Origin: Occultella glacieicola
GTDB lineage: Bacteria; Actinomycetota; Actinomycetes; Actinomycetales; Beutenbergiaceae
Direction: 5' to 3'
NCBI RefSeq assembly: GCF_004353825.1
Contig: NZ_SMNA01000005.1
Coordinates: 310,001 to 374,000, forward strand
DNA length: 64,000 bases
Position numbers and translations under genes: made by a program. Below the pieces are notes generated by a model that saw only the letters and a list, made by a program, of their open reading frames with translations, was not told the origin of the DNA and did not search any database. How positions within the stretch are numbered: position 1 is the first letter of the stretch; every line of letters begins with the position of its first letter. Positions 1 to 64,000 of this stretch are shown piece by piece.

Positions 1-1
1 T

Positions 2-298
2 CTCTGGATCAGCACCGACGGCAACGCCCTCGGCACGAACGACGGCCTGTTCGGGGTCGCCGTCGACGGGGAGTACCGGGGTCAGGTCAAGCAGTTCCTG
101 ACCGTGCCGACCTCCGCGGAGACCTGCGGTCCGAAGGTCACCGAGACCCGCGTGCTGGTGTGCGTGCAGCACCCGGGCGAGGCGTCCGGCGCCTCGTTCG
201 AGAACCAGTTCTCGCACTGGCCCGACGGCGGCACGTCCGTCCCGCGGCCGTCGGTCGTCGTGGCGTGGCGTCCGGACGGCATCCGGATCGGCCGCTGA
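2..298 (+). CDS. PhoX-like phosphatase (DUF839), C-terminal end
   Basis: The window opens inside this gene, and an open frame runs from base 2 to the TGA at 296-298, giving the last 98 residues. The visible stretches LWISTDGNALGTNDGLF, VLVCVQHPGE and FENQFSHWPDG resemble the C-terminal beta-propeller blades of PhoX/DUF839 proteins, which are secreted calcium/iron-dependent alkaline phosphatases. The catalytic residues and any Tat signal lie outside the window, so enzyme activity cannot be judged. It converges on the NCS2 permease, and a perfect hairpin lies between them. The family assignment rests on motif resemblance only. Confidence 0.7.
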   Translation, partial: LWISTDGNALGTNDGLFGVAVDGEYRGQVKQFLTVPTSAETCGPKVTETRVLVCVQHPGEASGASFENQFSHWPDGGTSVPRPSVVVAWRPDGIRIGR

Positions 299-327
299 CC
301 GACCCGCACCGGCCCGCACTCGAACCG

Positions 328-358
328 AGGGCCACCCGCCGAGCCGGCGGGTGGCCCT
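328..358. terminator. Bidirectional hairpin terminator
   Basis: A perfect 13-bp inverted repeat (328-340 pairs with 346-358) with a 5-base loop lies between the convergent PhoX-like gene and the NCS2 permease. Position and symmetry suit a terminator serving both strands. There is no clear T-tract, which is usual in high-GC actinomycetes. Confidence 0.75.
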
Positions 359-376
359 CCTGGCGTCGTCCGCCCG

Positions 377-1852
377 TCAGCCGAACCAGACCTGCAGCGG
401 TCCCCGGATGTAGTACAGGACGAACAGGATGGCCGCGCCCCACATCAGCGGGTGCACCTTCGCCGCCTTGCCGACCGCGACCTTGATGACCACGAACGCG
501 ATGAACCCGGCGCCCATGCCCGCAGTGATCGAGAAGGTGAACGGCATCAGCACGATCGCCAGGAACGCCGGCAACGAGACCTCGATGTTCTTCCAGTCGA
601 TCCCGGTGACCTGGGACATCATCAGGAAGCCGACCAGCACCAGCGCCGGGGTGGCGGCCTCCGAGGGGACGATGTCCACGATCGGGGACAGGAACGTGGC
701 GAGCAGGAACGCGATCCCGGTCACCACCGAGGCGAGCCCGGTCCGGGCCCCCTCCCCCACACCGGCCGCGGACTCGATGTAGCTGGTGTTGGACGAGACC
801 GACCCGGCGCCACCGGCGGCCGCGGCGATGGAGTCGACCACGAGGATCGCCCGGGTCCGCGGCGGGTTGCCCTGCTCGTCCAGCAGCCCGGCCTCGCTGC
901 CGACCGCGACCATCGTGCCCATCGTGTCGAAGAAGTCGGCGAGCAGCAGGGAGAACACGAGCAGGACGACCGTGATCAGGCCGACCTTCTCGATCGAGCC
1001 GAACAGCGAGAAGTTCCCGAGCAGGTCGAAGTCCGGCACCGCGACCGGCGAGTCCGGGATGGCCGGGGTGTTCAGCTTCCACCCGTCCGCGTTCGACCCG
1101 TCCGGAACCTGCGGACCGACCTGCGCGATCGCCTCGATGATGATCGCCAGGACGGTGGCGGCGATGATCGAGATGAGCAGGGCGCCCTTCACCTTCTTGA
1201 CCCAGAGCACGATCGTCAGGAGCAGCCCGAGCACGAACACCAGCATCGGCCAGCCGACCAGGGAGCCGCCGATCCCGAGCTCCACCGGGGTGGCCAGGGA
1301 GGCCGGGATCCGGACGATGCCCGCGTCGACGAAGCCGATGAACGCGATGAACAGCCCGATGCCCACGCTGATCGCGGTCTTGAGTTCGACCGGCACCGCC
1401 TTGAACACGGCCTCCCGGAACCCGGTGAGCACCAGGACTCCGATGATGATGCCCTCGATCACCACGATGCCCATGGCGTCCGCCCAGGTCATGTCCGGCA
1501 GGATCGCGATCGAGAACGCGACCACGGCGTTCAACCCGAGTCCGGCGGCGATCGCGATCGGGAAGTTCGCGAACACCCCCATGGCGACGGACATCACGCC
1601 GGCGATCAGCGCGGTCGCGGCGGCCACCTTGGCGACCGACGTCGCCTCGTCGCCGCCGAGGAAGGCGCCCGTGCCGTCCGCGACGGTGCCGATGATCAAC
1701 GGGTTCAGCACGATGATGTAGCTCATCGCGAAGAACGTGACCAGGCCACCGCGGATCTCCCGGCCGACGGTCGAACCACGCTCGGTGATCTTGAAGAACC
1801 TGTCCAGGGGACCGGAGGTCGCGGGCGCGCTCTCGGTGCGAGGGGTGCTCAT
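377..1852 (-). CDS. NCS2 family purine permease
   Basis: This 491-residue polytopic membrane protein resembles the AzgA/PbuG branch of the NCS2 nucleobase:cation symporters, which import adenine, guanine or hypoxanthine. The N-terminal GREIRGGLVTFFAMSYII, the AAGLGLNAVVAFSI segment and the DFFDTMGTMVAVG helix are typical of that branch. Length fits the family. The ATG at 1852 (MSTPRTESAP) was chosen; the frame is open 13 codons further upstream, but that stretch is Arg/Pro-rich and looks non-coding. It stands alone, divergent from the DUF2530 gene. Exact substrate cannot be read from the sequence. Confidence 0.9.
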   Translation of the reverse strand: MSTPRTESAPATSGPLDRFFKITERGSTVGREIRGGLVTFFAMSYIIVLNPLIIGTVADGTGAFLGGDEATSVAKVAAATALIAGVMSVAMGVFANFPIAIAAGLGLNAVVAFSIAILPDMTWADAMGIVVIEGIIIGVLVLTGFREAVFKAVPVELKTAISVGIGLFIAFIGFVDAGIVRIPASLATPVELGIGGSLVGWPMLVFVLGLLLTIVLWVKKVKGALLISIIAATVLAIIIEAIAQVGPQVPDGSNADGWKLNTPAIPDSPVAVPDFDLLGNFSLFGSIEKVGLITVVLLVFSLLLADFFDTMGTMVAVGSEAGLLDEQGNPPRTRAILVVDSIAAAAGGAGSVSSNTSYIESAAGVGEGARTGLASVVTGIAFLLATFLSPIVDIVPSEAATPALVLVGFLMMSQVTGIDWKNIEVSLPAFLAIVLMPFTFSITAGMGAGFIAFVVIKVAVGKAAKVHPLMWGAAILFVLYYIRGPLQVWFG

Positions 1853-1929
1853 GGGTCGCCATCTTGGCAGAGGCCGGCGGCCGGGCAACACCTTTCGGAC
1901 TCCCCGCCCGGGCGGATGCCGACCTGTCC

Positions 1930-1935
1930 TACGAT
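1930..1935 (+). promoter_or_regulatory. -10 box TACGAT of a leaderless gene
   Basis: TACGAT lies exactly 6 bases before the GTG at 1942, so transcription would begin at or next to the start codon. No Shine-Dalgarno sequence precedes that GTG. Inference from spacing only. Confidence 0.5.
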
Positions 1936-1941
1936 CGGGGG

Positions 1942-2193
1942 GTGCTCCCCTCCCCCGACCGCCCGGCGCCGAAGGAACTCGCGCCCGCCCGGGTGAACGC
2001 GAAGGCGCTCACCCTGATCGGCATCGGCGCCTGGGTGGCCGCCCTGGTGGTGTTCGGGGTGCTGCACCTGACCGGAACCGTCATCGACGGTCGCTGGCCC
2101 CTGATCTGCATCACCGGCGTGGTGCTGGGCTGGATCGGTTTCTGGTGGCTGCACCGCGTCCACCTCATCAACGACGAAGGAATCTCCGAGTGA
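1942..2193 (+). CDS. DUF2530 membrane protein
   Basis: A small 83-residue protein with two predicted membrane helices (about residues 22-43 and 54-70, ending in GWIGFWWLHRVH). It matches the DUF2530 family of actinobacteria, whose function is unknown and which often lies beside an NCS2 permease, as here. The GTG at 1942 is preferred because a TACGAT -10 box lies 6 bases upstream, suggesting leaderless translation; the frame is open further upstream but has no signal. Its stop overlaps the start of the dehydrogenase gene by 4 bases (GTGA), so the two are probably cotranscribed and translationally coupled. Confidence 0.75.
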   Translation: MLPSPDRPAPKELAPARVNAKALTLIGIGAWVAALVVFGVLHLTGTVIDGRWPLICITGVVLGWIGFWWLHRVHLINDEGISE

Positions 2194-3125
2194 AACTGCT
2201 GCTGCCGACCTCGATCCCGCTGTCCGTCACGGTGCCCGACGGCGTCACGACCGCCACGTACGACAACGCCGCCCCGATCCCGGACGAGCACCGCGACGCC
2301 GAGGCGATCGTGGTGTGGGCGATCTCCGGTCAGCGGCTCGCCGACATGGTCGCGGAACTGCCGCGGCTGCGCTGGATCCAGGCGCTGATGGCCGGCACGG
2401 ACGCGGTGGCCGCGGCCGGGTTCGACCCCTCCGTGGTGGTGACGTCGGGTGGCGGTCTCCATGACGCACCGGTCGCCGAGCACACCCTCGGCCTGATCCT
2501 CGCCGCTGCCCGGCGCCTCGACGTGGCGGTCCGGGCCGGCGACGCCCACGAGTGGTACTCCGACCCGTCCGCGCACCAGTCGTTCGGGACCACCGAGACG
2601 TTCAGCACCCTGTACGGGGCGAAGGTCGTGATCTGGGGGTTCGGCGGGATCGGGACCCGGCTGGCCGGCCACCTGACCGGCCTCGGCGCCGAGGTGGTCG
2701 GCGTGGCCACTACGGCCGGGGAGCGCAGCGGCTACCGGGTGATCACCCCCGCGGACCTGCCGGGCGAACTGACCGACGCCGACGTGCTCGTGGACATCCT
2801 CCCGGCGCTGCCGACCACGCAGAACGTGGTCGACGCCGCCATCCTGGGCGCGCTCCCCACCCATGCCTGGTTCGTGAACGTCGGCCGCGGCGCCACCGTG
2901 GACGAGGCGGCACTCAAGCAGGCACTCACCGACGGCACCATCGGCGGGGCGGCATTGGACGTCTTCGCCACCGAGCCGCTGCCCGCCGGCGACCCGCTCT
3001 GGGGCTCCCCCAACCTGATCGTCACTCCGCACATCGCGGGCGGCCGGCCGCACGACCCGGAGCTGCGGATCGAGGAGAACCTGCGCCGCTTCCTGGCCGG
3101 CGAGGACCTGCTCTACACCGTCTGA
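2190..3125 (+). CDS. D-2-hydroxyacid dehydrogenase
   Basis: A 311-residue NAD(P)-dependent dehydrogenase of the D-isomer-specific 2-hydroxyacid family (phosphoglycerate dehydrogenase / glyoxylate reductase type). The Rossmann motif VVIWGFGGIGTRL sits near residues 150-162. The catalytic Arg, Glu and His are visible in FVNVGRGATVDE, DVFATEPLP and TPHIAGGRP. The GTG start at 2190 overlaps the DUF2530 stop by 4 bases and has AAGGA 8 bases upstream. At 311 residues it is the short form without a regulatory ACT domain. The substrate is not evident. Confidence 0.88.
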   Translation: MKLLLPTSIPLSVTVPDGVTTATYDNAAPIPDEHRDAEAIVVWAISGQRLADMVAELPRLRWIQALMAGTDAVAAAGFDPSVVVTSGGGLHDAPVAEHTLGLILAAARRLDVAVRAGDAHEWYSDPSAHQSFGTTETFSTLYGAKVVIWGFGGIGTRLAGHLTGLGAEVVGVATTAGERSGYRVITPADLPGELTDADVLVDILPALPTTQNVVDAAILGALPTHAWFVNVGRGATVDEAALKQALTDGTIGGAALDVFATEPLPAGDPLWGSPNLIVTPHIAGGRPHDPELRIEENLRRFLAGEDLLYTV

Positions 3126-3129
3126 GCGA

Positions 3130-3186
3130 GCGAGGGTGCGATCGGGCGGCGGATCGCGCCGATCGGCCGCAGGACCGCACCCTCGC
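3130..3186. terminator. Long-range inverted repeat between convergent genes
   Basis: GCGAGGGTGCG (3130-3140) is repeated inverted at 3176-3186, enclosing a 35-base loop that itself holds GATCGG-type partial symmetry. It lies directly after the dehydrogenase stop and before the stop of the convergent hydrolase, so it may act as a terminator for both. The wide loop is unusual for a simple terminator. Confidence 0.5.
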
Positions 3187-3211
3187 GGGTCGGCGGCGGG
3201 TCAGGGGCGGG

Positions 3212-4081
3212 TCAGCGGGTGGCCCGGGTGATGAAGTCCCGCAGGAGCAGGTTCACGAAGACCGGGTCGCGGGCCATCGGCAGGTGCCCGGCGCCGTCGA
3301 TCTCGACGTGCTCGCCCCCGGTCAGGTCCGCGACGATCCGGCCCCGCTCGGGCGGCTGGCACCGGTCCTCGGTGCCCGTGATCACGAGCACCGGGCACCG
3401 CACGGCCGCGCACGCGGCGCGGGCCGCGGCCTCCCCGGAGTACCTCGACGGCGGCGCACCGACGTCCGCGAGGTTCGCCTCCGCCGTCGGGCCGGCCCAG
3501 GAGACCATGTCCTCGACCTGCTTGCTCGAGTGCGGCTCCGGGAACATCTGGTCGAAGAAGAACCGCGTGAAGGCGGGCCAGTCGCGCTGCCAGTAGTTCC
3601 GGTTGAGCTTGGCCCAGCCCGCCTCGGTGTCGAGCACGGCATCGAAGTCGTGGGCGACCTTCCACGGGTGCGGCGGGGTCAACGGCAGCCCGGGATTGAT
3701 CGCGACGACGCCGCGGACCCGCTCCGGATGCTCGGCGGCCATGATCAGCGCCAGACCGGCGCCGGAGCACACGCCGCACAGCACGGCCGCGGCGGACCCG
3801 ACCTCCGCCAGCACCGCCCAGGCGTCCTCGACCATGCCATCGAACGCGTAGTCGGCCGGGTCCGTGGGCCGGTCCGACCCACCGTTGCCGCGCGGGTCCG
3901 CGGTCACCACCCGGCAGGTCCGGGCCAGGAACGGCACCTGCGCCTTCCAGGCCCGGCCCTGCGCGATGACGTCCGGCATCAGCAGGAACACGGTCGGCCC
4001 GCCGGTGCCGAAGACCTCGTAGTGCGTGCGGACCCCGCGCACGCCGACCTCGCCGGCCCGGGTCGGTGCGAGCGCGCGCAT
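3212..4081 (-). CDS. Alpha/beta-hydrolase with Cys in the nucleophile position
   Basis: A 289-residue alpha/beta-hydrolase fold protein. The nucleophile elbow reads GVCSG, so Cys replaces the Ser of GxSxG. The acid and His of the triad are visible in GTEDRCQP and GAGHLPM. It is a paralogue of the N-terminal half of the preceding fusion gene: both share WAKxNxxYW and end in DPVxxNLLxxxF. Start and upstream stop overlap by one base (TGATG), so it is translationally coupled as the last gene of the operon. A Cys nucleophile is known in dienelactone hydrolases; the reaction here is unknown. Confidence 0.85.
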   Translation of the reverse strand: MRALAPTRAGEVGVRGVRTHYEVFGTGGPTVFLLMPDVIAQGRAWKAQVPFLARTCRVVTADPRGNGGSDRPTDPADYAFDGMVEDAWAVLAEVGSAAAVLCGVCSGAGLALIMAAEHPERVRGVVAINPGLPLTPPHPWKVAHDFDAVLDTEAGWAKLNRNYWQRDWPAFTRFFFDQMFPEPHSSKQVEDMVSWAGPTAEANLADVGAPPSRYSGEAAARAACAAVRCPVLVITGTEDRCQPPERGRIVADLTGGEHVEIDGAGHLPMARDPVFVNLLLRDFITRATR

Positions 4082-6378
4082 CAGAGGAGTTCCGCGAGCA
4101 TCGCCGCGGCCCGCGCCGCGCCGGCGGTCTCCACCGGCAGTGCCGTCGAGGCGCGCCCGATCTCCGCGGCTATCGCGGCCGCGAGCGCGTCCGGGTCGCA
4201 GGCCTCCTCGTACTCGACGCACCGGCCCGCCCGGTACCGCTCGAGCCGGTGCCGCACGTGCACGTTCTGCTCGAAGTGGTGCCGGAGCGGGACGTACAGG
4301 AACGGACGGCCGGCCGCGGCGAGCTCCATCGACGTGGTCAGGCCGCCCTGGACCACGGCCAGGTCGCAGGCACCCAGGTGCCGGTACAGGTCGGGGACGT
4401 ACCCCCGGTAGGTGACCCCACGCCGTCGGGGCAGGTCGTCGGGATCGATCCGCGGACCGGTGACCACGAGGACATGCAGTCCGTCAACCGCCCGGCGCGC
4501 CGCCGGCACGGCGTCCAGGACCCGGTGCAGCAGTGCGGTGCCGACTCCCGAGCCGCCCACGGTGACCACGCAGAGCCGGTCGTCGGCGCCGAGTCCGAGC
4601 CCCCGTCGCAACGCCGCGCGCTCCGCGTCGGTGGGCGGCACGAAGCCGGTGACGTACCCGGCGAAGTCGAAGTTCGCCTCCGTCCACTCGCGGATGCCCG
4701 GCAGCCCCGGCCCGAACGTCAGGTCCACGACGTCGTCGGGGTTCCCGACGAAGATCGAGCGGTCGCGGACCCGGCGGTAGCGCGCCCGCTGCTCGATCAT
4801 CTCCGCGTTGTAGTCGGCCGTGAGCGCCTCCTCGGCGGCGCCGCCGTCGGGCATCGGCACCCACCCGACGAAGTCGGTCATCCACGCGAACGAGAAGCGC
4901 TTGAGCTCGGGGTTCTCGTGCAGGAAGTAGTCGACGTCCCACGCCTCGTCGCCGATGACGAGGTCGTAGTTCTCCTCCCGCACCACGTCGGCGAACACCA
5001 TGAAGTTGTTCACCAGGACCTCGTCCATGCGACGGATGGCCTGGAACGCGTGCAGGTCGTGGTCGGCGGACTCGTCCTCGATGTGGGCCGACTCGTTCGC
5101 GAGCCACGCGGACGCGGGGTGCACCCGCTCCCCGGCGTCGCCCAGCACCCGGGTCACCGGGTGCTGGGTGAGCCAGTCGATCTCCAGGTCCGGGTGGTGC
5201 AGGCGCAACTGCTGGGCGACGGCGAGGTCCCGCCGGGCGTGGCCGAGGCCGATCGGGGAGGACAGGTACAGGGCACGGCGCGGGCGCCGCTGCGCGCGCG
5301 TCCAGGTCCGACGGCGGGGGTTCGGGCTCCAGCGCGGGTCCGGTCGGTCCGTGGTGCTCGGGGCGGGCGGGGCGGCGCGGGCGGTGGTGGCATCCATCGC
5401 GAACTCCTTGATGAGCAGGTTGGTCCGGACCGGGTCCCGGGCGGGCAGGCCGTGGCCGCCGCCCTCGACGAGGACCAGGTCGCCACCGGTGAGGTCGGCG
5501 AGCCGGATCCCGATGGCCGCCGGGCGCAGCGCGTCCTGGACCCCGTGCACCACGAGCACGGGGCAGCGCACCCGCTCGCACAGCGGATCGAGCCTGATCC
5601 GGGTGGCGCCCTCGAGGCCGAGCCGGCCGGCCGTCGTGTCCGCGAGGGTCTGCGGATCGATCTGGTGGGCCCACGCCACCACGTCCTCGATCTGCTTCGT
5701 GGCGTGGGGCTCGGTGAACATCCTCCGGGCGAAGAAGTCGACGTAGTCGTCGTACCCGCCGCCGAGCCAGTACTCCTTGTTGTACTTGGCCCAGCCCTGC
5801 GTGGTGTCGAGCTGGCCGTCCCAGGCGTACCTCTCCCGCTCCGGCGCCGCCACGTCCAGGCCGCAGGACGGCGCGATGGCCACGAGCGCGGCGACCCGGT
5901 CCGGGTGCCCCACGGCGAGGTGGACCGCCCACGCCGCGCCGCAGGAGTAGCCGACGATCACGGCCCGGTCGGTCCCGGTGGCGTCCAGCACGTCGGCCGC
6001 GTCGGCCGCGTACTGCTCGTCGGTGTAGGCCGACGCCCCCGACGGCCGCCCGGCGGCGCCGCTGCCCCGCCCGTCGAACGTGATCACCCGGAAGTACCGG
6101 GCCAGGTAAGGCACCTGCGCCTTCCAGAACCGGGACGGCACGAGCGACCAGGTGGGCAGCAGCAGGATCGTGGTGGGGCCGGACCCGTAGACCGCGTACG
6201 GGATCGCCACGCCGTCCCGGACGGTGACGCCGGTGGTCCCCGGCGCCCGGACCGGCCGTGGCTCGTCCCGGTCCCCGGCCGCGGGGGTGAACCGGAGGAC
6301 CCTGGCTCGCGTCGGGCTGCTTCGCCCGAGCACGGGACGTCCCGTCATGTCCGCAGTGTCCTCCGGTTCGGCACTCAT
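4081..6378 (-). CDS. Alpha/beta-hydrolase - GT-B glycosyltransferase fusion
   Basis: A 765-residue two-domain protein. Residues about 40-327 are an alpha/beta-hydrolase with nucleophile elbow GYSCG, acid in GVQDALRP and His in GGGHGLP. After a Pro/Arg-rich linker (about 335-370), residues 371-765 form a MurG/GT28-like GT-B glycosyltransferase with SSPIGLGHARRD at its start and VVQGGLTTSMELAAAGRPF in the donor site. The ATG at 6378 has GGAAAGG upstream. At the junction an in-frame ATG (5397) has a canonical AAGGAG 6 bases before it, and the first domain ends where its 289-residue paralogue stops. The gene looks like a recent in-frame fusion that may also yield free glycosyltransferase. The cluster is probably for glycosylating and hydrolysing a small molecule or lipid. 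Confidence 0.82.
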   Translation of the reverse strand: MSAEPEDTADMTGRPVLGRSSPTRARVLRFTPAAGDRDEPRPVRAPGTTGVTVRDGVAIPYAVYGSGPTTILLLPTWSLVPSRFWKAQVPYLARYFRVITFDGRGSGAAGRPSGASAYTDEQYAADAADVLDATGTDRAVIVGYSCGAAWAVHLAVGHPDRVAALVAIAPSCGLDVAAPERERYAWDGQLDTTQGWAKYNKEYWLGGGYDDYVDFFARRMFTEPHATKQIEDVVAWAHQIDPQTLADTTAGRLGLEGATRIRLDPLCERVRCPVLVVHGVQDALRPAAIGIRLADLTGGDLVLVEGGGHGLPARDPVRTNLLIKEFAMDATTARAAPPAPSTTDRPDPRWSPNPRRRTWTRAQRRPRRALYLSSPIGLGHARRDLAVAQQLRLHHPDLEIDWLTQHPVTRVLGDAGERVHPASAWLANESAHIEDESADHDLHAFQAIRRMDEVLVNNFMVFADVVREENYDLVIGDEAWDVDYFLHENPELKRFSFAWMTDFVGWVPMPDGGAAEEALTADYNAEMIEQRARYRRVRDRSIFVGNPDDVVDLTFGPGLPGIREWTEANFDFAGYVTGFVPPTDAERAALRRGLGLGADDRLCVVTVGGSGVGTALLHRVLDAVPAARRAVDGLHVLVVTGPRIDPDDLPRRRGVTYRGYVPDLYRHLGACDLAVVQGGLTTSMELAAAGRPFLYVPLRHHFEQNVHVRHRLERYRAGRCVEYEEACDPDALAAAIAAEIGRASTALPVETAGAARAAAMLAELL

Positions 6379-6425
6379 CGCCCAGCCTTTCCGCAGTGCC
6401 GCCGACCTCATGTCCGCCCCGGGGG

Positions 6426-7592
6426 TCAGGCCCGGATCTCGAGCACCCGGTTGAACGGGGTCTGGGCCACCGAGGTGAACCGGGTGAAGCCCGCCGCGGT
6501 GGCGACGTCCCGGATCCGGGCCGGGCCGGCCTGGGTGCCGAGGGCCAGACCGACATCCTGGGACAGGGACGCGGGCGTGCACAGCAGCGTGGAGAAGCCG
6601 TAGTACGCCCGGCCCACCGGGTTCAGGTTGTCCTCGACGTGGTCGCCGGCCATCGGCTCGACCACCATCCAGGTCCCGCCCGGCGCGAGGGCCTGCCGAA
6701 CCTGGGTGGCGGCGCCGACCGGGTCACCCATGTCGTGCAGGCAGTCGAACATCGTGATCAGGTCGAAGCCCGAGCCCGGGAGCGCCTGCGCGGGCGCCAC
6801 CTGGAAGTCCACCCGGTCGGCGACCCCCGCGTCCGCGGCCCGGCGCCGGGCGGTGGCGATCGAGGCCTCGTGGTAGTCGGAGCCGACGAACCGCGAGTTC
6901 GGGAACGCCTGGGCCATCAGCACGGTCGAGGCCCCGTGGCCGCAACCGACGTCCGCGACCAGGGCCCCTTCCTGCAGCTTCTCTACGACGCCGTCGAGGG
7001 CGGGCAGCCAGGAATCGATCAGGTTCGCGTTGTAGCTCGGACGGAAGAACCGCTCGCACCCGACGTGCACGTCGGTGACGTGCTCGTGCCAGCCGAAGCC
7101 GGACCCGTTGCGGGCCGCGTCGAGGATGTGGTCGACGTCGTGCACGGTGCCGAGCGCGATCTGGAAGAACCCGGGCAGGAACGCGGGGCTGTCCTCGACC
7201 GTGAGCGCGATGGCCTGCTCCGGCGGCAGGGTGTACCGGCCCGACGGCGGGTCGTAGGTCAGGTAGGCACCCGCGGCCTGGGCGTTCAGCCATTCGCGGG
7301 CGTACGGCTCCGCCGTCCCGGTACGGGCCGCGAGTTCGGCCGGCGTGCTGGGACCGTGCGCGGCCAGGTCGCGGTAGTAGCCGAGCTTGTCGCCTAGGAC
7401 GACCAGGGCGGCGTTCAGGGTGGCGCCGACCTCGTCGACCGCACGGAACACGAACGCCATCAGGGCGTCCATGTCGACGGCGGGGGGTGCCTCCGGCGGC
7501 GCGCTGGCAGCCGACTCGGGGGCGGTCGGCGGGGTGACGGCTGGCGTGCTCGCGGCCTGCTGGGTGCTCGGTGCGGATGTCTCGGTGCTCAT
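6426..7592 (-). CDS. SAM-dependent methyltransferase with N-terminal winged helix
   Basis: A 388-residue class I methyltransferase. An Ala/Pro-rich leader (1-55) precedes a winged-helix-like domain (about 60-165, with PAELAARTGTAEPYAREWL), then the Rossmann domain with motif I VADVGCGHGASTVLMAQAF and FDLITMFDCLHDMGDP. The layout resembles mycobacterial Rv2258c-type methyltransferases, in which the N-terminal domain dimerises. ATG 7592 has GGAGG 5 bases upstream. It is the first gene of the operon with the hydrolase-glycosyltransferase and the Cys hydrolase (47-base gap). The methyl acceptor is unknown, probably a small molecule. Confidence 0.85.
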   Translation of the reverse strand: MSTETSAPSTQQAASTPAVTPPTAPESAASAPPEAPPAVDMDALMAFVFRAVDEVGATLNAALVVLGDKLGYYRDLAAHGPSTPAELAARTGTAEPYAREWLNAQAAGAYLTYDPPSGRYTLPPEQAIALTVEDSPAFLPGFFQIALGTVHDVDHILDAARNGSGFGWHEHVTDVHVGCERFFRPSYNANLIDSWLPALDGVVEKLQEGALVADVGCGHGASTVLMAQAFPNSRFVGSDYHEASIATARRRAADAGVADRVDFQVAPAQALPGSGFDLITMFDCLHDMGDPVGAATQVRQALAPGGTWMVVEPMAGDHVEDNLNPVGRAYYGFSTLLCTPASLSQDVGLALGTQAGPARIRDVATAAGFTRFTSVAQTPFNRVLEIRA

Positions 7593-7752
7593 CGGATCCT
7601 CCGTCGGTTCCTCGGTGTGAAGTGGGTTGTGGTTCGCGGCTGATGCCGTGACTTGAGAACGTAGGTTCGCGCGGCACCGGCCCGCGTCAGGTGCCCCACC
7701 TGGTCCGAACCAGCACCTCACCCGCCCGGCCCCTGGCCTGGCGGGAGCGTCC

Positions 7753-7795
7753 GTGGTGTGATTCCGACGCACCGGGTGGCTCGCAACCGCACCAC
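7753..7795. repeat. Palindromic repeat, DUF559 family 1, copy 1
   Basis: An imperfect palindrome: left arm 7753-7767, right arm 7781-7795, centre CGCACCGGGTGGC. It shares GTGTGATTCCGACGCACCGGG with copies 3 and 4. Its right flank (CAGGCATG, then GAGGGGAC) recurs beside copy 3, so the conserved unit is longer than the palindrome. Confidence 0.8.
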
Positions 7796-7821
7796 AGCGG
7801 GTCAGGCATGGGCCGAGGGGA

Positions 7822-7905
7822 CCCACCCCGCTCCGCCCACCCCGCTCCACCCACCCCGCTCCGCCCACCCGGCTCCGCCCACCCCGCTCCGCCCACCCGG
7901 CCCCG
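7822..7905. repeat. 14-base minisatellite, six units
   Basis: Six head-to-tail units of CCCACCCCGCTCCG with one or two changes each (7822, 7836, 7850, 7864, 7878, 7892). The block lies inside the palindrome pair next to the DUF559 gene. The strand bias is extreme: one strand is almost free of purines. Confidence 0.9.
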
Positions 7906-7955
7906 TTCCCCCAGCGCACCGGGCCCACCGCTCCCCGCATGCGGCCCAGCCTGTT

Positions 7956-7998
7956 GTGGTGTGATTGCGAGGCACCCAGCACCTCGCAATCGCACCGT
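7956..7998. repeat. Palindromic repeat, DUF559 family 1, copy 2
   Basis: Left arm 7956-7972 (GTGGTGTGATTGCGAGG) and right arm 7982-7996 are nearly perfect complements. It lies 17 bases past the DUF559 gene stop and could double as its terminator. Its left flank GGCCCAGCCTGTTG faces copy 1, as in an inverted pair. Confidence 0.8.
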
Positions 7999-8015
7999 TA
8001 GCGCTGAGCGGGGTC

Positions 8016-8966
8016 CTATGTGCAGCGCGGGCAAGGTTCGAGCTCGTCGGCCCAGCCGCGGTGGTGCAGGATCTCGGCGATCCACCGGGCGGTCCGGCAC
8101 GGCGTGGTGAAGGCCAGCCCGTACGTGACCCGCGCGGTCGGCGCCCCGGAGGCAGCCAGTTCGGCCAGGTCGCGGGCAGCGTCATCGTCACGTGCGGCGG
8201 CGTCGCCGTGGAAGGCCAGACCGTCGAGCTCCACCACAAGCCCGAACCGCGTGTACCTGACGTCCTGGTGGGTGCGGATCCCGAGCGACGAGCTCTCGTG
8301 CTGGCGACTCGCGCGCGGAAGCGCGTGGGCGCGCTCGACGTTGTCGCGATAGCCACGCTCGAGTACAGAGCACACGCCGTCGCGCAGGTCGTTGAGCATC
8401 GAGACGATCATCGTTCGCCCGGCAACACGTCGACGGCTGGCGAGCGCGACCAGGATCCGCTCCGGCGTGGTCCGGCGCGACTGTGCGACCCTGGCGAGCG
8501 TGGCGAAACCCGCGGCCACGTCCCCCGCGCGGATGTGCTTCGACATCTCGTCGATCGTCGCGTGCTCGGTCCGCACCCGCGGTGGCGCCCGATGCCACAG
8601 CACCCGTCGCTGGAGGTCGCTCATGCGGCGGACCTCCACGCCCTTCGGCAGCCGGAGAGTGCGGGCGCGTGCGATCGCGATCTGCACGTGCGCCGGAGCC
8701 GGACCGGGCAACGCGGAAGCGCCCGCCAACGCGGCCGGCCACGCCGTCAGCACCGCGGCCCACTCCCGCTGCCGCCGGGTCAGCGGGCCGGTGTGGTTCA
8801 CGAAGACGCCGGGATGGACGCGCCGGAGTTCGCGCCGCCGGAGCATCCGTTCGATGTCATGCAGCAGGGCACCCGCCTCGAGCAACTGCCACCGTGCGAC
8901 CACGCCGTCCTGCACCGAGAGCAGCTCCAATAGGGGCACGCGATCGAGCTCGAACCGTTCCGACAT
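8016..8966 (-). CDS. DUF559 putative nuclease with AbiEi-like N-terminal domain
   Basis: A 316-residue protein. Residues 1-60 resemble the winged-helix domain of AbiEi-type antitoxins (RMLRRRELRRVHPGVFVN). The C-terminus carries a DUF559/Vsr-like PD-(D/E)xK fold core: RYTRFGLVVELDGLAFH, then DDDAARDLAEL and RVTYGLAF. Such proteins are common and multi-copy in actinomycetes, and their role is not established. No AbiEii toxin or methylase adjoins it, so this is not a complete toxin-antitoxin or restriction pair. The gene stands alone, enclosed by two palindrome pairs and two minisatellites. The start ATG 8966 lacks a strong ribosome binding site. A second member lies at 33903-34810. Confidence 0.75.
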   Translation of the reverse strand: MSERFELDRVPLLELLSVQDGVVARWQLLEAGALLHDIERMLRRRELRRVHPGVFVNHTGPLTRRQREWAAVLTAWPAALAGASALPGPAPAHVQIAIARARTLRLPKGVEVRRMSDLQRRVLWHRAPPRVRTEHATIDEMSKHIRAGDVAAGFATLARVAQSRRTTPERILVALASRRRVAGRTMIVSMLNDLRDGVCSVLERGYRDNVERAHALPRASRQHESSSLGIRTHQDVRYTRFGLVVELDGLAFHGDAAARDDDAARDLAELAASGAPTARVTYGLAFTTPCRTARWIAEILHHRGWADELEPCPRCT

Positions 8967-9077
8967 CGCGGCACGGTGTCACGCCTGTAGTAGCAGATGC
9001 CCGATCGCGCGCCCACCCCTGTGGACCGCCAGGCGTCGGAGCCACGCCTGTGCGGCACGGGTCAAGCGTCAGCGGGC

Positions 9078-9180
9078 GCTCACGGTCGCACACGCCAGGC
9101 GGCGAGCCCGGCGGGCTCACCCGCACACGCCCCGCCGCGAGCCCGGCCGGTCACCCGCACACGCCCCGCCGCGAGCGCCC
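9078..9180. repeat. Tandem repeat of about 36 bases, three units
   Basis: Units begin at 9078, 9115 and 9150 and share TCACCCGCACACGCC and GCCGCGAGC; the first unit is the most diverged. It lies between the DUF559 start and the upstream palindrome pair. Confidence 0.7.
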
Positions 9181-9218
9181 CAGGATCGCCGCCCCGCAGC
9201 ACAGGTCGGAGCGTCAGC

Positions 9219-9259
9219 GATGTGATTCCGACGCACTGGGCACCTCGGAATCGCACCAC
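9219..9259. repeat. Palindromic repeat, DUF559 family 1, copy 3
   Basis: TGTGATTCCGA (9221-9231) pairs with TCGGAATCGCA (9245-9255). The right flank CACCACTGCGGCCCAGGCAT matches the right flank of copy 1. Confidence 0.8.
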
Positions 9260-9349
9260 TGCGGCCCAGGCATGCGAGGGGACCACGCGAGGCGACCGCG
9301 CCCGCACGTTCCTTCCGCTCCGCGCTCGCCGCCCACCGGCCCACTGTTG

Positions 9350-9389
9350 AGGTGTGGTTCCGACGCACCGGGTACGTCGGAACCACATC
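9350..9389. repeat. Palindromic repeat, DUF559 family 1, copy 4
   Basis: GTGTGGTTCCGACG (9352-9365) pairs with CGTCGGAACCACAT (9375-9388). It forms an inward-facing pair with copy 3, as copies 1 and 2 do on the other side of the gene. Confidence 0.8.
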
Positions 9390-9419
9390 GATCCCGCGAA
9401 TTCGACTGCGGCGGCTCCC

Positions 9420-9425
9420 TACACT
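9420..9425 (+). promoter_or_regulatory. -10 box TACACT of the LuxR gene
   Basis: TACACT ends 6 bases before the GTG at 9432 and no Shine-Dalgarno sequence is present, suggesting a leaderless message. Inference from spacing. Confidence 0.5.
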
Positions 9426-9431
9426 TGAGCG

Positions 9432-12152
9432 GTGACGCTCCTCGGCAGGGCGGCCGAGCAGGAGACGGTGTCCCGCCTCCTGGCCTCGGCGCGCCTGGGC
9501 AGCGGAGGGGTGCTGACGATCATCGGCGAACCGGGCGTCGGCAAGACGTCGCTGCTCACCGGAGCGCTCGAGAGCCTGCCGCCAGGTGGCGTGCGCGTGC
9601 TTCGGGCGACGCCCGCGGAGTCCGAGGGGAATCTGCCGTTCGCTGCGCTGCACGCCCTGGTGCTGCCCGCGCTACCGCTTCTCGATGATATTCCGGCCCC
9701 GCAGGCACTGGCCCTCGGCACCGCGCTGAGCCTGCGGCACGGCGGCGAACCGGACCGGTTCGCGATCGGTGCCGCGACGCTGAGCCTGCTGAGCCGGTAT
9801 GCCGAGGATGGGCCGGTGGTTGTGGTGCTCGACGACGTGCAGTGGGCGGACCAACCCTCCGTCGACGCCTTCGCGTTCGCGGCGCGCCGGGTACACAACG
9901 ACCCGATCGCGATCCTGATCGCGGGGCGCAGCGCCGAACTGCCGGAACCGGTGCGGGGTATGCCCACGATCGAGCTCGGCGGCCTGTCCCCCGAGGCCGC
10001 GGAGAATCTGCTGGCCGAGGCGTTCGGCTCATCGGACTGCCGGCGCGACGTCGACGGGCTGTACCGTTCAACCGGCGGGAACCCCCTGGCCCTACTCGAG
10101 TTGGCCGGCGAGCCGGACCCGGGCGACGCCGCCGGCGCTGGCCTGCCGCGGACCCTGCCCGACCGACTGCAGCGCACCTTCGCCCGGCGGCTGGAGGCAC
10201 TCACCCCGGACGAGCGCACCGTCGCGATGGTGGCCGCGATGGCCGGCGACGACCTTCGGCTCACCCGCGCCGCCTGTGGCCGTCTCGGCGTGGACCCCGC
10301 CGGCCTGGACGGTGCGTCCGGAGCCGGCCTGATCGCCGTCGACGGCGCTCACGTGACCTTCCGGCACCCGCTCCTGCGGGCGGCCGCCTACGGCTCGGTG
10401 ACGCCCGACCTGCGGCGGCGGGCGCATCTCGCCCTGGCCGCGGAACTCGTCGGTGTGGACGCCGACCGCCACGCCTGGCACCTCGCGGCGGCCACGACCC
10501 ACCTCGACGAGCCGGTCGCCGCACTCCTCGCGGACCTCGGCGGCCGAGCCAGCGCGCGCACCGCGTTCACGGTCGCCGCGACGGCCTACGAACGGGCGGC
10601 GCGGCTGAGCCCGGACCCCGGCGACAGCCACGACCGGATGATCGCCGCCGCCCGCGCGGCCTGGGCCGGGGGCCAACGCGATCGGGCCCTGGCCCTGCTC
10701 GACGAGGTGGAGCCACCGAGCGGACCTGCGACCGCGCCCGGATCCGAGCTACGGGCCACTATCGCCGTGCGCTCCGGCTCGGCCCGCGAGGGCCTCGGTC
10801 TTCTCGAGCGCGCGGCCGAGCTCGCCGATCCCGACCAGCGGGTGCTGATCCTGGCGCAGGCGTGGCATGCCTGCATGTACCTCACCGACACCACCGCCAT
10901 GCGGCGGATCGACGCGCGGCTCGCCGCCGCCCTGCCGTTCGCGACGGACCCCGTGGCCGGCGCCGTCGGGCTGGCCGCGTCCGGAACCGCCGGAGTACTG
11001 CTCGGCCGGGACAGCAGGGCAGTGCTCTCCGACGCCGTGTCGCAGCTGGCCGACCACGTCGACCCGCTCGCGCATCCGGCCGCGCTTCCGTGGCTGCTGC
11101 TCGCGCCGCTGTTCCTGCGTGATGCCGACGCCGGAAGCGAGCTGCGCACCCTCGTGGACCGGGTGCGGGAGCGGGTCGGTGTGGGGGCGCTGCCGAACCT
11201 GCTCTTCCACGTGGCCCGCGACCAGGCGACCACGAACGCCTGGGACCGGGCGGCGGCCAACTACGACGAGGCGGCCCGGCTGGCCCGGGAGACCGGTCAG
11301 GGCGGCGAGCTGGCGATGTCGCTTGCGGGGCTGGCCTGCCTCGAGGCCCGCTCCGGTCGGGCCGCACAGTGCCGGGAGCACGCCGCGGACGCGCTGGCCC
11401 GCTGCCGGGAGCGATCGATCCGCTTCGGTGAGATCTGGTGCGAACTCGCCGTGGGCGAGCTGGCCCTGTCCGAGGGCAGGCCGGTCGAGGCCGCGCAACG
11501 GCTCGGTGGGGTCGCTGCCCGGCTCGATCAGGACCAGGTCGGCGACCCCGATCTGCATCCCGGGCCGGACCTGGTCGATGCCCTGCTGCGGACCGGCGCC
11601 GCCGACGCCGCGGCCGAGGTGACCGCGCGATTCACGGCCGCAGCGGCCGCGAGCGGGCGACCATGGACCCTCGCGCGGGCCGACCGGGCGCTCGGCCTGA
11701 TCGCGACCGACGAGGACTTCGAGACGCACTTCGCCTCCGCGCTGGCGCACCACCGGCACACCCGGGACGAGTTCGAGACGGCGCGGACCCAGCTGGCACT
11801 GGGGATGCGGCTGCGTCGGGCCGGGCGACGGGTCGACGCCCGCACCTCCCTGCGCGCCGCGCTGACGTCGTTCGACGAGCTGGGGGCGCGGCTCTGGGCG
11901 GCGAACGCCCGGACCGAGCTGGAGGCCACCGGCGAGCACGTGCGGCCGCGCGAAGCCGCGGGCCCCGGCGCCCTCACGCCGCAGGAACTTCAGGTGTGCC
12001 TCCTGCTCGCTGAGGGCCGGACCACCCGGGAGGCCGCGGCGGCCCTGTTCCTGAGCCCGAAGACGATCGAGTACCACCTGCGCAAGGCCTACACGAAGCT
12101 CGCGATCCACTCCCGGGACGAACTCGCCGTCGTCCTGAGCGACGTGGGCTGA
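9432..12152 (+). CDS. LuxR-family regulator with AAA ATPase domain (LAL type)
   Basis: A 906-residue large ATP-binding LuxR regulator. The P-loop GEPGVGKTS is at residues 32-40 and Walker B VVVVLDDVQWAD at 129-140. A long helical TPR-like region (about 330-830) follows, then a C-terminal LuxR helix-turn-helix (about 845-906) with LTPQELQV and SPKTIEYHLRKAYTKL. Members sense a ligand and activate catabolic or secondary-metabolite genes, as MalT does. The GTG at 9432 is preferred because TACACT lies 6 bases upstream. Divergent from the DUF559 gene, it has no obvious target next to it. The inducer is unknown. Confidence 0.92.
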   Translation: MTLLGRAAEQETVSRLLASARLGSGGVLTIIGEPGVGKTSLLTGALESLPPGGVRVLRATPAESEGNLPFAALHALVLPALPLLDDIPAPQALALGTALSLRHGGEPDRFAIGAATLSLLSRYAEDGPVVVVLDDVQWADQPSVDAFAFAARRVHNDPIAILIAGRSAELPEPVRGMPTIELGGLSPEAAENLLAEAFGSSDCRRDVDGLYRSTGGNPLALLELAGEPDPGDAAGAGLPRTLPDRLQRTFARRLEALTPDERTVAMVAAMAGDDLRLTRAACGRLGVDPAGLDGASGAGLIAVDGAHVTFRHPLLRAAAYGSVTPDLRRRAHLALAAELVGVDADRHAWHLAAATTHLDEPVAALLADLGGRASARTAFTVAATAYERAARLSPDPGDSHDRMIAAARAAWAGGQRDRALALLDEVEPPSGPATAPGSELRATIAVRSGSAREGLGLLERAAELADPDQRVLILAQAWHACMYLTDTTAMRRIDARLAAALPFATDPVAGAVGLAASGTAGVLLGRDSRAVLSDAVSQLADHVDPLAHPAALPWLLLAPLFLRDADAGSELRTLVDRVRERVGVGALPNLLFHVARDQATTNAWDRAAANYDEAARLARETGQGGELAMSLAGLACLEARSGRAAQCREHAADALARCRERSIRFGEIWCELAVGELALSEGRPVEAAQRLGGVAARLDQDQVGDPDLHPGPDLVDALLRTGAADAAAEVTARFTAAAAASGRPWTLARADRALGLIATDEDFETHFASALAHHRHTRDEFETARTQLALGMRLRRAGRRVDARTSLRAALTSFDELGARLWAANARTELEATGEHVRPREAAGPGALTPQELQVCLLLAEGRTTREAAAALFLSPKTIEYHLRKAYTKLAIHSRDELAVVLSDVG

Positions 12153-12169
12153 GACCCACCCCGATCCGC

Positions 12170-12230
12170 GCCGACGTCCACCCTCAATCGTTCCATCCGG
12201 AAAGTGAAACGTTGGAAGTTGGACGTCGGC
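12170..12230. terminator. Long-range inverted repeat between convergent genes
   Basis: GCCGACGTCCA (12170-12180) is repeated inverted at 12220-12230 around a 39-base loop with further partial pairing (CGTTCCA against TTGGAACG-like text). It lies just past the LuxR stop and before the GNAT stop, so a shared terminator is likely. The layout copies that at 3130-3186 with different sequence. Confidence 0.5.
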
Positions 12231-12275
12231 AGCCGAGAGTGCGTGGCGGCGTCCCCGGCGTGGTGGAGGAGTGCC

Positions 12276-12692
12276 TCAGTCGGTGAGGTGGATGAGGCCG
12301 GCGGGGGTGGCCCGGAATCCGCACGCGTCCAGGTAGAACCGCGCCAGCGGCGGCTCGAAGTCCACGAAGAGCCACTCGCATCCGGCCGCGCGCGCTTGCG
12401 TGACCGCGTGGGCGACGACGGCGGTGCCGACGCCGCGTCCCTGGTGGCTCGGCCGCGTCTTCGTGTCGATCAGGAAGGCGTGATCGCCGCCGTCCCAGGC
12501 GACGTTGACGAACCCGACGAGCCGGCCATCCTCCGTTCGGGCGCTCACCCATCCGAGTGAGTGCGGACGCACCCGGTCCCACCAGCCGACCTCGGGCGTG
12601 CCGCCGTGGGACGTGGTGAGTTCGACGAGCTCGTCGTCGGACACCGGCGCCCGCCACTCGATCTGGACGTCTGTGCTCGATCCGCTCGGCAT
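12276..12692 (-). CDS. GNAT family N-acetyltransferase
   Basis: A 138-residue acetyltransferase of the GNAT fold, transferring acetyl from acetyl-CoA to an unknown amine. The acetyl-CoA loop is HQGRGVGTAVVAHAV, preceded by the beta-strand LVGFVNVAWDGGDHAFLIDT; the C-terminal RFYLDACGFRAT is typical. ATG 12692 was chosen; a TTG at 12728 would add 12 residues. Neither has good Shine-Dalgarno spacing. It converges on the LuxR gene and is transcribed away from the ManA-like gene on the same strand. Confidence 0.85.
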   Translation of the reverse strand: MPSGSSTDVQIEWRAPVSDDELVELTTSHGGTPEVGWWDRVRPHSLGWVSARTEDGRLVGFVNVAWDGGDHAFLIDTKTRPSHQGRGVGTAVVAHAVTQARAAGCEWLFVDFEPPLARFYLDACGFRATPAGLIHLTD

Positions 12693-12737
12693 CCCTTCAC
12701 GATGCGGCACCGGTCCACCCGGGCGCAAGCCGCGTCG

Positions 12738-13952
12738 CTACCGCGCGTCCGGCAGGTGGGCCACCAGTACCGGGCCGGAGGACCGGACCCGGAGCGGGCC
12801 GTCGGCGTCGGAGACGAACGCGCTCTGGCCCGCCGAGAGCGTCAGGCCACCGGTGTCGGACGTCAGCGAGACCGTCGAGCGGCCGCCCGCACCCGCGCCG
12901 ACCTCGGGAGCCCACTCGTGCAGGCAGACCACCAACCGCGGCCCGGCCGCCGGCCCGGGCACCTGGCCGCGCGCGCCGGGCGAGCGCCACAACCCCAGAT
13001 CACCCGCGGGCGACGTGAAGAGGGAAGCGCCGCCGTCGGGCTCGGCCTCCAACCGCGGCGGCTCGCCGACGTGCAGGTCCGCGATCCGGAGCACCTGGCG
13101 CAGGTCCACGTGCTCCAGGCTCAGGCCCGCCCGCACGAGGTTGTCGGAGGCACCCGTGAGCTCCAGACCCATCCCGCTGAGGTAGCCGTGGATCATCCCG
13201 GGGGGCAGATACCTGACCTCGCCGGGCTCCATCCGGACCCGGTTCAGGAACAGGGCCAGGACCACGCCCACGTCGCCCGGGTGATGCGTCGCGAGCAGCG
13301 ACACCAGGGCCGCGTCGGGGTGCTCCGGTTGTGCCGCCGCCGCGCGCGCAAGGCCGTCGGCGATCTGGCGCTGCTTCGCCGCGCTTGAGGCGAGCAGCGT
13401 GGTGAGGGCGTAGAGCAGCTCGTCACCGGGGCCGGCCTGCGCCAGGGCCGAGATGATCGGGTCGAGCACGGACAGATCCCACCCGTCCAGCGAGGCCCGG
13501 GTCGCCGCCACCGGCCGGAACCCGCCGAGCAGCCGCACCGGTGCGAACGCGTGGATCAGGCCGGGGCGGGCCGAGGCGTCGGGGTAGAGCCGCTGCGCGG
13601 CGTAGGTGTCGACGCCGGCGGCCTCCTCCCGGGCGTGCCCGGTCCGGGCCTGGCCGGCGTCCGGGCACACCTGCAGCGGCAGCGGAGCCCGGGTGGCGAG
13701 CAGCCGGGCCCCGAAGGGCAGCCGGTGGCCCCCGGTGGCCGCATCCCCGAGCGTCGCCGCCGGGTGTGCCGCTACGTACCGGTCCAGACGCACCGCGTGG
13801 CCGCCGTCGATCAGTTGCGACGACGCCTCACCGAGCGCCCCGATTCGTACCTCCGCGAGCGGGTGGCCGTCCGTGGGCACGCCGAGGAGGCGCTGGAGCA
13901 GGTCCTCGGAACCCCAGCGGTAGCGCAGCAGTGGGTTGGTGAGCAGGTGCAC
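12738..13952 (-). CDS. manA: Phosphomannose isomerase-like protein (ManA, type I) with altered metal site
   Basis: A 404-residue protein aligning along its length with type I mannose-6-phosphate isomerases, which interconvert mannose-6-P and fructose-6-P for GDP-mannose supply. The family hallmark GYLSGMGLELTGASDN with a preceding His (PPGMIHGYL) is present, and so is GLIHAFAPVRLLGGF. Two zinc ligands differ: the usual QVHP reads LQVCPD (His to Cys) and the usual PELV reads RPGLI (Glu lost). A Cys may still bind metal. Start is GTG 13952, 9 bases after the upstream phosphoesterase stop, so the two form an operon. Confidence 0.8.
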   Translation of the reverse strand: MHLLTNPLLRYRWGSEDLLQRLLGVPTDGHPLAEVRIGALGEASSQLIDGGHAVRLDRYVAAHPAATLGDAATGGHRLPFGARLLATRAPLPLQVCPDAGQARTGHAREEAAGVDTYAAQRLYPDASARPGLIHAFAPVRLLGGFRPVAATRASLDGWDLSVLDPIISALAQAGPGDELLYALTTLLASSAAKQRQIADGLARAAAAQPEHPDAALVSLLATHHPGDVGVVLALFLNRVRMEPGEVRYLPPGMIHGYLSGMGLELTGASDNLVRAGLSLEHVDLRQVLRIADLHVGEPPRLEAEPDGGASLFTSPAGDLGLWRSPGARGQVPGPAAGPRLVVCLHEWAPEVGAGAGGRSTVSLTSDTGGLTLSAGQSAFVSDADGPLRVRSSGPVLVAHLPDAR

Positions 13953-13961
13953 GGTGGCGCG

Positions 13962-14891
13962 TCAGCGGGCGGGGCTCGGGACGTGCGCGTCCGGGATGTA
14001 CATGCCGGCCGCCGCGAGCCGCTCGGCGGTGCGGGCGGCGTCGGCCTGTTCGCCGACGGTGGCGCCGCCGCCCATCGGGACCACCGAGTGCAGGATCGTG
14101 TCCGCGTAGACGTGCACCAGGTTGAAGGCCTGCGCGCCGTCGCGGCCGCGGGTGCCCCGGTCCGGGGTCTGCAGGTCCTGGGTGTAGCAGGTGGCCGACG
14201 CCACCGACACCGGGATGCCGGCGAAGGTGGACGAGGACGAGTAGTGGTGGTGACCGGCCAGGATCGCGCGCACGTCGGTGCCGGTGAGCACGTCGGCGAG
14301 CGCCCGCTGGTCACGCAGCTCGAACGTGACCAGCAGGTCCATGACGCAGGGCGCCGGCGGGTGGTGCAGCGCGAGGATGGTGCCCTCGGGCGCGGGGTCG
14401 GCGAGCACCCCGGCCAGCCAGTCCAGCTGCTCGGGCGTGATCTCGCCGTGGTGCCGGCCGGGCACCGTGGAGTCGAGGACCACGAGGCGCAACCCGCCGA
14501 GCATGACCACCCGGTCGTAGGGCTCCATGAGGCCGGGGCTGCCGGCCGGTGTGTCCAGGAGGGTGCGCCGCAGGGTGGCGCGGTCGTCGTGATTGCCCAT
14601 CACCCAGATCAGCTCGGCGCCGAGCCGCTGCGCGAGCGGCTCCACGATCCCGCGCAGGTTCCGGTACGCCTCCTCCTCGCCCCGGTCCGCCAGGTCCCCG
14701 GTGAAGATCAGGGCCTCCGGGCTCAGGTTCGTCGACTCGAGGTCCGCGAGCAGTGCCTCGAGGTGCTCACGCACGGGCGCGACACCGTGCAGCAGTTGTC
14801 CATCGGGCAGGAAATGGGTGTCGGACAGGTGCACCAGCACATGGTCGGCGTGCGGGTACTCGGCGGCGCGCAGCGGCGATGAGGAGGTCAC
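13962..14891 (-). CDS. Metallophosphoesterase (CpdA-like cyclic-nucleotide phosphodiesterase)
   Basis: A 309-residue calcineurin-like phosphoesterase. All metal motifs are visible: [30 protein letters not shown] and LAGHHHY. Spacing and length fit the CpdA/Rv0805 branch that cleaves cAMP, although related enzymes act on other phosphodiesters. The GTG at 14891 has CATACT 6 bases upstream and no Shine-Dalgarno, suggesting leaderless expression. The last residues ([12 protein letters not shown]) follow a helical extension. It is the first gene of an operon with the ManA-like gene. Confidence 0.85.
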
Positions 14892-14990
14892 GGCCCGAGT
14901 ATGGAGTACCCGCCGAACCGCAAGTTGAACGACACGTGAACAGCCTCGGCGGACGACGTCCAGGCGGTCCCGGCCGGCCTCGAGCGGGCC

Positions 14991-15845
14991 TCAGGCCGAC
15001 GCGCCGAGGACGACCGCCGCGGCCTGCTCCCACCGCTCGCGCCAGTCCCCGATCGGTTCGACGCCGATCGCGCCGAACCCGTCGTGACCGAGCACCGACC
15101 AGGCGGGGCGTGGCGCCGGCCGCGCGAACGACCCCGAGTCCGTCGGGGTCACCATCGCCGGGTCGTGCCCGGCACTGCCCACGACGGCGCGGGCGAAGTC
15201 GAACCAGGACGCCCGCCCCGAGGAGGTGGCGTGGTAGGTGCCGGTGGGGGCGTCCGCGGCGATCAGCGCGACGATCAGCTGCGCGACGTCCACGGTCCAG
15301 GTCGGCTGCCCGATCTGGTCATCGACCACGCTGAGCGAGTCCCGATCCCCGGCGAGCCGCGCCATGGTCGCGGCGAAGTTGGGCCCGTGGGCGCCGTACA
15401 GCCACGCGGTGCGCAGGATCCAGTGCTCCGGTGCCTCGGCCCGCACCGCCCACTCGCCCGCGGCCTTGGTGCGCCCGTACGCCGACCGGGGGGCCATCGG
15501 GGCGTCCTCGGCGTACGGCGTGGTGGCATCCCCGGCGAACACGTAGTCGGTGGAGATCTGCACCAGCCGGGCACCGGCCCCGGCGCACGCCCGGGCCAGG
15601 TGCGCGGCGCCGACGGCGTTCACCGTGAACGCCTGCGCCTCGGCGCTCTCGGCGTCGTCCACGGCCGTCCAGGCGCCGCAGTTGACGACCAGGGCGGACC
15701 CACCGAGGGCTTCCGGCGGGACCGGGCCGGCCGCGATGTCCAGGTCGGCGCGCGAGCGTGCCAGCACGTCGTGTCCGGCCGCGCGCAGGCTCGCCACGAC
15801 GTCCGTACCGAGCATGCCGCCGGCTCCGGTGACCAGGATCCGCAC
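14991..15845 (-). CDS. rmlD: dTDP-4-dehydrorhamnose reductase family protein
   Basis: A 284-residue extended short-chain dehydrogenase of the RmlD family, the last step of dTDP-L-rhamnose synthesis. It shows the NAD(P) loop TGAGGMLG at residues 6-13, ISTDYVFAG with the catalytic Thr, and YGRTKAAGE with the Tyr/Lys pair. The GTG at 15845 was chosen because AGGGAGA lies about 6 bases upstream and the fold begins exactly there (VRILVTGAGG). No rmlA, B or C is nearby, so the other steps must be encoded elsewhere or the substrate may be another dTDP-sugar. Confidence 0.88.
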   Translation of the reverse strand: MRILVTGAGGMLGTDVVASLRAAGHDVLARSRADLDIAAGPVPPEALGGSALVVNCGAWTAVDDAESAEAQAFTVNAVGAAHLARACAGAGARLVQISTDYVFAGDATTPYAEDAPMAPRSAYGRTKAAGEWAVRAEAPEHWILRTAWLYGAHGPNFAATMARLAGDRDSLSVVDDQIGQPTWTVDVAQLIVALIAADAPTGTYHATSSGRASWFDFARAVVGSAGHDPAMVTPTDSGSFARPAPRPAWSVLGHDGFGAIGVEPIGDWRERWEQAAAVVLGASA

Positions 15846-15898
15846 GTGTTCTCCCTCTCGTCGGTGGCCGGTCGACGCGACCCCGGCAACGTTCGTGG

Positions 15899-16555
15899 TC
15901 AGCCGGAGCTGCTCTCGGACCCGGTGGGCCCGGTAGCGGCGAGCAGCGCGCGCAGCTCGTCCAGTTCCTCGGGCTGGGAGGAGGTGATCTCCTCGGCGAT
16001 GGCCGCGACCTCCGGGCTGGACCCGGTGGTCAGCACCTGCTCGGCGAGGTCCAGGGTCGCCTCGTGGTGGCCGACCATCCCGGTCAGGTAGACGACGGTC
16101 GCGTCGGAGCCGCTGCCGGTGAACAGGTTCTGCAACTCCTCGGGGGTGAGCATCCCGGTGCGGATGCCGGCGGTCGCCGGATCGACAGGCTCCTCCCCCC
16201 AGGTGACCAGCAGCGCCTCGAGGTCCCCGCTCTCGCGGCCCTGCACGTTCGCGAGGGTCCCGGCCAGCGTGAGGACGTCGTCGGGCACCCCGGCCTTGCT
16301 GAGGATGGCCTGGTGCATCTGCGAGCTCTGCGCGTGGTAGACCCGGATCGCGTTCGCGAAGTCGATGTCCGCCTCGTTCCCCGGTTCCGGCGTGGCTGTG
16401 GTCGCCTCGGGGCTGGGGCTCGTCGAGGCCTGCGCCGTGGCGGTCTCGGTCGCCGAGGGTGAGGTCTGCGGCGACGGGTCCGTGCACCCGGCCAACAGCC
16501 CGGTCAGCAGTCCGAGCGCGAGCACGGCGGCGGACTGGACAAGGCGGCGCGGCAT
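15899..16555 (-). CDS. DUF305 lipoprotein
   Basis: A 218-residue secreted lipoprotein. The signal peptide ends in a lipobox LLAGC (Cys24), followed by a Ser/Thr/Pro-rich linker to about residue 58 and then a helical DUF305 domain with HAQSSQMHQAIL and MVGHHEATLDLAEQVL. The His/Met-rich helical pairs suggest metal or oxidised-ligand binding, and some relatives act in copper handling; the role is not settled. It lies 53 bases upstream of the RmlD gene on the same strand, possibly cotranscribed. Confidence 0.85.
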   Translation of the reverse strand: MPRRLVQSAAVLALGLLTGLLAGCTDPSPQTSPSATETATAQASTSPSPEATTATPEPGNEADIDFANAIRVYHAQSSQMHQAILSKAGVPDDVLTLAGTLANVQGRESGDLEALLVTWGEEPVDPATAGIRTGMLTPEELQNLFTGSGSDATVVYLTGMVGHHEATLDLAEQVLTTGSSPEVAAIAEEITSSQPEELDELRALLAATGPTGSESSSG

Positions 16556-16628
16556 GGGGAGATCCTTCGTGACGTCCCGCGCGGGCTGCGGCGGGCAGGC
16601 CCACCCTAGTCGCCCGGTCGGGCCGGTC

Positions 16629-17045
16629 TCAGTCGACGAGCCGGGAGGAGTCGAGCGAATCGGTGATCGTGGACGAGATCCGGGCGAAGAGCGTCTCGGG
16701 CCCCTGGAGCAGGCCCCGGTACTGCTCGGGCAGGTCCTCGGGGGCGAACACCGCCACCTCGGGTCGGCGGGTGACCCGGCCGCGCCTGTTCACGGCCATG
16801 CCGACGGCCGTGACCTCGTAGCGCCACCGGGGCTCGGCCAGCGGCAGCCCGGCGTCGTCGGTGACAAGCAGCGTGATCGCCTCGATGAGTTCGTCGACGA
16901 GGAGCTCGTTGCCCCACCGTGGGTGGGTGAGCCGGTCCCGGAGCTGCTCGGTGAGCGGGTGGACGATCGTCGCCGAGGCTCGCACGGTGGCCAGATCCCC
17001 ATCGATCGGACCCGTCCCATCCCCTCGCGTCGCTGCGGCGCTCAT
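16629..17045 (-). CDS. Conserved hypothetical protein
   Basis: A 138-residue soluble protein I do not recognise. It has an acidic amphipathic centre (NELLVDELIEAITLLVTDD), a basic turn RRGRVTRRPE and no signal peptide or membrane segment. GAAGGA lies 6 bases before the ATG at 17045; a GTG three bases upstream would add one residue. Third-codon G+C is like its neighbours, supporting real coding. Context gives no hint of function. Confidence 0.65.
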   Translation of the reverse strand: MSAAATRGDGTGPIDGDLATVRASATIVHPLTEQLRDRLTHPRWGNELLVDELIEAITLLVTDDAGLPLAEPRWRYEVTAVGMAVNRRGRVTRRPEVAVFAPEDLPEQYRGLLQGPETLFARISSTITDSLDSSRLVD

Positions 17046-17189
17046 CACTCGTCCTTCGTCTCGGTCAGGTCCGGCCCTGCCCCTGGTCGTCCCCCTGACC
17101 TCACGATACTTGCCCGCGACACCGCGCGCGCAACCCGGGCTCCCGCCGTGTGGGTGATGCCCGGGTGATTGGCCGCCGGGGACCCTCGC

Positions 17190-17885
17190 TCAGCGCTCGC
17201 CGGGCTCCCGGATCGCCACCCGAACGCCCCGGGCCCGGCCGAGGACCTCGGTCAGGACCTGCAGCCGCGGGTCGCCGATGTCGTGGAAGGACCGCCGGGG
17301 CAGGTCGACCACGGCGCGCAACCGCGGCTCGGCCAGGACCTGCGCCGCCAGCGCCCGGTCCCCGCCGAGGACCAGCCCGGCCCCGGCGGGCGGCACGGGA
17401 TGCTCGGCGAGCATCCGCACGACGTGACCGACGACCGCGGTGACCAGTTCGTCGGCCTGGTTGCCCCGCCGTCGGGCGAAGCGTTGCTGCGACCAGCCGC
17501 CCGCGGCCGTACGCGACTGCACGTAGCGGGTGCCGCTCTTGTGCGCGGTCAGGTCGGCGCCGTGCGCCCGCCCGACGGCGTACCCGCCACGGCGGAGCAG
17601 GATCAGGACGAGTTCGGCCGGGCCGTGCGCCCAGTCGGGCAGGCGGTCGAGGGCACTGGGGGGCTCGCCCGGCCAGGCCGTCAGGACGGCGGTGGCGCCG
17701 TCCCCGCCGAGCAGCACCACGCCGTCGGGCGGTGGTTCCGGGACGTGCGACCCGGCCGGTGCCGCGTCGCGGCCGGCTCCCGGCCGGACGAGGCGGGCGC
17801 CGTCGTGCCGTTCGGCGAAGCCCTCCACCCAGCGGGCCACCCGCGCGGGCGCTACCTCGAGGCGGCGTTCGGGGGCGTGGGGCAC
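17190..17885 (-). CDS. acVLRF1-type peptidyl-tRNA hydrolase / release factor
   Basis: A 231-residue protein matching the actinobacterial Vms1/ANKZF1-like release factor family (acVLRF1), which cleaves peptidyl-tRNA on stalled 50S subunits during ribosome rescue. The core KSGTRYVQSRTAAGGWSQQ with the following RFARRRGNQA carries the conserved Gln of the eRF1-like catalytic loop. The C-terminal DLPRRSFHDIGDPRLQVL is also typical. The GTG at 17885 has CATGAT 6 bases upstream, so it may be leaderless. No partner factor is nearby. Confidence 0.8.
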   Translation of the reverse strand: MPHAPERRLEVAPARVARWVEGFAERHDGARLVRPGAGRDAAPAGSHVPEPPPDGVVLLGGDGATAVLTAWPGEPPSALDRLPDWAHGPAELVLILLRRGGYAVGRAHGADLTAHKSGTRYVQSRTAAGGWSQQRFARRRGNQADELVTAVVGHVVRMLAEHPVPPAGAGLVLGGDRALAAQVLAEPRLRAVVDLPRRSFHDIGDPRLQVLTEVLGRARGVRVAIREPGER

Positions 17886-17920
17886 GCACCGATCATGGCA
17901 GGTGGGCCGGTCGCCGCCGG

Positions 17921-18529
17921 TCAGCGCGCCTCGTGGACCCGGGTGCGCAGCGCGGTGATCAGGCCCGAGAGCGCCGGGACCGGGTCGGTGTGCACGAGGT
18001 CGCCGTCGGTGCGGTACCGGTGCACGTGCAGCTGCCCATGCACCCGGGTGACGTCCTCGGTCCACTCGGGTTCGCGGACCAGGTCGCCGACCGCCCCCCG
18101 GTCGAGTTCGGTCCGCTCGGCGGTGGTCGCCCCGGAGGCATCCGTGGTGAGCATGACGTCACGGAGTTCGCCGGTGTGCAGCAGCCAGAGCTCGCGGACC
18201 CGGCGCCCGACCTCCGGGCCGACGCGCTCACCCCTGCCGTCGGCGACATAGCGCTCCTCCACGGGGGTCCCGAACACCCGCCACCCGTCGATCGGCTCGC
18301 GTCGCTCCATGGTGGGGACCCGAACGGACTCGCCGAGCTGGTGCCAGCCGAACTGCTCGGCCGAGTGCGCCGGCCGATACTCCTGGGCCAGCCACTCGTC
18401 CCGCGGCACCCGGGCCGCCTCCAACTCGTGGGCGACCTTGCGAGCGAAGGCGAGCACATGCGCGAACGCGGTGGCCTCGTCCGGCTCCGCCGCCTTCAGA
18501 TCGCTGGATTGTTCGACCGTCTCCGACAT
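17921..18529 (-). CDS. Conserved hypothetical protein
   Basis: A 202-residue soluble protein that I do not recognise. It is rich in Glu, Arg and Trp, with an N-terminal helix (HVLAFARKVAHELEAA) and a beta-rich second half (ERYVADGRGERVGPEVG). An AGGAGG sits 5 bases before the ATG at 18529, which fixes the start. It lies upstream of the acVLRF1 gene on the same strand with a 35-base gap, though that gene seems to have its own promoter. Confidence 0.65.
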   Translation of the reverse strand: MSETVEQSSDLKAAEPDEATAFAHVLAFARKVAHELEAARVPRDEWLAQEYRPAHSAEQFGWHQLGESVRVPTMERREPIDGWRVFGTPVEERYVADGRGERVGPEVGRRVRELWLLHTGELRDVMLTTDASGATTAERTELDRGAVGDLVREPEWTEDVTRVHGQLHVHRYRTDGDLVHTDPVPALSGLITALRTRVHEAR

Positions 18530-18674
18530 GACGCCTCCTGCGCTGGTGGCTTCGATTTCGAGTCTCCCACAGGGGCGCACGCGGCGCAGGTGCATCTGCC
18601 CGACGGCGCGTCACCGGGCGCCGCGTCCGCCTGACCCGACGTGCGGGTCGGGTAGGGACCAACGGCAGGTCGCG

Positions 18675-19496
18675 TCAGGGGAGCTGGGCCCCGACGAACC
18701 CGTGGCCGTCGCCGATGGCGCCGGTGAGGAGCGGGACCGACTCGCCGGCGCCGACTTCGGCGGCGATCCGGACGTCCTCGCCGTGGCCGGCGGCGGTGAG
18801 TTCGCGCCCGCTGGCGAGGTCGGCCAGCAAACCCTCCCAGCCGGCGGCGGCCGACGCCGCGCGCGCCGCGAGATAGGCGTCCCGGGCCGCCCGCGCCTCG
18901 GGCGAGCACCCACCCGGGGTGCCGTCCGGGCGGGCCGCAGCACCGCCGTCGGGCAGGGCGGTGGCGAACGCGTCGACGACCGCACCCGCACCCCAGAGGT
19001 CCTCGACGGCGGGCCGCAGCGTGTCGTCCGGCCAGCGCTCACCGGCGGCGATCACGAGCACGTCCACGTCCCGCGCGGCGGCCCACCGGCCGACCGTCGT
19101 GGCGTTGCGCAGGCACCCGGCGACCACCCGCGCACCGGCGGACTGCAGCCGGTGGGAGATCGTGGCGCCGTTCGGCGAGGGCAGCACCACCTTGCGGACG
19201 TCGCCGGCCCGGCGCAGCGAGCCCGGCGCGAGGCTGACCTGCCCGGGCGAGGCCTCGTCCCGGCGCACCGCGAGCGCGGCCCCGTGCCGCCGGGCATGGT
19301 CGGCGGCATCGCCGCGGGCCCAGGGGTAGGGCAGCACCTCGACGCCGAGGTCCGCGGCGACCGAGACGGTGGTGCTGAAGCTGAGCACGTCCACGACCAC
19401 GGCGATCCCGCCGGGCCGGATCAGGGCGGCGCCGGCATGGCCCCACTCGAAGCGGATCCGGGCGCCGGCCTGGGTGTGCGCCGGGTCGATGCTCAC
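18675..19496 (-). CDS. 2-phosphosulfolactate phosphatase family protein (ComB-like)
   Basis: A 273-residue ComB-family protein. The family enzyme converts 2-phosphosulfolactate to sulfolactate, a coenzyme M precursor step in methanogens; many bacteria carry a homologue without making coenzyme M. Visible hallmarks are VVVDVLSFSTTVS near residue 35, LPSPNGATISH and VAGCLRNATTVG, and AAGERWPDD. Its GTG start overlaps the stop of the MFS gene by 4 bases, so it is translationally coupled to a transporter. No comA or comC is present. The true substrate is open. Confidence 0.8.
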   Translation of the reverse strand: MSIDPAHTQAGARIRFEWGHAGAALIRPGGIAVVVDVLSFSTTVSVAADLGVEVLPYPWARGDAADHARRHGAALAVRRDEASPGQVSLAPGSLRRAGDVRKVVLPSPNGATISHRLQSAGARVVAGCLRNATTVGRWAAARDVDVLVIAAGERWPDDTLRPAVEDLWGAGAVVDAFATALPDGGAAARPDGTPGGCSPEARAARDAYLAARAASAAAGWEGLLADLASGRELTAAGHGEDVRIAAEVGAGESVPLLTGAIGDGHGFVGAQLP

Positions 19497-20725
19497 AGGA
19501 TCCCGGCCCGACGGCGGGTGGTCCGGTTCGCGTGCTCCGACCAGCGGGGTACCCAGCGCCACAGGGCGAGCGCGGCCACGGCGCCGAGGGCGCCCATCGT
19601 CGCGATCCCGGCCGCGAGCGACCCGAGCGCGGTCCCGGCGGAGACCACGAGCGGCCCGGAGGCGCTGCCGGAGTCGGAGAACAGCCGCCAGATGCCGAGG
19701 TACTGGGCCCGCTCGGCCGGTGGTGCGGTGTCCGCGCCGAGGGTCATCAGGATGCCGGAGCCGATGCCGTTGCCGAAGCCCATGACCATGGCCACGATGC
19801 TGATGCTGACGAGGCCCTCGGTGAAGGTCAGCGCGATCATCGCGGCGCCCATGACGAGCATCGACGGGATCGCCACCCAGAGCCGACCGAACCGGTCCAT
19901 GACCTTGCCGGCCGGGTAGAACAGCAGCATGTCGACGGCGCCGGAGATCCCGAACACGAGGGCGGTGGCGGAGGGTTCGAAGCCGAGGTGTTCGGTCCAC
20001 AGGGGCAGGACCGTCTGGCGGGCGCCACGGACCGCGCCGACGAGCAGCACGGCCACGCCCAGGGTGCGGAACACCGGCAGGTACTCGGCGAACACGGTCC
20101 GCATCGGACGGCGCGGTGCCGCGTCCCGGGCGGCGACCGTGCGTTCGTGCGCCACCTCCGGCGCGAGGATCACCACCACGGCCGCGAGCAGGGACGTGCC
20201 CACCCCGAGCCAGTAGGCGTTCGCGGTGTCCGCGCCGCCGTGGACCAGTGCGGCGCCGGCGAACGGGCCGATGAACAGCCCGATCCGGGCCACGCCGCCG
20301 AGCGTGGACAGCGCCCGGGCCCGGCGCAGTGGGTGGATCACCTCGGTCAGGTAGGACTGCCGGGCGAGGGTGTACACCGAGTTCGTGGCACCCACGAGCA
20401 GCACGCCGACGCCGATCACGAGCAGGTTCGGTGCGAGCGCCAGGGTGGCCATGCCGCCCATCGCCACCACCGACGAGCCGATCATGGCCCGGCGGTCCCC
20501 GAACCGGGCGGCAAGCATCCCGGCGGGCACATCGGCGAGGATCTGCCCGATCGGCAGCAGCGCGGCCACCAGTGCCGCGGTGGCCAGATCCGCGCCGAGG
20601 CCGATCGCGGTGACCGCGATGAGCGGCAGCATCGCGCCCACGCCGATCTCGAACAGCAACGAGGGCAGGTACACGCCGGGGATCATCGATCGCAGGGACG
20701 TGGTGTGCTCGGGGGTCGGTGTCAT
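19493..20725 (-). CDS. MFS transporter
   Basis: A 410-residue major facilitator with twelve predicted helices. The motif-A-like loop LAARFGDRRAMIG follows helix 2, and MDRFGRLWVAIPS lies at the matching place in the second half. Most relatives are drug or metabolite exporters. ATG 20725 was chosen; a GTG at 20746 would add seven residues, and neither start has a clear Shine-Dalgarno. The stop overlaps the ComB-like gene by 4 bases. Coupling suggests the pair acts on one compound, possibly an organic sulfonate, but this is inference. Confidence 0.85.
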   Translation of the reverse strand: MTPTPEHTTSLRSMIPGVYLPSLLFEIGVGAMLPLIAVTAIGLGADLATAALVAALLPIGQILADVPAGMLAARFGDRRAMIGSSVVAMGGMATLALAPNLLVIGVGVLLVGATNSVYTLARQSYLTEVIHPLRRARALSTLGGVARIGLFIGPFAGAALVHGGADTANAYWLGVGTSLLAAVVVILAPEVAHERTVAARDAAPRRPMRTVFAEYLPVFRTLGVAVLLVGAVRGARQTVLPLWTEHLGFEPSATALVFGISGAVDMLLFYPAGKVMDRFGRLWVAIPSMLVMGAAMIALTFTEGLVSISIVAMVMGFGNGIGSGILMTLGADTAPPAERAQYLGIWRLFSDSGSASGPLVVSAGTALGSLAAGIATMGALGAVAALALWRWVPRWSEHANRTTRRRAGIL

Positions 20726-20827
20726 CGCGGGGTCATCGTCTCGCACCGGCCCGGTCCGGCGCGCGGCGGGTCAGGTGGCAAGACGGTCCGCCCCGTGTGG
20801 CCGAACCATCGGCAGTACCCACGCGAA

Positions 20828-20866
20828 GGGCCCGTGGGAACACCGAGATGGTGTCCACACGGGCCC
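20828..20866. terminator. Strong hairpin terminator of the repeat-peptide gene
   Basis: GGGCCCGTG (20828-20836) pairs with CACGGGCCC (20858-20866) and the stem continues with two mismatches to a GAGAT loop. It begins 16 bases past the stop of the repeat-peptide gene on the minus strand and separates that gene from the MFS gene. Confidence 0.75.
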
Positions 20867-20881
20867 CCGGGACCTCGAAGG

Positions 20882-21163
20882 TCAGATGAGTTCGTCGCCC
20901 CAGCCGTTGCGGATCAGTTCGTCACCCCAGCCGGCGCGGATCAATTCGTCGCCCCACCCGTTGCGGATCAGTTCGTCGCCCCAGCCGGCGCGGATCAGTT
21001 CGTCGCCCCACCCGTTGCGGATCAGTTCGTCGCCCCAGCCCGTGGCGACGGAACCGTCATCCTGCGTGGCGGCGATGGCGGCAGGGGCAATAGCGACAAG
21101 TCCGAGTGCGGCGGCAGCAGCGACGGCGGCGACTCGGACTCTTAAGCGGAAAGACTTCTGCAT
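20882..21163 (-). CDS. Secreted nonapeptide-repeat protein (GWGDELIR repeats)
   Basis: A 93-residue protein of no family I recognise. A basic N-terminus and hydrophobic core form a Sec signal peptide with likely cleavage after APAAIA (residue 31). After ATQDDGSVAT, residues 42-93 are six tandem units of GWGDELIR followed by alternating Asn and Ala, the last cut to GWGDELI at the C-terminus. The DNA repeats at 27 and 54 bases almost without silent change, so the array is young or homogenised. ATG 21163 has AAGGAG 8 bases upstream, and a strong hairpin follows. It has its own promoter region and no modifying enzyme beside it. It could be a surface or matrix peptide, a bacteriocin or a modified-peptide precursor. 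Confidence 0.75.
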   Translation of the reverse strand: MQKSFRLRVRVAAVAAAAALGLVAIAPAAIAATQDDGSVATGWGDELIRNGWGDELIRAGWGDELIRNGWGDELIRAGWGDELIRNGWGDELI

Positions 21164-21226
21164 GTTCAGGGCTCCTTGAGACGGGGTAAGGCGCATGGTT
21201 GTCCACAACTGTGGCTTGCACGATCA

Positions 21227-21232
21227 AATCTA
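21227..21232 (-). promoter_or_regulatory. Possible -10 box of the repeat-peptide gene
   Basis: On the minus strand TAGATT lies 63 bases before the ATG, giving a leader of about 55 bases. A DnaA-box-like TTGTCCACA (21199-21207) lies inside that leader. Both are weak, single-motif calls. Confidence 0.3.
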
Positions 21233-21328
21233 CCCCAGGGGGCACCTTTGGGCGAGCCCTCGTTATCACACCTGTGGGCGATCCACGAAACGCTTCGTGG
21301 GCCCGCGACCCCGGTCGAGCCGGGTGTC

Positions 21329-22249
21329 TCAATCCGTCGGCGTCTGCTCGCCACCCGACTCGGGTGCGACCTCCGCGTCCGCCACGGGGGCCGGTTCCGC
21401 ATCCGCCACGGTTGCCGGTTCCGCTACAGGCGCCGCCTCCGCGCCGTCCGTCGTCAACGGTTCGGTGGCGACGACCTCGATGTCGGCCTCGTCCAGGTGT
21501 GGCGCGCTCTGCTGCCACTCGTGCCCCTGCGGCGGGACGTCGGTCTCGGAGTGGGCACCGCAGCCGTGATCGAGGGAGACCACCTTGCCGTCGTCGGGTG
21601 ACCACTCGTTGGCGCAGACCCCGAAGACGGTCCCGAGCGACCCGGCGATCCGGACGATGAAGCCACAGTCGGCGCAGTTGGCGCCGGCCGCCTTGGTGCC
21701 CGCGGTGTCCGGGCCCTGCGGGCCCGAGTACCACCGGGTGGCGGCAGCGTCGATCGCCCGACGGTTCATGACCCGGTCACGGCCGAGGCCGAGCTCCGTG
21801 ATCGCGACCCGTGCCTCCTCCGGGTCGGCTGAGGTCAGGTAACCCCGCTCGAGCCGATCGTCCTCGGCCACGTAGGGCAGCCGGTCGGTCGGCCCCAGAT
21901 CGCCCGGCGCCAGCCGCTCCGCCCAGGGCAGCCAGTCCGGAGCCAGCAGGGCGCCGTCACCGGGCAGCAGCCCGCTCTCGCAGACCGTGGCGGTCCGGGA
22001 CCTCGAGATCCGGGACATGGTCACATACCAGCGCCAGCCCTCGTAGCCGGGCGAGGTGGCCGCGAAATAGTGCGTCGCGAGCCGCTCCGCCTCGAGCACC
22101 ATGCCGAGGTGGTCACCGACGTCCTTGGCGCCCGCCTCCAGCAGCGTGTCGCGGGCCTGCTCGACGGCGCCAGCGAGGACGGCATCCTTGGCCGGCCGAC
22201 GGGCGCCGGCCGTGGTGGTGGTTGATGGCACGGTGAAGGTCTCCGTCAT
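21329..22249 (-). CDS. DUF3027 protein
   Basis: A 306-residue protein of the actinobacterial DUF3027 family, function unknown. The core has two Cys pairs that may bind zinc: NCADCGF and GVCANEWS, then DHGCGAHSE. The last 60 residues are a low-complexity tail of Ala, Glu, Pro and Val in short repeats of the PVADAE kind. It lies 5 bases after the cold-shock gene stop in the same direction. The DUF3027 - cold-shock - helicase-associated order is a common actinobacterial arrangement. Confidence 0.82.
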   Translation of the reverse strand: MTETFTVPSTTTTAGARRPAKDAVLAGAVEQARDTLLEAGAKDVGDHLGMVLEAERLATHYFAATSPGYEGWRWYVTMSRISRSRTATVCESGLLPGDGALLAPDWLPWAERLAPGDLGPTDRLPYVAEDDRLERGYLTSADPEEARVAITELGLGRDRVMNRRAIDAAATRWYSGPQGPDTAGTKAAGANCADCGFIVRIAGSLGTVFGVCANEWSPDDGKVVSLDHGCGAHSETDVPPQGHEWQQSAPHLDEADIEVVATEPLTTDGAEAAPVAEPATVADAEPAPVADAEVAPESGGEQTPTD

Positions 22250-22254
22250 GGGTC

Positions 22255-22638
22255 TCAGGCGTCGAACTCGTCAGCCACGACACGTAGCATCTTGGCCACC
22301 TTGGTGGCCTCGGCCTTGTCCGGGTAGCGGCCGGACCGGAGCCTGTTGCCGGCCCGGTCGAGCAGCTTGATCAGGTCCTCGACGATCGGGCCCATGTCCT
22401 CGGCGGGGCGGCGGTGCGCCCGCGCCACGGAGGGAGCTGCTTCGAGGATCTTCACCGAGAGCGCCTGCAGGCCGCGGCGGCCGTCGGCCACTCCGAACTC
22501 GACGCGTGTGCCGGGCTTGGGCGCCGGTGTCTCGGCGGGCATCGCGGAGGCATGCAGGAAAACCTCACCGCCGTCGTCGGACGCGATGAATCCGAAGCCG
22601 CGGTCGGCGTCGAAGAACTTGACCTTGCCGGTGGGCAC
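22255..22638 (-). CDS. Cold-shock domain protein with C-terminal helical extension
   Basis: A 127-residue protein. Residues 1-65 are a cold-shock domain that binds single-stranded RNA or DNA, with RNP1 as RGFGFI and RNP2 as VFLH. The remaining 60 residues form a charged helical extension (VEDLIKLLDRAGNRLRSG) found in actinobacterial long Csp proteins. Start is GTG 22638, with AGGGAT about 5 bases upstream. The spacing of 5 bases to DUF3027 implies cotranscription. Confidence 0.88.
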   Translation of the reverse strand: MPTGKVKFFDADRGFGFIASDDGGEVFLHASAMPAETPAPKPGTRVEFGVADGRRGLQALSVKILEAAPSVARAHRRPAEDMGPIVEDLIKLLDRAGNRLRSGRYPDKAEATKVAKMLRVVADEFDA

Positions 22639-23214
22639 GAAGATCCCTGACTCTCTTGGGTGTCCGTGAACGGTGTGTTCGGGAACGTTGGCTGCGTGGA
22701 CGCGGGCGCGCCGAAGTGCGCTGGTACGCGTGCTGCAGCGTCGAGTTTACCCGCACGAACCCCGATTACCGCTCCACTATCCCCCGACCGCGGCTCACCC
22801 GCGCCCGCCCGCCGTCGAGCGTGGGGTGAGGGGCCAACCTCACCCACCCATCACCCGCGCACCCGCACCGACGCCCGACGGCCCTGCGGGAGGGTGGGTC
22901 CCGTCCCGCCACCGACCTCGAGGCCCACCATGAGCACCAGTGCCCGGATCCGCCACCGCGCGGTCCCGGTCCCCACCAGCCCGGAGGTCGAGCGCGACCG
23001 CGCCGACACCCGGCCTGCCGACGCCCCGTCCACGGCCCCGTATCCGCGGACCGAGCCGACAGCGGCCACGAGCCCGGCCACGGCGGCGGTGCGGCTGCGC
23101 TGACCGTGGACCCGCCCGGGTCCGGTGCGGCGTCATCAGCGTCGAGGCTCGATCCGGAACTGCAGGGGCTGCACACGACCCGCGCCTTCCCGGGCCACCC
23201 GTAGAATTGCGCGG
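22639..23214. other. Intergenic region without a confident gene
   Basis: These 576 bases separate the divergent cold-shock and helicase-associated genes. A 57-codon frame (22930-23103, plus strand, MSTSARIRHRAVPV) is Pro/Thr/Arg-rich, has no Shine-Dalgarno and no recognised domain, so it is not called. The region just before the cold-shock start probably holds its promoter and leader. No RNA gene was recognised. Confidence 0.5.
23202..23207 (+). promoter_or_regulatory. -10 box TAGAAT of a leaderless gene
   Basis: TAGAAT ends 7 bases before ATG 23215, where no Shine-Dalgarno is present. The transcript would start at the A of the ATG. Confidence 0.55.
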
Positions 23215-25527
23215 ATGACCACCCGCCCCGCCGCTGCCGGCCAGTCCGCGGCCCGCGACCCGCTCGCGGCGGCCCTACGCGAGTGGGACGACGCGCGCCT
23301 GCTGGCCCTGCTGGAGACCCGGCCGGACCTTGCGAGCCCGCCTCCCAGTTCGATCACCGCGATGATCGCCCGGGCCGGCTCGCGGGCGTCGGTCGGTCGC
23401 GCCCTGGCCCACCTGGACGCGCCGACCCTGACGGTGGCCGAGGCACTGGTGGTGGCCGACGACGCGGCGGGGGTCACCGCGGACCGGCTCGCCGGCCTGC
23501 TCGGCCTGATCGGCCCCGACGTGACCGGCTACCTGCAGCACCTGCTCGACCTGGCGCTCGCCACCGGGGACCTCGACGGCGCCCGGGCGGTGCCGGCGCT
23601 CGCGGAGGCGATCGGGCCGCATCCGCTCGGCCTCGGCCCGAGCCTGGGCGACCTGCCGGTGAACCTGGCCGACGGGTGGCCCACCACGGCCCGGGCCCTG
23701 GCCGCCGTGCTCGCGAAGGCGCCGCCCGGCCCGGTGCGGATGCTCGAGGCGCTGACCTGGGGGCCACCGCTGGGCACCGTGACCCATGACATCCCGCCGG
23801 CGGCCCGGTGGCTGCTGGACGCGCACGTGCTGTACCGGATCGCACCGACCCAGTTGGTCCTGCCCCGGGAGGTGGCCCTGGCCGCCCGCGGCGGCCGGCT
23901 GGTCCGCGAGCTGCGCACCGAGCCGCCCCTGCCCGAGGCGACCGCCCGCCCGCCCGCGACGATCGGGGCGGAGACGGTGCGCGTCGCCGAGGAGGCGATG
24001 CACGCCGTCGGGCTGGTCCTGGATGCCTGGGCGAACGACCCTCCGGCCGTGCTGCGCTCGGGCGGGCTCGGCGTGCGGGACCTGCGCCAGGTCGCAGGCG
24101 CGCTCGAGGCATCCAGCACCCGGGCGGCGTTCGTCGTCGAGCTCGCCGGGATGCTCGGGCTGCTCGGCCACGTCCACGACTCCGACGGCAGCGTCTGGGC
24201 CCCGGTCGCCGAGGCCGAGGACTGGCGCGAGGAGCCGGTGCCGGCTCGGTGGGCGCGGACCGTGCGGGCCTGGCTGGCCTCCCCACGGACACCGTGGCTG
24301 GCTGGCACCCGCACGGACAAGGGCGTGCTGCGCTCGGCGCTGGAACCCGACCTCGAGCGCGCCTGGGCGGCCCCGCTGCGGCGTCGGGTGCTGGAGTCCG
24401 TGCGCGCCTGGCCCGAGCACGCCGCCCCGGACGCGGCGGCCGTGCACGCCCACGTCGCGTGGCACACGGCCAGGGCGGCGCCGCCGTTGAGTGCCGTGCA
24501 GGCCATCCTCGACGAGGCGGCCGCCCTCGGGCTCACCGGCGCCGGCGCGCTCGGCGCGCCCGCCCGGCTGCTTCTCGACGGCGCAACCGAGGACCAGCTG
24601 GCGCGGGCGTTCGCGCGGGACCTGCCGCCGTCGGTCGATGAGATCTTCGTCCAGGGCGACCTGAGCGGCATCGTGCCGGGCCGGCCCGGGGCCGGGCTCG
24701 CCGCCCTGCTGGCGGCGAGCGCCGACGTCGAGAGCCGCGGCGCGGCGCTGACCGTGCGGTTCACGCCCACGTCGATCCGACGCGCCCTCGACTCCGGGCT
24801 CACTGCCGAATCGCTGACCGGCCGGTTGCGGGAGGTCTCCCGCACGCCGCTGCCGCAGCCGCTGGAGTACCTGATCGCGGACACGGCGCGCACGCACGGG
24901 CAGGTACGGGTCGGGTCCGCGCGGGCGTTCCTGCGGTCGGACGACGCCCGGGCGCTGACCGCGGTGCTCGCCGACTCCCGGCTGGCCCACCTGGGGCTCC
25001 GGCTGATCGCCCCGACCGTGCTCGCCGCGCAGGCGAGTGCGCATGACGTCGCGGACGCCCTCCGCGCGGCCGGCACCGCCCCGCTCCTGGAGGGGGCCGA
25101 CGGGGAACTGCTCGTCCTCTCCTCCCAGAGGGTCCGCGCCGCCCGCCCGGTCTCGGGTCCGGCAACACCGAGCCCGACGGCGGTGCCGCTCGCCGAGGTG
25201 GTGGCCGGCATGCACGCCGGGGAGGAGCGCGCCCGTCGGCTGCTCAGCGAACGCGCCGCCCAGCCCGACCTCACCGACCCGGGCCGGTCCGTCGAACTCC
25301 TCCGGGCCGCCGCGGCCCACGGCACCGACGTGGACCTGGTGATGGCCGGCCCGAGCGGGCGCACCGAGCGGCGCCGGGTCCGGCCGATGAGCGTCGACGG
25401 CGGCCGGGTTCGGGTCCGCGACCTGAGCCGGGACTCCGAGATCACGGTAGCCGTTCACCGGATCGCGGCGGTGCGGCCGGTCGGCCCGGCGGCGCCGAGC
25501 GGGCCGGCAGCCCCGACGTCGAACTGA
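23215..25527 (+). CDS. Helicase-associated domain protein (XPB partner, Rv0862c-like)
   Basis: A 770-residue Ala/Leu/Arg-rich protein of the helicase-associated family found beside bacterial XPB helicase in actinomycetes. It lacks Walker motifs. Repeated helical stretches fill residues 1-480, and a C-terminal half with ADSRLAHLGLRLIAPTVLAA resembles the region that packs on XPB. The end has a small beta domain (RVRPMSVDGGRVRVRDLSR) like WYL/SH3 domains. ATG 23215 is supported by TAGAAT 7 bases upstream, a leaderless start. XPB itself is 32 kb away at 57849 on the same strand rather than adjacent. Confidence 0.8.
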   Translation: MTTRPAAAGQSAARDPLAAALREWDDARLLALLETRPDLASPPPSSITAMIARAGSRASVGRALAHLDAPTLTVAEALVVADDAAGVTADRLAGLLGLIGPDVTGYLQHLLDLALATGDLDGARAVPALAEAIGPHPLGLGPSLGDLPVNLADGWPTTARALAAVLAKAPPGPVRMLEALTWGPPLGTVTHDIPPAARWLLDAHVLYRIAPTQLVLPREVALAARGGRLVRELRTEPPLPEATARPPATIGAETVRVAEEAMHAVGLVLDAWANDPPAVLRSGGLGVRDLRQVAGALEASSTRAAFVVELAGMLGLLGHVHDSDGSVWAPVAEAEDWREEPVPARWARTVRAWLASPRTPWLAGTRTDKGVLRSALEPDLERAWAAPLRRRVLESVRAWPEHAAPDAAAVHAHVAWHTARAAPPLSAVQAILDEAAALGLTGAGALGAPARLLLDGATEDQLARAFARDLPPSVDEIFVQGDLSGIVPGRPGAGLAALLAASADVESRGAALTVRFTPTSIRRALDSGLTAESLTGRLREVSRTPLPQPLEYLIADTARTHGQVRVGSARAFLRSDDARALTAVLADSRLAHLGLRLIAPTVLAAQASAHDVADALRAAGTAPLLEGADGELLVLSSQRVRAARPVSGPATPSPTAVPLAEVVAGMHAGEERARRLLSERAAQPDLTDPGRSVELLRAAAAHGTDVDLVMAGPSGRTERRRVRPMSVDGGRVRVRDLSRDSEITVAVHRIAAVRPVGPAAPSGPAAPTSN

Positions 25528-25675
25528 GCGATCCGACCCGCAGGGCGTCCAGCCCGCAGCCGCCCGGGGCGCGGACGCGGCTCGCGGGACTGATCCGCGC
25601 AGGCCCACCGGCGGCCGGCTCGATACGATCAATTGGTCCGCACCAGGGCCGCCACCACCGAGCAGGGGATCCGTG

Positions 25676-26843
25676 ATGAGCACCCATACGATCATGACCG
25701 TCTACGGCACGCGTCCGGAGGCCATCAAGGTGGCCCCGGTGATCCGGGCCATCGAGGAGTCGAGCACGCTCGAGTCCGTCACGGTGGTGACCGGGCAGCA
25801 CCGGGAGATGCTCGACCAGGTCAACGAGATCTTCGGCATCGTGCCCGACCATGACCTCAACGTCTTCGCGCACGGCCAGACCCTCAACGCCCTGATGGCG
25901 AAGGTCTTCGGCGGGCTCGACCCGGTCCTCGCCCGGGTCGCTCCCGATGCGGTCCTGGTCCAGGGTGACACCTCCACCGTGGCGGCGGCCTCGATCGCGG
26001 CGTTCTACCGCAACATCCCGGTGGTGCACCTGGAGGCCGGGCTGCGCAGCGGCGACATCACCTCACCTTTCCCGGAGGAGGCGAACCGGAAGATCACCGG
26101 ACAGGTCACCGCGCTGCACCTGGCCCCGACCAGCACCTCCCGGGCCAACCTGCTGCGTGAGAACGTCGACCCGGCCTCGGTCGCGGTGATCGGCAACACG
26201 GTCATCGACGCGCTGCTGCACACCGTGGCGCAGGCAGCACCGTTCACCGACCCACACCTGCAGGCGCTCGCGCACGCCGCCCGGCCCGTGCTGCTGGTCA
26301 CGACCCACCGTCGGGAGAACTGGGGGGGGCGCGATGGCAGGGGTCGGTCGCGCCCTAGCCCGGCTGGCCGCGGACCTGCCCGAGTACACGATCGTGCTGC
26401 CGGCACACCGCAACCCGATCGTCCGTGAGGCGGTCCTGCCACACCTCGAGGGCCTGGCCAACGTCCTGGTCACCGAGCCGCTGCCCTACGGGGAGTTCAC
26501 GCGTCTGCTCGCGTTGTCCACGATCGTGCTCACCGACTCCGGCGGGGTCCAGGAGGAGGCACCGAGCCTGGGCAAGCCGGTCCTCGTCATGCGCGACAAC
26601 ACCGAGCGGCCCGAGGCGGTCGAGGCGGGAACGGTCCGCCTGATCGGAACGGACGAGGAACGCATCGTCGCCGAGGTCACGGCGCTGGCCAGTGATCCCG
26701 CACACTACGGATCGATGTCCCGTGCCGTGAACCCGTACGGCGACGGGCGGGCGGCACGGCGAGCCGTCGCCGCGATCAATGCCCTGCTCGGCACGGGGGA
26801 ACGGCTACCCGGGTTCGAACCGACCGCGCCGGCGACCGCCTGA
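25676..26843 (+). pseudogene. wecB: UDP-N-acetylglucosamine 2-epimerase, frameshifted in a G8 tract
   Basis: The product would interconvert UDP-GlcNAc and UDP-ManNAc for surface polysaccharide. The first part reads YGTRPEAIKVAPV, TGQHREMLDQV, VQGDTSTV and HLEAGLRSG; the frame then breaks in eight G at 26322-26329, after TTHRREN. One G fewer restores WGGAM and the rest: LPAHRNP, LTDSGGVQEEAPSLGKPVL, RDNTERPEA. Restored length is about 388 residues, normal for WecB. The ATG 25676 has AGGGG upstream (a GTG lies one codon earlier). The break may be a true mutation, a phase-variable tract or a sequencing error; high conservation after the break argues against an old pseudogene. Confidence 0.85.
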
Positions 26844-26904
26844 CGAGCACCCCACGCATTCGCGATGCTCACCGATACGCCAGCCAGGTGCGGATCGACC
26901 GACC

Positions 26905-26910
26905 TAGACT
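26905..26910 (+). promoter_or_regulatory. -10 box TAGACT of a leaderless gene
   Basis: TAGACT ends 7 bases before ATG 26918, without a Shine-Dalgarno between. This suggests the dehydrogenase gene has its own promoter rather than depending on the epimerase. Confidence 0.55.
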
Positions 26911-26917
26911 CACGATC

Positions 26918-28240
26918 ATGCGTATCTCGGTGATCGGTTGCGGCTACCTCGGAGCGGTGCACGCGGCCTGCATGGCGGAGCTCGGGCACGACGTGGTGGG
27001 CATCGACGTCGACGCCGGGAAGGTCGATCTCCTCAACAACGGCAAGGCTCCCTTCCACGAGCCGGGGTTCGATGAGATCCTCGAGCGCCAGGTCGCGGCC
27101 GGCCGGCTGCGGTTCTCGACCGACCACGCCGACGTGCGCGGCGCGCAGGTGCACTTCATCACGGTCGGCACGCCGCAGTCCGACGAGGGCTACGCCGCGG
27201 ACATGACCTACGTGGACGCCGCGGTCGAGGCGCTGGTACCGCACCTGGCCGCGCACCCGGACGGCCCCACCGTGGTGGCCGGGAAGTCGACGGTGCCGGT
27301 CGGCACCGCGGCGCGACTCGCCGCCCAGCTCGCCGACTCCCCCGCGCATCTGGTCTGGAACCCCGAGTTCCTGCGCGAGGGATTCGCCGTGCAGGACACG
27401 CTCAGTCCGGACCGCATCATCTACGGGCTGCCCGGTGACCCGGAGGCTGCCGTTGCCGCCGGCGCCGTGCTCGACGCCGTGTACGCGCCGATGCTGTCTG
27501 CGGACATCCCGCGGCTGACGGCGGACTACGCCACTGCGGAGCTCGTCAAGGTGGCCGCCAACTCGTTCCTGGCCACGAAGATCTCGTTCATCAACGCGAT
27601 GGCCGAGTTGTGCGAGGCGACCGGGGCGGACGTCACCGTGCTCGCCGAGGCGATCGGGCACGACGACCGGATCGGCCCGAAGTTCCTGCGCGCCGGGGTG
27701 GGCTTCGGCGGCGGGTGCCTGCCCAAGGACATCCGGGCGTTCATGGCCCGCGCCGGCGAGCTCGGCGTGGACCAGGCGCTGACGTTCCTGCGTGAGGTGG
27801 ACACCATCAACACCCGCCGCCGCACGGCCGCCGTCGAGCTGGCGCAGCGGCTCCTGGGCGGCTCGCTCGGCGGCAAGCGGGTGGCCGTGCTCGGTGCTGC
27901 GTTCAAGCCGGACTCCGACGACATGCGCAACTCCCCCGCCCTGGACATCGCGAACGCCATCGCCGGCCGTGGCGCCCGCGTGGTGATCACCGACCCTGCC
28001 GCCGGGCCCAAGCTCGCGACGTCCCGACCGGACATGGAGGTCGCCGCGGATGCGTTCGAGGCCGCGAAGGACGCGGACCTGGTCCTGCTCTTGACCGAGT
28101 GGCGCCAGTTCCGCGACCTCGACCCGAACGAGCTGCGTGAGGTGGTCGCTATCCCGCAGATCATTGACGGGCGTAACGTCCTCGACCCGGCGACCTGGCG
28201 GGCCGCCGGGTGGGCGTACCACGGAGTGGGCCGTCCGTAA
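26918..28240 (+). CDS. UDP-glucose 6-dehydrogenase
   Basis: A 440-residue UDP-sugar dehydrogenase oxidising UDP-glucose to UDP-glucuronate with two NAD+. The NAD loop is VIGCGYLGAVHAACMAELGH near residue 5, the catalytic Cys267 lies in GFGGGCLPKDI, and the C-terminal domain has GAAFKPDSDDMRNSPAL. Overall similarity favours UDP-glucose over UDP-ManNAc as substrate, though the neighbouring epimerase makes the latter worth testing. The start follows a leaderless promoter. It supplies uronic acid to the polysaccharide presumably made by the glycosyltransferase at 28742. Confidence 0.9.
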   Translation: MRISVIGCGYLGAVHAACMAELGHDVVGIDVDAGKVDLLNNGKAPFHEPGFDEILERQVAAGRLRFSTDHADVRGAQVHFITVGTPQSDEGYAADMTYVDAAVEALVPHLAAHPDGPTVVAGKSTVPVGTAARLAAQLADSPAHLVWNPEFLREGFAVQDTLSPDRIIYGLPGDPEAAVAAGAVLDAVYAPMLSADIPRLTADYATAELVKVAANSFLATKISFINAMAELCEATGADVTVLAEAIGHDDRIGPKFLRAGVGFGGGCLPKDIRAFMARAGELGVDQALTFLREVDTINTRRRTAAVELAQRLLGGSLGGKRVAVLGAAFKPDSDDMRNSPALDIANAIAGRGARVVITDPAAGPKLATSRPDMEVAADAFEAAKDADLVLLLTEWRQFRDLDPNELREVVAIPQIIDGRNVLDPATWRAAGWAYHGVGRP

Positions 28241-28286
28241 CTCCACGCCGATGCGGGATCGGAGCCGCAGCCGGTAGGTTCGAGGG

Positions 28287-28679
28287 ATGAGCAAGCCCCA
28301 GGTACACGCACTGGTGATCGAGGACGACGACGACATCCGGCGGCTGCTGGAGGTGGTGCTGGGCCAAGCGGGGTATGAGGTCACCTCGAGCGCGACGGGA
28401 GCGGACGGGGTGCGGCTGGCCCGCGCGACGCCGCCGGACCTGATCACCCTGGACGTGGGCCTGCCTGACACGAACGGGTACGCCGTCGCCGAGACCCTGC
28501 GCACGTTCTACGGCGGCCACCTGGTCATGCTCAGCGCTCGCGCGGAGGCCTACGACGCCGAGTACGGCATGCAGGTCGGCGCTGACGCGTACCTGACGAA
28601 GCCGTTCCGGCCGCGGGCGTTCCGGGAAGCGCTCGCCTCGGTCGTGGCTGAGCCGGCCCGCGGCGTGACGGCGACCTGA
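28287..28679 (+). CDS. Single-domain response regulator
   Basis: A 130-residue receiver domain with no output domain. The acidic pocket is IEDDDD (residues 11-16), the phosphoacceptor Asp56 lies in LITLDVGLP, and Lys104 in LTKPF. TAGGTT lies 6 bases before the ATG, so it may be leaderless. It converges on the glycosyltransferase gene, whose C-terminus carries a pseudo-Hpt domain, and a histidine kinase lies just beyond. A CheY-like switch controlling polysaccharide synthesis through protein contact is a reasonable inference. Confidence 0.9.
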   Translation: MSKPQVHALVIEDDDDIRRLLEVVLGQAGYEVTSSATGADGVRLARATPPDLITLDVGLPDTNGYAVAETLRTFYGGHLVMLSARAEAYDAEYGMQVGADAYLTKPFRPRAFREALASVVAEPARGVTAT

Positions 28680-28741
28680 CCGGGAAGCAGCGACCGGCAC
28701 CCTGCGACGCGGGCATCGCTCGCACCACCCGCTCGCCGGTC

Positions 28742-30556
28742 TCACTCGCCGCGGATATCCGCCAGCACTTGGGTACGGAGCACGTCGACCGTCTGCTCAC
28801 CCACCTCGTCGACCCTGGTGAGAAGGCGCCGTGCCTCGTCGAACCGGCCATTGGCCACGACGGCGTCCACAGCCCGCGCCACGGCCTCGAGCCGGTCCGC
28901 GCCGAGCATCGCGGCGGAGGCGGCCAGGCTGACGGCCGCGTCGCGTGCGGCGCGCTGCTCGGCCGCCGCGACCGTCTCGTTCAGGCGAGCCAGGCGCGTG
29001 GGCCACATGATCGCGAAGCCGGAGACGAACTCGAGGGCGAGGTCGTTGCGCTGGTCGAGTTCGCCCGCCAGGTCCTCGATCTGCTCCCGCCGGAGTAGCG
29101 CGAGCGAGTCCAGGACGGGCAGCGCCGGCGCGGACAGCGGTACGACGTCGTCGGCGTTTCGCTTCGTCTTCGCCCAGGCGTTACGGCCGGTGACCAGACG
29201 GGCGATCGCCCTTGGGTAGTACAGGTAGGTGAGGTAGGCGTACACCAGTGTCGCCAGGCCCAGCCCGATCCCGGCCAGAACTCCGATGCGTTCCGTGGTG
29301 ACCCTGCGGTAGATCGGTCCCCAGGATGCGTACGGCAGGATCAGGAACACCAGCAGCGCGGTGACCGCGAATGCCAGGCTGCTCTCGGAGAGGAAGTCGA
29401 ACCGTCCTTCGACGACGGCAAGGAAGGTGAGCGTCGGAAGCACGAGCAGGTTGACCATCATGATCCACGGCAACAGCATGAAGTAGTGGATCTCGAGCTG
29501 TCCGGTGAGGCGCACCATTCCCGAGCGGCGCAGCGCGGGCAGCAACGAGGCGCACTCGAGCACACCCTGTGCCCAGCGGGTCCGTTGTGTCAGCAGCCGG
29601 CGCAGGTAGGGCAGCGCCTCCTGGGAGACGTGCGCCTCCCGGACGTAGTGGGTGCGGTGCCCGAGGGTCAGCACGCCCAGGCCGAGCTCGAAGTCCTCGC
29701 ACAGCTTGCGTCCCCACGGCCGGCCGTTGGCGACGGTCAGTTCGTCGAGCACGCTGAGCCTGGTGAACTGGCCGTTGCCGCCCATGCCCACGCTGCCCGC
29801 GGCGACCCGTAGCAGTTGCATGGCCGAGTTGGTGGTGCGGAACTCCACGTCCTGCATCCGGACCAGCAACCGGCCGACTGCGTTGGCCAGTCGCCCGCGG
29901 TTCGGGAGCGGCCTGCGGTCGTTGCGGTTCTTCATCCACACCTCGACCTGCACGGCGCCGACCTTCGGGTCGCCGAACGCCTCGGGGCCGGCGACGTGCG
30001 CCAGGGTGTTGTCGGAGAGATAGCCGTCCGCGTCGAGGACCCCGATGATCACCTGGGCCCGGTCGGTACCCGCGTCGAGGCTCGCGCCAATGGTCCGGTA
30101 GGCGGCGTTCAACGCTTCGCCCTTTCCGATCCGGGCGTCCGGTCGGACCCGGGAGATCAGGTGCACGCGAGGGTCGAACTCCATCAGTGCGGCCACGATG
30201 GACGCGGTGGCGTCCTCACTGTCGTCATCGATGACCCAGACGTGCGCCAGTGGGAAGGAGGTCCGCGCGGCGGAGACGGTGGCCGCGATCACGGACTCCT
30301 CATCCCGGCAGGGGATCATCAGGTGCCACTCGAGTTGGCCCGGATCGCCGGTGGGGTTCCGAGACCGGCGGAGGTAGGCCATCACCAGCATGGAGATGTA
30401 GGTGAGCGCGCAGGCCGCCGTGATGGTGACGAGCAGAAGGGCGGCATCGCGCCATCCGTTCTCGCCCCAGCGCCCCCAGATACCCGTGGCCGAGAACAGC
30501 GTGAACGCCGCAGCGCCATACGCGCCGGCGATGACCACCATGAGCAGGTTCTTCAC
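28742..30556 (-). CDS. Membrane glycosyltransferase (GT2) with degenerate C-terminal Hpt domain
   Basis: A 604-residue protein. Two N-terminal helices (about 3-24, 38-61) precede a GT2 catalytic domain (75-320) with WVIDDDSEDA, LDADG (Asp175/Asp177), CEDFELG and QRTRWAQG, the QxxRW motif of processive polysaccharide synthases. Further membrane helices follow (about 340-450). Residues 482-604 have the pattern of a histidine phosphotransfer domain (FVSGFAIMWPTRLARL, then AVSLAASAAMLGADRLEAVA), but Val542 replaces the phosphorylated His and Ala the usual Lys. GTG 30556 has GGGGGGA upstream. It lies between a histidine kinase (46-base gap, same strand) and a lone receiver, suggesting signal-controlled exopolysaccharide synthesis. 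Confidence 0.85.
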   Translation of the reverse strand: MKNLLMVVIAGAYGAAAFTLFSATGIWGRWGENGWRDAALLLVTITAACALTYISMLVMAYLRRSRNPTGDPGQLEWHLMIPCRDEESVIAATVSAARTSFPLAHVWVIDDDSEDATASIVAALMEFDPRVHLISRVRPDARIGKGEALNAAYRTIGASLDAGTDRAQVIIGVLDADGYLSDNTLAHVAGPEAFGDPKVGAVQVEVWMKNRNDRRPLPNRGRLANAVGRLLVRMQDVEFRTTNSAMQLLRVAAGSVGMGGNGQFTRLSVLDELTVANGRPWGRKLCEDFELGLGVLTLGHRTHYVREAHVSQEALPYLRRLLTQRTRWAQGVLECASLLPALRRSGMVRLTGQLEIHYFMLLPWIMMVNLLVLPTLTFLAVVEGRFDFLSESSLAFAVTALLVFLILPYASWGPIYRRVTTERIGVLAGIGLGLATLVYAYLTYLYYPRAIARLVTGRNAWAKTKRNADDVVPLSAPALPVLDSLALLRREQIEDLAGELDQRNDLALEFVSGFAIMWPTRLARLNETVAAAEQRAARDAAVSLAASAAMLGADRLEAVARAVDAVVANGRFDEARRLLTRVDEVGEQTVDVLRTQVLADIRGE

Positions 30557-30602
30557 GTGTTCCCCCCGGTTCGATCCTCGAACTGTTGCCGAAGGTACCC
30601 GA

Positions 30603-32264
30603 TCACGCGACGGGCAGCCTGACGCGGAAGATCGATCCCTTCCCCGGCGTGGACTCGACCGCGATGGCGCCATCGTGTGCGCTGATGATCTCCTTGCTGA
30701 TGGCCAGGCCGAGCCCCACCCCGGGGACCGCCAGATCACGGGCGTTCGGGGTACGGAAGAAGCGGGTGAACAACCGATCCACCTCCGCAGGCGACATCCC
30801 CATCCCGGTGTCCTCGATCGCCACTTCGACCTCCGAGGCCTCCGGGACGTTGCAGGTCCGCACCACCACCCGCCCGCCGGCAGGGGTGTATTTGAGCGCG
30901 TTGGTGAGAAGGTTGTCGAGCACCTGGATGATCCTCGACGGATCCACCTCCACGTTGGGCAGAGCGGCGAGGTCAGCCTCGAGGCGCACATGACGTGCTT
31001 CGAAGCCGGGTCTGGCGGAGAGGATGGCGCGCTCCACGAGCTGAGGCAGGTCTGCCGGGACTCGCGCCAGCTGCAGGTTCCCGGACGTCGCCTGCGCCTG
31101 CGAGAGAAGGTCCTCGACGATCCGCAGAACCTGGGCGCTGTTGCGCTCGACGACGTCGAGATAGTCGTCGACGTCCGCGGCCCTTGGCGTCGGATCGTCG
31201 CGGATCAGATCCAGGTAGCCGATGATCGAGGTGATCGGAGTACGCAGTTCGTGGGAGACGGAGGAAACGAACGTCTCCCGCTGCCGCATCGCGTCGGTGA
31301 GGTCGGTGATGTCGGTGAACACGACCACCGCGCCCTCACGTGCACCATCGGCGCCGACCAGCGCGCGAGCGGAGACGGATACGGCGCGCTGGGTCCCGCC
31401 GGGCGCCCCGACGTACATGATCGAGCCGGTGAAACTCTCACCGCGGATCGCACGGCGGACCGGGCGCGCCTCGAGCCCGAGGGGCGTGCTGCGGTCGCGG
31501 TGGAACAGCAGGTGCCCGGCCTCGGTGCGGTCGGAGTTCTCCGGTGGCGAGGCGAGCGCGTGGATCTCGGCCTGGGCCGGGTTGCTGATCAGGTCGTTTC
31601 CGTCCGAGTCCACCACCACGATGCCGGCGCTGAGGGCACCGATGATTCCACGCAGCAGGCGCGCCGAGCGCTCGCTCTCCTGCAGCGAGTACGCGAGCTC
31701 CTGGGCGTTGTCGGTGATCTCCCGGCGCTGTCGGCGGAACGTGCTGCGCCCCAGGACGAGCATCGTCGTGACGCCGGCGATGACCATGGGCAGCAGCATC
31801 CGGCGCACGACGGTGAAGGCGTCAACCGGGCCCAGGGTGCCGAGCGGGGCCGGGACAAGGGAGAGCGCGACGGTTGCGGCGGTCGAGATCACCACCCCCA
31901 CGACGTCGAACAGCAATGTGAGCCACAACGCCGGAAACATGCAGAGCAGGCCCAGAGCGGAGGTCTCCGCCCCACCGGTGCCGGCACAGAGTGCGATCGC
32001 AAGGAAGTCCAGGAGCGGCAGAATGGCCAGAACCTTGATCGGGGTCCGGCGCCATGGCACCAGCGCGCAGGCCACCGTCACGCCGGCGATGATGGCCACA
32101 CCGACCAGGAAACTTGGCTCGAAGAAGATCCCGGGACGGAACACGGCGATCACCGGGAACACCACCAGGACCGGCACGATGAAGATGGTCTGCTGCGTCG
32201 CCGCCCGGCGTGGCTGGTTGACGTAGAACGAGCGCCCGTAGGCACGCAACGGTGATCCCCACAC
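30603..32264 (-). CDS. Membrane sensor histidine kinase with PAS domain
   Basis: A 553-residue kinase. Six predicted membrane helices fill residues 26-172, a PAS domain spans about 203-325, and the phosphorylated His338 lies in SVSHELRTPITS. The ATPase domain shows NLLTNALKYTP, EDTGMGM, FTRFFR and GVGLGLAIS. The start GTG 32264 has TACTCT 6 bases upstream, pointing to a leaderless message. It leads the glycosyltransferase gene by 46 bases, so both are probably one transcript. The helical sensor has no large external loop, so the signal may come from the membrane. Confidence 0.9.
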   Translation of the reverse strand: MWGSPLRAYGRSFYVNQPRRAATQQTIFIVPVLVVFPVIAVFRPGIFFEPSFLVGVAIIAGVTVACALVPWRRTPIKVLAILPLLDFLAIALCAGTGGAETSALGLLCMFPALWLTLLFDVVGVVISTAATVALSLVPAPLGTLGPVDAFTVVRRMLLPMVIAGVTTMLVLGRSTFRRQRREITDNAQELAYSLQESERSARLLRGIIGALSAGIVVVDSDGNDLISNPAQAEIHALASPPENSDRTEAGHLLFHRDRSTPLGLEARPVRRAIRGESFTGSIMYVGAPGGTQRAVSVSARALVGADGAREGAVVVFTDITDLTDAMRQRETFVSSVSHELRTPITSIIGYLDLIRDDPTPRAADVDDYLDVVERNSAQVLRIVEDLLSQAQATSGNLQLARVPADLPQLVERAILSARPGFEARHVRLEADLAALPNVEVDPSRIIQVLDNLLTNALKYTPAGGRVVVRTCNVPEASEVEVAIEDTGMGMSPAEVDRLFTRFFRTPNARDLAVPGVGLGLAISKEIISAHDGAIAVESTPGKGSIFRVRLPVA

Positions 32265-32270
32265 CGGTTC

Positions 32271-32276
32271 AGAGTA
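32271..32276 (-). promoter_or_regulatory. -10 box TACTCT of the kinase gene
   Basis: On the minus strand TACTCT ends 6 bases before GTG 32264, the spacing expected for leaderless transcription. Confidence 0.5.
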
Positions 32277-32366
32277 GGGCCAGGGAGGTATCGACGCCCT
32301 ACCGGCGCCACCTCTTCCGTTGACGGTCCGACGTCGCACCCGGCGGAACGGTCCGACCGACCGGCG

Positions 32367-33572
32367 TCACACCGGCGGGACCTCCGCGGCCAGCACCGAC
32401 CAGAACGCCTCGATCACGGTCGTCGGGATCGGGGCGGCCCACGCCTCGTTCGTGAGCAGGACCGCACTGAGCCCGCGCACGGTGTCGTTGCGCCAGGCGG
32501 AGCCGAGGCCGCCGTCCCACCCGTAGTTGCCCACGACCGACAACGTCGGCACCAACGCGACTCCGACGCCCAGTCCCCAGCCGGTGGTCCCGTCCGGACT
32601 CGGGCTGCTGGCGGCGAGTTGGGCCTGCGTGAGCCGGTTCGTCGTCATCGCGGCGATACTGCCCGGCAGGAGCACGCGGGTCCCGCCGATCGCGCCGCCG
32701 TCGCGGAGCATCGCACCGAAGGTCAGGTAGTCACCCACGGTGGAGACCAGCCCGGCGTCGCCGCCCTCGAATGCCGGCGGCGCGGCCCACTGCCCGTCCG
32801 GGGAGTCGTAGACGGCGACGGTCCCAGTGCCGGGATCCGGCGGCCAGAAGCAGGCGCCGAACCGCCCGGACTGCTCCGCCGGGACACTGAAGCCGGTGTC
32901 CCGCATGCCGAGCGGCCCGAACACCCGCTCGGTCAGAACCGCACCGAGGGACGTCCCGGTGGCTCGGGCGATGAGGACCCCGAGCACCTCGGCGCCGGTG
33001 TTGTACAGCCATCGCTCCCCCGGTTGGTGCCGTAGCGGGAAGGTACCGAGGAGCGCGAGCCATTCGTCCGGCGGCAGATGTTCCTGCGGAGCCGGCGGCG
33101 CTGCGGCCAACCCGGCCTCGGCCATCGCCGTGTCCAAGGGTGTCGGTGAGCCCATCGTGGTGAAGTCCATCCCGTGTCCGAGCCGGAACGAGAACAGATC
33201 CTCGACTGTGATCGGCCGCTGTGCCGCTTCCGTCTCGCCGATTGGCCCGTCCGGGCGGAGCAGGACCCGGCGCTCCGCGAGCTCGGGCAGGAGGTCGTCG
33301 ACGGGTGCATCGAGTGCGAGAGTTCCGTCCTCGACCAACGCCAGGGCCGCGACGGCGGTGACCGGCTTGGTCATGGAACTGATCCGGTAGATGGTGTCGG
33401 TCGTCGCCGCCTGGGTGCCATCGGCGTCCAGGTGACCGAGCGCTCCGAACCGCCGCTCGCCGTCGACGTCGATGCCCCAGGTGAGCCCCGGTGGGCTGCC
33501 GCCCTCCACGATCGGGCTGAGCGCCACCGTCAGCGCTTCGGCGACGTGGTCGAGATCGATACGGTCGTTCAT
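32367..33572 (-). CDS. Serine hydrolase of the beta-lactamase (class C) family
   Basis: A 401-residue penicillin-binding/beta-lactamase-like esterase or peptidase. The catalytic SMTK (Ser66, Lys69) and the YNTG motif of the second active-site element are visible, and the late element appears as GWGLG or WDGG. No signal peptide is present, so it should act in the cytoplasm, which favours an esterase or D-amino-peptidase over an antibiotic resistance enzyme. ATG 33572 has GGAAGG 7 bases upstream. It stands alone. Confidence 0.85.
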   Translation of the reverse strand: MNDRIDLDHVAEALTVALSPIVEGGSPPGLTWGIDVDGERRFGALGHLDADGTQAATTDTIYRISSMTKPVTAVAALALVEDGTLALDAPVDDLLPELAERRVLLRPDGPIGETEAAQRPITVEDLFSFRLGHGMDFTTMGSPTPLDTAMAEAGLAAAPPAPQEHLPPDEWLALLGTFPLRHQPGERWLYNTGAEVLGVLIARATGTSLGAVLTERVFGPLGMRDTGFSVPAEQSGRFGACFWPPDPGTGTVAVYDSPDGQWAAPPAFEGGDAGLVSTVGDYLTFGAMLRDGGAIGGTRVLLPGSIAAMTTNRLTQAQLAASSPSPDGTTGWGLGVGVALVPTLSVVGNYGWDGGLGSAWRNDTVRGLSAVLLTNEAWAAPIPTTVIEAFWSVLAAEVPPV

Positions 33573-33650
33573 GGGGTCCCTTCCGATCGGTGCTCCCAGG
33601 CAGACCCGGCGCCGGCCCGGAACTCATCGCCGCAACGCGGGGTACGCTTC

Positions 33651-33689
33651 GCGAGAGTGCGGAAATGGCAACCACCACGGCGCCCTCAC
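33651..33689. repeat. Palindromic repeat, DUF559 family 2, upstream copy 1
   Basis: It begins GCGAGAGTGCGGAAATGG and ends GCGCCCTCAC, an imperfect palindrome. It aligns over its whole length with the upstream copy 2 and, more loosely, with the two downstream copies. Confidence 0.75.
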
Positions 33690-33745
33690 CGGGTGGCGCG
33701 CCGGCACCTCGCCGCCCACCCCCGCCTGACCCGCACCCACCCTGC

Positions 33746-33784
33746 GCGAGCGTGCGGAAACGGCAACCATCACAGCACCCTCAC
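33746..33784. repeat. Palindromic repeat, DUF559 family 2, upstream copy 2
   Basis: It begins GCGAGCGTGCGGAAACGG and ends GCACCCTCAC, with six or so changes from upstream copy 1 and the same orientation. Confidence 0.75.
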
Positions 33785-33902
33785 GGCCGAGCATCACGCG
33801 CACGCGCGACGCAGTCGTCCACTCCCGTGTGCCCGATGCGGGGCGGTCCACAGCCGGCGCCATGCTCGCGCGCCGGCTTCGCGAGCTTGCCACCCTGCTC
33901 GG

Positions 33903-34810
33903 ATGGTGCGACAGCCCGATCCGGACGTGCCCCCCGGGGTGCGACTCGGTGAACAGTTCTCCATCACCGAGGCGCGCGCACGCGGCTACACGAGGGGCCA
34001 GATCCGGCACCGTCGGGCGAGTGGGAAGTGGCAGAGCGTGGTCGGGAGGATCGTGCTGGACCGCACCCGCAGGGTCGATGACACCGAGCGCATCCGGGCG
34101 GCGGTCAGCACCTGGCCACGGGGGTGGTGGGGCTGCGGGCAGCCGCCGCGTGGTATGGGCTTCCGGTGGCGCCCGGTCCCCGGATCGAGGTGTACACCTC
34201 CGTGGCCAGGCGGCCGACGCGTCACCTGCAGCCGCTCCGCGGACGCCTTCCCGGGGCCGACATCGACTCCCGCGAGCGCCTCGGGCTTCGGGTCACGACC
34301 ATGAGGCGGACCATCCTGGACTGCCTGGCCCACCTGCCGCGCGGTGAGGCCGAACGCCTCTGGGCCTACGTGTCCAGCCGCTCCCTGCTCAGCCAGGCCC
34401 ACCTGCTGGAGGCGATCGCCGACCGCCGCGGGCATCGGGGAACCGGTCAGCTCCGGCACTTCGCCGACCTCGCGGGCCGCGGTGCCGCCAACCCGGCGGA
34501 GGTCCGCCTGCACGAGATCCTGCGGGCCGCGGGCCTGACCCAGTGGCGGGCGGGGGTGCCGGTCAAGACGCCGGACGGTCTGATCGTGGCGCGGCCGGAC
34601 GTCCTGTTCGAGCGCGAGAAGGTCGCGATCGAACTCGATGGCGCCCGAGCACACGGCCCGGACCAGTTCCAGTCGGACCGAGCGCGCCAGAACAGGTTGG
34701 TCGAGCTCGGCTACACCCCGCTGCACTTCACCTGGGCCGACCTCCGGGACCGGGCCGAGCAGGTCGTCGCGACCGTTCGTCGCACGCTCGCGCTCGCGCA
34801 GCCGGCGTGA
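33903..34810 (+). pseudogene. Second DUF559 putative nuclease with AbiEi-like domain, frameshifted
   Basis: The N-terminal winged-helix part reads EQFSITEARARGYTRGQIRH and VVGRIVLDRTRRVDDTERIRAAV in one frame up to about 34105. The rest continues one frame over from about 34106 (HLATGVVGLRAAAAWYGLP) to the stop at 34808-34810. The C-terminal DUF559/Vsr-like core is intact: DVLFEREKVAIELDGARAH, DRARQNRLVELGYTPLHF. Restoring one base near 34106 gives a protein of about 302 residues. A shorter product could start at GTG 34124 (228 residues). It may be a decayed gene or a sequencing error. It is flanked by two repeats on each side, like the intact member at 8016. Confidence 0.7.
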
Positions 34811-34831
34811 GAGTGCCGACGCGCGGGCGGG

Positions 34832-34871
34832 GTGAGCGTGCCGAAGTGGTCGCCACTTCAGCACTCTCGGC
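34832..34871. repeat. Palindromic repeat, DUF559 family 2, downstream copy 1
   Basis: A near-perfect palindrome: GAGCGTGCCGAAGTGG and CCACTTCAGCACTCTC are arms with two mismatches. It starts 22 bases past the DUF559 stop and is identical over 40 bases to downstream copy 2. Confidence 0.9.
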
Positions 34872-34905
34872 ACCGGCGCGAGGGAGCCGCGCCCGCCTAC
34901 CCGGC

Positions 34906-34945
34906 GTGAGCGTGCCGAAGTGGTCGCCACTTCAGCACTCTCGGC
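34906..34945. repeat. Palindromic repeat, DUF559 family 2, downstream copy 2
   Basis: Identical over 40 bases to downstream copy 1 and in the same orientation, with 34 unrelated bases between. It lies 18 bases from the stop of the convergent aldo/keto reductase and could also act as a terminator. Half-units (GAGAGTGCC, GAGAGTGCG) lie just outside both copies. Confidence 0.9.
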
Positions 34946-34963
34946 GCCCGAGAGTGCGAGGTG

Positions 34964-36007
34964 TCAGGACTTGCGGAACCGCGACCACAGGTCCACGTCG
35001 GACTCGGGCTGCTTCTCACCGAGCGCGTCCTCGATCGCCTCGAGCTCGTCTCCGGAGAACTCGAGGTTGTCGAGTGCGCCGAGGCTGTCCTCGAGCTGAC
35101 CCACGCTGCTCGCCCCGATCAGGACGGAGGTCACCCGCTCGTCGCGCAGACCCCAGGCGAGCGCGAGCTGGGCCAGGCTCTGCCCGCGACCGGCAGCGAT
35201 CTCGTTGAGGGCGCGGACGGTGGCGAGGGCCTCGTCGGTGAGCAGGTCCGGGTTCAGCGACTTGTGCTGGGTGGCGCGCGACCCCTCGGGGATGCCGCCC
35301 AGGTACTTGTCCGTGAGCATGCCCTGGGCGAGCGGGGAGAACGCGATGCAGCCGGCGCCGACGTCCTCGAGAGTGTCCAGCAGGCCGTCGGTCTCGATCC
35401 ACCGGTTCAGCATCGAGTAGGACGGCTGGTGGATCAGCAGCGGGGTGCCGAGGTCGGCGAGGATCTGCGCGGCGCGGCGGGTGTCCTCCGGCGAGTAGGA
35501 CGAGATGCCCGCGTAGAGCGCCTTGCCCTGCTGCACCGCGGTGTGCAACGCCCCCATCGTCTCCTCGAGCGGCGTCGTCGCGTCGAACCGGTGCGAGTAG
35601 AAGATGTCGACGTACTCCAGGCCCATCCGAGTCAGGGACTGCTCCAGGCTGGCGAGCAAGTACTTGCGGGAGCCGCCGCCCTGCCCGTACGGGCCCGGCC
35701 ACATGTCGTAGCCCGCCTTGGAGGAGATGATCAGCTCGTCCCGGTACGGCCGGAAGTCCGCGGCCAGGTGGCGGCCGAAGTTGGCCTCCGCGGAACCGTA
35801 CGGCGGGCCGTAGTTGTTCGCCAGGTCGAAGTGGGTCACGCCGAGGTCGAACGCACGGCGCAGGATGGCCCGCTGCCGCTCCATCGGCACGTCGTCGCCG
35901 AAGTTGTGCCAGAGGCCCAGGGAGATCGCGGGCAGGTCCAGGCCGCTGCGACCGACCCGACGGTAGGTGGCGGTCTCGTAACGGTTCGGGTCAGCGGTGT
36001 ACGTCAT
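34964..36007 (-). CDS. Aldo/keto reductase (MgrA/YghZ-like)
   Basis: A 347-residue NADPH-dependent aldo/keto reductase resembling L-glyceraldehyde-3-phosphate reductase (YghZ/MgrA) and potassium-channel beta subunits. The active-site Asp/Tyr are in FDLANNYGPPYGSAE, the Lys in IISSKAGYDMWPGPYG, and the cofactor loop in VLIGASSVGQLEDSLGAL. Length and the GQGGGSRKYLLASLEQSL signature fit that branch closely. Probable role: detoxifying reactive aldehydes. It is transcribed divergently from the flavin oxidoreductase. Confidence 0.88.
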   Translation of the reverse strand: MTYTADPNRYETATYRRVGRSGLDLPAISLGLWHNFGDDVPMERQRAILRRAFDLGVTHFDLANNYGPPYGSAEANFGRHLAADFRPYRDELIISSKAGYDMWPGPYGQGGGSRKYLLASLEQSLTRMGLEYVDIFYSHRFDATTPLEETMGALHTAVQQGKALYAGISSYSPEDTRRAAQILADLGTPLLIHQPSYSMLNRWIETDGLLDTLEDVGAGCIAFSPLAQGMLTDKYLGGIPEGSRATQHKSLNPDLLTDEALATVRALNEIAAGRGQSLAQLALAWGLRDERVTSVLIGASSVGQLEDSLGALDNLEFSGDELEAIEDALGEKQPESDVDLWSRFRKS

Positions 36008-36100
36008 CGTTCCTTCTTCGAGCTGGGCGGGTCATGGGAGATGCGCGTGGTGGCGGACGGGCGCCCGGATGACCGGCGCCGTCGCACTCACCGTAGTACC

Positions 36101-36127
36101 GGTCACATTCGGTCGCCGTCCGACGTC
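36101..36127 (+). promoter_or_regulatory. Candidate ECF41-type promoter
   Basis: GGTCACA (36101-36107) and CGTC (36124-36127) are separated by exactly 16 bases, close to the TGTCACA-N16-CGTC pattern described for ECF41 sigma factors. An ECF41-like sigma gene lies second in the downstream operon, so autoregulation is plausible. One mismatch at the first base. Confidence 0.45.
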
Positions 36128-36179
36128 CTCCAGGTGAACCGCCATCCCGGCGGTCTCCCCACAGCGGAAGGAAACACCC

Positions 36180-37535
36180 ATGACCACGGCTCTGCAGACC
36201 CTGCGTCAGGACTTCGTCGGCTCCGTCATCGAGCCGGGGCTGCCGGACTACGACACCTCCCGGCGCACCCCGCTCGCCTGGGGCAGCCCCGACGTCGTGC
36301 TCCGCCCCGCCGACACGGCCGACGTGCAGCGCGCCGTCGGGTTCGTCACCGCGGAACGGATGCCGCTCGCGGTCCGCGGCGGCGGGCACTCGTTCGCCGG
36401 GTTCGGCACCCGCGACTCCGGCGCCGTCCTCGACCTCTCGCGCCTCGCGGACATCGAGGTCGACCCCGGCCCGGGCCGGGTCCGGGTGGGCGGTGGCGCG
36501 ACCTGGGCCCAGGTCGCGAGCGCGCTCGCTCCGCACGACCTGGTCATCTCCTCGGGCGACACCGCGAGCGTGGGGGTCGCCGGACTGACGCTCTCCGGTG
36601 GCGTCGGCTGGTTGGTCCGCCAGCACGGGCTGACCCTGGACAGTCTCCGCGCGGCCGAGGTCGTGACCGCGGACGGCACCCTCGTGACCGTGGACGCCGG
36701 ACGGCATCCCGACCTGTTCTGGGCGCTGCGCGGCGGCGGCGGGAATTTCGGCATCGTGACGTCATTCGAGTTCCAGGCGAGCCGCGGAGCGGGGGTCTGG
36801 TTCGGGCGGATCGCGTTCCCCTCTCAGGAGGCGAGCCGGATCCTGCCCACCTGGGCGCAGTACATGCGCACGGCGCCACCCGAACTGACCTCGATCGTGG
36901 ACCTCGCCAACCCGTTCGCCGGCGGCCGCGAGGCGCCCGTGGCGGTGCAGGTCGCGGTCCACGGCGAGGACCCGGCCGCCGCGGACCGGGCGATCGAGCC
37001 GATCCGACGGCTCGGGACCGTCGTCGCCGACGACGTGGCACCGCACCGTTATGCCGACATCCTCGAGGACGGGGCTCTGCTGCCGCCGGGCCTGCGCATC
37101 TCGGCGAGCAACGCCTTCGTCACCGGCCCGGAGGCCGCCGACGCCATGGAGATCCTGGCCCGCCGGGCGCGGGACGAGATGCCGCCGGCGATCACCGTGC
37201 GCAGCCTCGGTGGAGCGGTGTCGCAGGTTCCGCGGGAGGCCACGGCGTTCGCGCACCGTTCGGCGGAGTTCGTGGTCGTGCTCACGGCGGCCGGACCCGG
37301 TCCCGTCGTCGACGCGGCACAGGAGCGGATCGGGGACATCTGGCAGGAGTTGGCGCCGCACGTCGACGGCGCCTACGCGAACTTCCTCAGTACCGCGACG
37401 CCCGCGGACGTCGCGGCCGTATACCCACCCGACACCCTCGGCCGGCTGGCCCGGATCAAGCGCGACTACGACCCGGAGAACCTGTTCTCGGGCAGCCACA
37501 ACATCGCCCCGGCACCCGAACCGGCCCTGCGGTAG
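36180..37535 (+). CDS. FAD-binding oxidoreductase (berberine-bridge type)
   Basis: A 451-residue flavoprotein of the FAD_binding_4/BBE family, which oxidises sugars, alcohols or secondary metabolites. The His of RGGGHSFAGFG (near residue 69) is the usual covalent FAD site; the second Cys attachment site of bicovalent enzymes is absent, since the loop reads GGVGWLVRQHGL. LRGGGGNFGIVTSFEF and the C-terminal BBE segment (YANFLS, RIKRDYDPENLF) are clear. ATG 36180 has GGAAGGA upstream. It is followed 55 bases later by an ECF41-like sigma factor, a known type of sigma-oxidoreductase pairing. Confidence 0.88.
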   Translation: MTTALQTLRQDFVGSVIEPGLPDYDTSRRTPLAWGSPDVVLRPADTADVQRAVGFVTAERMPLAVRGGGHSFAGFGTRDSGAVLDLSRLADIEVDPGPGRVRVGGGATWAQVASALAPHDLVISSGDTASVGVAGLTLSGGVGWLVRQHGLTLDSLRAAEVVTADGTLVTVDAGRHPDLFWALRGGGGNFGIVTSFEFQASRGAGVWFGRIAFPSQEASRILPTWAQYMRTAPPELTSIVDLANPFAGGREAPVAVQVAVHGEDPAAADRAIEPIRRLGTVVADDVAPHRYADILEDGALLPPGLRISASNAFVTGPEAADAMEILARRARDEMPPAITVRSLGGAVSQVPREATAFAHRSAEFVVVLTAAGPGPVVDAAQERIGDIWQELAPHVDGAYANFLSTATPADVAAVYPPDTLGRLARIKRDYDPENLFSGSHNIAPAPEPALR

Positions 37536-37590
37536 CGTCGATGACTGCGCATGATGCCGGCCCACACGGACCCCGGCGAGAGGGAATCGA

Positions 37591-38472
37591 ATGACCGACG
37601 CGGACGACGGCGGACCGGAGCGTCGCCAGGCCGCCGAGTTCGAGACGCACCGCCGGTATCTCACGACGGTCGCGTACCGGATGCTGGGCTCGTTCACGGA
37701 CGCCGAGGACGCGGTCCAGGAGGCCTGGCTGCGTCTGCAGCGCTCCGATGCGCGGGTCGACGACCTCCGTGCCTGGCTCACCCGGGTGGTCAGCCGGATC
37801 TGCCTGGACACGCTCCGGTCCCGCGGGCGCCGCCGCGAGGAGCCGCTGGCCGGGGTGGCCGAGGCCGACCCGGCGACCGCGGCACCCTCCGGTGAGGACC
37901 CGGCGGCGCTGGCCGAGACCGCTGACTCGGTCGGGATCGCCCTGATGATCGTGCTGGACCACCTCTCCCCCGACGAGCGGCTCGCCTACGTGCTCCATGA
38001 CGTGTTCGGGCTCCCGTTCGACGAGATCAGCGGGGTGCTGGACCGAACGCCGCAGGCGGCCCGCAAGCTCGCGAGCCGCGGGCGGGCGCGGATCCGCGGA
38101 ACCGATTCGCCGTCGCGCCCGCGCAGCCTGCAGGACCGGGCCCGACAGCGCGCGCTCGTGGAGGCATTCCTGGCAGCGGGTCGGGACGGCGACTTCGACG
38201 GGCTCCTGGCGATCCTGCATCCGGACGTGGTGCTTCGCGTCGATCACGACCCGGAGGCCGGCGGCATGCGGATCGTGCGGGGCGCGGCCGAGGTCGCGAA
38301 CGGGGCCCGCCGCTTCCGCACAACCGCGGCCGGAGGCGAACGCGAGTTCGCGATCATCGAGGTCGCCGACACGTTCGGTGTGCTCACCTACACCGACGGC
38401 AGGCCGACCGGGCTCCTCATCGTCACCGGCGAGGACGGCCTGATCACGCACCTGCACGCGGTCCGGCCCTGA
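37591..38472 (+). CDS. ECF41-like sigma factor with C-terminal SnoaL-like domain
   Basis: A 293-residue extracytoplasmic-function sigma factor (SigJ/ECF41 type). Region 2 (AYRMLGSFTDAEDAVQEAWLR) lies at about 27-50 and region 4 (LPFDEISGVLDRTPQAARKL) at about 138-160. The fused SnoaL-like domain follows from about residue 175 and replaces an anti-sigma factor as the regulator. The DGGGK-type motif of classical ECF41 is not evident (VDHDPEAGG instead), so it may be a relative. It follows the flavin oxidoreductase, which would be its likely target. Only 9 bases separate it from a convergent stop. Confidence 0.88.
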   Translation: MTDADDGGPERRQAAEFETHRRYLTTVAYRMLGSFTDAEDAVQEAWLRLQRSDARVDDLRAWLTRVVSRICLDTLRSRGRRREEPLAGVAEADPATAAPSGEDPAALAETADSVGIALMIVLDHLSPDERLAYVLHDVFGLPFDEISGVLDRTPQAARKLASRGRARIRGTDSPSRPRSLQDRARQRALVEAFLAAGRDGDFDGLLAILHPDVVLRVDHDPEAGGMRIVRGAAEVANGARRFRTTAAGGEREFAIIEVADTFGVLTYTDGRPTGLLIVTGEDGLITHLHAVRP

Positions 38473-38481
38473 CTCCTCGCC

Positions 38482-39207
38482 CTACCGCTGCTGCGTGGAC
38501 GGGATCCGGAGTCGAGTCAGGGCCGGCGCCGTGAGGCAGTCCGCCGTCGGAGTCGGCCCACCGTCGAGGGCCTCGGCCGCGACGGCGCCGGCCGCCCGGA
38601 TCGAGTCCACCACCGGCAGCCCGGTCGCCTCCCGGACCGGGTCGGCCAGGTCAAGGGTGGTGAACCCGGTGCACGCGAACAGGATCGACGTGGCGCCGGC
38701 ATCCCGGAGTTCGACGGCGGCCGCGATCGCGGCGCGTGCGCCCGCGGCCGTGGTGAGCTCGCTCGTGCGGGTCACCCCGTCGGGCACCCGGGAGGCGACG
38801 AGCCGGTCCCCGAGCACCGCGGTGACGCTCTCCGGCACCTCCTCGGTGATGCCGAGGACCCCGACGCTGCCACCGGTGGCCCGCGCGATGGCAGCACCGG
38901 CCGATCCCGCCCCGATGACGGGGACGTTGACGGCGGCGCGAGCCCAGGCGAGACCCGGGTCGGCGGCACAGGAGATGATCACCGCCTCCGCGCCCTCGGC
39001 CACCAGTGTCCGGGCGGCGGCCGGCATCTTCTGGGAGGCAGCGGCGAAGGTCCGGTCGTCATGGACACCGGTCCGTTGGCCTGGCAGACAGGCGGTCACG
39101 GTGCGGTAGCCGTGGATCTGCTCGAGCACCCGGCCGTGGGCCTCCAGGAAGTCCCAGTCGTCGGTGGTCACCACCCGGATGACGCCGACCGTCCGTGGCG
39201 CGGTCAC
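38482..39207 (-). CDS. Aspartate/glutamate (hydantoin) racemase family protein
   Basis: A 241-residue cofactor-independent racemase of the Asp/Glu/hydantoin type. The two catalytic Cys are in VIISCAADPGL and ILFACTGFTTLD, placed symmetrically as the family requires. The GTG start at 39207 overlaps the AroM stop by 4 bases (GTGA), so it is the last gene of a coupled peptide-use operon. Context suggests handling of D-amino acids from imported peptides. Confidence 0.85.
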   Translation of the reverse strand: MTAPRTVGVIRVVTTDDWDFLEAHGRVLEQIHGYRTVTACLPGQRTGVHDDRTFAAASQKMPAAARTLVAEGAEAVIISCAADPGLAWARAAVNVPVIGAGSAGAAIARATGGSVGVLGITEEVPESVTAVLGDRLVASRVPDGVTRTSELTTAAGARAAIAAAVELRDAGATSILFACTGFTTLDLADPVREATGLPVVDSIRAAGAVAAEALDGGPTPTADCLTAPALTRLRIPSTQQR

Positions 39208-39890
39208 AGCACGGCTCCGAGCAGCCGGGCGGCGACCGAGCGGATGGTCACGACCGCAACGTCCGGCCCGACGGCGGAGGTCGCCGCCGCGCGCATCGTC
39301 TCGTCGAAGCCCATGCAGTCGAGCACGATCAGGTCGGAGTGCGGCGCCAGGGTGGCGGTGGCCGCGGCGATGGTCCGGACCGGGTCGGTGTACGGGCTCG
39401 CGGCCGTGGCCGCGGTCGGACGCACCCCGATGCTGGTCTGCCAGTGGTCGTACGCCTCGTCGACCTGCTCGGGTAGCGGCCGCACCACGCCCAGTCGGGC
39501 GCCTGGCCCGAACCCGCTGAGCAGTCCCCGGACACCGTCGTGAGCCAGTCGTTCCACACCGAAGAGCGGGCGCTCGTGTTCCAGCGCCGGGAACAGCCCG
39601 CCGCACATGAGCAGGGTGAGGTCGGCGCCGTCGGCCTCGGCCCGGGTGACCGCCGCTTGCAGCAGGGGCACCGCCGCCGCATGCGCGAACACAGCCGACC
39701 CGCCGTCGCGCAGTCGTGAGGTGAGGGCCGACTCACCGGGGCGTGGGGCCAGGTCCGCGATCTGGGCGGCGTCGAGTCCGTCCAGCGCGCCGTACTCGCG
39801 CACGACGTCGGCCGGCAGCAACGGGAGCACCTCCCCGGTGACGTCCGTGCGCGGGGCCTGGCCGATGGTGATCAGGGCGAGAGTCGTCAT
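39204..39890 (-). CDS. AroM family protein
   Basis: A 228-residue AroM family protein. The N-terminus LALITIGQAPRTDVTGEV and the Cys-containing LTLLMCGGLFPAL and DLIVLDCMGFDETM are family marks; the paired Cys resemble the Asp/Glu racemase fold. The name comes from an E. coli gene near aroL, but no shikimate genes are here. It lies between a racemase and a prolyl peptidase, so a role in racemisation or amino-acid metabolism is more likely. Only 7 bases separate it from the upstream stop. Confidence 0.85.
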   Translation of the reverse strand: MTTLALITIGQAPRTDVTGEVLPLLPADVVREYGALDGLDAAQIADLAPRPGESALTSRLRDGGSAVFAHAAAVPLLQAAVTRAEADGADLTLLMCGGLFPALEHERPLFGVERLAHDGVRGLLSGFGPGARLGVVRPLPEQVDEAYDHWQTSIGVRPTAATAASPYTDPVRTIAAATATLAPHSDLIVLDCMGFDETMRAAATSAVGPDVAVVTIRSVAARLLGAVL

Positions 39891-39897
39891 GGGTACC

Positions 39898-41193
39898 TCA
39901 GCGTCGGAGCGTGCGGATCAGCCGGTCGAGCAGGTTGCGGCCGTCGACGCGGATGCCGTCGTGCTGGTAGTCGTTGGTGATGATCGGCCGGAGACCGCGG
40001 ATGGCGTCCGCCGTGGCCAGGGACGTTCGCCGCGGCACGAACATATCGTCGTGGTAGATCGCCGCCGCCACCGGGACCTGGTTCTCGGCCAAGACGTGAG
40101 GGTCGTACAGGACGGGCAGATCAGCACGCCGAGCGAGCAGGTCCGTGGCCTCCCGGAGCGGAACCAGGGCCGGGTCCTCCTCGAACTGCCATGGATAGAT
40201 GTGCTCGCCCGTGAAGCAGAACGGTGCGTCCGGGCCGGCGTCGAGGGCGAACTCGGCGAACTCCTCGCGCACCCGGTGCGCGGCCCAGTCCGTGGCGCCC
40301 CCGGTGGCGGCGCCCTGGGCGTAGATGCTCTCGTGCAGCGCCGCGTACAGGGGTCGCGGCGCGAAGCTCAGTGCCCGGCCGACCCCGTCGAGGAACCCGT
40401 CCCGCAGCCGCCGGGTGCCGTCGACCGTGAGGAACGGGTCCTCCAGCGTGTAGTGCAGGGAGTCGAAGCCGGTCCGGGTGCCGAGGCTGATCCCGAGCGT
40501 CCGGAACCGGCGGGAGCTGAGCCGCTCCCCCGTGGGCAGGATCTCCTCCTCGGCGTCCAGGTGCGCCGCGATCGCCCGGGCTGTCCCCTCGTCCTGCGGG
40601 TGCCTGGCGAAGTACTCGGCGTTGCGCTTGGCGGTGGCAGCGTAGGTGAGCCGGTAGGTGTCCTCCGCGGACGTGCGCAGGCCCGGCAGGCCGGCGGTGA
40701 TCATGGCCTCCCGGACGCCGGCCGGGGACTGGGACAGGTAGGCCGTGATCACGAAGCCGCCGAAGCTCTGTCCGAGCAGCGTCCACGGCTCGTCCCCGAT
40801 CAGGGCGGACCGCAGCGCCTCCGCGTCGGCCACGATCGCGTCGGCCCGCAGGTGCGACAGGTAGTCCGCCTGCGCCGCGGCGTCGCCGGTGAGCGTCTGC
40901 CGGTTCGCCGGCGTCGACCGGCCGGTGCCGCGCTGGTCCAGCAGCAGCACCCGGTAGTCCTCGAGCGCGCGGTCGAGCCAGCCGCCGACCGAGTCGGGCC
41001 GATTGGCACGGTTACCCGGCCCACCCTGGAACCAGACGAGATACGGGCGGTTCGCTCCGCCGTCGCGCACGATCTCCCGCGCGAACACGCCGATGGTGCC
41101 GGGGACCGCCCCGGTGTGGTCCAGCGGCACCTCGAGGTGGTGCTCGCGGACGTCGTGGCCGTCGATCCGGTAGCCCGCCGTGGTCAGTGCCAT
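39898..41193 (-). CDS. Proline iminopeptidase-like alpha/beta-hydrolase (S33)
   Basis: A 431-residue prolyl aminopeptidase-like enzyme. The family marks are WFQGGPGNRANRP (oxyanion HGGPG variant), LLDQRGTGRS and the nucleophile LLGQSFGGF. The catalytic His is probably in NDYQHDGI near the C-terminus. It would release N-terminal Pro from peptides in the cytoplasm. Its ATG overlaps the upstream aminopeptidase stop by one base (TGATG). Confidence 0.87.
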   Translation of the reverse strand: MALTTAGYRIDGHDVREHHLEVPLDHTGAVPGTIGVFAREIVRDGGANRPYLVWFQGGPGNRANRPDSVGGWLDRALEDYRVLLLDQRGTGRSTPANRQTLTGDAAAQADYLSHLRADAIVADAEALRSALIGDEPWTLLGQSFGGFVITAYLSQSPAGVREAMITAGLPGLRTSAEDTYRLTYAATAKRNAEYFARHPQDEGTARAIAAHLDAEEEILPTGERLSSRRFRTLGISLGTRTGFDSLHYTLEDPFLTVDGTRRLRDGFLDGVGRALSFAPRPLYAALHESIYAQGAATGGATDWAAHRVREEFAEFALDAGPDAPFCFTGEHIYPWQFEEDPALVPLREATDLLARRADLPVLYDPHVLAENQVPVAAAIYHDDMFVPRRTSLATADAIRGLRPIITNDYQHDGIRVDGRNLLDRLIRTLRR

Positions 41194-42260
41194 CAGTAGC
41201 CCTCGACGCCGAGCCGGCGGCAGATCTCGACGAGGTCGGGATGCACGTAGCGACCCTCGGACTCGATCGGGGTGCCGTCCACGAAGATGCTCGGGGCGAT
41301 CGCGGAGCCGTCGGTGTGGGCCGGGGCGACCCAGGGCTCGCCGCCGATCCAGGCGCCCTTGGTGCCGATGCCGAACTCGACACAGCCGAACACCCGCTCG
41401 TCCTCGACGATCCGACCGGTGGAGCGGGTCACGCCGGGGTTGAAACCGAGGGACCAGTGCGCCACCCGGTACATGTTCGGGTCATCCTGGGCAGCGAGCC
41501 AGTTGCGGTAGATCTGGGCGTCGCGGCCCTCACCGGCAACGTCGGTGACCACGCCGTTCTCCACCGTCAGGGTGATCGGGTTCGTGATCAGCCCGTTGTC
41601 ATCGGGCGGCCAGGCGGCGCCGTCGAACACGATCGTGCCGTTCTGGGTCTCCTCGATCGGGTTCCAGGAGATCTGGCCGGCCAGCATCACGGACATGCCG
41701 GGCTTGTCCGCGGGGATGCCACGCACGTGGATCGGGCGGTCGCCCGTGCGGCCGGTGATGTCCATGCCGTTGGCGGAGGTGATCCGGATCTCGTCGCCGG
41801 AGCTGAGCAGCTCGACGAGCTTGTCCCCGAGCTCGCGGACCCCGGCGTAGTCGACCTTCGCCACCGTGTCGACGAGCATCTGCACGTCCAGGCCGGTCAG
41901 GCAGGTGTAGCGGGTGCCCCGCGCCATGGCGGCCCGGAACGCGTCCGAATGCATGATGTAGCCGAGCTGGAGCTCGATCCAGACGTCCGCGCCGAGCGCG
42001 GCGCCGGCGACCGGGGCCGGCGGCTCGATCGCGGAGGCCCAGCGGGTCTCGTAGCGGACGATCACGGGATGGGCGCCGGCGGCCATCGCGGCACCGCCGA
42101 GCAGGTCGGCCACCCGCATGTCGGAGGACGTGTCCGTGGTGATCAGGACGTTCTCCCCCGGTTTGACGCACATGATCTCCTCGATCAGTTTGCGTGCGCC
42201 GACCATGGCCTCGAAGGACAGGTACTCGCTGCGGGACTCGATTCTGTTCGTGACCTCCAC
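41193..42260 (-). CDS. Aminopeptidase-like protein (leucyl aminopeptidase / NicX family)
   Basis: A 355-residue protein of the family that includes M29-type leucyl aminopeptidases and the 2,5-dihydroxypyridine dioxygenase NicX. Candidate metal ligands lie in GCVEFGIGTK, VAPAHTDGSAI and FVDGTPIE near the C-terminus. The N-terminal KPGENVLITTDTSSD fits too. Start is GTG 42260 with GAAAGGAG upstream. Between an oligopeptide transporter and a prolyl peptidase the aminopeptidase reading is preferred. Confidence 0.75.
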   Translation of the reverse strand: MEVTNRIESRSEYLSFEAMVGARKLIEEIMCVKPGENVLITTDTSSDMRVADLLGGAAMAAGAHPVIVRYETRWASAIEPPAPVAGAALGADVWIELQLGYIMHSDAFRAAMARGTRYTCLTGLDVQMLVDTVAKVDYAGVRELGDKLVELLSSGDEIRITSANGMDITGRTGDRPIHVRGIPADKPGMSVMLAGQISWNPIEETQNGTIVFDGAAWPPDDNGLITNPITLTVENGVVTDVAGEGRDAQIYRNWLAAQDDPNMYRVAHWSLGFNPGVTRSTGRIVEDERVFGCVEFGIGTKGAWIGGEPWVAPAHTDGSAIAPSIFVDGTPIESEGRYVHPDLVEICRRLGVEGY

Positions 42261-42297
42261 GGGTCACTCCTTTCGGTTGTGGTGGGGTTCGGCGGGC

Positions 42298-43962
42298 TCA
42301 GCGCAGCACGCGGCCGAGGGAGGCCAGGGCGTCGCCCGCGATGAGGCCGGCACCGACGAGGGAGAGTTCGGCCTCCGCTTCGGGGCCCTTGACCTTCCGG
42401 ACGACCAGCCGGATCGCGAGGGCACCGGCGACCAGGAGGCAGGCCCACGGGACGGTGAGCAGCAGGCCGGTGGCGAGCATGACGCCCATCTGCCGCTTCG
42501 GCCCACCGATCGCCTGGATGATCGCGCCGGGGATCGCCCAGATCACCAGGTTGCGCACGGCGTCCGGGTCGGTCAGCCCGGCCGTGATGGTGTCCGCGTA
42601 GACGACCGCGACCGGCGGGATGAGCCCGTCCTCGAAGTAGGAGCGCCACAGCAGCGCGACCACGACGAGCGCGACGACGAAGCCGACGATCGCCGAGTAG
42701 TACTGCTGGCGGCGCCCGTCCCGCTCGTACGCGTCGTACTGCGGGTGCCGGGAGTGCACCTTGCGCAGCACCCAGCCGGCCTTGAGGTCGTAGCCCATGT
42801 CCGCGAACGCCGGGCCGGTGGCCGCGCAGTAGCCGACCAGCACCACGAGCGGGACCTCCGGGAGCCCGACCACCAGGCCGATGACCAGGAAGATCAGGGT
42901 CACCGCGAACGCCGGGAACCAGCCGGAGTGCATCGCCGCGAGACCGACGATGATCTCGTGGACGAACGCGGCGAACGCCGCGAACATGGCCCAGCCGATG
43001 ATCGCGGGGATGCTCATCTCGGTGACGAGCCCGGTGATGATGGCCAGCAGCACCGCGCCGGCGAGGAACATCACGACACCGGAGGACAGCGCCCGCCGCA
43101 GCTGGCCGGGGGAGACGGAGTCGGCGTCGGCGGGGTCCGCGGCGCCGGGATCGGGGGCGGTCGGGTCGCCGGTCCGTTCCGCACTGTCCGACTTGCCCCG
43201 CCGGTTGCTCAACAGGATCCCGGCCTGGACCAGGGCGACGATCCCGGCGCCGATCATGACGCCGTGCGGGATGAACTGACCGCTGAGGGAGAAGTCGGCC
43301 AGGCCCGGCACCAGGGTGATGAACTGGTTGACCGCGAGCCCGACGGCGAACATGAGCAGGGCGACGACGTTGCCGATCAGGGCCACGCCCGCAGCCGACC
43401 CGCTGAGGCCGACCCAGGCCAGCACCGCACCGACCACGCCGCCGCCGGCGAGTACCACGGCACGCTTGCCGCCCTTGTCGCCGGCCTTGATGGTCTCGGC
43501 GGCGGCGATCCCCGGGGGCCACGCGGCCGTGGCCGGCAGGAAGCGGGAGCCGAAGCTGCGGTAGAGCACCCAGGAGTCCACGCCGAGGCCGACGACGGCG
43601 CCGATCAGCAACGGCCAGACCAGGTCGATCCGCCCGTACGCCCAGCCGATCGCCATCGGGGTCAGCAGCGCGTTGGCCGCGCCGAAGGTCGCCGAGGAGA
43701 TCGCCGTCTGGGCCAGGTTCTGCCGGTTCGTGCTGCGGAACTTCGCGAAGAAGCCGATGCCGACCCGGCCCATCACCATGGCGATCAGGGCACCCACCAC
43801 GGAGGTGTTCGCGGAGATGCCGAGCGTGGTGATCAGGTGCAGCCCGATGTATGCGCCGAGGACGGACAGCGCGACCGTCAGGATGAGCGTCGCGGGCGCG
43901 AACGCGCGGGGGTGCACCAGCCGTTCGGTGGTCTCGGTGCTGGGCGGGGACTGTTCGGCCAT
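42298..43962 (-). CDS. OPT family oligopeptide transporter
   Basis: A 554-residue membrane protein with about 14 helices. Family marks are AAWPPGIAAAETIKAGDKGG, YCAATGPAFADMGYDLKAG and the C-terminal GAGLIAGDALASL. Bacterial OPT proteins take up small peptides or metal chelates. A charged cytoplasmic loop (RRGKSDSAERTGD onward) splits the protein in the middle. It lies 37 bases upstream of the aminopeptidase and feeds the peptidase set. Confidence 0.87.
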   Translation of the reverse strand: MAEQSPPSTETTERLVHPRAFAPATLILTVALSVLGAYIGLHLITTLGISANTSVVGALIAMVMGRVGIGFFAKFRSTNRQNLAQTAISSATFGAANALLTPMAIGWAYGRIDLVWPLLIGAVVGLGVDSWVLYRSFGSRFLPATAAWPPGIAAAETIKAGDKGGKRAVVLAGGGVVGAVLAWVGLSGSAAGVALIGNVVALLMFAVGLAVNQFITLVPGLADFSLSGQFIPHGVMIGAGIVALVQAGILLSNRRGKSDSAERTGDPTAPDPGAADPADADSVSPGQLRRALSSGVVMFLAGAVLLAIITGLVTEMSIPAIIGWAMFAAFAAFVHEIIVGLAAMHSGWFPAFAVTLIFLVIGLVVGLPEVPLVVLVGYCAATGPAFADMGYDLKAGWVLRKVHSRHPQYDAYERDGRRQQYYSAIVGFVVALVVVALLWRSYFEDGLIPPVAVVYADTITAGLTDPDAVRNLVIWAIPGAIIQAIGGPKRQMGVMLATGLLLTVPWACLLVAGALAIRLVVRKVKGPEAEAELSLVGAGLIAGDALASLGRVLR

Positions 43963-44004
43963 GGAAGGCCTCCTTCATGGTGGTGCTCTGTCGGGAACGC
44001 CCGA

Positions 44005-44757
44005 TCAGCTCCGGAGGGTCGCTCCGATGGTGCTGGCGGCGTGACTGACGGCCTCGATCAGCTCGGTGGAGCGATCTGCCATGTACTGCGGTGGGCCGAG
44101 GGTGCTCACGGAGCCGAAGATGACACCCTCGAGGAGGATCGGCGCCGAGATGGCCATCACCCGGTCGTCGAACTCACCGACCGAGACCGCGTACCCGAGT
44201 TTTCGGACCTCCTCGTGGCGGCGCTCCAGCGCCGCCACCTCCGCTTCGCTCGGGTCCGCGGCGCCGTAGGCGTCGAGGACGTCGCGGGCACCCAACGCCG
44301 GGGAGAACGCGAAGATCGCGTGTCCGGTGGCGCCGAGGTGACCCGGGTAGGTGCGGCCGAGCGCCGTGTTGTACCGGACCATGCCCGGACCGTCCACGGC
44401 AGCCACCGTGCGGTATCGGGCGCCGTCGGGCACGCACACCACCGCGCTCTCCCGGGTCGCGACGCTGAGCGCCGCCAGGTGCGGCTCGAGGCGGTGCCGC
44501 ACCCCCTCGCTGTGCTCGGCGAGGTGACCGAGCACCACGAGCGACGGACCGAGGGAGTACCGACGGGTGACCGGGTCGAGCACCGTGAACCCCTGCGCGG
44601 CGAGGGTGGCCAGGACGCGCTGCGCCTGGGACTTGTCCATCCCCAGCTCGCGGGCGAGCTCGGAGACTCCCCGGGTGGGCCGCTCGTGGGTGAACGCCCG
44701 GAGCACCGCGAGGGCGCGCCCCACCGTCTGCAGGTGGCCTGCACCCGGTGCACCCAT
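44005..44757 (-). CDS. IclR family transcriptional regulator
   Basis: A 250-residue regulator with an N-terminal winged helix (RGVSELARELGMDKSQAQRV, about 29-50) and a C-terminal ligand domain (TLGRTYPGHLGATG-like pattern as NTALGRTYPGHLGATGHAI, then SAPILLEGVIFGSVSTLG). ATG 44757 has GGAGAG 6 bases upstream. It directly precedes the OPT transporter and is the obvious local regulator, probably sensing a peptide or amino-acid product. Confidence 0.92.
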   Translation of the reverse strand: MGAPGAGHLQTVGRALAVLRAFTHERPTRGVSELARELGMDKSQAQRVLATLAAQGFTVLDPVTRRYSLGPSLVVLGHLAEHSEGVRHRLEPHLAALSVATRESAVVCVPDGARYRTVAAVDGPGMVRYNTALGRTYPGHLGATGHAIFAFSPALGARDVLDAYGAADPSEAEVAALERRHEEVRKLGYAVSVGEFDDRVMAISAPILLEGVIFGSVSTLGPPQYMADRSTELIEAVSHAASTIGATLRS

Positions 44758-44904
44758 GCGACTCTCCGTTGCTCATATCGGGTCGAGCGATCCGATAGTA
44801 GCAACAGTGCCAGCCGAATGTGACGGCCGCGTTACGCCGTCGGCCGCGGTCGGCCAGCCCGGCCGGCCCGGGCGCCCGTGTGGGCCTTCCCGCTCGGCGG
44901 ACCG

Positions 44905-45852
44905 TCAGGCGTTGCCGACACCCTGCAGGTGGGTGGCGTCCCCGTACAGGCGGGTCAGGGCGGCGAACTCCGCCTCGTCGCAGAAGCTCAGCGAACCGTC
45001 ACCGAACCCCTTCGCGACCTCCAGGGCGTACCGGGCCGCGAGCGCGATGTCGACCTCGTGGCTCGCTCCGGTCGCGGACCCGGCGACGGCGGTGACCGCG
45101 GTCAGCGCGACGCCCACCACCGGCACCTGCGCGGCCACGGCCGGCTGCAGGATCGAGTTGATGTGGTAGAGCCCGTTGGCGTAGGGCGTGATGTCCTGGG
45201 TCGACAACGGGAACACCTGGGCGGGCTCGCCGCAGACGGTCTCGTACACCGAGACCAGGTCCGGGGCGACCGGCAGGATGTACCCCTGGCGCACCGTCGG
45301 CGAGATCGCGATGCCCCGGTGGTTGATGACGCGGTTGCCCTTGGTGGTGTCGATGGAGACGATCGCCTCCATCTCCGGCAGCACCTCGTTGTCGTTCATG
45401 ACCCCCATGTCCACCGGCGAGTCCATGAACGGGACCGGCTCGTGCGGGCGCGTCGGCGCCCAGGCGCAGATGTGCGTGCCGATGATCACGTCGCCGCGCA
45501 GCCGGTCGCCGCGGGCGTACATCTCGACCACCTTCGCCGCGGTGGCGAGGGCCGCCGTCGCCCCGTCCCCGTCGGAGACGTAACCGATCCGCTCGGGCCG
45601 CGCCCCGATCCCACCCAGCCGGCCGATCACGCCGAGCGTGCGGGCGTCCCCGCCGCCCGCTCGGCCGGCGCTGCCCGGCACCCGCACGGTCACGAAGTCG
45701 GTGTGCCCCTTGTCCCCCTCGACCCGGGTCACGTCGATGCCGATCTGTCTCGTCGCCTCACCAGCGAGGCCGCGCAGGTGGGCGGCGACCCGTTCGCCGT
45801 CGACGCGCGGGTCGTCGAGCAGGTCGAGGATCGTCAGGACGTGCTTGAGCAT
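44905..45852 (-). CDS. DUF1177 protein
   Basis: A 315-residue DUF1177 protein, function unknown. It begins MLKHVLTILDLLDDPRVDGE and holds HICAWAPTRPHEPVPFMDSP, NDNEVLPEMEAIVSIDTTKG and FPLSTQDITPYANGLYH, with conserved His/Asp that could bind metal as in M20/M42 peptidase relatives. ATG 45852 has GGGAG 9 bases upstream. DUF1177 genes frequently lie with AroM and OPT genes, as here, which supports a shared peptide or D-amino-acid pathway. Confidence 0.82.
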   Translation of the reverse strand: MLKHVLTILDLLDDPRVDGERVAAHLRGLAGEATRQIGIDVTRVEGDKGHTDFVTVRVPGSAGRAGGGDARTLGVIGRLGGIGARPERIGYVSDGDGATAALATAAKVVEMYARGDRLRGDVIIGTHICAWAPTRPHEPVPFMDSPVDMGVMNDNEVLPEMEAIVSIDTTKGNRVINHRGIAISPTVRQGYILPVAPDLVSVYETVCGEPAQVFPLSTQDITPYANGLYHINSILQPAVAAQVPVVGVALTAVTAVAGSATGASHEVDIALAARYALEVAKGFGDGSLSFCDEAEFAALTRLYGDATHLQGVGNA

Positions 45853-46138
45853 CGAAAGGCTCCCGTGTTCGAGGATTGGGTTCATCCCAGAGTAAGCACC
45901 ACGATCAGCCGGCAGTTTCTGGAGGGGCGCAACTTTCGGCGGCGCGAGCATGAGGTGAGGTGCGCCGTCCTCGACTGGGCGACGTACTCCAACCGTCACG
46001 ACCACCGAATGATGTCGCGCCAACCTCACGTCGACGTATCCGCCCGCCCCACCCACTCACCCGGGATGTTGGGACTGGAGCTCATCGTGGCTGGGCCTTC
46101 GGCTCACGGGATGCGACCGACCTCGCCGACCCTGCCTC

Positions 46139-47746
46139 TCAGGCACGACGACGGCGCCCGGTCCCGCCGCGTTGCCACGGCCGCGGGCCGTCCGGCGGGC
46201 GGTAGTTGACGCCCAGCGCGTCGAGCCGCCGCAGGTGGTACGGGATCCGTTCCGGCAGGGCCACGGCGCCTCGGCGCTCGGCAGAGGACCACCCCGCCTC
46301 GGCGATCGCGGCGAGCCGCGGGAACGCCATGTACTCGACCTCGCGTGGCGTCGGCATGTACTCCGTCCAGAGCTGTCCCTGCACCCCGAGGATCCGACCG
46401 GTCAGGCCGTCCGCCTCGGGCGGCACCGGCTCCCAGGCGGCGATGTCCTCGAGCGTGATCGTCCGGCGGGGCGCGAGCGGCTCGTCTTCGTCGTCCGAGG
46501 AGGCGTAGTCGAGGTACGTCGTCCACTTGGGGCACATCACGACGTCGTGGGCGCGCTCCAGGGCGTGCAGTCCCGGTTCGACGCCACGCCAGGACATCAC
46601 GACGGTGTCGCTCGGCATGCCGCCGTCCTCGAGCACCTCGTCCCAGCCCACCACGCTCCGCCCGTGAGCGGTGACGTGCCGGTGGACCTCGCGCAGGAAC
46701 CAGCTCTGCAGCTCGTCCACCGATGCCAGCCCGAGCCCCGTCGCGCGCTCGGCGGCGGCCGGGCTCGCTCGCCACTGCGTGCGGGGCACCTCGTCACCCC
46801 CGATGTGGATCCACGGACTGGGGAAGAGATCGACGACGACGTCGAGCACGTCGCGGGCGAACCGCAGAGCCGCCTCGGTCGGCGCGAGGACGTGGTCCGA
46901 GATGCCCCAGGTGGTCCGCACCTCGACCGGATCACCGTTGTTGCCGAGCTCCGGGTACGCGGCGAGCACCGACTGCACATGGCCGGGGAGGTCCACCTCC
47001 GGGACGATCGTGACGCGCCGCCGTCTCGCGAACTCGACGATCTCCCGGACGTCGTCGGCCGAGTAGAAACCGCCATGGGGCGTCCCGTCGAACCCGGCGT
47101 CGTGGCCGTGGCGGCCGATCACCGTCTCAGCACGCCACGACGCCCGCTCCGCGAGCAGCGGCCACGACGGCACGTCGAGCCGCCAACCCTGGTCGTCGGT
47201 GAGGTGCAGGTGCACGACGTTCAAGCGGTGCAGCGCCGCGAGATCGATGAACCGCAGCACGAACTCGCGCGGCATGAAGTGGCGGGCCACGTCCAGGTGG
47301 ACGCCGCGCCAGCCGAAGCGCGGCGCGTCCTCGACGAGGCAGCATGCGATCGACACCTCGCCGCCGACGGGTGAGCGGCGCAGCGCGTGAGGGGGCAGCA
47401 ACTGCCGCAGTGCCTGGAGTCCGCGGGCGAGGCCGTCCTCGGACGCCCCCACGAGGTCGGCACGCTCGGGCGTCACAGTGATGCGGTAACCCTCGCCATC
47501 CCGCGAGACAGCGGGGTCGATGCGCAGCGCGATCGTTGCGCCGGGACTCTCGGCGCCGAGCACGGGCGCCCGGACTCCGGCCTCGCCGAGGTACTCCGCG
47601 AGCAGCCACGCGTGCTCGCGAGCCGGCCCGTCCGCGCCGAGCGTGGTGTCCGGCCCGAGCACGAGCGAGCCGGGACGCGGTTCGTGCCGGAGGGGCAGGG
47701 GCAGCAGCTGCTCCGAGGTGGTGGCGCGGTCAGACACTGACGCCAC
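46139..47746 (-). CDS. Beta-N-acetylhexosaminidase (GH20)
   Basis: A 535-residue GH20 enzyme releasing terminal GlcNAc or GalNAc. The N-terminal GH20b domain spans about 12-140. In the catalytic barrel, HIGGDEVPRTQW holds the Asp-Glu pair; HLTDDQGWRLD, EVDLPGHVQSVL, WDEVLEDGG and QGQLWTEYM line the pocket. No signal peptide is present, so it acts inside the cell on imported glycan. GTG 47746 is used; GTG 47737 is an alternative. Both overlap the PhoD stop, so the pair is coupled. Confidence 0.88.
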   Translation of the reverse strand: MASVSDRATTSEQLLPLPLRHEPRPGSLVLGPDTTLGADGPAREHAWLLAEYLGEAGVRAPVLGAESPGATIALRIDPAVSRDGEGYRITVTPERADLVGASEDGLARGLQALRQLLPPHALRRSPVGGEVSIACCLVEDAPRFGWRGVHLDVARHFMPREFVLRFIDLAALHRLNVVHLHLTDDQGWRLDVPSWPLLAERASWRAETVIGRHGHDAGFDGTPHGGFYSADDVREIVEFARRRRVTIVPEVDLPGHVQSVLAAYPELGNNGDPVEVRTTWGISDHVLAPTEAALRFARDVLDVVVDLFPSPWIHIGGDEVPRTQWRASPAAAERATGLGLASVDELQSWFLREVHRHVTAHGRSVVGWDEVLEDGGMPSDTVVMSWRGVEPGLHALERAHDVVMCPKWTTYLDYASSDDEDEPLAPRRTITLEDIAAWEPVPPEADGLTGRILGVQGQLWTEYMPTPREVEYMAFPRLAAIAEAGWSSAERRGAVALPERIPYHLRRLDALGVNYRPPDGPRPWQRGGTGRRRRA

Positions 47747-49298
47747 CCGGTACGCCGTCGACGACGACGTAGCTCGCCCGTGTGCTGATCGGCGCGTCGG
47801 GCGTCGAGATATAGGGCATGACGCGGAAGTCGTTCGTCAGGGTGTCCGGTGTCATCGTCACGCGCGAGTAGCCGCGCTGGAAGTTGCAGAACTTCATGTG
47901 CGGGTTCGCTGCGAGGTAGTTCTCGCCGACGGGCAGCATGTCGGCGCCGTCCCGGTTGCTGGCGATCGAGGTCCCGACGATCTCGGTGCCGACGACGGGT
48001 GAGTCCGGGTTGGAGTAGTCCGCCTTGAGGTCCATGAAGTAGTTGCTGTGCCGGTCGCCGGTGACGACGACGAGATTGTCGACGCCGCGTTCGTACGCCT
48101 CGGTCAGGACCTGCTCGCGTTCGACGTTGTAGTTGTCCCAGGCCGCCGCGAAAGTCTCGACGGCCGGGTCGGGGTTGCTGTCGAGCTGCGCCATCGGTTG
48201 CTGGTTGCCGATGATCTGCCAGCGGGCGGGCGATGACGAGAACCCCTCGACGAGCCAGTCGCGCTGGGCCCCGCCGAGCATTGTGGCGGACGGGTCGTCC
48301 CGGCCGCGTTCGGACCGGTACTGGCGCCCGTCGAGCATCGTGAAGTCGGCCAGCGCGCCGTAGCCGATGCGCCGGTGGATCCGGATGTTCGGACCGGACG
48401 GCATCTGTGTGTGGCGCAGGGGCAGGTTCTCGTACATCGCCTGGAAGGCGTCGGCCTTGCGTTGCGCGAAGACCGCCGGGTCCTGGTCAGGCTCGTCGTC
48501 CACCTCGGAGCGGCCGGCGAGCCAGTTGTTCTCGACCTCGTGGTCGTCGAACGTCACGAGCCAGGGGCACATGGCGTGCGCGGCCTGCAGATGGGGATCA
48601 GCCTTGTACAGGGCGTACTGCAGCCGGTAGCGGGGAAGATCGAAGCACTCGGTGCGCAGGTAGTCCGGCATCGGTGTTCCGTCGTGCAGGATCGGCTCGG
48701 GCACGTAGGACTTCTCGTAGATGTAGTCGCCGAGATGGACCACGAGGTCGAGGTCTTCCTCGGCCATGTGCTGGAAGCCGGTGTAGTAGCCCGCCTCGTA
48801 GCTCTGACAGGACACGATCGCGAACGAGGTCGAGCCCGGCATCTCGCCTGGCGCTGGAGCTGTGCGGGTACGGCCTACCGGTGAGACGTCGCGACCGACC
48901 ATGAAGCGGTAGAAGTACTCCCGTCCAGGCTCGAGACCCGTGACCTCAGGGTGCACGGAGTGGCCGAGCTCGGGCGTCGCGAGAACGTGGCCGGCGCGGA
49001 CGATCCGGCGAAAGCGTTCGTCGGTCGCAACCTGATAGCGGACCGGCACGGGCCGGGATGGCATGCCGCCGGCGCCGTCCGGCGCAAGGGGGTCGAGGGC
49101 GAGCCGCGTCCAGAGCACGACGCCGTCGGGCAGGGGGTCGCCGGACGCGACACCGAGAGTGAACGGGTACTCGCGCAGGCGCGGTGTCGCAGCTGCCTCG
49201 TCCGACCATCCGGTGCCGACGATGACGGCTGCCGCGCCGATGCCCGTGTATCCGAGGAACCCGCGGCGGCTGAGGCGTCGTGGACTGGTGCCGGACAT
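47730..49298 (-). CDS. PhoD-family alkaline phosphatase, Tat-exported
   Basis: A 522-residue PhoD-like metallophosphoesterase. The twin-arginine signal SRRGFLGYTG (residues 9-18) implies Tat export. An N-terminal beta domain (about 45-135) is followed by the catalytic domain with HLGDYIYE, FDDHEVENNW, MLDGRQYRS and TGDRHSNYF. PhoD enzymes cleave phosphate mono- and diesters outside the membrane. ATG 49298 has AGGAGAG 5 bases upstream. It is the first gene of the divergent arm of the LacI locus. Confidence 0.88.
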   Translation of the reverse strand: MSGTSPRRLSRRGFLGYTGIGAAAVIVGTGWSDEAAATPRLREYPFTLGVASGDPLPDGVVLWTRLALDPLAPDGAGGMPSRPVPVRYQVATDERFRRIVRAGHVLATPELGHSVHPEVTGLEPGREYFYRFMVGRDVSPVGRTRTAPAPGEMPGSTSFAIVSCQSYEAGYYTGFQHMAEEDLDLVVHLGDYIYEKSYVPEPILHDGTPMPDYLRTECFDLPRYRLQYALYKADPHLQAAHAMCPWLVTFDDHEVENNWLAGRSEVDDEPDQDPAVFAQRKADAFQAMYENLPLRHTQMPSGPNIRIHRRIGYGALADFTMLDGRQYRSERGRDDPSATMLGGAQRDWLVEGFSSSPARWQIIGNQQPMAQLDSNPDPAVETFAAAWDNYNVEREQVLTEAYERGVDNLVVVTGDRHSNYFMDLKADYSNPDSPVVGTEIVGTSIASNRDGADMLPVGENYLAANPHMKFCNFQRGYSRVTMTPDTLTNDFRVMPYISTPDAPISTRASYVVVDGVPGGVSV

Positions 49299-49379
49299 GG
49301 CGACTCTCCTTCGTCATGCCGACCCCGTCGACCGGCCTGCGGACAACCCTTGCGAGGCCCGCGTGCGACTGTCAACAAT

Positions 49380-49393
49380 CTAATTCAAATTAG
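49380..49393. promoter_or_regulatory. LacI-type operator 1
   Basis: CTAATTCAAATTAG is a perfect 6+6 inverted repeat around CA and is strikingly AT-rich in this genome. It lies between the divergent phoD and lacI-type genes, just upstream of a TTGACA on the phoD strand. Confidence 0.65.
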
Positions 49394-49418
49394 TAAGGCG
49401 AATTCCGAGTGAACACTA

Positions 49419-49447
49419 TTGACGCAGTTGAGACCTATGCCTAACGT
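49419..49447 (+). promoter_or_regulatory. Promoter of the lacI-type gene
   Basis: TTGACG (49419-49424) and TAACGT (49442-49447) are separated by 17 bases. Operator 2 begins 6 bases downstream, over the expected transcription start, so the regulator probably represses itself and the downstream operon. Confidence 0.55.
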
Positions 49448-49453
49448 GACGAT

Positions 49454-49467
49454 CTAATTCGAATTGG
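49454..49467. promoter_or_regulatory. LacI-type operator 2
   Basis: CTAATTCGAATTGG matches operator 1 at 11 of 14 positions and is nearly symmetric. It lies between the -10 box and the GGAAGGAG ribosome binding site of the lacI-type gene. The 74-base spacing from operator 1 would allow looping. Confidence 0.65.
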
Positions 49468-49480
49468 AAGGAGAGCGTCG

Positions 49481-50521
49481 ATGGCCGCCGCGCGACCCCG
49501 TCAGCTCGACATCGCGAAGTTGGCAGGCGTCTCCCAGACGACCGTCTCGCTCGCGCTCAACGGCAAGACGGCCGACTACGGCATCAACCCTGAGACCGAA
49601 CAGAAGATCATGGACGCGGCCCGTGAGCTCGGCTACGTCCCGAACGTCACCGCCCGAGCCCTTCGGGGCGGTCGCAACCGACTGATCGGTGTTCATGCCT
49701 TCGAGCCGTTGTTTCCGACGGGTCGGGAGTCGTACTACGAGGAGATCCTCGTCGGGATCGAGCAGGGGGCGGTCCGAGCGGGCCACGACCTCGTGCTGTT
49801 CACGTCGATCCACCAGCACACCGGTCAGGCGAACATCTTTCACGAGGGTCGCAACCGCCTGCGGATCGCTGACGGCGCAATCATTCTTGGGTTCGAGCAG
49901 CACGACGACGAACTCGTCCGGCTCGCGGACGAGGGTTACCGGTTCGTCTTCGTGGGTCGTCGCGAGCGGGCGGCCACGCTCGGGCCGTACGTCTCCGCCG
50001 AGTACGCCGCCGCCGTCCGGGATGTCATGAGCCGCGTCCACGCTCTCGGTCACCGTGAGGTCGCCTATCTCGGACTTCGCGACCGCGCGGAGCCGCGGCT
50101 CGAGCGCCGCGAGGGGTTCCGGGCCGGCGCCGCCGAACTGGGCATGGCCGTGGTAGCGGAGACGTGGGCCGGCGCCGGCGAGGTGGAAGCGTCCTGGATC
50201 CGGCAGGTCATGGACGGCGGGGCGACGGTGTTGCTGGTCGAGAGCACGGGGGTACTGGAGGAGGTTGCGGAACGCGTCGACGAGCTCGGCGTCGACATCC
50301 CGGGCGATCTCTCCGTCGTCGGACTCGACTCGATCACCGATCCGAGCGCTGCGTCACACGACTGGACCCATCTCCTGGTGCCGCGCAGAGAGATGGGGGC
50401 CCGTGCCGTCGAGCTGCTGCTGGACGTCCTCGATGGCCGCCAGGAGCCCACCCACCACGAACGACTGAACTGCACGTTCCGGCCGGGCGGCACGCTCGGT
50501 GCACCGGCGCCGGGGGTGTGA
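49481..50521 (+). CDS. LacI family transcriptional regulator
   Basis: A 346-residue LacI-family repressor. The helix-turn-helix with hinge start, LDIAKLAGVSQTTVSLALNG, is at residues 7-26, followed by a periplasmic-binding-like sensor domain (from about 65) ending in GLDSITDPSAASHDWTHL and RREMGARAVELLLDVL. ATG 49481 has AAGGAGAG upstream. It heads the ABC importer, oxidoreductase and sulfatase genes and faces phoD; two AT-rich operators lie upstream. The inducer is probably a sugar from the imported glycan. Confidence 0.93.
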   Translation: MAAARPRQLDIAKLAGVSQTTVSLALNGKTADYGINPETEQKIMDAARELGYVPNVTARALRGGRNRLIGVHAFEPLFPTGRESYYEEILVGIEQGAVRAGHDLVLFTSIHQHTGQANIFHEGRNRLRIADGAIILGFEQHDDELVRLADEGYRFVFVGRRERAATLGPYVSAEYAAAVRDVMSRVHALGHREVAYLGLRDRAEPRLERREGFRAGAAELGMAVVAETWAGAGEVEASWIRQVMDGGATVLLVESTGVLEEVAERVDELGVDIPGDLSVVGLDSITDPSAASHDWTHLLVPRREMGARAVELLLDVLDGRQEPTHHERLNCTFRPGGTLGAPAPGV

Positions 50522-50580
50522 CCGGCTCCGACGCCGGCGCACCGACGATCGCTACATCACCATCACGAGAGGAAGAGCAG

Positions 50581-51924
50581 ATGAGACGCACACGACGAGT
50601 GCCCGTGCGCACGTGGACCGGCATCGCGGCCGCGGTCGCGGCAGTGTCCCTGGTGGCAGCATGCGGCAGCGGGAACGCCGGCGACAGCGGGGAGGACAGC
50701 GATAGCGGTGACGCCTCGGGCGAGACGCTGGTCGTGTGGTTCCCGGGCAAGAGCGAGGCCGAGATGGCCCTGGTCAACGACACGATCGTGCCCGCGTTCG
50801 AGGAGGAGACGGGTGCCCAGGTCGAGGTCACGTTCGTGGACTGGCCCGACCTGTCGCCCAAGCTGAACGCGGCTTTCGCGGCCGGCACCGCGCCCGACGT
50901 CATCGGCCACGGCGTGGCGGCAACGGCGGACCTTGCCGCGAACGAACGTGTCCTCGACCTCTCCTCGTACATCGACGAGATGGACCCAGAACTGCGCGAC
51001 GACATCTCGGTGGCGCTGGAGGGCGGCGAGGTGGGCGGAACGCCGTACATGGTTCCGCTCATCATGACCGCGAGGTTGCTCGTCTACTCCGGTGCGGACT
51101 TCACCGAGGCAGGCCTCGACCCGGAGGCACCCCCGGCAACCTGGGAGGAGGTCCACGAGGCGGCCGAACAGCTCACGGTGAGGGACGACGATCAGATCAC
51201 GCGGTCCGGCCTCCTGCTCGGGAGCCAGCCGATCGCCAACCAGCAGTCGTTCGCCACGTTGTTGTGGTCGAACGGCGGCGACTTCCTGAACGAGGATGGC
51301 ACGGAGGCGGTGATGAACTCGCCGGAGGGGGTCGAGGCCCTCCAGTACTTCGCCGATCTCTACCAGGGCGAGGACCCCGTCGACGGCATGCTCGGCGTCG
51401 AGTGGTCGGCGCTGCCCGTGGGCGAGCAGCCGGTCGTCGCGGGCACCGCGTCCATGCAGCTCGTCAGCGCGGGTGCGATCGTCGACTACCAGGCGGCGGC
51501 TCCGGATCGCGACCTGCGGCTCATGCCGCCGCCCGCGTTCGAGGGGTCCGAGCCAGGGACGTTCGGCGGGCCGGGCAACGGCCTCATGATCAACGCGGAC
51601 AGCGAGGTTCCCGACCTGGCCTGGGAGTTCGTCGCCTCGATGGTCGAGCCCGAGACCAACCTTGCGTACGCCCAGGAGCTCGGCCAGCTCCCGATCCACG
51701 CCTCGGCGATCGACTCGGACTACATCACGTCGAACCCGGCGCTCGTGACGGCCGTCGAGGCGCTCCCGTACGCCCACGGGAACCCGAACGTGCCTGGCTG
51801 GGTCCAGATGCGTGACGCTATGGGCCAGCACCTCGAGCGCGCCCTGCATGGCGAGGCCGACCCCGCCGAGGCTCTGGACCAATCGGCGTCGGAAGTGGAT
51901 GAGATCATTGCCGCAGGCTCTTGA
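50581..51924 (+). CDS. ABC transporter sugar-binding lipoprotein
   Basis: A 447-residue extracellular solute-binding protein (family 1, sugar/oligosaccharide type). The lipobox LVAAC places the lipidated Cys at 28, then an acidic Gly/Ser/Asp linker to about 45. The binding domain has APDVIGHGVAATADLAANE, MVPLIMTARLLVYS and LLWSNGGDFLNEDG. ATG 50581 has AGGAAGAG upstream. Its stop lies beyond the start of the first permease, giving a 26-base overlap. Confidence 0.92.
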   Translation: MRRTRRVPVRTWTGIAAAVAAVSLVAACGSGNAGDSGEDSDSGDASGETLVVWFPGKSEAEMALVNDTIVPAFEEETGAQVEVTFVDWPDLSPKLNAAFAAGTAPDVIGHGVAATADLAANERVLDLSSYIDEMDPELRDDISVALEGGEVGGTPYMVPLIMTARLLVYSGADFTEAGLDPEAPPATWEEVHEAAEQLTVRDDDQITRSGLLLGSQPIANQQSFATLLWSNGGDFLNEDGTEAVMNSPEGVEALQYFADLYQGEDPVDGMLGVEWSALPVGEQPVVAGTASMQLVSAGAIVDYQAAAPDRDLRLMPPPAFEGSEPGTFGGPGNGLMINADSEVPDLAWEFVASMVEPETNLAYAQELGQLPIHASAIDSDYITSNPALVTAVEALPYAHGNPNVPGWVQMRDAMGQHLERALHGEADPAEALDQSASEVDEIIAAGS

Positions 51925-52855
51925 GACCGCCGGGCGCCGGCCGGAGACCCCGGCCGGCGTACGGCCGACACAGCGCAAGCGCACCAGGCTCCGCAGCCCC
52001 ATGGCCCGGATGGGGATGCTGTTCGTCATCCCCGCCGCGCTGTACGTCGTCGTCTTCCAGTTCATCCCGGTCGCGTACGGCCTGGTGCTCAGCTTCAGTG
52101 ACTACTCGCCCCTGGACAGAGGGGGTCCGGAGTTCATCGGCTGGGACAACTACGCGTCGATCTTCACGGACGCGTCGTTCGCACGGGCGATGGGCATCAC
52201 CGGGCGGTACGTGCTCCAGGTACTTCCGTTCACTGTCGCGATAGCGCTCGGCCTCGCGCTGCTGTCCAACCGGGTGTTCCGGGGCGTCGGGCTGTTCCGG
52301 ACCGGCCTGTACGTGCCGCACGTCGTCTCGCTGACTGCCGTCAGCATGGTGTGGCTCTGGATCTACTCCGACAGCGGGCTCGTCAACCAGGTGCTGGACT
52401 TCCTGGGCCTCGCGCCCCAACGGTGGCTCACGACCCAGGACGCCGCCCTCAACGCGGTCTCGGCGATGCGCATCTGGAAGGCGCTCGGGAGCAACATGGT
52501 GCTCCTGCTCGCCGGCCTCCAGACGGTGCCGAAGGACTTGTACGAGGCAGCCAGGATGGACGGCGCGAACGCCTGGCAGCAGTTCCGTGCTGTCACGCTG
52601 CCCGGGCTCCGGCCGATGCTGACCTACGTCGTCGCGATGGACATCATCTTCCTCGCCCAGGGATTCCCCGAGATCTTCGTGCTCACTCAGGGCGGGCCGT
52701 ACGGGAGCACGACGACCGTGAACTACCTCATCTACACCGAGGCCTTCCAGTACAACCAGATGGGCAGCGCCTCGGCGATGGCGTTCGTGCTGTTCGCGTT
52801 CATCGCGGCGTTCACGATCGTCGCGATCCGCGTCGGACAAGGAAGGCGAAGCTGA
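51899..52855 (+). CDS. ABC sugar transporter permease (MalF/UgpA type)
   Basis: A 318-residue permease with six predicted helices. The ATPase-contact loop EAARMDGANAWQQFRAVTLP is the EAA motif of CUT1 sugar importers. ATG 51899, overlapping the binding-protein gene, is preceded by GGAAG; a later ATG at 52003 is possible but lacks a ribosome binding site. It pairs with the second permease two bases downstream. No ATPase gene is present in the locus, so a shared MsiK-type ATPase is probably used. Confidence 0.9.
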   Translation: MRSLPQALETAGRRPETPAGVRPTQRKRTRLRSPMARMGMLFVIPAALYVVVFQFIPVAYGLVLSFSDYSPLDRGGPEFIGWDNYASIFTDASFARAMGITGRYVLQVLPFTVAIALGLALLSNRVFRGVGLFRTGLYVPHVVSLTAVSMVWLWIYSDSGLVNQVLDFLGLAPQRWLTTQDAALNAVSAMRIWKALGSNMVLLLAGLQTVPKDLYEAARMDGANAWQQFRAVTLPGLRPMLTYVVAMDIIFLAQGFPEIFVLTQGGPYGSTTTVNYLIYTEAFQYNQMGSASAMAFVLFAFIAAFTIVAIRVGQGRRS

Positions 52856-52856
52856 G

Positions 52857-53759
52857 ATGGCCCTCAGATCTGCAGTACCAGCGGCATCACTGGACGCGCC
52901 GGTCCGTCGTCGCCCCCGGGACCCCGTGTGGCCCCGAGCGCTCACGCTGGCGCTGGTCACCCTGGCCGTCCTGTTCCCGTTCTGGTGGATGATCAGCCTC
53001 GCGTTCACTCCAGAGGGACAGTCGGTCAGCCTGATCCCCGCGGAGCCGACTGTCGAGAACTTCAGGATCGCCGTGCAGGCCGCCAATCTCGACACGGCGT
53101 TCGCGAACTCCACGCTCGTGACGGTCGTGGCGGTACTGACCAACTGCATCGTCCCGGTGATAGCGGGCTACGCCTTCGCGCACCTGCCCTTCCGCGGCAG
53201 CTCCATCGTCTTCTACGGCTTGCTGTCCACCGTCGCGATCCCGGGATCTGTGACGCTGATCCCGCTGTTCCTCATGGCGAAGAACTTCCCGCTCGCAGGT
53301 GGCAACGACATCTTCGGCAGCGGCGGCAGCGGCTTGCTCGACTCGGTGGGAGGACTCATGCTCCCCTACCTCGTCGGGACGATGAACATCTTCCTGTCGC
53401 GGCAGTACTTCGCGTCGATGGACCGCGGCTTCGCGGAGGCGGCGCGGATCGACGGCGCCGGCGAGCTGCGGATCTTCGCGCAGATCTATCTGCCGATGGC
53501 CAAGCCGCTGCTGGCGCTCGTGGCCGTCTTCTCCTTCACCGGAGTTTGGGACGACTTCCTCTGGCCGCTCGTCGTCTCGACGTCGGAGCGCAGCACGACC
53601 GTCCAGCTCGCGATCACGACGTTCGCGTCAAGCGGGGACGTCAAGTACGGCGCGCTCATGGCCGCCACGATCCTCGTGACGATCCCAGTGCTGGTGGTGT
53701 TCCTCGTGAACCAGCGGGGCTTCATCTCCGGTCTCGCCGAGGGCGGGATCAAGGGCTGA
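52857..53759 (+). CDS. ABC sugar transporter permease (MalG/UgpE type)
   Basis: A 300-residue CUT1 permease with six helices. The EAA loop reads EAARIDGAGELRIFAQIYLP, and the C-terminal VFLVNQRGFISGLAEGGIKG is typical of this subunit. It starts one base after the stop of the partner permease (TGAGATG) with AAGG upstream. Together they import an oligosaccharide, or a glycerol-phosphate-like solute. Confidence 0.92.
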   Translation: MALRSAVPAASLDAPVRRRPRDPVWPRALTLALVTLAVLFPFWWMISLAFTPEGQSVSLIPAEPTVENFRIAVQAANLDTAFANSTLVTVVAVLTNCIVPVIAGYAFAHLPFRGSSIVFYGLLSTVAIPGSVTLIPLFLMAKNFPLAGGNDIFGSGGSGLLDSVGGLMLPYLVGTMNIFLSRQYFASMDRGFAEAARIDGAGELRIFAQIYLPMAKPLLALVAVFSFTGVWDDFLWPLVVSTSERSTTVQLAITTFASSGDVKYGALMAATILVTIPVLVVFLVNQRGFISGLAEGGIKG

Positions 53760-53824
53760 CGCCGCGACGTCGCTCCGACCTCATTCCCACACACCACATC
53801 CGAACGGAAAGCGAGACCCTTCAC

Positions 53825-55471
53825 GTGCCGTACGACAGCGCAGACGTCCTCATCATCGGTGGCGGATTGGGGGGTGTGGCAGCGGCCCGCGCCGCCCTCA
53901 CGCTCGGGGCCTCGGTCATCCTCACCGAGGCCGAGGGCTGGCTCGGCGGTCAGCTCACCTCTCAGGCGGTCCCGCCGGACGAGAACCCGTGGATCGAGGA
54001 CTTCTCCTCTGCGGGCTACCGGGAACTTCGCGACCGGGTCCGCGAGCACTACCGGCGCCACTACCCCTTGACGCCCGAGGCCCAGGCCGACGAGCGCCTC
54101 AACCCGGGCGCTGCGTTCGTCTCCGCGCTGAGCCACGAGCCGCGAGTGGCTGCGGCGGTCCTGGACGACATGCTCGCGGGGTGGCTCGCCGAGGGTCGCC
54201 TCACGGTGCTGCGGCGGCACGAGCCCGTCTCGGCCATCCGGTCGGGGGACCGGATCACCTCGGTGACCGTGCGAGATCTCGCGACGGACGAGCGGCGGGT
54301 GCTTGCGGGGTCGATCGTGCTGGACGCGACCGAGCTCGGTGATCTTCTCGAGCTGGGAGGAGTGCCGCACGTCATCGGCGCGGAGTCGCGTGCCCAGACC
54401 GGCGAACTGCACGCACCCGAGGTTGCGGACCCGATGGACCAGCAGGCCATCACGTGGTGCGCCGCTCTGGAGTACCGGCCGGGCGAGTCGCATGTCATCC
54501 CGGAGCCTGCCGGTTACACGCACTGGCGCGACACGGTGGATCCGCGCTGGCCGGGATCGCAGCTGTCGTGGAACGACGTCCACCCGATCACGCTGGAGGA
54601 GCGGTACCGGCCGCTCTTCGCGAGCACGCCGGAGGCCGCGGTCCACGAGGCAGACCGCGACCTCTGGCACTACCGCCGCATCGTGGCCCGTCGGCACCTC
54701 GAGCCGGACTATCCCGGTGGCGAGATCACACTCGTCAACTGGCCGCAGATCGACTACTGGGAGCTGCCGCTCCTGGGCGTGCCTCCGCAGACGCGCCAGC
54801 AGGCCGAGCTCGCGGCGCGCGACCTCACGCTGTCGTTCGTGCACTGGGTTCAGACGGCGGCGCCTCGGTCGGACGGCGGGCACGGCTACCCGGAGCTGCG
54901 GCTCACGGGCAACGTCCTGGGCACTGACGACGGGCTCGCACGAGCGGCGTACATCCGCGAGTCGCGGCGCATCAAGGCGTTGTTCACCGTGACCGAGGCG
55001 CACATCGGCTGTGAGATGCGCGGCGCCGGGGAGGGGGCCGAGGTGTTCGCCGACACCGTCGGGATCGGGCACTACCGAATCGACCTGCACCCCTCGACGT
55101 CGGGTCGGACGTACGTCGACATCGCCTCGTTCCCGTTCCAGATCCCGCTCGGTGCCCTCATCCCGGTCGGGACCGCGAACCTGCTCGCTGCGAACAAGAA
55201 CATCGGGACGACGCACATCACGAACGGGGCGTACCGCCTCCATCCGGTGGAGTGGTCGATCGGGGAGGCCGCGGGCGCGCTGGCCGCGCGGTGTCTCGCC
55301 ACCGGTTCGGCGCCGGCGACAGTCCTGGCCCGCGAGGACGAACTACGCGCGTTCCAAGGTTTGCTCGTGGGTCAGCTCGGTGTGCCGCTCGCCTGGCCGG
55401 ACGAGATCCGGCGGGCAGGGCAGCCCGACGCCGTCCCGGCACCCGTCCGAACCGCGGGATCCGCGTCGTGA
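53825..55471 (+). CDS. FAD-dependent oxidoreductase (FAD_oxidored family)
   Basis: A 548-residue flavoprotein with the dinucleotide loop VLIIGGGLGGVAAARAALTLG at the N-terminus, EGWLGGQLTSQAVP, and the C-terminal LLAANKNIGTTHITNGAYRL with TVEWS-like VEWSIGEAAGALA. This matches the FAD_oxidored family often found in sugar and sulfated-glycan loci, where the substrate is mostly unproven. It lacks a signal peptide. GTG 53825 has GGAAAGCGAG upstream. It may oxidise a released sugar or aminosugar. Confidence 0.82.
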   Translation: MPYDSADVLIIGGGLGGVAAARAALTLGASVILTEAEGWLGGQLTSQAVPPDENPWIEDFSSAGYRELRDRVREHYRRHYPLTPEAQADERLNPGAAFVSALSHEPRVAAAVLDDMLAGWLAEGRLTVLRRHEPVSAIRSGDRITSVTVRDLATDERRVLAGSIVLDATELGDLLELGGVPHVIGAESRAQTGELHAPEVADPMDQQAITWCAALEYRPGESHVIPEPAGYTHWRDTVDPRWPGSQLSWNDVHPITLEERYRPLFASTPEAAVHEADRDLWHYRRIVARRHLEPDYPGGEITLVNWPQIDYWELPLLGVPPQTRQQAELAARDLTLSFVHWVQTAAPRSDGGHGYPELRLTGNVLGTDDGLARAAYIRESRRIKALFTVTEAHIGCEMRGAGEGAEVFADTVGIGHYRIDLHPSTSGRTYVDIASFPFQIPLGALIPVGTANLLAANKNIGTTHITNGAYRLHPVEWSIGEAAGALAARCLATGSAPATVLAREDELRAFQGLLVGQLGVPLAWPDEIRRAGQPDAVPAPVRTAGSAS

Positions 55472-55532
55472 GCAACGGCGAGGACGCCGCGTCGCCGACC
55501 ATCGACGAACGAGCGCAGGAGGATCGCGACCG

Positions 55533-57008
55533 ATGAGACCGGACGCTCGCCCGAACGTGCTGCTGATCATGGCTGACCAGTGGCGTGGCGACTGCCTCTC
55601 CGTCGCGGGGCATCCCACGGTGAGCACGCCGTTCCTCGACCGACTCGCGGGGCAGGGCACGCGCTACACGAAGGCGTACTCCGCGACGCCGACGTGCACC
55701 CCGGCGCGGGCATCGCTGATGACGGGGCTGCGTCCGATCACGCACGGCCGTGTCGGGTACGAGGACCACGTGCCGTGGGACTACCCGACGACGCTGGCCG
55801 GCGAGTTCACGCGGAACGGCTACCAGACGCAGGCCGTCGGCAAGATGCACGTGTTCCCGGAGCGCGCGCAGCTGGGATTCCAGAACGTCATCCTGCACTC
55901 ACCCCTGGGTATCCTCCGGTCTGCGCGCCGGCGCGGACTGGACCCAGATCTCGTCGACGACTACCTGCCCTGGCTCAGGCTGCGGCTCGGTCGGGATGCG
56001 ACCTTCTTCGACCACGGGATCGACTCCAACTCATGGGTGGCCCGGCCGTGGGACAAGCCCGAGCACCTCCACCCCACGAACTTCGTCGCCAGCGAGTCGG
56101 CCGACTTCCTGCGGCGGCGAGACTCCACGAAGCCGTTCTTCCTGTTCGCCTCGTTCAACGCCCCGCATCCACCGTACGACCCTCCGGCGTGGGCCTTCGA
56201 GCAGTACATCGACGCGGAGATGCCCGATCCGCCGGTCGGGGACTGGACGGCCGGGCTCGCCGAGTGGGCGAAGCCCTGGGATCCGACGGCGTTCGTCGGC
56301 GAGGTCTCGGACAAGACGCTCCGGCGAGCGCGAGCCGGGTATTACGGGCACATGAGCCACGTGGATTCTCAGATCAACTTCCTGCTCGAGGAGTTGGCGC
56401 ATCGCGGCCTGCGGGAGAACACGGTGATCTGTTTCCTCTCCGACCACGGCGAGATGCTCGGCGACCACCACCTGTTCCGCAAGGGATTCCCGTACGAAGG
56501 GTCGGCGCGGATCCCGCTGATCCTTCATGGTCCGGGCGTCCCCGCCGGCGAAGTGCGCGACGACGTCGTCGAGCTGGGTGACGTCATGCCCACACTGCTG
56601 GAGGCCGCGGGTCTCGGCGTCCCGGAGACTGTCGAGGGGCGCAGCTTCCTGCCGTCGACCCTCGACGCCGCCGATCCGCGGCCGTGGCTCCACGGCGAGC
56701 ACACGCTCCTGGGACAGTCCTTCCAGTGGCTCACCGACGGCCACGAGAAGTACGTCTGGTGGAGCGGGACGGGCCACGAGCAGTTTTTCGACCTCGACGC
56801 CGACCCGACCGAGTCGCACGACCTCGTCTCCTCGCCCGGTACGGAGGCACGCGTCGGGCGATGGCGCGACGTGCTCGTCGGAGTGCTCCGAGGCCGCGAG
56901 GAGGGTTTTGTCTCCGAGGGTCACTTGGTGGCCGGCCGACCTGTCCGACCGACTCTCCGCCGTCGGACCGTGCCGCGCCGGGGCGACGAGGACCCCTTGC
57001 CGGCCTGA
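55533..57008 (+). CDS. Sulfatase (family S1, Cys type)
   Basis: A 491-residue sulfatase. The formylglycine signature CTPAR (Cys55) is complete, metal ligands are visible in LIMADQWRGD and LSDHGEMLGDHH, and GKMHVFPERAQLG is typical of S1 enzymes. No signal peptide is present, so it acts in the cytoplasm on imported substrate. It needs formylglycine-generating enzyme, which is not in the window. ATG 55533 has GGAGG upstream. It closes the LacI-headed operon and is a paralogue of the sulfatase at 59541. Confidence 0.9.
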   Translation: MRPDARPNVLLIMADQWRGDCLSVAGHPTVSTPFLDRLAGQGTRYTKAYSATPTCTPARASLMTGLRPITHGRVGYEDHVPWDYPTTLAGEFTRNGYQTQAVGKMHVFPERAQLGFQNVILHSPLGILRSARRRGLDPDLVDDYLPWLRLRLGRDATFFDHGIDSNSWVARPWDKPEHLHPTNFVASESADFLRRRDSTKPFFLFASFNAPHPPYDPPAWAFEQYIDAEMPDPPVGDWTAGLAEWAKPWDPTAFVGEVSDKTLRRARAGYYGHMSHVDSQINFLLEELAHRGLRENTVICFLSDHGEMLGDHHLFRKGFPYEGSARIPLILHGPGVPAGEVRDDVVELGDVMPTLLEAAGLGVPETVEGRSFLPSTLDAADPRPWLHGEHTLLGQSFQWLTDGHEKYVWWSGTGHEQFFDLDADPTESHDLVSSPGTEARVGRWRDVLVGVLRGREEGFVSEGHLVAGRPVRPTLRRRTVPRRGDEDPLPA

Positions 57009-57097
57009 TAGCTGACCCTCACCAGCAGCGCACCTCCCGCGATGGCACGATGGAACCCGCGATGATCGCCGTCGCGAACCTCACTCGAGAGGCCACG

Positions 57098-57793
57098 ATG
57101 GAACTCCTGCTGCTGTCCAACTCCACGGCCCCTGGCCGGGCCTACCTGGAGCACGCCCGGGAAGCGATCGCCGAGACGTTCGCGGGCGTCGAGCGGGTCG
57201 GGTTCGTCCCGTTCGCGCTCGCCGACCATGACGCGTACACGGCGCAGGCGCGCCGCGGGCTCGCCTTCCTCGACGTCGAGGTGGTCGGACTGCACGAGCG
57301 CGTCCGCAGCCCGCTCGACGGGTTGGACGCCGTGTTCGTGGGCGGCGGCAACTCGTTCCGCCTGCTGGACCAGCTGCAACGGCGCGGTCTCCTCGGGGCG
57401 ATCAGGGACGCCGTCGCACGCGGCCTGCGGTACCTCGGCTCGAGCGCGGGCACGAACGTGGCGACGCCGAGCATCCGGACCACGAACGACATGCCGATCG
57501 TGGAGCCGGTCTCGTTCGAAGGGATCGGCCTGGTGCCGTTCCAGATCAACCCGCACTACCTCGACCCGGACCCGGGCTCGACGCACCAGGGCGAGACCCG
57601 CGACGAGCGCCTCCAGCAGTACCTCGAGGAGAACACCGTCCCGGTCCTCGCGATGCGCGAGGGCACCTGGTTGCGGCGCAGCGCCGACCGGCTGACGCTC
57701 GGTGGCGAGGCCACCGGCGCCCGACTGTACCGGCCGGGACTCCCGACGGCGGAGGTCACCACGGGCGCGGACCTCACCCACCTGCTGGGCTGA
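57098..57793 (+). CDS. pepE: Peptidase E (alpha-aspartyl dipeptidase, S51)
   Basis: A 231-residue S51 peptidase that cleaves Asp-X dipeptides. The nucleophile Ser lies in GSSAGTNVATPS, preceded by FVGGGNSFRLL, and NDMPIV and FQINPHY complete the family marks. ATG 57098 has GAGAGG 6 bases upstream; in-frame ATGs at 57053 and 57062 would add residues with no homology support. It lies just past the sulfatase and before XPB, with no clear operon partner. Confidence 0.87.
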   Translation: MELLLLSNSTAPGRAYLEHAREAIAETFAGVERVGFVPFALADHDAYTAQARRGLAFLDVEVVGLHERVRSPLDGLDAVFVGGGNSFRLLDQLQRRGLLGAIRDAVARGLRYLGSSAGTNVATPSIRTTNDMPIVEPVSFEGIGLVPFQINPHYLDPDPGSTHQGETRDERLQQYLEENTVPVLAMREGTWLRRSADRLTLGGEATGARLYRPGLPTAEVTTGADLTHLLG

Positions 57794-57848
57794 GTCGGGT
57801 TGCTCACACCCCGGCCCAACAAGGGCGAGGGTGGTGGAGAATGGAAGG

Positions 57849-59504
57849 ATGCCTGATGGCCCCCTGATCGTTCAGTCCGACAAGTCCCTCCTGCTCGAGA
57901 TCGACCACGCGCTGGCCGGCCCGTGCCGCCGCGCCATCGCCCCGTTCGCCGAGCTCGAGCGCGCGCCCGAGCACATCCACACCTATCGGCTCACCCCGCT
58001 CGGCCTCTGGAACGCCCGCGCCGCCGGCCACGACGCCGAGCAGGTCATCAACACCCTGCTCGAGTACTCCCGCTACCCGGTGCCGCACAACCTGCTGGTC
58101 GACATCGCCGAGACGATGTCCCGGTACGGCCGGCTGCAGCTGACCTCCGACCCCGCGCACGGGCTGGTGCTCACCGCCACGGACGTCCCGGTGCTGGAGG
58201 AGGTGCTCAAGTCCAAGCGCACCGCCGGCCTGGTCGGCGCCCGCCTGGACGAGCGCTCGGTCGTGGTCCACCCCAGCGAACGCGGCCACCTCAAGCAGGT
58301 CCTGGTCAAGCTCGGCTGGCCCGCCGAGGACCTCGCCGGTTACGTCGACGGCGAGGCCCACGAGATCGGCCTCGACGAGGACGGCTGGTCGATGCGCACC
58401 TACCAGAACGAGGCCGTCGAGAGCTTCTGGCATGGCGGCTCCGGTGTGGTGGTGCTGCCCTGCGGTGCCGGCAAGACGATCGTCGGCGCCGGGGCGATGG
58501 CGCAGTCCGGCACGACCACCCTGATCCTGGTCACGAACACCGTGAGCGCCCGGCAGTGGCGCGACGAGCTGGTCAAGCGCACCACCCTGACCGAGGACGA
58601 GATCGGCGAGTACTCCGGCTCCCGCAAGGAGGTCAAGCCGGTCACGATCGCGACCTACCAGGTGCTGACCACCCGCCGCAAGGGCGTCTACACCCACCTG
58701 GAGCTGCTCGACGCCCGCGACTGGGGCCTGATCCTCTACGACGAGGTGCACCTGCTGCCGGCGCCGATCTTCCGGATGACGGCGGACCTGCAGGCCCGCC
58801 GCCGGCTCGGCCTGACCGCTACCCTGGTCCGCGAGGACGGCCGCGAGGACGAGGTGTTCTCCCTGATCGGGCCGAAGCGCTACGACGCCCCGTGGAAGGA
58901 CATCGAGGCGCAGGGCTACATCGCCCCGGCCGAGTGCATCGAGGTCCGCCTGGACATGCCGCACCACGCCCGGATGGCCTACGCGGTCGCCGAACCGGAG
59001 GACCGCTACCGGATGGCGGCGACGGCGAAGGGCAAGCTGGACGTGGTCCGCCAGTTGGTCGCCAAGCACGACGGCGAGCAGATCCTGATCATCGGCCAGT
59101 ACCTCGACCAGCTCGAGGAGCTGGGCGAGAAGGTCGGCGCGCCGGTGATCACCGGCGCCACCACCGTGCCGGAGCGGCAACGTCTGTTCGCGGCATTCCG
59201 CACCGGGGAGATCACCACGCTCGTGGTCAGCAAGGTCGCGAATTTCTCGATCGACCTGCCCGAGGCCGCGGTGGCGATCCAGGTGTCCGGGTCGTTCGGG
59301 TCCCGGCAGGAGGAGGCCCAGCGGCTCGGCCGGGTGATGCGACCGAAGGCGGACGGGCGCACGGCCCACTTCTACGCCGTGGTCACGCGGGACACGGTGG
59401 ACCAGGAGTTCGCCGCGCACCGGCAGCGCTTCCTCGCCGAGCAGGGCTACGCCTACACGATCATCGACGCCGAGGACCTGGCCACAGTGGAGGACGCCGG
59501 CTGA
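57849..59504 (+). CDS. DNA repair helicase XPB
   Basis: A 551-residue SF2 helicase of the bacterial XPB family, a 3'-5' DNA unwinding enzyme. An N-terminal damage-recognition-like domain (about 1-170) is followed by Walker A PCGAGKTI (204-211), the DEVH box LILYDEVHLLPAP, LGLTATLVREDG, and the C-terminal helicase motifs QVSGSFGSRQEEAQRLGRVM. The start at ATG 57849 is preceded by GGAG and GGAAGG. Its usual neighbour, the helicase-associated protein, is at 23215. Confidence 0.93.
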   Translation: MPDGPLIVQSDKSLLLEIDHALAGPCRRAIAPFAELERAPEHIHTYRLTPLGLWNARAAGHDAEQVINTLLEYSRYPVPHNLLVDIAETMSRYGRLQLTSDPAHGLVLTATDVPVLEEVLKSKRTAGLVGARLDERSVVVHPSERGHLKQVLVKLGWPAEDLAGYVDGEAHEIGLDEDGWSMRTYQNEAVESFWHGGSGVVVLPCGAGKTIVGAGAMAQSGTTTLILVTNTVSARQWRDELVKRTTLTEDEIGEYSGSRKEVKPVTIATYQVLTTRRKGVYTHLELLDARDWGLILYDEVHLLPAPIFRMTADLQARRRLGLTATLVREDGREDEVFSLIGPKRYDAPWKDIEAQGYIAPAECIEVRLDMPHHARMAYAVAEPEDRYRMAATAKGKLDVVRQLVAKHDGEQILIIGQYLDQLEELGEKVGAPVITGATTVPERQRLFAAFRTGEITTLVVSKVANFSIDLPEAAVAIQVSGSFGSRQEEAQRLGRVMRPKADGRTAHFYAVVTRDTVDQEFAAHRQRFLAEQGYAYTIIDAEDLATVEDAG

Positions 59505-59510
59505 CGCGAC

Positions 59511-59538
59511 CGGGCGGCACCCCTGGGGTGGACCCGGA
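59511..59538. terminator. Hairpin between XPB and the second sulfatase
   Basis: CCGGG, CACCC and their complements GGGTG, CCCGG form an interrupted stem around a short centre. It lies in the 36-base gap between two convergent stops and suits a shared terminator. Confidence 0.5.
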
Positions 59539-59540
59539 CC

Positions 59541-61022
59541 TCACCCGATCAGGTCACGCACCCACGCGAACTCCGTGATCGGCGTCCGTCCGGGTACCAG
59601 TCCCCCGTCGAGGACGTACCCTTCCTCGCGGTCCGTCAATGCCTCCACGAGCCGCGCCCGCCAGATTGCCACCTCACCGGCACGGGTCGGGTCGGCAGCG
59701 AGGTTGCGGGTCTCCTGCGGGTCCTCGACCAGGTCGAAGAACTGCTCGAGGCCCTCGCCGGAGAGCCACACATACTTGCGGCGCCCGTCGGTGAGCCACT
59801 GCAGCGACTGCTTGAGCAGGGTGTGTTCGCCGTGCAGCACCTCCCGCCACGGCGGGGCGGAATCAGGTTCGAGCAACGGCACCAGGCTGCGACCGTCCAC
59901 CGAGTCGGGCACCGGTGCGCCGGCGAGGTCGAGCAGCGTCGGCATGATGTCCCGCAACTCGACCACCTCGTCCCGCACCACGCCACCCGGGTGCCGCGGC
60001 GAGGAGATCAGCATCGGGATCCCGGCGGAGCCCTGGTACGGGAAACCCTTGCGGTACAGGTCGTGGTCACCCATCATCTCGCCGTGATCGGAGACGAACA
60101 CGATCGTGGTGTCCCGGGCCAGGCCGTGCTCGCCCAGGGCCTCCAGGAACCTGTTGATCTGGACGTCGATATGCGCCATGTGGCCGTAGTACCCGGCCCT
60201 CGCGCGGTGATGCGTGACCGGATCCATCCGACCGACGAACGCGTCGTGGACGCCGTCGGTGCGGAACGCCTCGAGGTCGCCCGTCCAGTCCCCGACCACC
60301 GGCTCGGTGGGCTCGGCCGCGAGGTACTGCTCGAATGCCCACGACGGCGGGTCGTATGGCGGGTGCGGGCGGTGGAAGGACATGTAGAGGAAGAAGGGCA
60401 CGGTCGGGTCGCGCCGGTCCAGCCAGTCCAGCGACTCCGAGACGACCCAGTTCGTCGGGTGCAGGTGTTCGGCCTTGTCCCACGGCCGGGCAACGACGGA
60501 GTTGCAGTTCAGCCCGGTCTCGGTGTAGTCCGCCGCGGCCTGCCCGTCCTGACGGTGCAGCCAGGTCAGGTAGTCGTCCGCCGGCGCGGGACCGTTCGCG
60601 CCCCGACGCCGGGCGTGGTGCAGGTACCCGTCGTGAAGACGGACGTCGTCGAAGCCGGCGCGGGACCGCTCGGGGTAGACGTGCATCTTCCCGATCGCCT
60701 GGGTCTGGTACCCGGCGCGGGAGAGTTCTCCGGCGAGGGTGACCGGATGCGCGCGGTGGAAGGGCACCCCGTCCCGGTAGCCGACCCGACCGTGCCGCTC
60801 CTGGGACTGCCCGGTGAACAGGGCGGCCCGCGCGGGCGTACAGGTGGGGGTCGCCGAGTACGCGCTGGTGAACCTGGTGCCCGAGCGTGCGAGGGCATCC
60901 AGATGCGGGGTTCGCACCACCGGATGGCCTGCCACGGACAGGGCGTCCCCGCGCCACTGGTCCACGCAGATCAGAACGATGTTGCCCGGTCCCACGGCCC
61001 CGTCGGCCATTCTGTCGGTCAT
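59541..61022 (-). CDS. Sulfatase (family S1, Cys type), second copy
   Basis: A 493-residue sulfatase similar end to end to the one at 55533: both have SATPTCTPARA (Cys61 here), RARAGYYGHM and HPTNxVxSES. Metal motifs ICVDQWRGD and VSDHGEMMGDHD are intact. No signal peptide is present. ATG 61022 has GGAGGGG 6 bases upstream. It is outside the LacI operon, beyond XPB and in the opposite direction, so it is probably regulated separately. The preferred sulfated substrate is unknown. Confidence 0.9.
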   Translation of the reverse strand: MTDRMADGAVGPGNIVLICVDQWRGDALSVAGHPVVRTPHLDALARSGTRFTSAYSATPTCTPARAALFTGQSQERHGRVGYRDGVPFHRAHPVTLAGELSRAGYQTQAIGKMHVYPERSRAGFDDVRLHDGYLHHARRRGANGPAPADDYLTWLHRQDGQAAADYTETGLNCNSVVARPWDKAEHLHPTNWVVSESLDWLDRRDPTVPFFLYMSFHRPHPPYDPPSWAFEQYLAAEPTEPVVGDWTGDLEAFRTDGVHDAFVGRMDPVTHHRARAGYYGHMAHIDVQINRFLEALGEHGLARDTTIVFVSDHGEMMGDHDLYRKGFPYQGSAGIPMLISSPRHPGGVVRDEVVELRDIMPTLLDLAGAPVPDSVDGRSLVPLLEPDSAPPWREVLHGEHTLLKQSLQWLTDGRRKYVWLSGEGLEQFFDLVEDPQETRNLAADPTRAGEVAIWRARLVEALTDREEGYVLDGGLVPGRTPITEFAWVRDLIG

Positions 61023-61263
61023 CAATACCCCTCCGGTCCACGACCCTAGTGCCGGGACGTCGCCCTTCGGCCGGTGTCCTGCAGGAGACTGCGGTAGATA
61101 GCCTGTGACTCGGCGGACGGGTCGACCCCCAGATCGACTCGCCGGCCCACGCACGTCGTCGGTGTCGCGACTGCGTCTCGTCCGCAACGCCGCGCTCGTG
61201 GACCTGCTGAACCCGAAGACGGCCCGCACGTACGTTCCCGTGACCCCGTGACGCCGACAAGCC

Positions 61264-61716
61264 TCACCCGGCCTGGCTGGCGGCCTGGTTCGCCCGGGAC
61301 CGCATCAGAAACGCGATCCAGAGCAGGAAGACGGCGTCGGTGACCGGTACGTCATCGGTGACGTCCAGCGTCGGCTTGACCGACCAGAACCCGCCGACGC
61401 CGCTGGACCCGATCGGCCGCCCGTCTCGGGTCACCACGTAGTTGCGCCGGAACGCCCCCTCGGGTGCGATCTCGTATCTGGTGGTGGGGCCGATGGCGAT
61501 CACCCAGTTCTGGCGCCAGAAGCTCGGCCGGGCGGCTCGGCACCGCGGCGCCGGCTCCCCCACGATGGTGCCGGTCCGCTCGGAGCCGTCCTTGCCGAAC
61601 TCCCAGGGCACGCCTTCGATGACGACGCTCGCGCGCTCGGACCAGAACGACCGGTCCACGTCCGCCACGACGCGCTGATCCAGCAGGACGTGGTCGCTGT
61701 CCCAAGTTGCCCGCAT
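61264..61716 (-). CDS. Hypothetical protein, possibly LURP-one/tubby-like fold
   Basis: A 150-residue protein. Its beta-rich pattern (VVIEGVPWEFG, WVIAIGPTTRYEIAPEG, VVTRDGRPIG) and a hydrophobic C-terminal helix (VFLLWIAFLM) faintly recall LURP-one/tubby C-terminal domains. That is a pattern impression only. ATG 61716 follows GGTGAAG. It is divergent from nanE. Function unknown. Confidence 0.6.
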   Translation of the reverse strand: MRATWDSDHVLLDQRVVADVDRSFWSERASVVIEGVPWEFGKDGSERTGTIVGEPAPRCRAARPSFWRQNWVIAIGPTTRYEIAPEGAFRRNYVVTRDGRPIGSSGVGGFWSVKPTLDVTDDVPVTDAVFLLWIAFLMRSRANQAASQAG

Positions 61717-61819
61717 CGCTTCACCCTGGCATGCCGGCGCCGGCGAGCCAACCCGATTCCCGCCCCGGGGCCGACGACACGGCAGACTTGGCCCGGTCCA
61801 CCTCGGAGGGAAGGCATCC

Positions 61820-62503
61820 ATGACCCACCCCATGCTCGAACCGCTGCGCGGCGGCCTGATCGTCTCCTGCCAGGCCTACCCCGGCGAGCCGATGCGGCAC
61901 CCGGAGACGATGGCACAGGTCGCCGCAGCCGTGGTCGACGGCGGCGCGGTCGCCGTGCGGGCTCAGGGCCTGGCCGACGTGCAGCTGGTGGCCGGCCGCG
62001 TGGACGTGCCGGTGATCGGCATCTGGAAGGACGGCGATGACGGCGTGTTCATCAGCCCGACGCTGCGGCACTGCCGGGCGGTCCTCGCCGCCGGTGCGGA
62101 CATCCTCGCCCTCGACGGCACGGTGCGGCCCCGCCCGGACGGCCTGAGTTTCGCCGAGACGGTGCGGCGGGTCCGGGAGGAGTCCGACGCCCCGATCATG
62201 GCCGACTGTGACACCCTCGCCGCTGCGGTGGCCGCGGCCGAGGGGGGCGCCGACATCATCGGGACCACCCTTGCGGGGTACACCGACGCCCGGCCGCGTA
62301 CCGACGGACCGGACCTGAACCTGCTCGCGGAGGTGGTGCAGGCGCTGCCCGGGGTTGCCGTGGTGGCCGAGGGTCGGATCCACACCCCCGCGCAGGCCAG
62401 GGCTGCGGCCGACGCGGGGGCGTTCGCGGTGGTGGTCGGCACCGCGATCACCCACCCTGCCACGATCACCGGCTGGTTCGACGGGGCGCTGCGCGCCCGA
62501 TGA
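61820..62503 (+). CDS. nanE: N-acetylmannosamine-6-phosphate 2-epimerase
   Basis: A 227-residue TIM-barrel NanE, converting ManNAc-6-P to GlcNAc-6-P in sialic-acid and aminosugar breakdown. Family marks are GLIVSCQAYPGEPMRHP, AVRAQGLADV, IGIWK, DGTVRPRP, DCDTLAAA and GTTLAGYT, then VVAEGRIHTP and VVVGTAITHP. ATG 61820 has GGAGGG upstream. No other nan genes are in view. It fits an aminosugar theme with the GH20 and sulfatase genes, though it is not in their operon. Confidence 0.92.
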   Translation: MTHPMLEPLRGGLIVSCQAYPGEPMRHPETMAQVAAAVVDGGAVAVRAQGLADVQLVAGRVDVPVIGIWKDGDDGVFISPTLRHCRAVLAAGADILALDGTVRPRPDGLSFAETVRRVREESDAPIMADCDTLAAAVAAAEGGADIIGTTLAGYTDARPRTDGPDLNLLAEVVQALPGVAVVAEGRIHTPAQARAAADAGAFAVVVGTAITHPATITGWFDGALRAR

Positions 62504-62642
62504 CCAGCGCCGCACGACGACCCAGCGACGGCGGTGGAGGTCGTGGTCCCTCGGGGGGCACCCTGGGCGAACCCGGACTCACCTCAGGGTCGGATCGGGG
62601 GAGATCCCCCATGACGCCAGGCGGCCCCGGCTGAGAGGGTGG

Positions 62643-62671
62643 TGGTGGCCCGCTGGAGGGGCGGGCCACCA
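62643..62671 (+). promoter_or_regulatory. Hairpin before the ribosome binding site of the GIN lipoprotein
   Basis: GGTGGCCCGC (62644-62653) pairs perfectly with GCGGGCCACC (62661-62670) around a 7-base loop, with one further T-A pair. It ends 6 bases before the CGGAGG that serves ATG 62687. It may end nanE transcription or fold in the leader. Confidence 0.5.
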
Positions 62672-62686
62672 ACTTCGGAGGAACCA

Positions 62687-63397
62687 ATGCACCGCTCGCG
62701 CGTCGCCATCGTCACCGCTGTCGCAGGCCTGTCCCTGGCGCTGGCCGGATGCACCTCGTCGGGCCCCCGGGTCACCGAGGAACGGGACGTCGACGCCGAT
62801 ACCCGCGCTGTCGAGGTCGAGGGCAGCGGGGACCTCTACCTGGAGGTCGGCGACACCCCGGAACTCCTGGTCACGGCCCACGAGCGCACGCTGGAGGACA
62901 TCCGCACCGAGAACCGCGACGGCGTGCTCGTCCTCAGTAACGAGGGCGGCTTCGCGTTCTTCGGCAACCGGGGCCAACTCGACTACGAGGTGACCCTGCC
63001 CGCGGTCGAGGCACTCAGCATCTCCGGCGCCGGCGCGATCGACGGCGAGATCGCCCCGGGTGAGTCCCTCACCCTGGACATCCGCGGCGCCGGCGACGTC
63101 CGGATCGAGGGCGTGGACGTGGTGGACCTGACCGTCACCGTCTCGGGCGCCGGCAGCGTGGAACTCCTCGGCACGGCCGTGAACCAGAGCGTCACGATCG
63201 CCGGCGCCGGCGACTACGTGGGCGGGGAACTCGAGTCCGAGCACGCCGTCGCGACGGTCTCCGGCGCCGGCAGCATGGACGTCTGGGTGACCGGCACTCT
63301 GGACGCGACGGTCTCCGGCGCCGGGGACATCACCCACACCGGCGGCGCCGAGGTGACCGAGGAGATCAACGGCGCCGGTTCGATCTCGGGCGACTGA
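62687..63397 (+). CDS. Head-GIN domain (DUF2807) lipoprotein
   Basis: A 236-residue lipoprotein. The lipobox ALAGC places Cys22. The rest is a putative auto-transporter adhesin head-GIN domain, a right-handed beta-helix in which GAG turns recur about every 19-23 residues (GAGAIDG, GAGDVRI, GAGSVEL, GAGDYVG, GAGSMDV, GAGDITH, GAGSISG). Function of the family is unknown; surface binding is assumed. ATG 62687 has CGGAGG 5 bases upstream. Confidence 0.87.
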   Translation: MHRSRVAIVTAVAGLSLALAGCTSSGPRVTEERDVDADTRAVEVEGSGDLYLEVGDTPELLVTAHERTLEDIRTENRDGVLVLSNEGGFAFFGNRGQLDYEVTLPAVEALSISGAGAIDGEIAPGESLTLDIRGAGDVRIEGVDVVDLTVTVSGAGSVELLGTAVNQSVTIAGAGDYVGGELESEHAVATVSGAGSMDVWVTGTLDATVSGAGDITHTGGAEVTEEINGAGSISGD

Positions 63398-63456
63398 CCC
63401 GAGCCTCCGGTCGTCATGCAGCACCCCCGGCCCTCAGGCAGGACCTCCCGCAGTCA

Positions 63457-63515
63457 GGCAGCGCCTCCCGCCCGAGGAAGGCTCGTGGATCCTCCTCCTG
63501 CGGGAGGGTGCTGCC
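63457..63515. terminator. Inverted repeat between convergent genes
   Basis: GGCAGC..CTCCCGC (63457-63471) pairs with GCGGGAGGGTGCTGCC (63500-63515) across a 28-base loop. It lies between the GIN lipoprotein stop and the amidotransferase stop and probably ends both transcripts. Confidence 0.5.
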
Positions 63516-63541
63516 TCGGTCCGGGGCCGGACCCGTTCTGC

Positions 63542-64000
63542 TCAGGCGACGCGGTCGCGGGCGCCGAGCACCTGGGCCACGAAGCCCTCGGCGATCTCCT
63601 GGGCCAGCGTCGGCAGGTCGTCGGCCGACGCGGCCAGCCCGGCCGCGAGCGCCTCGAGGTCGGTGTCCGGGTGCCGGGAGGCCCACTCATGCATGAGGTC
63701 CGGGCCCGCCTCGGGGTGGAACTGGACGCCGAGGGCGCTGCCGAGCCGGAACGCCTGGAACGGGTACGTCGCCGAGCTCGCGAGCCACACCGCCCCGTCC
63801 GGCAGCGAGGTGATCGCGTCGTCGTGCATGGACGGCGCCGGCACGGTGCGGCCGAGGGCCGTGACCACCCCGCCGAGGACCGGGTCCGCGGCGGCGTCCG
63901 GGCGCATCCGGACCTCGATGATCCCGCGCTCGGGCCCGCTGGGAGCGTTCACGCTGACCTGGCCGCCACCGGCGACCGCGAGCACCTGGGCGCCGAGGCA
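63542..64000 (-). CDS. Class I glutamine amidotransferase, partial (C-terminal 152 residues)
   Basis: The gene runs off the right edge of the window. The last codon present (63998-64000, TGC) begins CLGAQVLAVAGGG, which is the nucleophile elbow of class I glutamine amidotransferases with its catalytic Cys. The catalytic His-Glu follows in GVQFHPEAG. Such stand-alone domains are often annotated as GMP synthase-like or gamma-glutamyl hydrolases. The stop is at 63542-63544. Confidence 0.82.
   Translation of the reverse strand, partial: CLGAQVLAVAGGGQVSVNAPSGPERGIIEVRMRPDAAADPVLGGVVTALGRTVPAPSMHDDAITSLPDGAVWLASSATYPFQAFRLGSALGVQFHPEAGPDLMHEWASRHPDTDLEALAAGLAASADDLPTLAQEIAEGFVAQVLGARDRVA

Follow-up and report, generated by a model that had tools for sequence, protein, structure and literature searches.

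Private palindromes flank genes for predicted AbiEi-nuclease fusion proteins in Occultella and other actinobacteria

Two genes of the same kind lie in the 64-kb stretch of Occultella glacieicola DNA that was analysed (the window), and each has its own palindromes on both sides. Gene 2 is split over two frames, with the frameshift between its N-terminal and C-terminal parts. Two 39-nt repeats lie 5' of this DUF559 gene and two identical 40-nt palindromes lie 3' of it, an arrangement noticed in a sequence-only reading that held in both coordinates and sequence. The features of the gene-2 locus are as follows.

33651..33689, + strand: family-2 palindrome, upstream copy 1 (35-nt core 33653-33687)
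33746..33784, + strand: family-2 palindrome, upstream copy 2 (core 33748-33782; 95 bp from copy 1)
33847..33853, + strand: TCCACAG, a DnaA-box-like motif between the upstream palindromes and the gene-2 ORF
33903..34118, + strand: gene 2, N-terminal part, first frame; AbiEi-like DNA-binding domain, weak PF13338 match below its cut-off
34124..34810, + strand: gene 2, C-terminal part, second frame; remaining AbiEi-like region and DUF559/MTES_1575 nuclease (predicted)
34832..34871, + strand: family-2 palindrome, downstream copy 1 (core 34834-34868)
34906..34945, + strand: family-2 palindrome, downstream copy 2 (core 34908-34942; identical to copy 1, 74 bp away)

Gene 1 is intact and lies on the opposite strand, surrounded by palindromes of a different family.

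7755..7791, + strand: family-1 palindrome, gene-1 downstream side
7958..7994, + strand: family-1 palindrome, gene-1 downstream side
8016..8966, - strand: gene 1, intact, 316-aa predicted AbiEi-nuclease fusion, same kind as gene 2
9019..9025, - strand: TCCACAG upstream of gene 1 (CTGTGGA on the + strand)
9219..9255, + strand: family-1 palindrome, gene-1 upstream side
9351..9387, + strand: family-1 palindrome, gene-1 upstream side

The gene-2 palindromes are unlike those of gene 1, and the earlier claim that they share nothing obvious with the first gene's family held; the first gene's palindrome is unrelated. The claim that all four gene-2 copies align held with a correction. The upstream copies are in register over 33644-33689 and 33739-33784 (85% alike) and the downstream copies extend over 34828-34886 and 34902-34960, with an identical 40-base core at 34832-34871 and 34906-34945, but upstream and downstream copies resemble each other better as inverted repeats (82%) than as direct repeats (63%). 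A 14-bp tandem repeat (window 7822-7919) lies between both downstream-side palindromes of gene 1.

That both genes belong to one protein family had also been claimed, and this held through alignment and predicted fold, though gene 1 has no Pfam match of its own at E up to 1. The C-terminal part of gene 2 matches Pfam DUF559 at 25 bits (cut-off 20.6) and also matches MTES_1575, below that family's cut-off; the nuclease domain of gene 1 is visible by way of the alignment and the predicted fold. The gene-1 model had a mean pLDDT of 88.7 and a pTM of 0.78. Residues 3-195 match AbiEi of Streptococcus agalactiae (6y8q_A; Foldseek E 2.9e-5; Z 12.2 over 182 residues, rmsd 3.9), and residues 199-305 match NGO0050 (3hrl, Z 8.1) and the catalytic domain of I-Bth0305I (3r3p, Z 7.3). 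The Z values for this Vsr-like fold are near the level of common arrangements, and the 3r3p match had a Foldseek probability of 1.00 but an E of 0.016. E203, D235, E246 and D248 (E, D, E-x-D) are invariant in 19 aligned sequences. At E up to 0.1, DUF559 and MTES_1575 were each matched by 5 of these 19 members, and no Y1/HUH family was among the seven Pfam families matched. By this model gene 1 is predicted to combine the fold of AbiEi antitoxins with a Vsr-like PD-(D/E)XK nuclease, whose activity is inferred. PADLOC AbiEi profiles matched all six proteins scanned. No AbiEii partner was present in the five frames around genes 1 and 2, which comprise an aldo/keto reductase, a beta-lactamase family member, an AAA/LuxR regulator and two frames without a match. 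The gene is under purifying selection: dN/dS was 0.11 to 0.27 in nine intact pairs. Twelve pairs were computed; the two L269 pairs (0.30, 0.43) and the one L254 pair (0.23) are left out of the quoted range, their lengths not being multiples of three.

Copies of both palindrome families are scattered over the O. glacieicola genome. A degenerate family-2 pattern allowing up to 3 mismatches gave 84 matches (43 forward, 41 reverse), most sites counting on both strands, and the reversed pattern used as a control gave none in this genome. Scanning the window and 35 loci fetched around pattern matches identified at least 60 family-2 sites, a count that stayed at 60 when the mismatch limit was raised from 6 to 8. 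These form 37 clusters (15 single, 21 pairs and 1 triple). By our own simple gene caller, 57 of the 60 are intergenic (26 convergent, 26 tandem and 5 divergent, two of the divergent sites belonging to gene 2) and 3 lie inside called genes. From pair to pair, the DNA between paired palindromes mostly shows no homology. Family 1 has about a dozen sites. The more abundant family is the one without an intact gene in the present assembly, gene 2 being frameshifted.

Two further genes of this genome have their own palindrome on both sides, namely a broken gene-1 paralog on contig C23 and a distant paralog at C17:315.9k; another distant paralog, at C17:304.8k, has its own palindrome downstream only. 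The C23 paralog is 75 to 78% identical to gene 1, and its palindromes (L010 1015-1050, 1858-1893 and 2997-3032; G000:C23) keep the family-1 core with a different outer stem. They may be a snapshot of palindrome divergence.

Paired family-2 palindromes are spaced in phase. The 23 neighbour spacings were 46, 54 (four), 55, 63 (two), 64 (three), 65 (two), 73 (two), 74, 75, 85, 87, 95 (two) and 105 (two) bp, with a period of 10.2 bp and a resultant of 0.85, a value that 0 of 5000 draws reached under each of two nulls; the phase was the same under looser scanning. For family 2 only, and in the absence of binding data, we take this phase as a sign that two proteins sit on the same face of the DNA duplex. 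Family-2 pairs of a related species (G002), at 54, 63 and 64 bp, are in phase as read off without a test, and family-1 pair spacings (102 to 258 bp) showed no clear phase by eye, again without a test.

Four Occultella species (O. glacieicola, G001, G002 and G003) were compared. Gene 2 is present only in O. glacieicola, with a broken remnant in G002; G001 and G003 show distant paralogs only. Family-2 matches on both strands numbered 82 in O. glacieicola, 17 in G002, 6 in G001 and 4 in G003, and the reversed control gave 0, so that match numbers track gene 2 across the genus. Family-1 matches numbered 22 in O. glacieicola, 32 in G001, 19 in G003 and 15 in G002, which lacks gene 1 (reversed control 0); a prior prediction of many in the first three and few in G002 was right in direction and weak in strength. 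Some scattered sites are old, common to several species and not newly moved: the same site is present in a relative for 4 of 35 O. glacieicola family-2 loci (L136, L139, L140 and L164, the last in common with G001) and for 3 of 5 family-1 loci (L170, L171 and L173). At six syntenic places in G003 no intact family-2 palindrome was seen, and a decayed copy may remain there at L161 and perhaps also at L162.

The syntenic place of the gene-2 unit in G003 lacks the unit and has ~109 bp instead of 1.33 kb. At the gene-1 locus of G002 the gene is absent and exactly one palindrome is present. In alignments judged by eye, the left flank of this lone palindrome resembles the relatives' outermost left copy and its right flank the outermost right copy, and the left copy at the gene-1 locus of G003 reads as a hybrid of two copies. 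Because three of the four species have gene 1 at this place, the simplest reading for G002 is that recombination between copies removed the gene. The gene-2 remnant of G002 lies at L078 1400-1857; its DNA homology ends at 1814 and a family-2-like palindrome is found at 1823. It looks as if it might have been truncated by or at a palindrome.

Homologs of gene 1 were found in 15 of 24 genomes of the taxonomic family, and many of 25 loci there have long private palindromes nearby, as judged by eye. A wider scan of named genomes, in which 80 of 113 relatives were kept, included Occultella aeris, Pseudactinotalea, Nocardioides, Gordonia, Mycobacterium and Mycolicibacterium. The members found so far are all actinobacterial, other phyla having been outside the search. 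Omitting two loci at contig ends (L200 and L250), hairpins scoring 12 or more numbered 93 within ~300 bp of the gene and 10 in windows 1.7 kb away, and they were on both sides at 30 of 78 loci near the gene against 0 of 78 in the far windows. With a threshold score of 10 in a gapless test, hairpins bracketed the gene in 46 of 80 loci and were missing from one or both sides in the other 34. Typically one palindrome precedes the ORF by ~50 to 150 bp and another follows it within ~50 bp. Left and right palindromes matched each other (score 15 or more) at 36 of the 46 loci, compared to 97 of 2070 pairs drawn across loci, some of which are related. This supports the earlier proposal that genes and palindromes form matched pairs and do not coincide by chance, and makes it a property of the wider family. 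A related expectation, that the repeat covaries with the N-terminal winged helix, was not supported; no domain was singled out among the 33 of 80 loci that were usable. In these loci palindromes were shared where the proteins were more than 75% identical (8 of 8 pairs); at less than about 65% protein identity most had no relation to each other. Palindromes turn over faster than proteins.

Scattered copies are tied to particular gene clades. The pattern of the group-A palindromes was tested in 19 genomes reached through mycobacterial loci. The 8 genomes with a fetched group-A gene had between 3 and 31 matches apiece, and the 11 genomes known for other gene clades had none; the reversed control was 0 in all 19. 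For the 11 control genomes only the other clades were known, without a direct search for a group-A gene. Scattered group-A copies were nearest to their own gene's palindromes in 8 of 17 cases with ties counted, which is not clearly nearer and not decisive, and 4 of the 17 loci form two shared pairs. One genome has two group-A matches with 3 mismatches each, 1199 bp apart and away from the known gene (G026:C199:4928 and 6127); this could be a second unit or a remnant.

At 70 of 78 loci the 130 bp upstream contain the motif TCCACAG on either strand, compared to 2, 2, 0 and 0 in control windows and 13 in the gene body. The full DnaA-box form, TT[AG]TCCACA, occurred at 37 of 78 loci, while each of five control windows lacked it at all 78. 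TCCACAG is DnaA-box-like by sequence alone; DnaA binding has not been shown. The window has four TCCACAG on both strands, two of which precede genes 1 and 2. Among scattered copies the motif was present within 100 bp in 0 of 17 and 1 of 56.

Tests for compensatory change left recognition as a duplex or as a hairpin undecided. Family 2 gave no signal of compensatory change that would indicate selection for a hairpin (81.8% of cells paired, shuffles 83.5%). Group A showed some covariation, its score being reached by 1 of 500 shuffles for 28 related sequences, but relatedness alone can exceed this control. The idea of one canonical arm was tried and failed (mean 0.65, shuffled 0.56).

Group-B mycobacterial genes occur in four contexts, between which a stretch of about 1.05 kb shows 77 to 82% likeness. 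In most comparisons this stretch opens 50 to 105 bp ahead of the ORF, with a lead of only 2 bp in one pair; past the ORF it runs on for 30 to 92 bp, and nothing beyond those limits was shared among the contexts in 3 kb of flank at E 1e-30. In the alignments the limits fall at palindromes where these are kept; the upstream palindrome was lost in 5 of 6 aligned context-2 members. M. porcinum and strain URHD0025 have two copies each, in different contexts. The palindrome-gene-palindrome unit is thus found at different places with homology ending near palindromes, as in insertion sequences, within the 3 kb of flank compared. One of these places is empty in G037 (95 bp, compared to 1157 in L222) but too diverged to show a footprint, and in three other genomes it has other DNA, where the protein was not found. 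That DNA, ~1.34 kb between the flanks of the L222/G037 place, is seen at L292, L293 and L294 (G040, G036 and G042); the place may be a hot spot between two conserved genes. Exact insertion footprints or a target-site duplication were not recovered at the G003 and G037 places, the intergenic DNA being too diverged. In one mycobacterium ~1.77 kb upstream of the element (L207 1090-2857) is absent from a relative (L269 2837-2857). The plasmid collection gave no match, and the phage search gave one partial match covering 41% of the query.

The system most like this one is the REPtron, a RAYT/TnpA_REP gene with its REP/BIME/REPIN palindromes (PMC6006769, PMC8049555). Shared with it are a chromosomal gene with palindromes on either side, a separate palindrome family for each gene, intergenic copies that are often paired and more numerous in genomes with the gene, long-term constraint on the gene, and the absence of a match in the plasmid collection searched; RAYT genes are reportedly unseen on plasmids (PMC8049555). 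In contrast to REPtrons, the protein here is AbiEi joined to a Vsr-like PD-(D/E)XK domain (predicted) without a Y1/HUH domain, the palindromes are roughly 35 to 60 nt with two long arms, family-2 pairs are phased at 10.2 bp, TCCACAG precedes the gene, and the unit is found in more than one context, while transposition as a unit is said not to happen in REPtrons. The search found no HUH/Y1 domain, which keeps the system out of the RAYT/REPtron group. Its plan equals that of the REPtron, and it would work like, but is not, a RAYT system; cleavage of the palindrome is inferred.

AbiEi proteins bind inverted repeats and act as autoregulators. The site of AbiEi consists of two 23-bp inverted repeats with 3 bp between them, that of Rv2827c of two pairs, and neither protein binds the other's repeats (PMC7319586). 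Residues 3-195 share the fold of these proteins and the palindromes share the inverted-repeat layout of their operators. Since two arms around a short centre, often paired in family 2, are the layout of AbiEi and Rv2827c sites, we take the palindromes to be the protein's sites. Unlike type IV AbiE systems, there is a fused nuclease (predicted), there are dozens of scattered sites, and no AbiEii adjoins the genes in the window. The Vsr-like fold of residues 199-305 resembles I-Bth0305I-type homing endonucleases and NGO0050 (3r3p, 3hrl), but the genes here are outside any gene or intron and are flanked by palindromes without splitting a known target. A search of the open-access PMC literature found no title or abstract that joins these genes with palindromes.

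We lean, without great assurance, toward a REPtron-like, selfish or semi-domesticated gene-palindrome system built on an unrelated nuclease. The flanking, privacy, clade-tied dispersal, homology ends of the unit, one-palindrome locus, purifying selection and spacing phase are established from sequence; the folds are predicted, and binding, cleavage and dispersal driven by the nuclease are inferred. In this view one chromosomal gene encodes an AbiEi-type DNA-binding protein fused to a Vsr-like PD-(D/E)XK nuclease, and its private palindromes would be the protein's cognate sites, two inverted half-sites around a short centre like AbiEi operators. The AbiEi part would guide the nuclease to the palindromes, where it may start repair or recombination that copies them to new intergenic places. 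The whole palindrome-gene-palindrome unit would move occasionally, and recombination between flanking copies would delete the gene and leave one palindrome. Among mechanisms, the best support goes to a nuclease that is guided by AbiEi and spreads or moves its own sites, an inference that we hold by a modest margin. Finding sites common to several species lowered our confidence in the main reading slightly, and it remains the one we prefer.

A bolder reading, which could as easily fail as hold, is that of a REP-like system independent of RAYTs, in which the AbiEi-Vsr fusion would be a transposase-like enzyme reading duplex palindromes in phased pairs and not single-strand hairpins, with the DnaA-box-like element perhaps coupling expression or activity to replication. 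Each gene clade would then have its own lock and key, and several populations would coexist per actinobacterial genome; here too we see the chances as balanced. In the literature cited, REP palindromes are tied to one enzyme superfamily, HUH/RAYT (PMC6006769, PMC8049555). If our reading is true, a second, unrelated nuclease has the same plan, and populations of a gene with private palindromes would be a general evolutionary outcome. It would also hint at what DUF559/AbiEi-type genes do in Nocardioides, Gordonia and environmental mycobacteria, and the many natural pairs of protein and DNA site could serve to study how specificity changes.

The chief rival, which remains possible, is a solo-end model. 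Here the whole unit transposes like an insertion sequence, the scattered palindromes are its remains, like solo LTRs, and the protein does not spread palindromes alone. The single G002 palindrome with the flanks of outermost copies and the hybrid left copy in G003 favor it, such ends apparently being formed, as do the presence of the unit in different contexts and the resemblance of the paired flanks (95 and 74 bp) to the genome's free pairs. Against it, 37 clusters and one copy of gene 2 would demand many insertions and losses, and the spacers of paired palindromes are mostly non-homologous. The near absence of TCCACAG from scattered copies (0/17, 1/56) is not decisive, as a clean recombinant would lose the motif too.

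A regulon model, in which the AbiEi-type protein has adapted to the host as a regulator or nucleoid protein, with the palindromes as operators kept where useful, is unlikely. The helical phasing of pairs, the purifying selection on the gene, the binding of inverted repeats by AbiEi autoregulators (PMC7319586), the conserved motif preceding the gene and the sites common to several species are in its favor. However, sites are mostly convergent or tandem (26 + 26 of 60) with only 5 divergent, which does not suit divergent promoters; palindromes turn over faster than proteins, and no intact palindrome was seen at the six syntenic G003 places; and a nuclease domain with invariant residues would be superfluous for a regulator. 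Less likely still is a defence or toxin-antitoxin model, with a derived AbiE antitoxin or restriction-like nuclease and palindromes as incidental operators. The PADLOC AbiEi matches (6/6) support it, but no AbiEii partner was found in the five frames near genes 1 and 2, and the scattered copies are left unexplained. Ordinary transcription terminators, a possibility raised in the sequence-only reading, or chance are all but excluded: 26 of the 60 sites do lie between convergent genes, but a gene-private sequence is shared genome-wide while reversed patterns have 0 matches, copies also lie upstream of genes, and the terminator or RNA-element reading was dropped on the lack of any Rfam match in the window and on the clade-exclusive occurrence of the copies.

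The expectation that other DUF559 genes would have private palindromes was met in part and is not universal. Ten distant DUF559 loci of the genus were inspected for flanking hairpins. Like hairpins were present on both sides at two of the ten (L003 and L080) and on one side only at four (L079, L082, L083 and L084); L004 and L076 had one hairpin each in the locus, the gene span not being set, and at L077 and L081 no hairpin was found. Elsewhere in the O. glacieicola genome, a 64-nt palindrome with 93% complementary arms (L011 3776-3839; G000:C21) comes right after a weakly DUF559-like frame of 507 aa.
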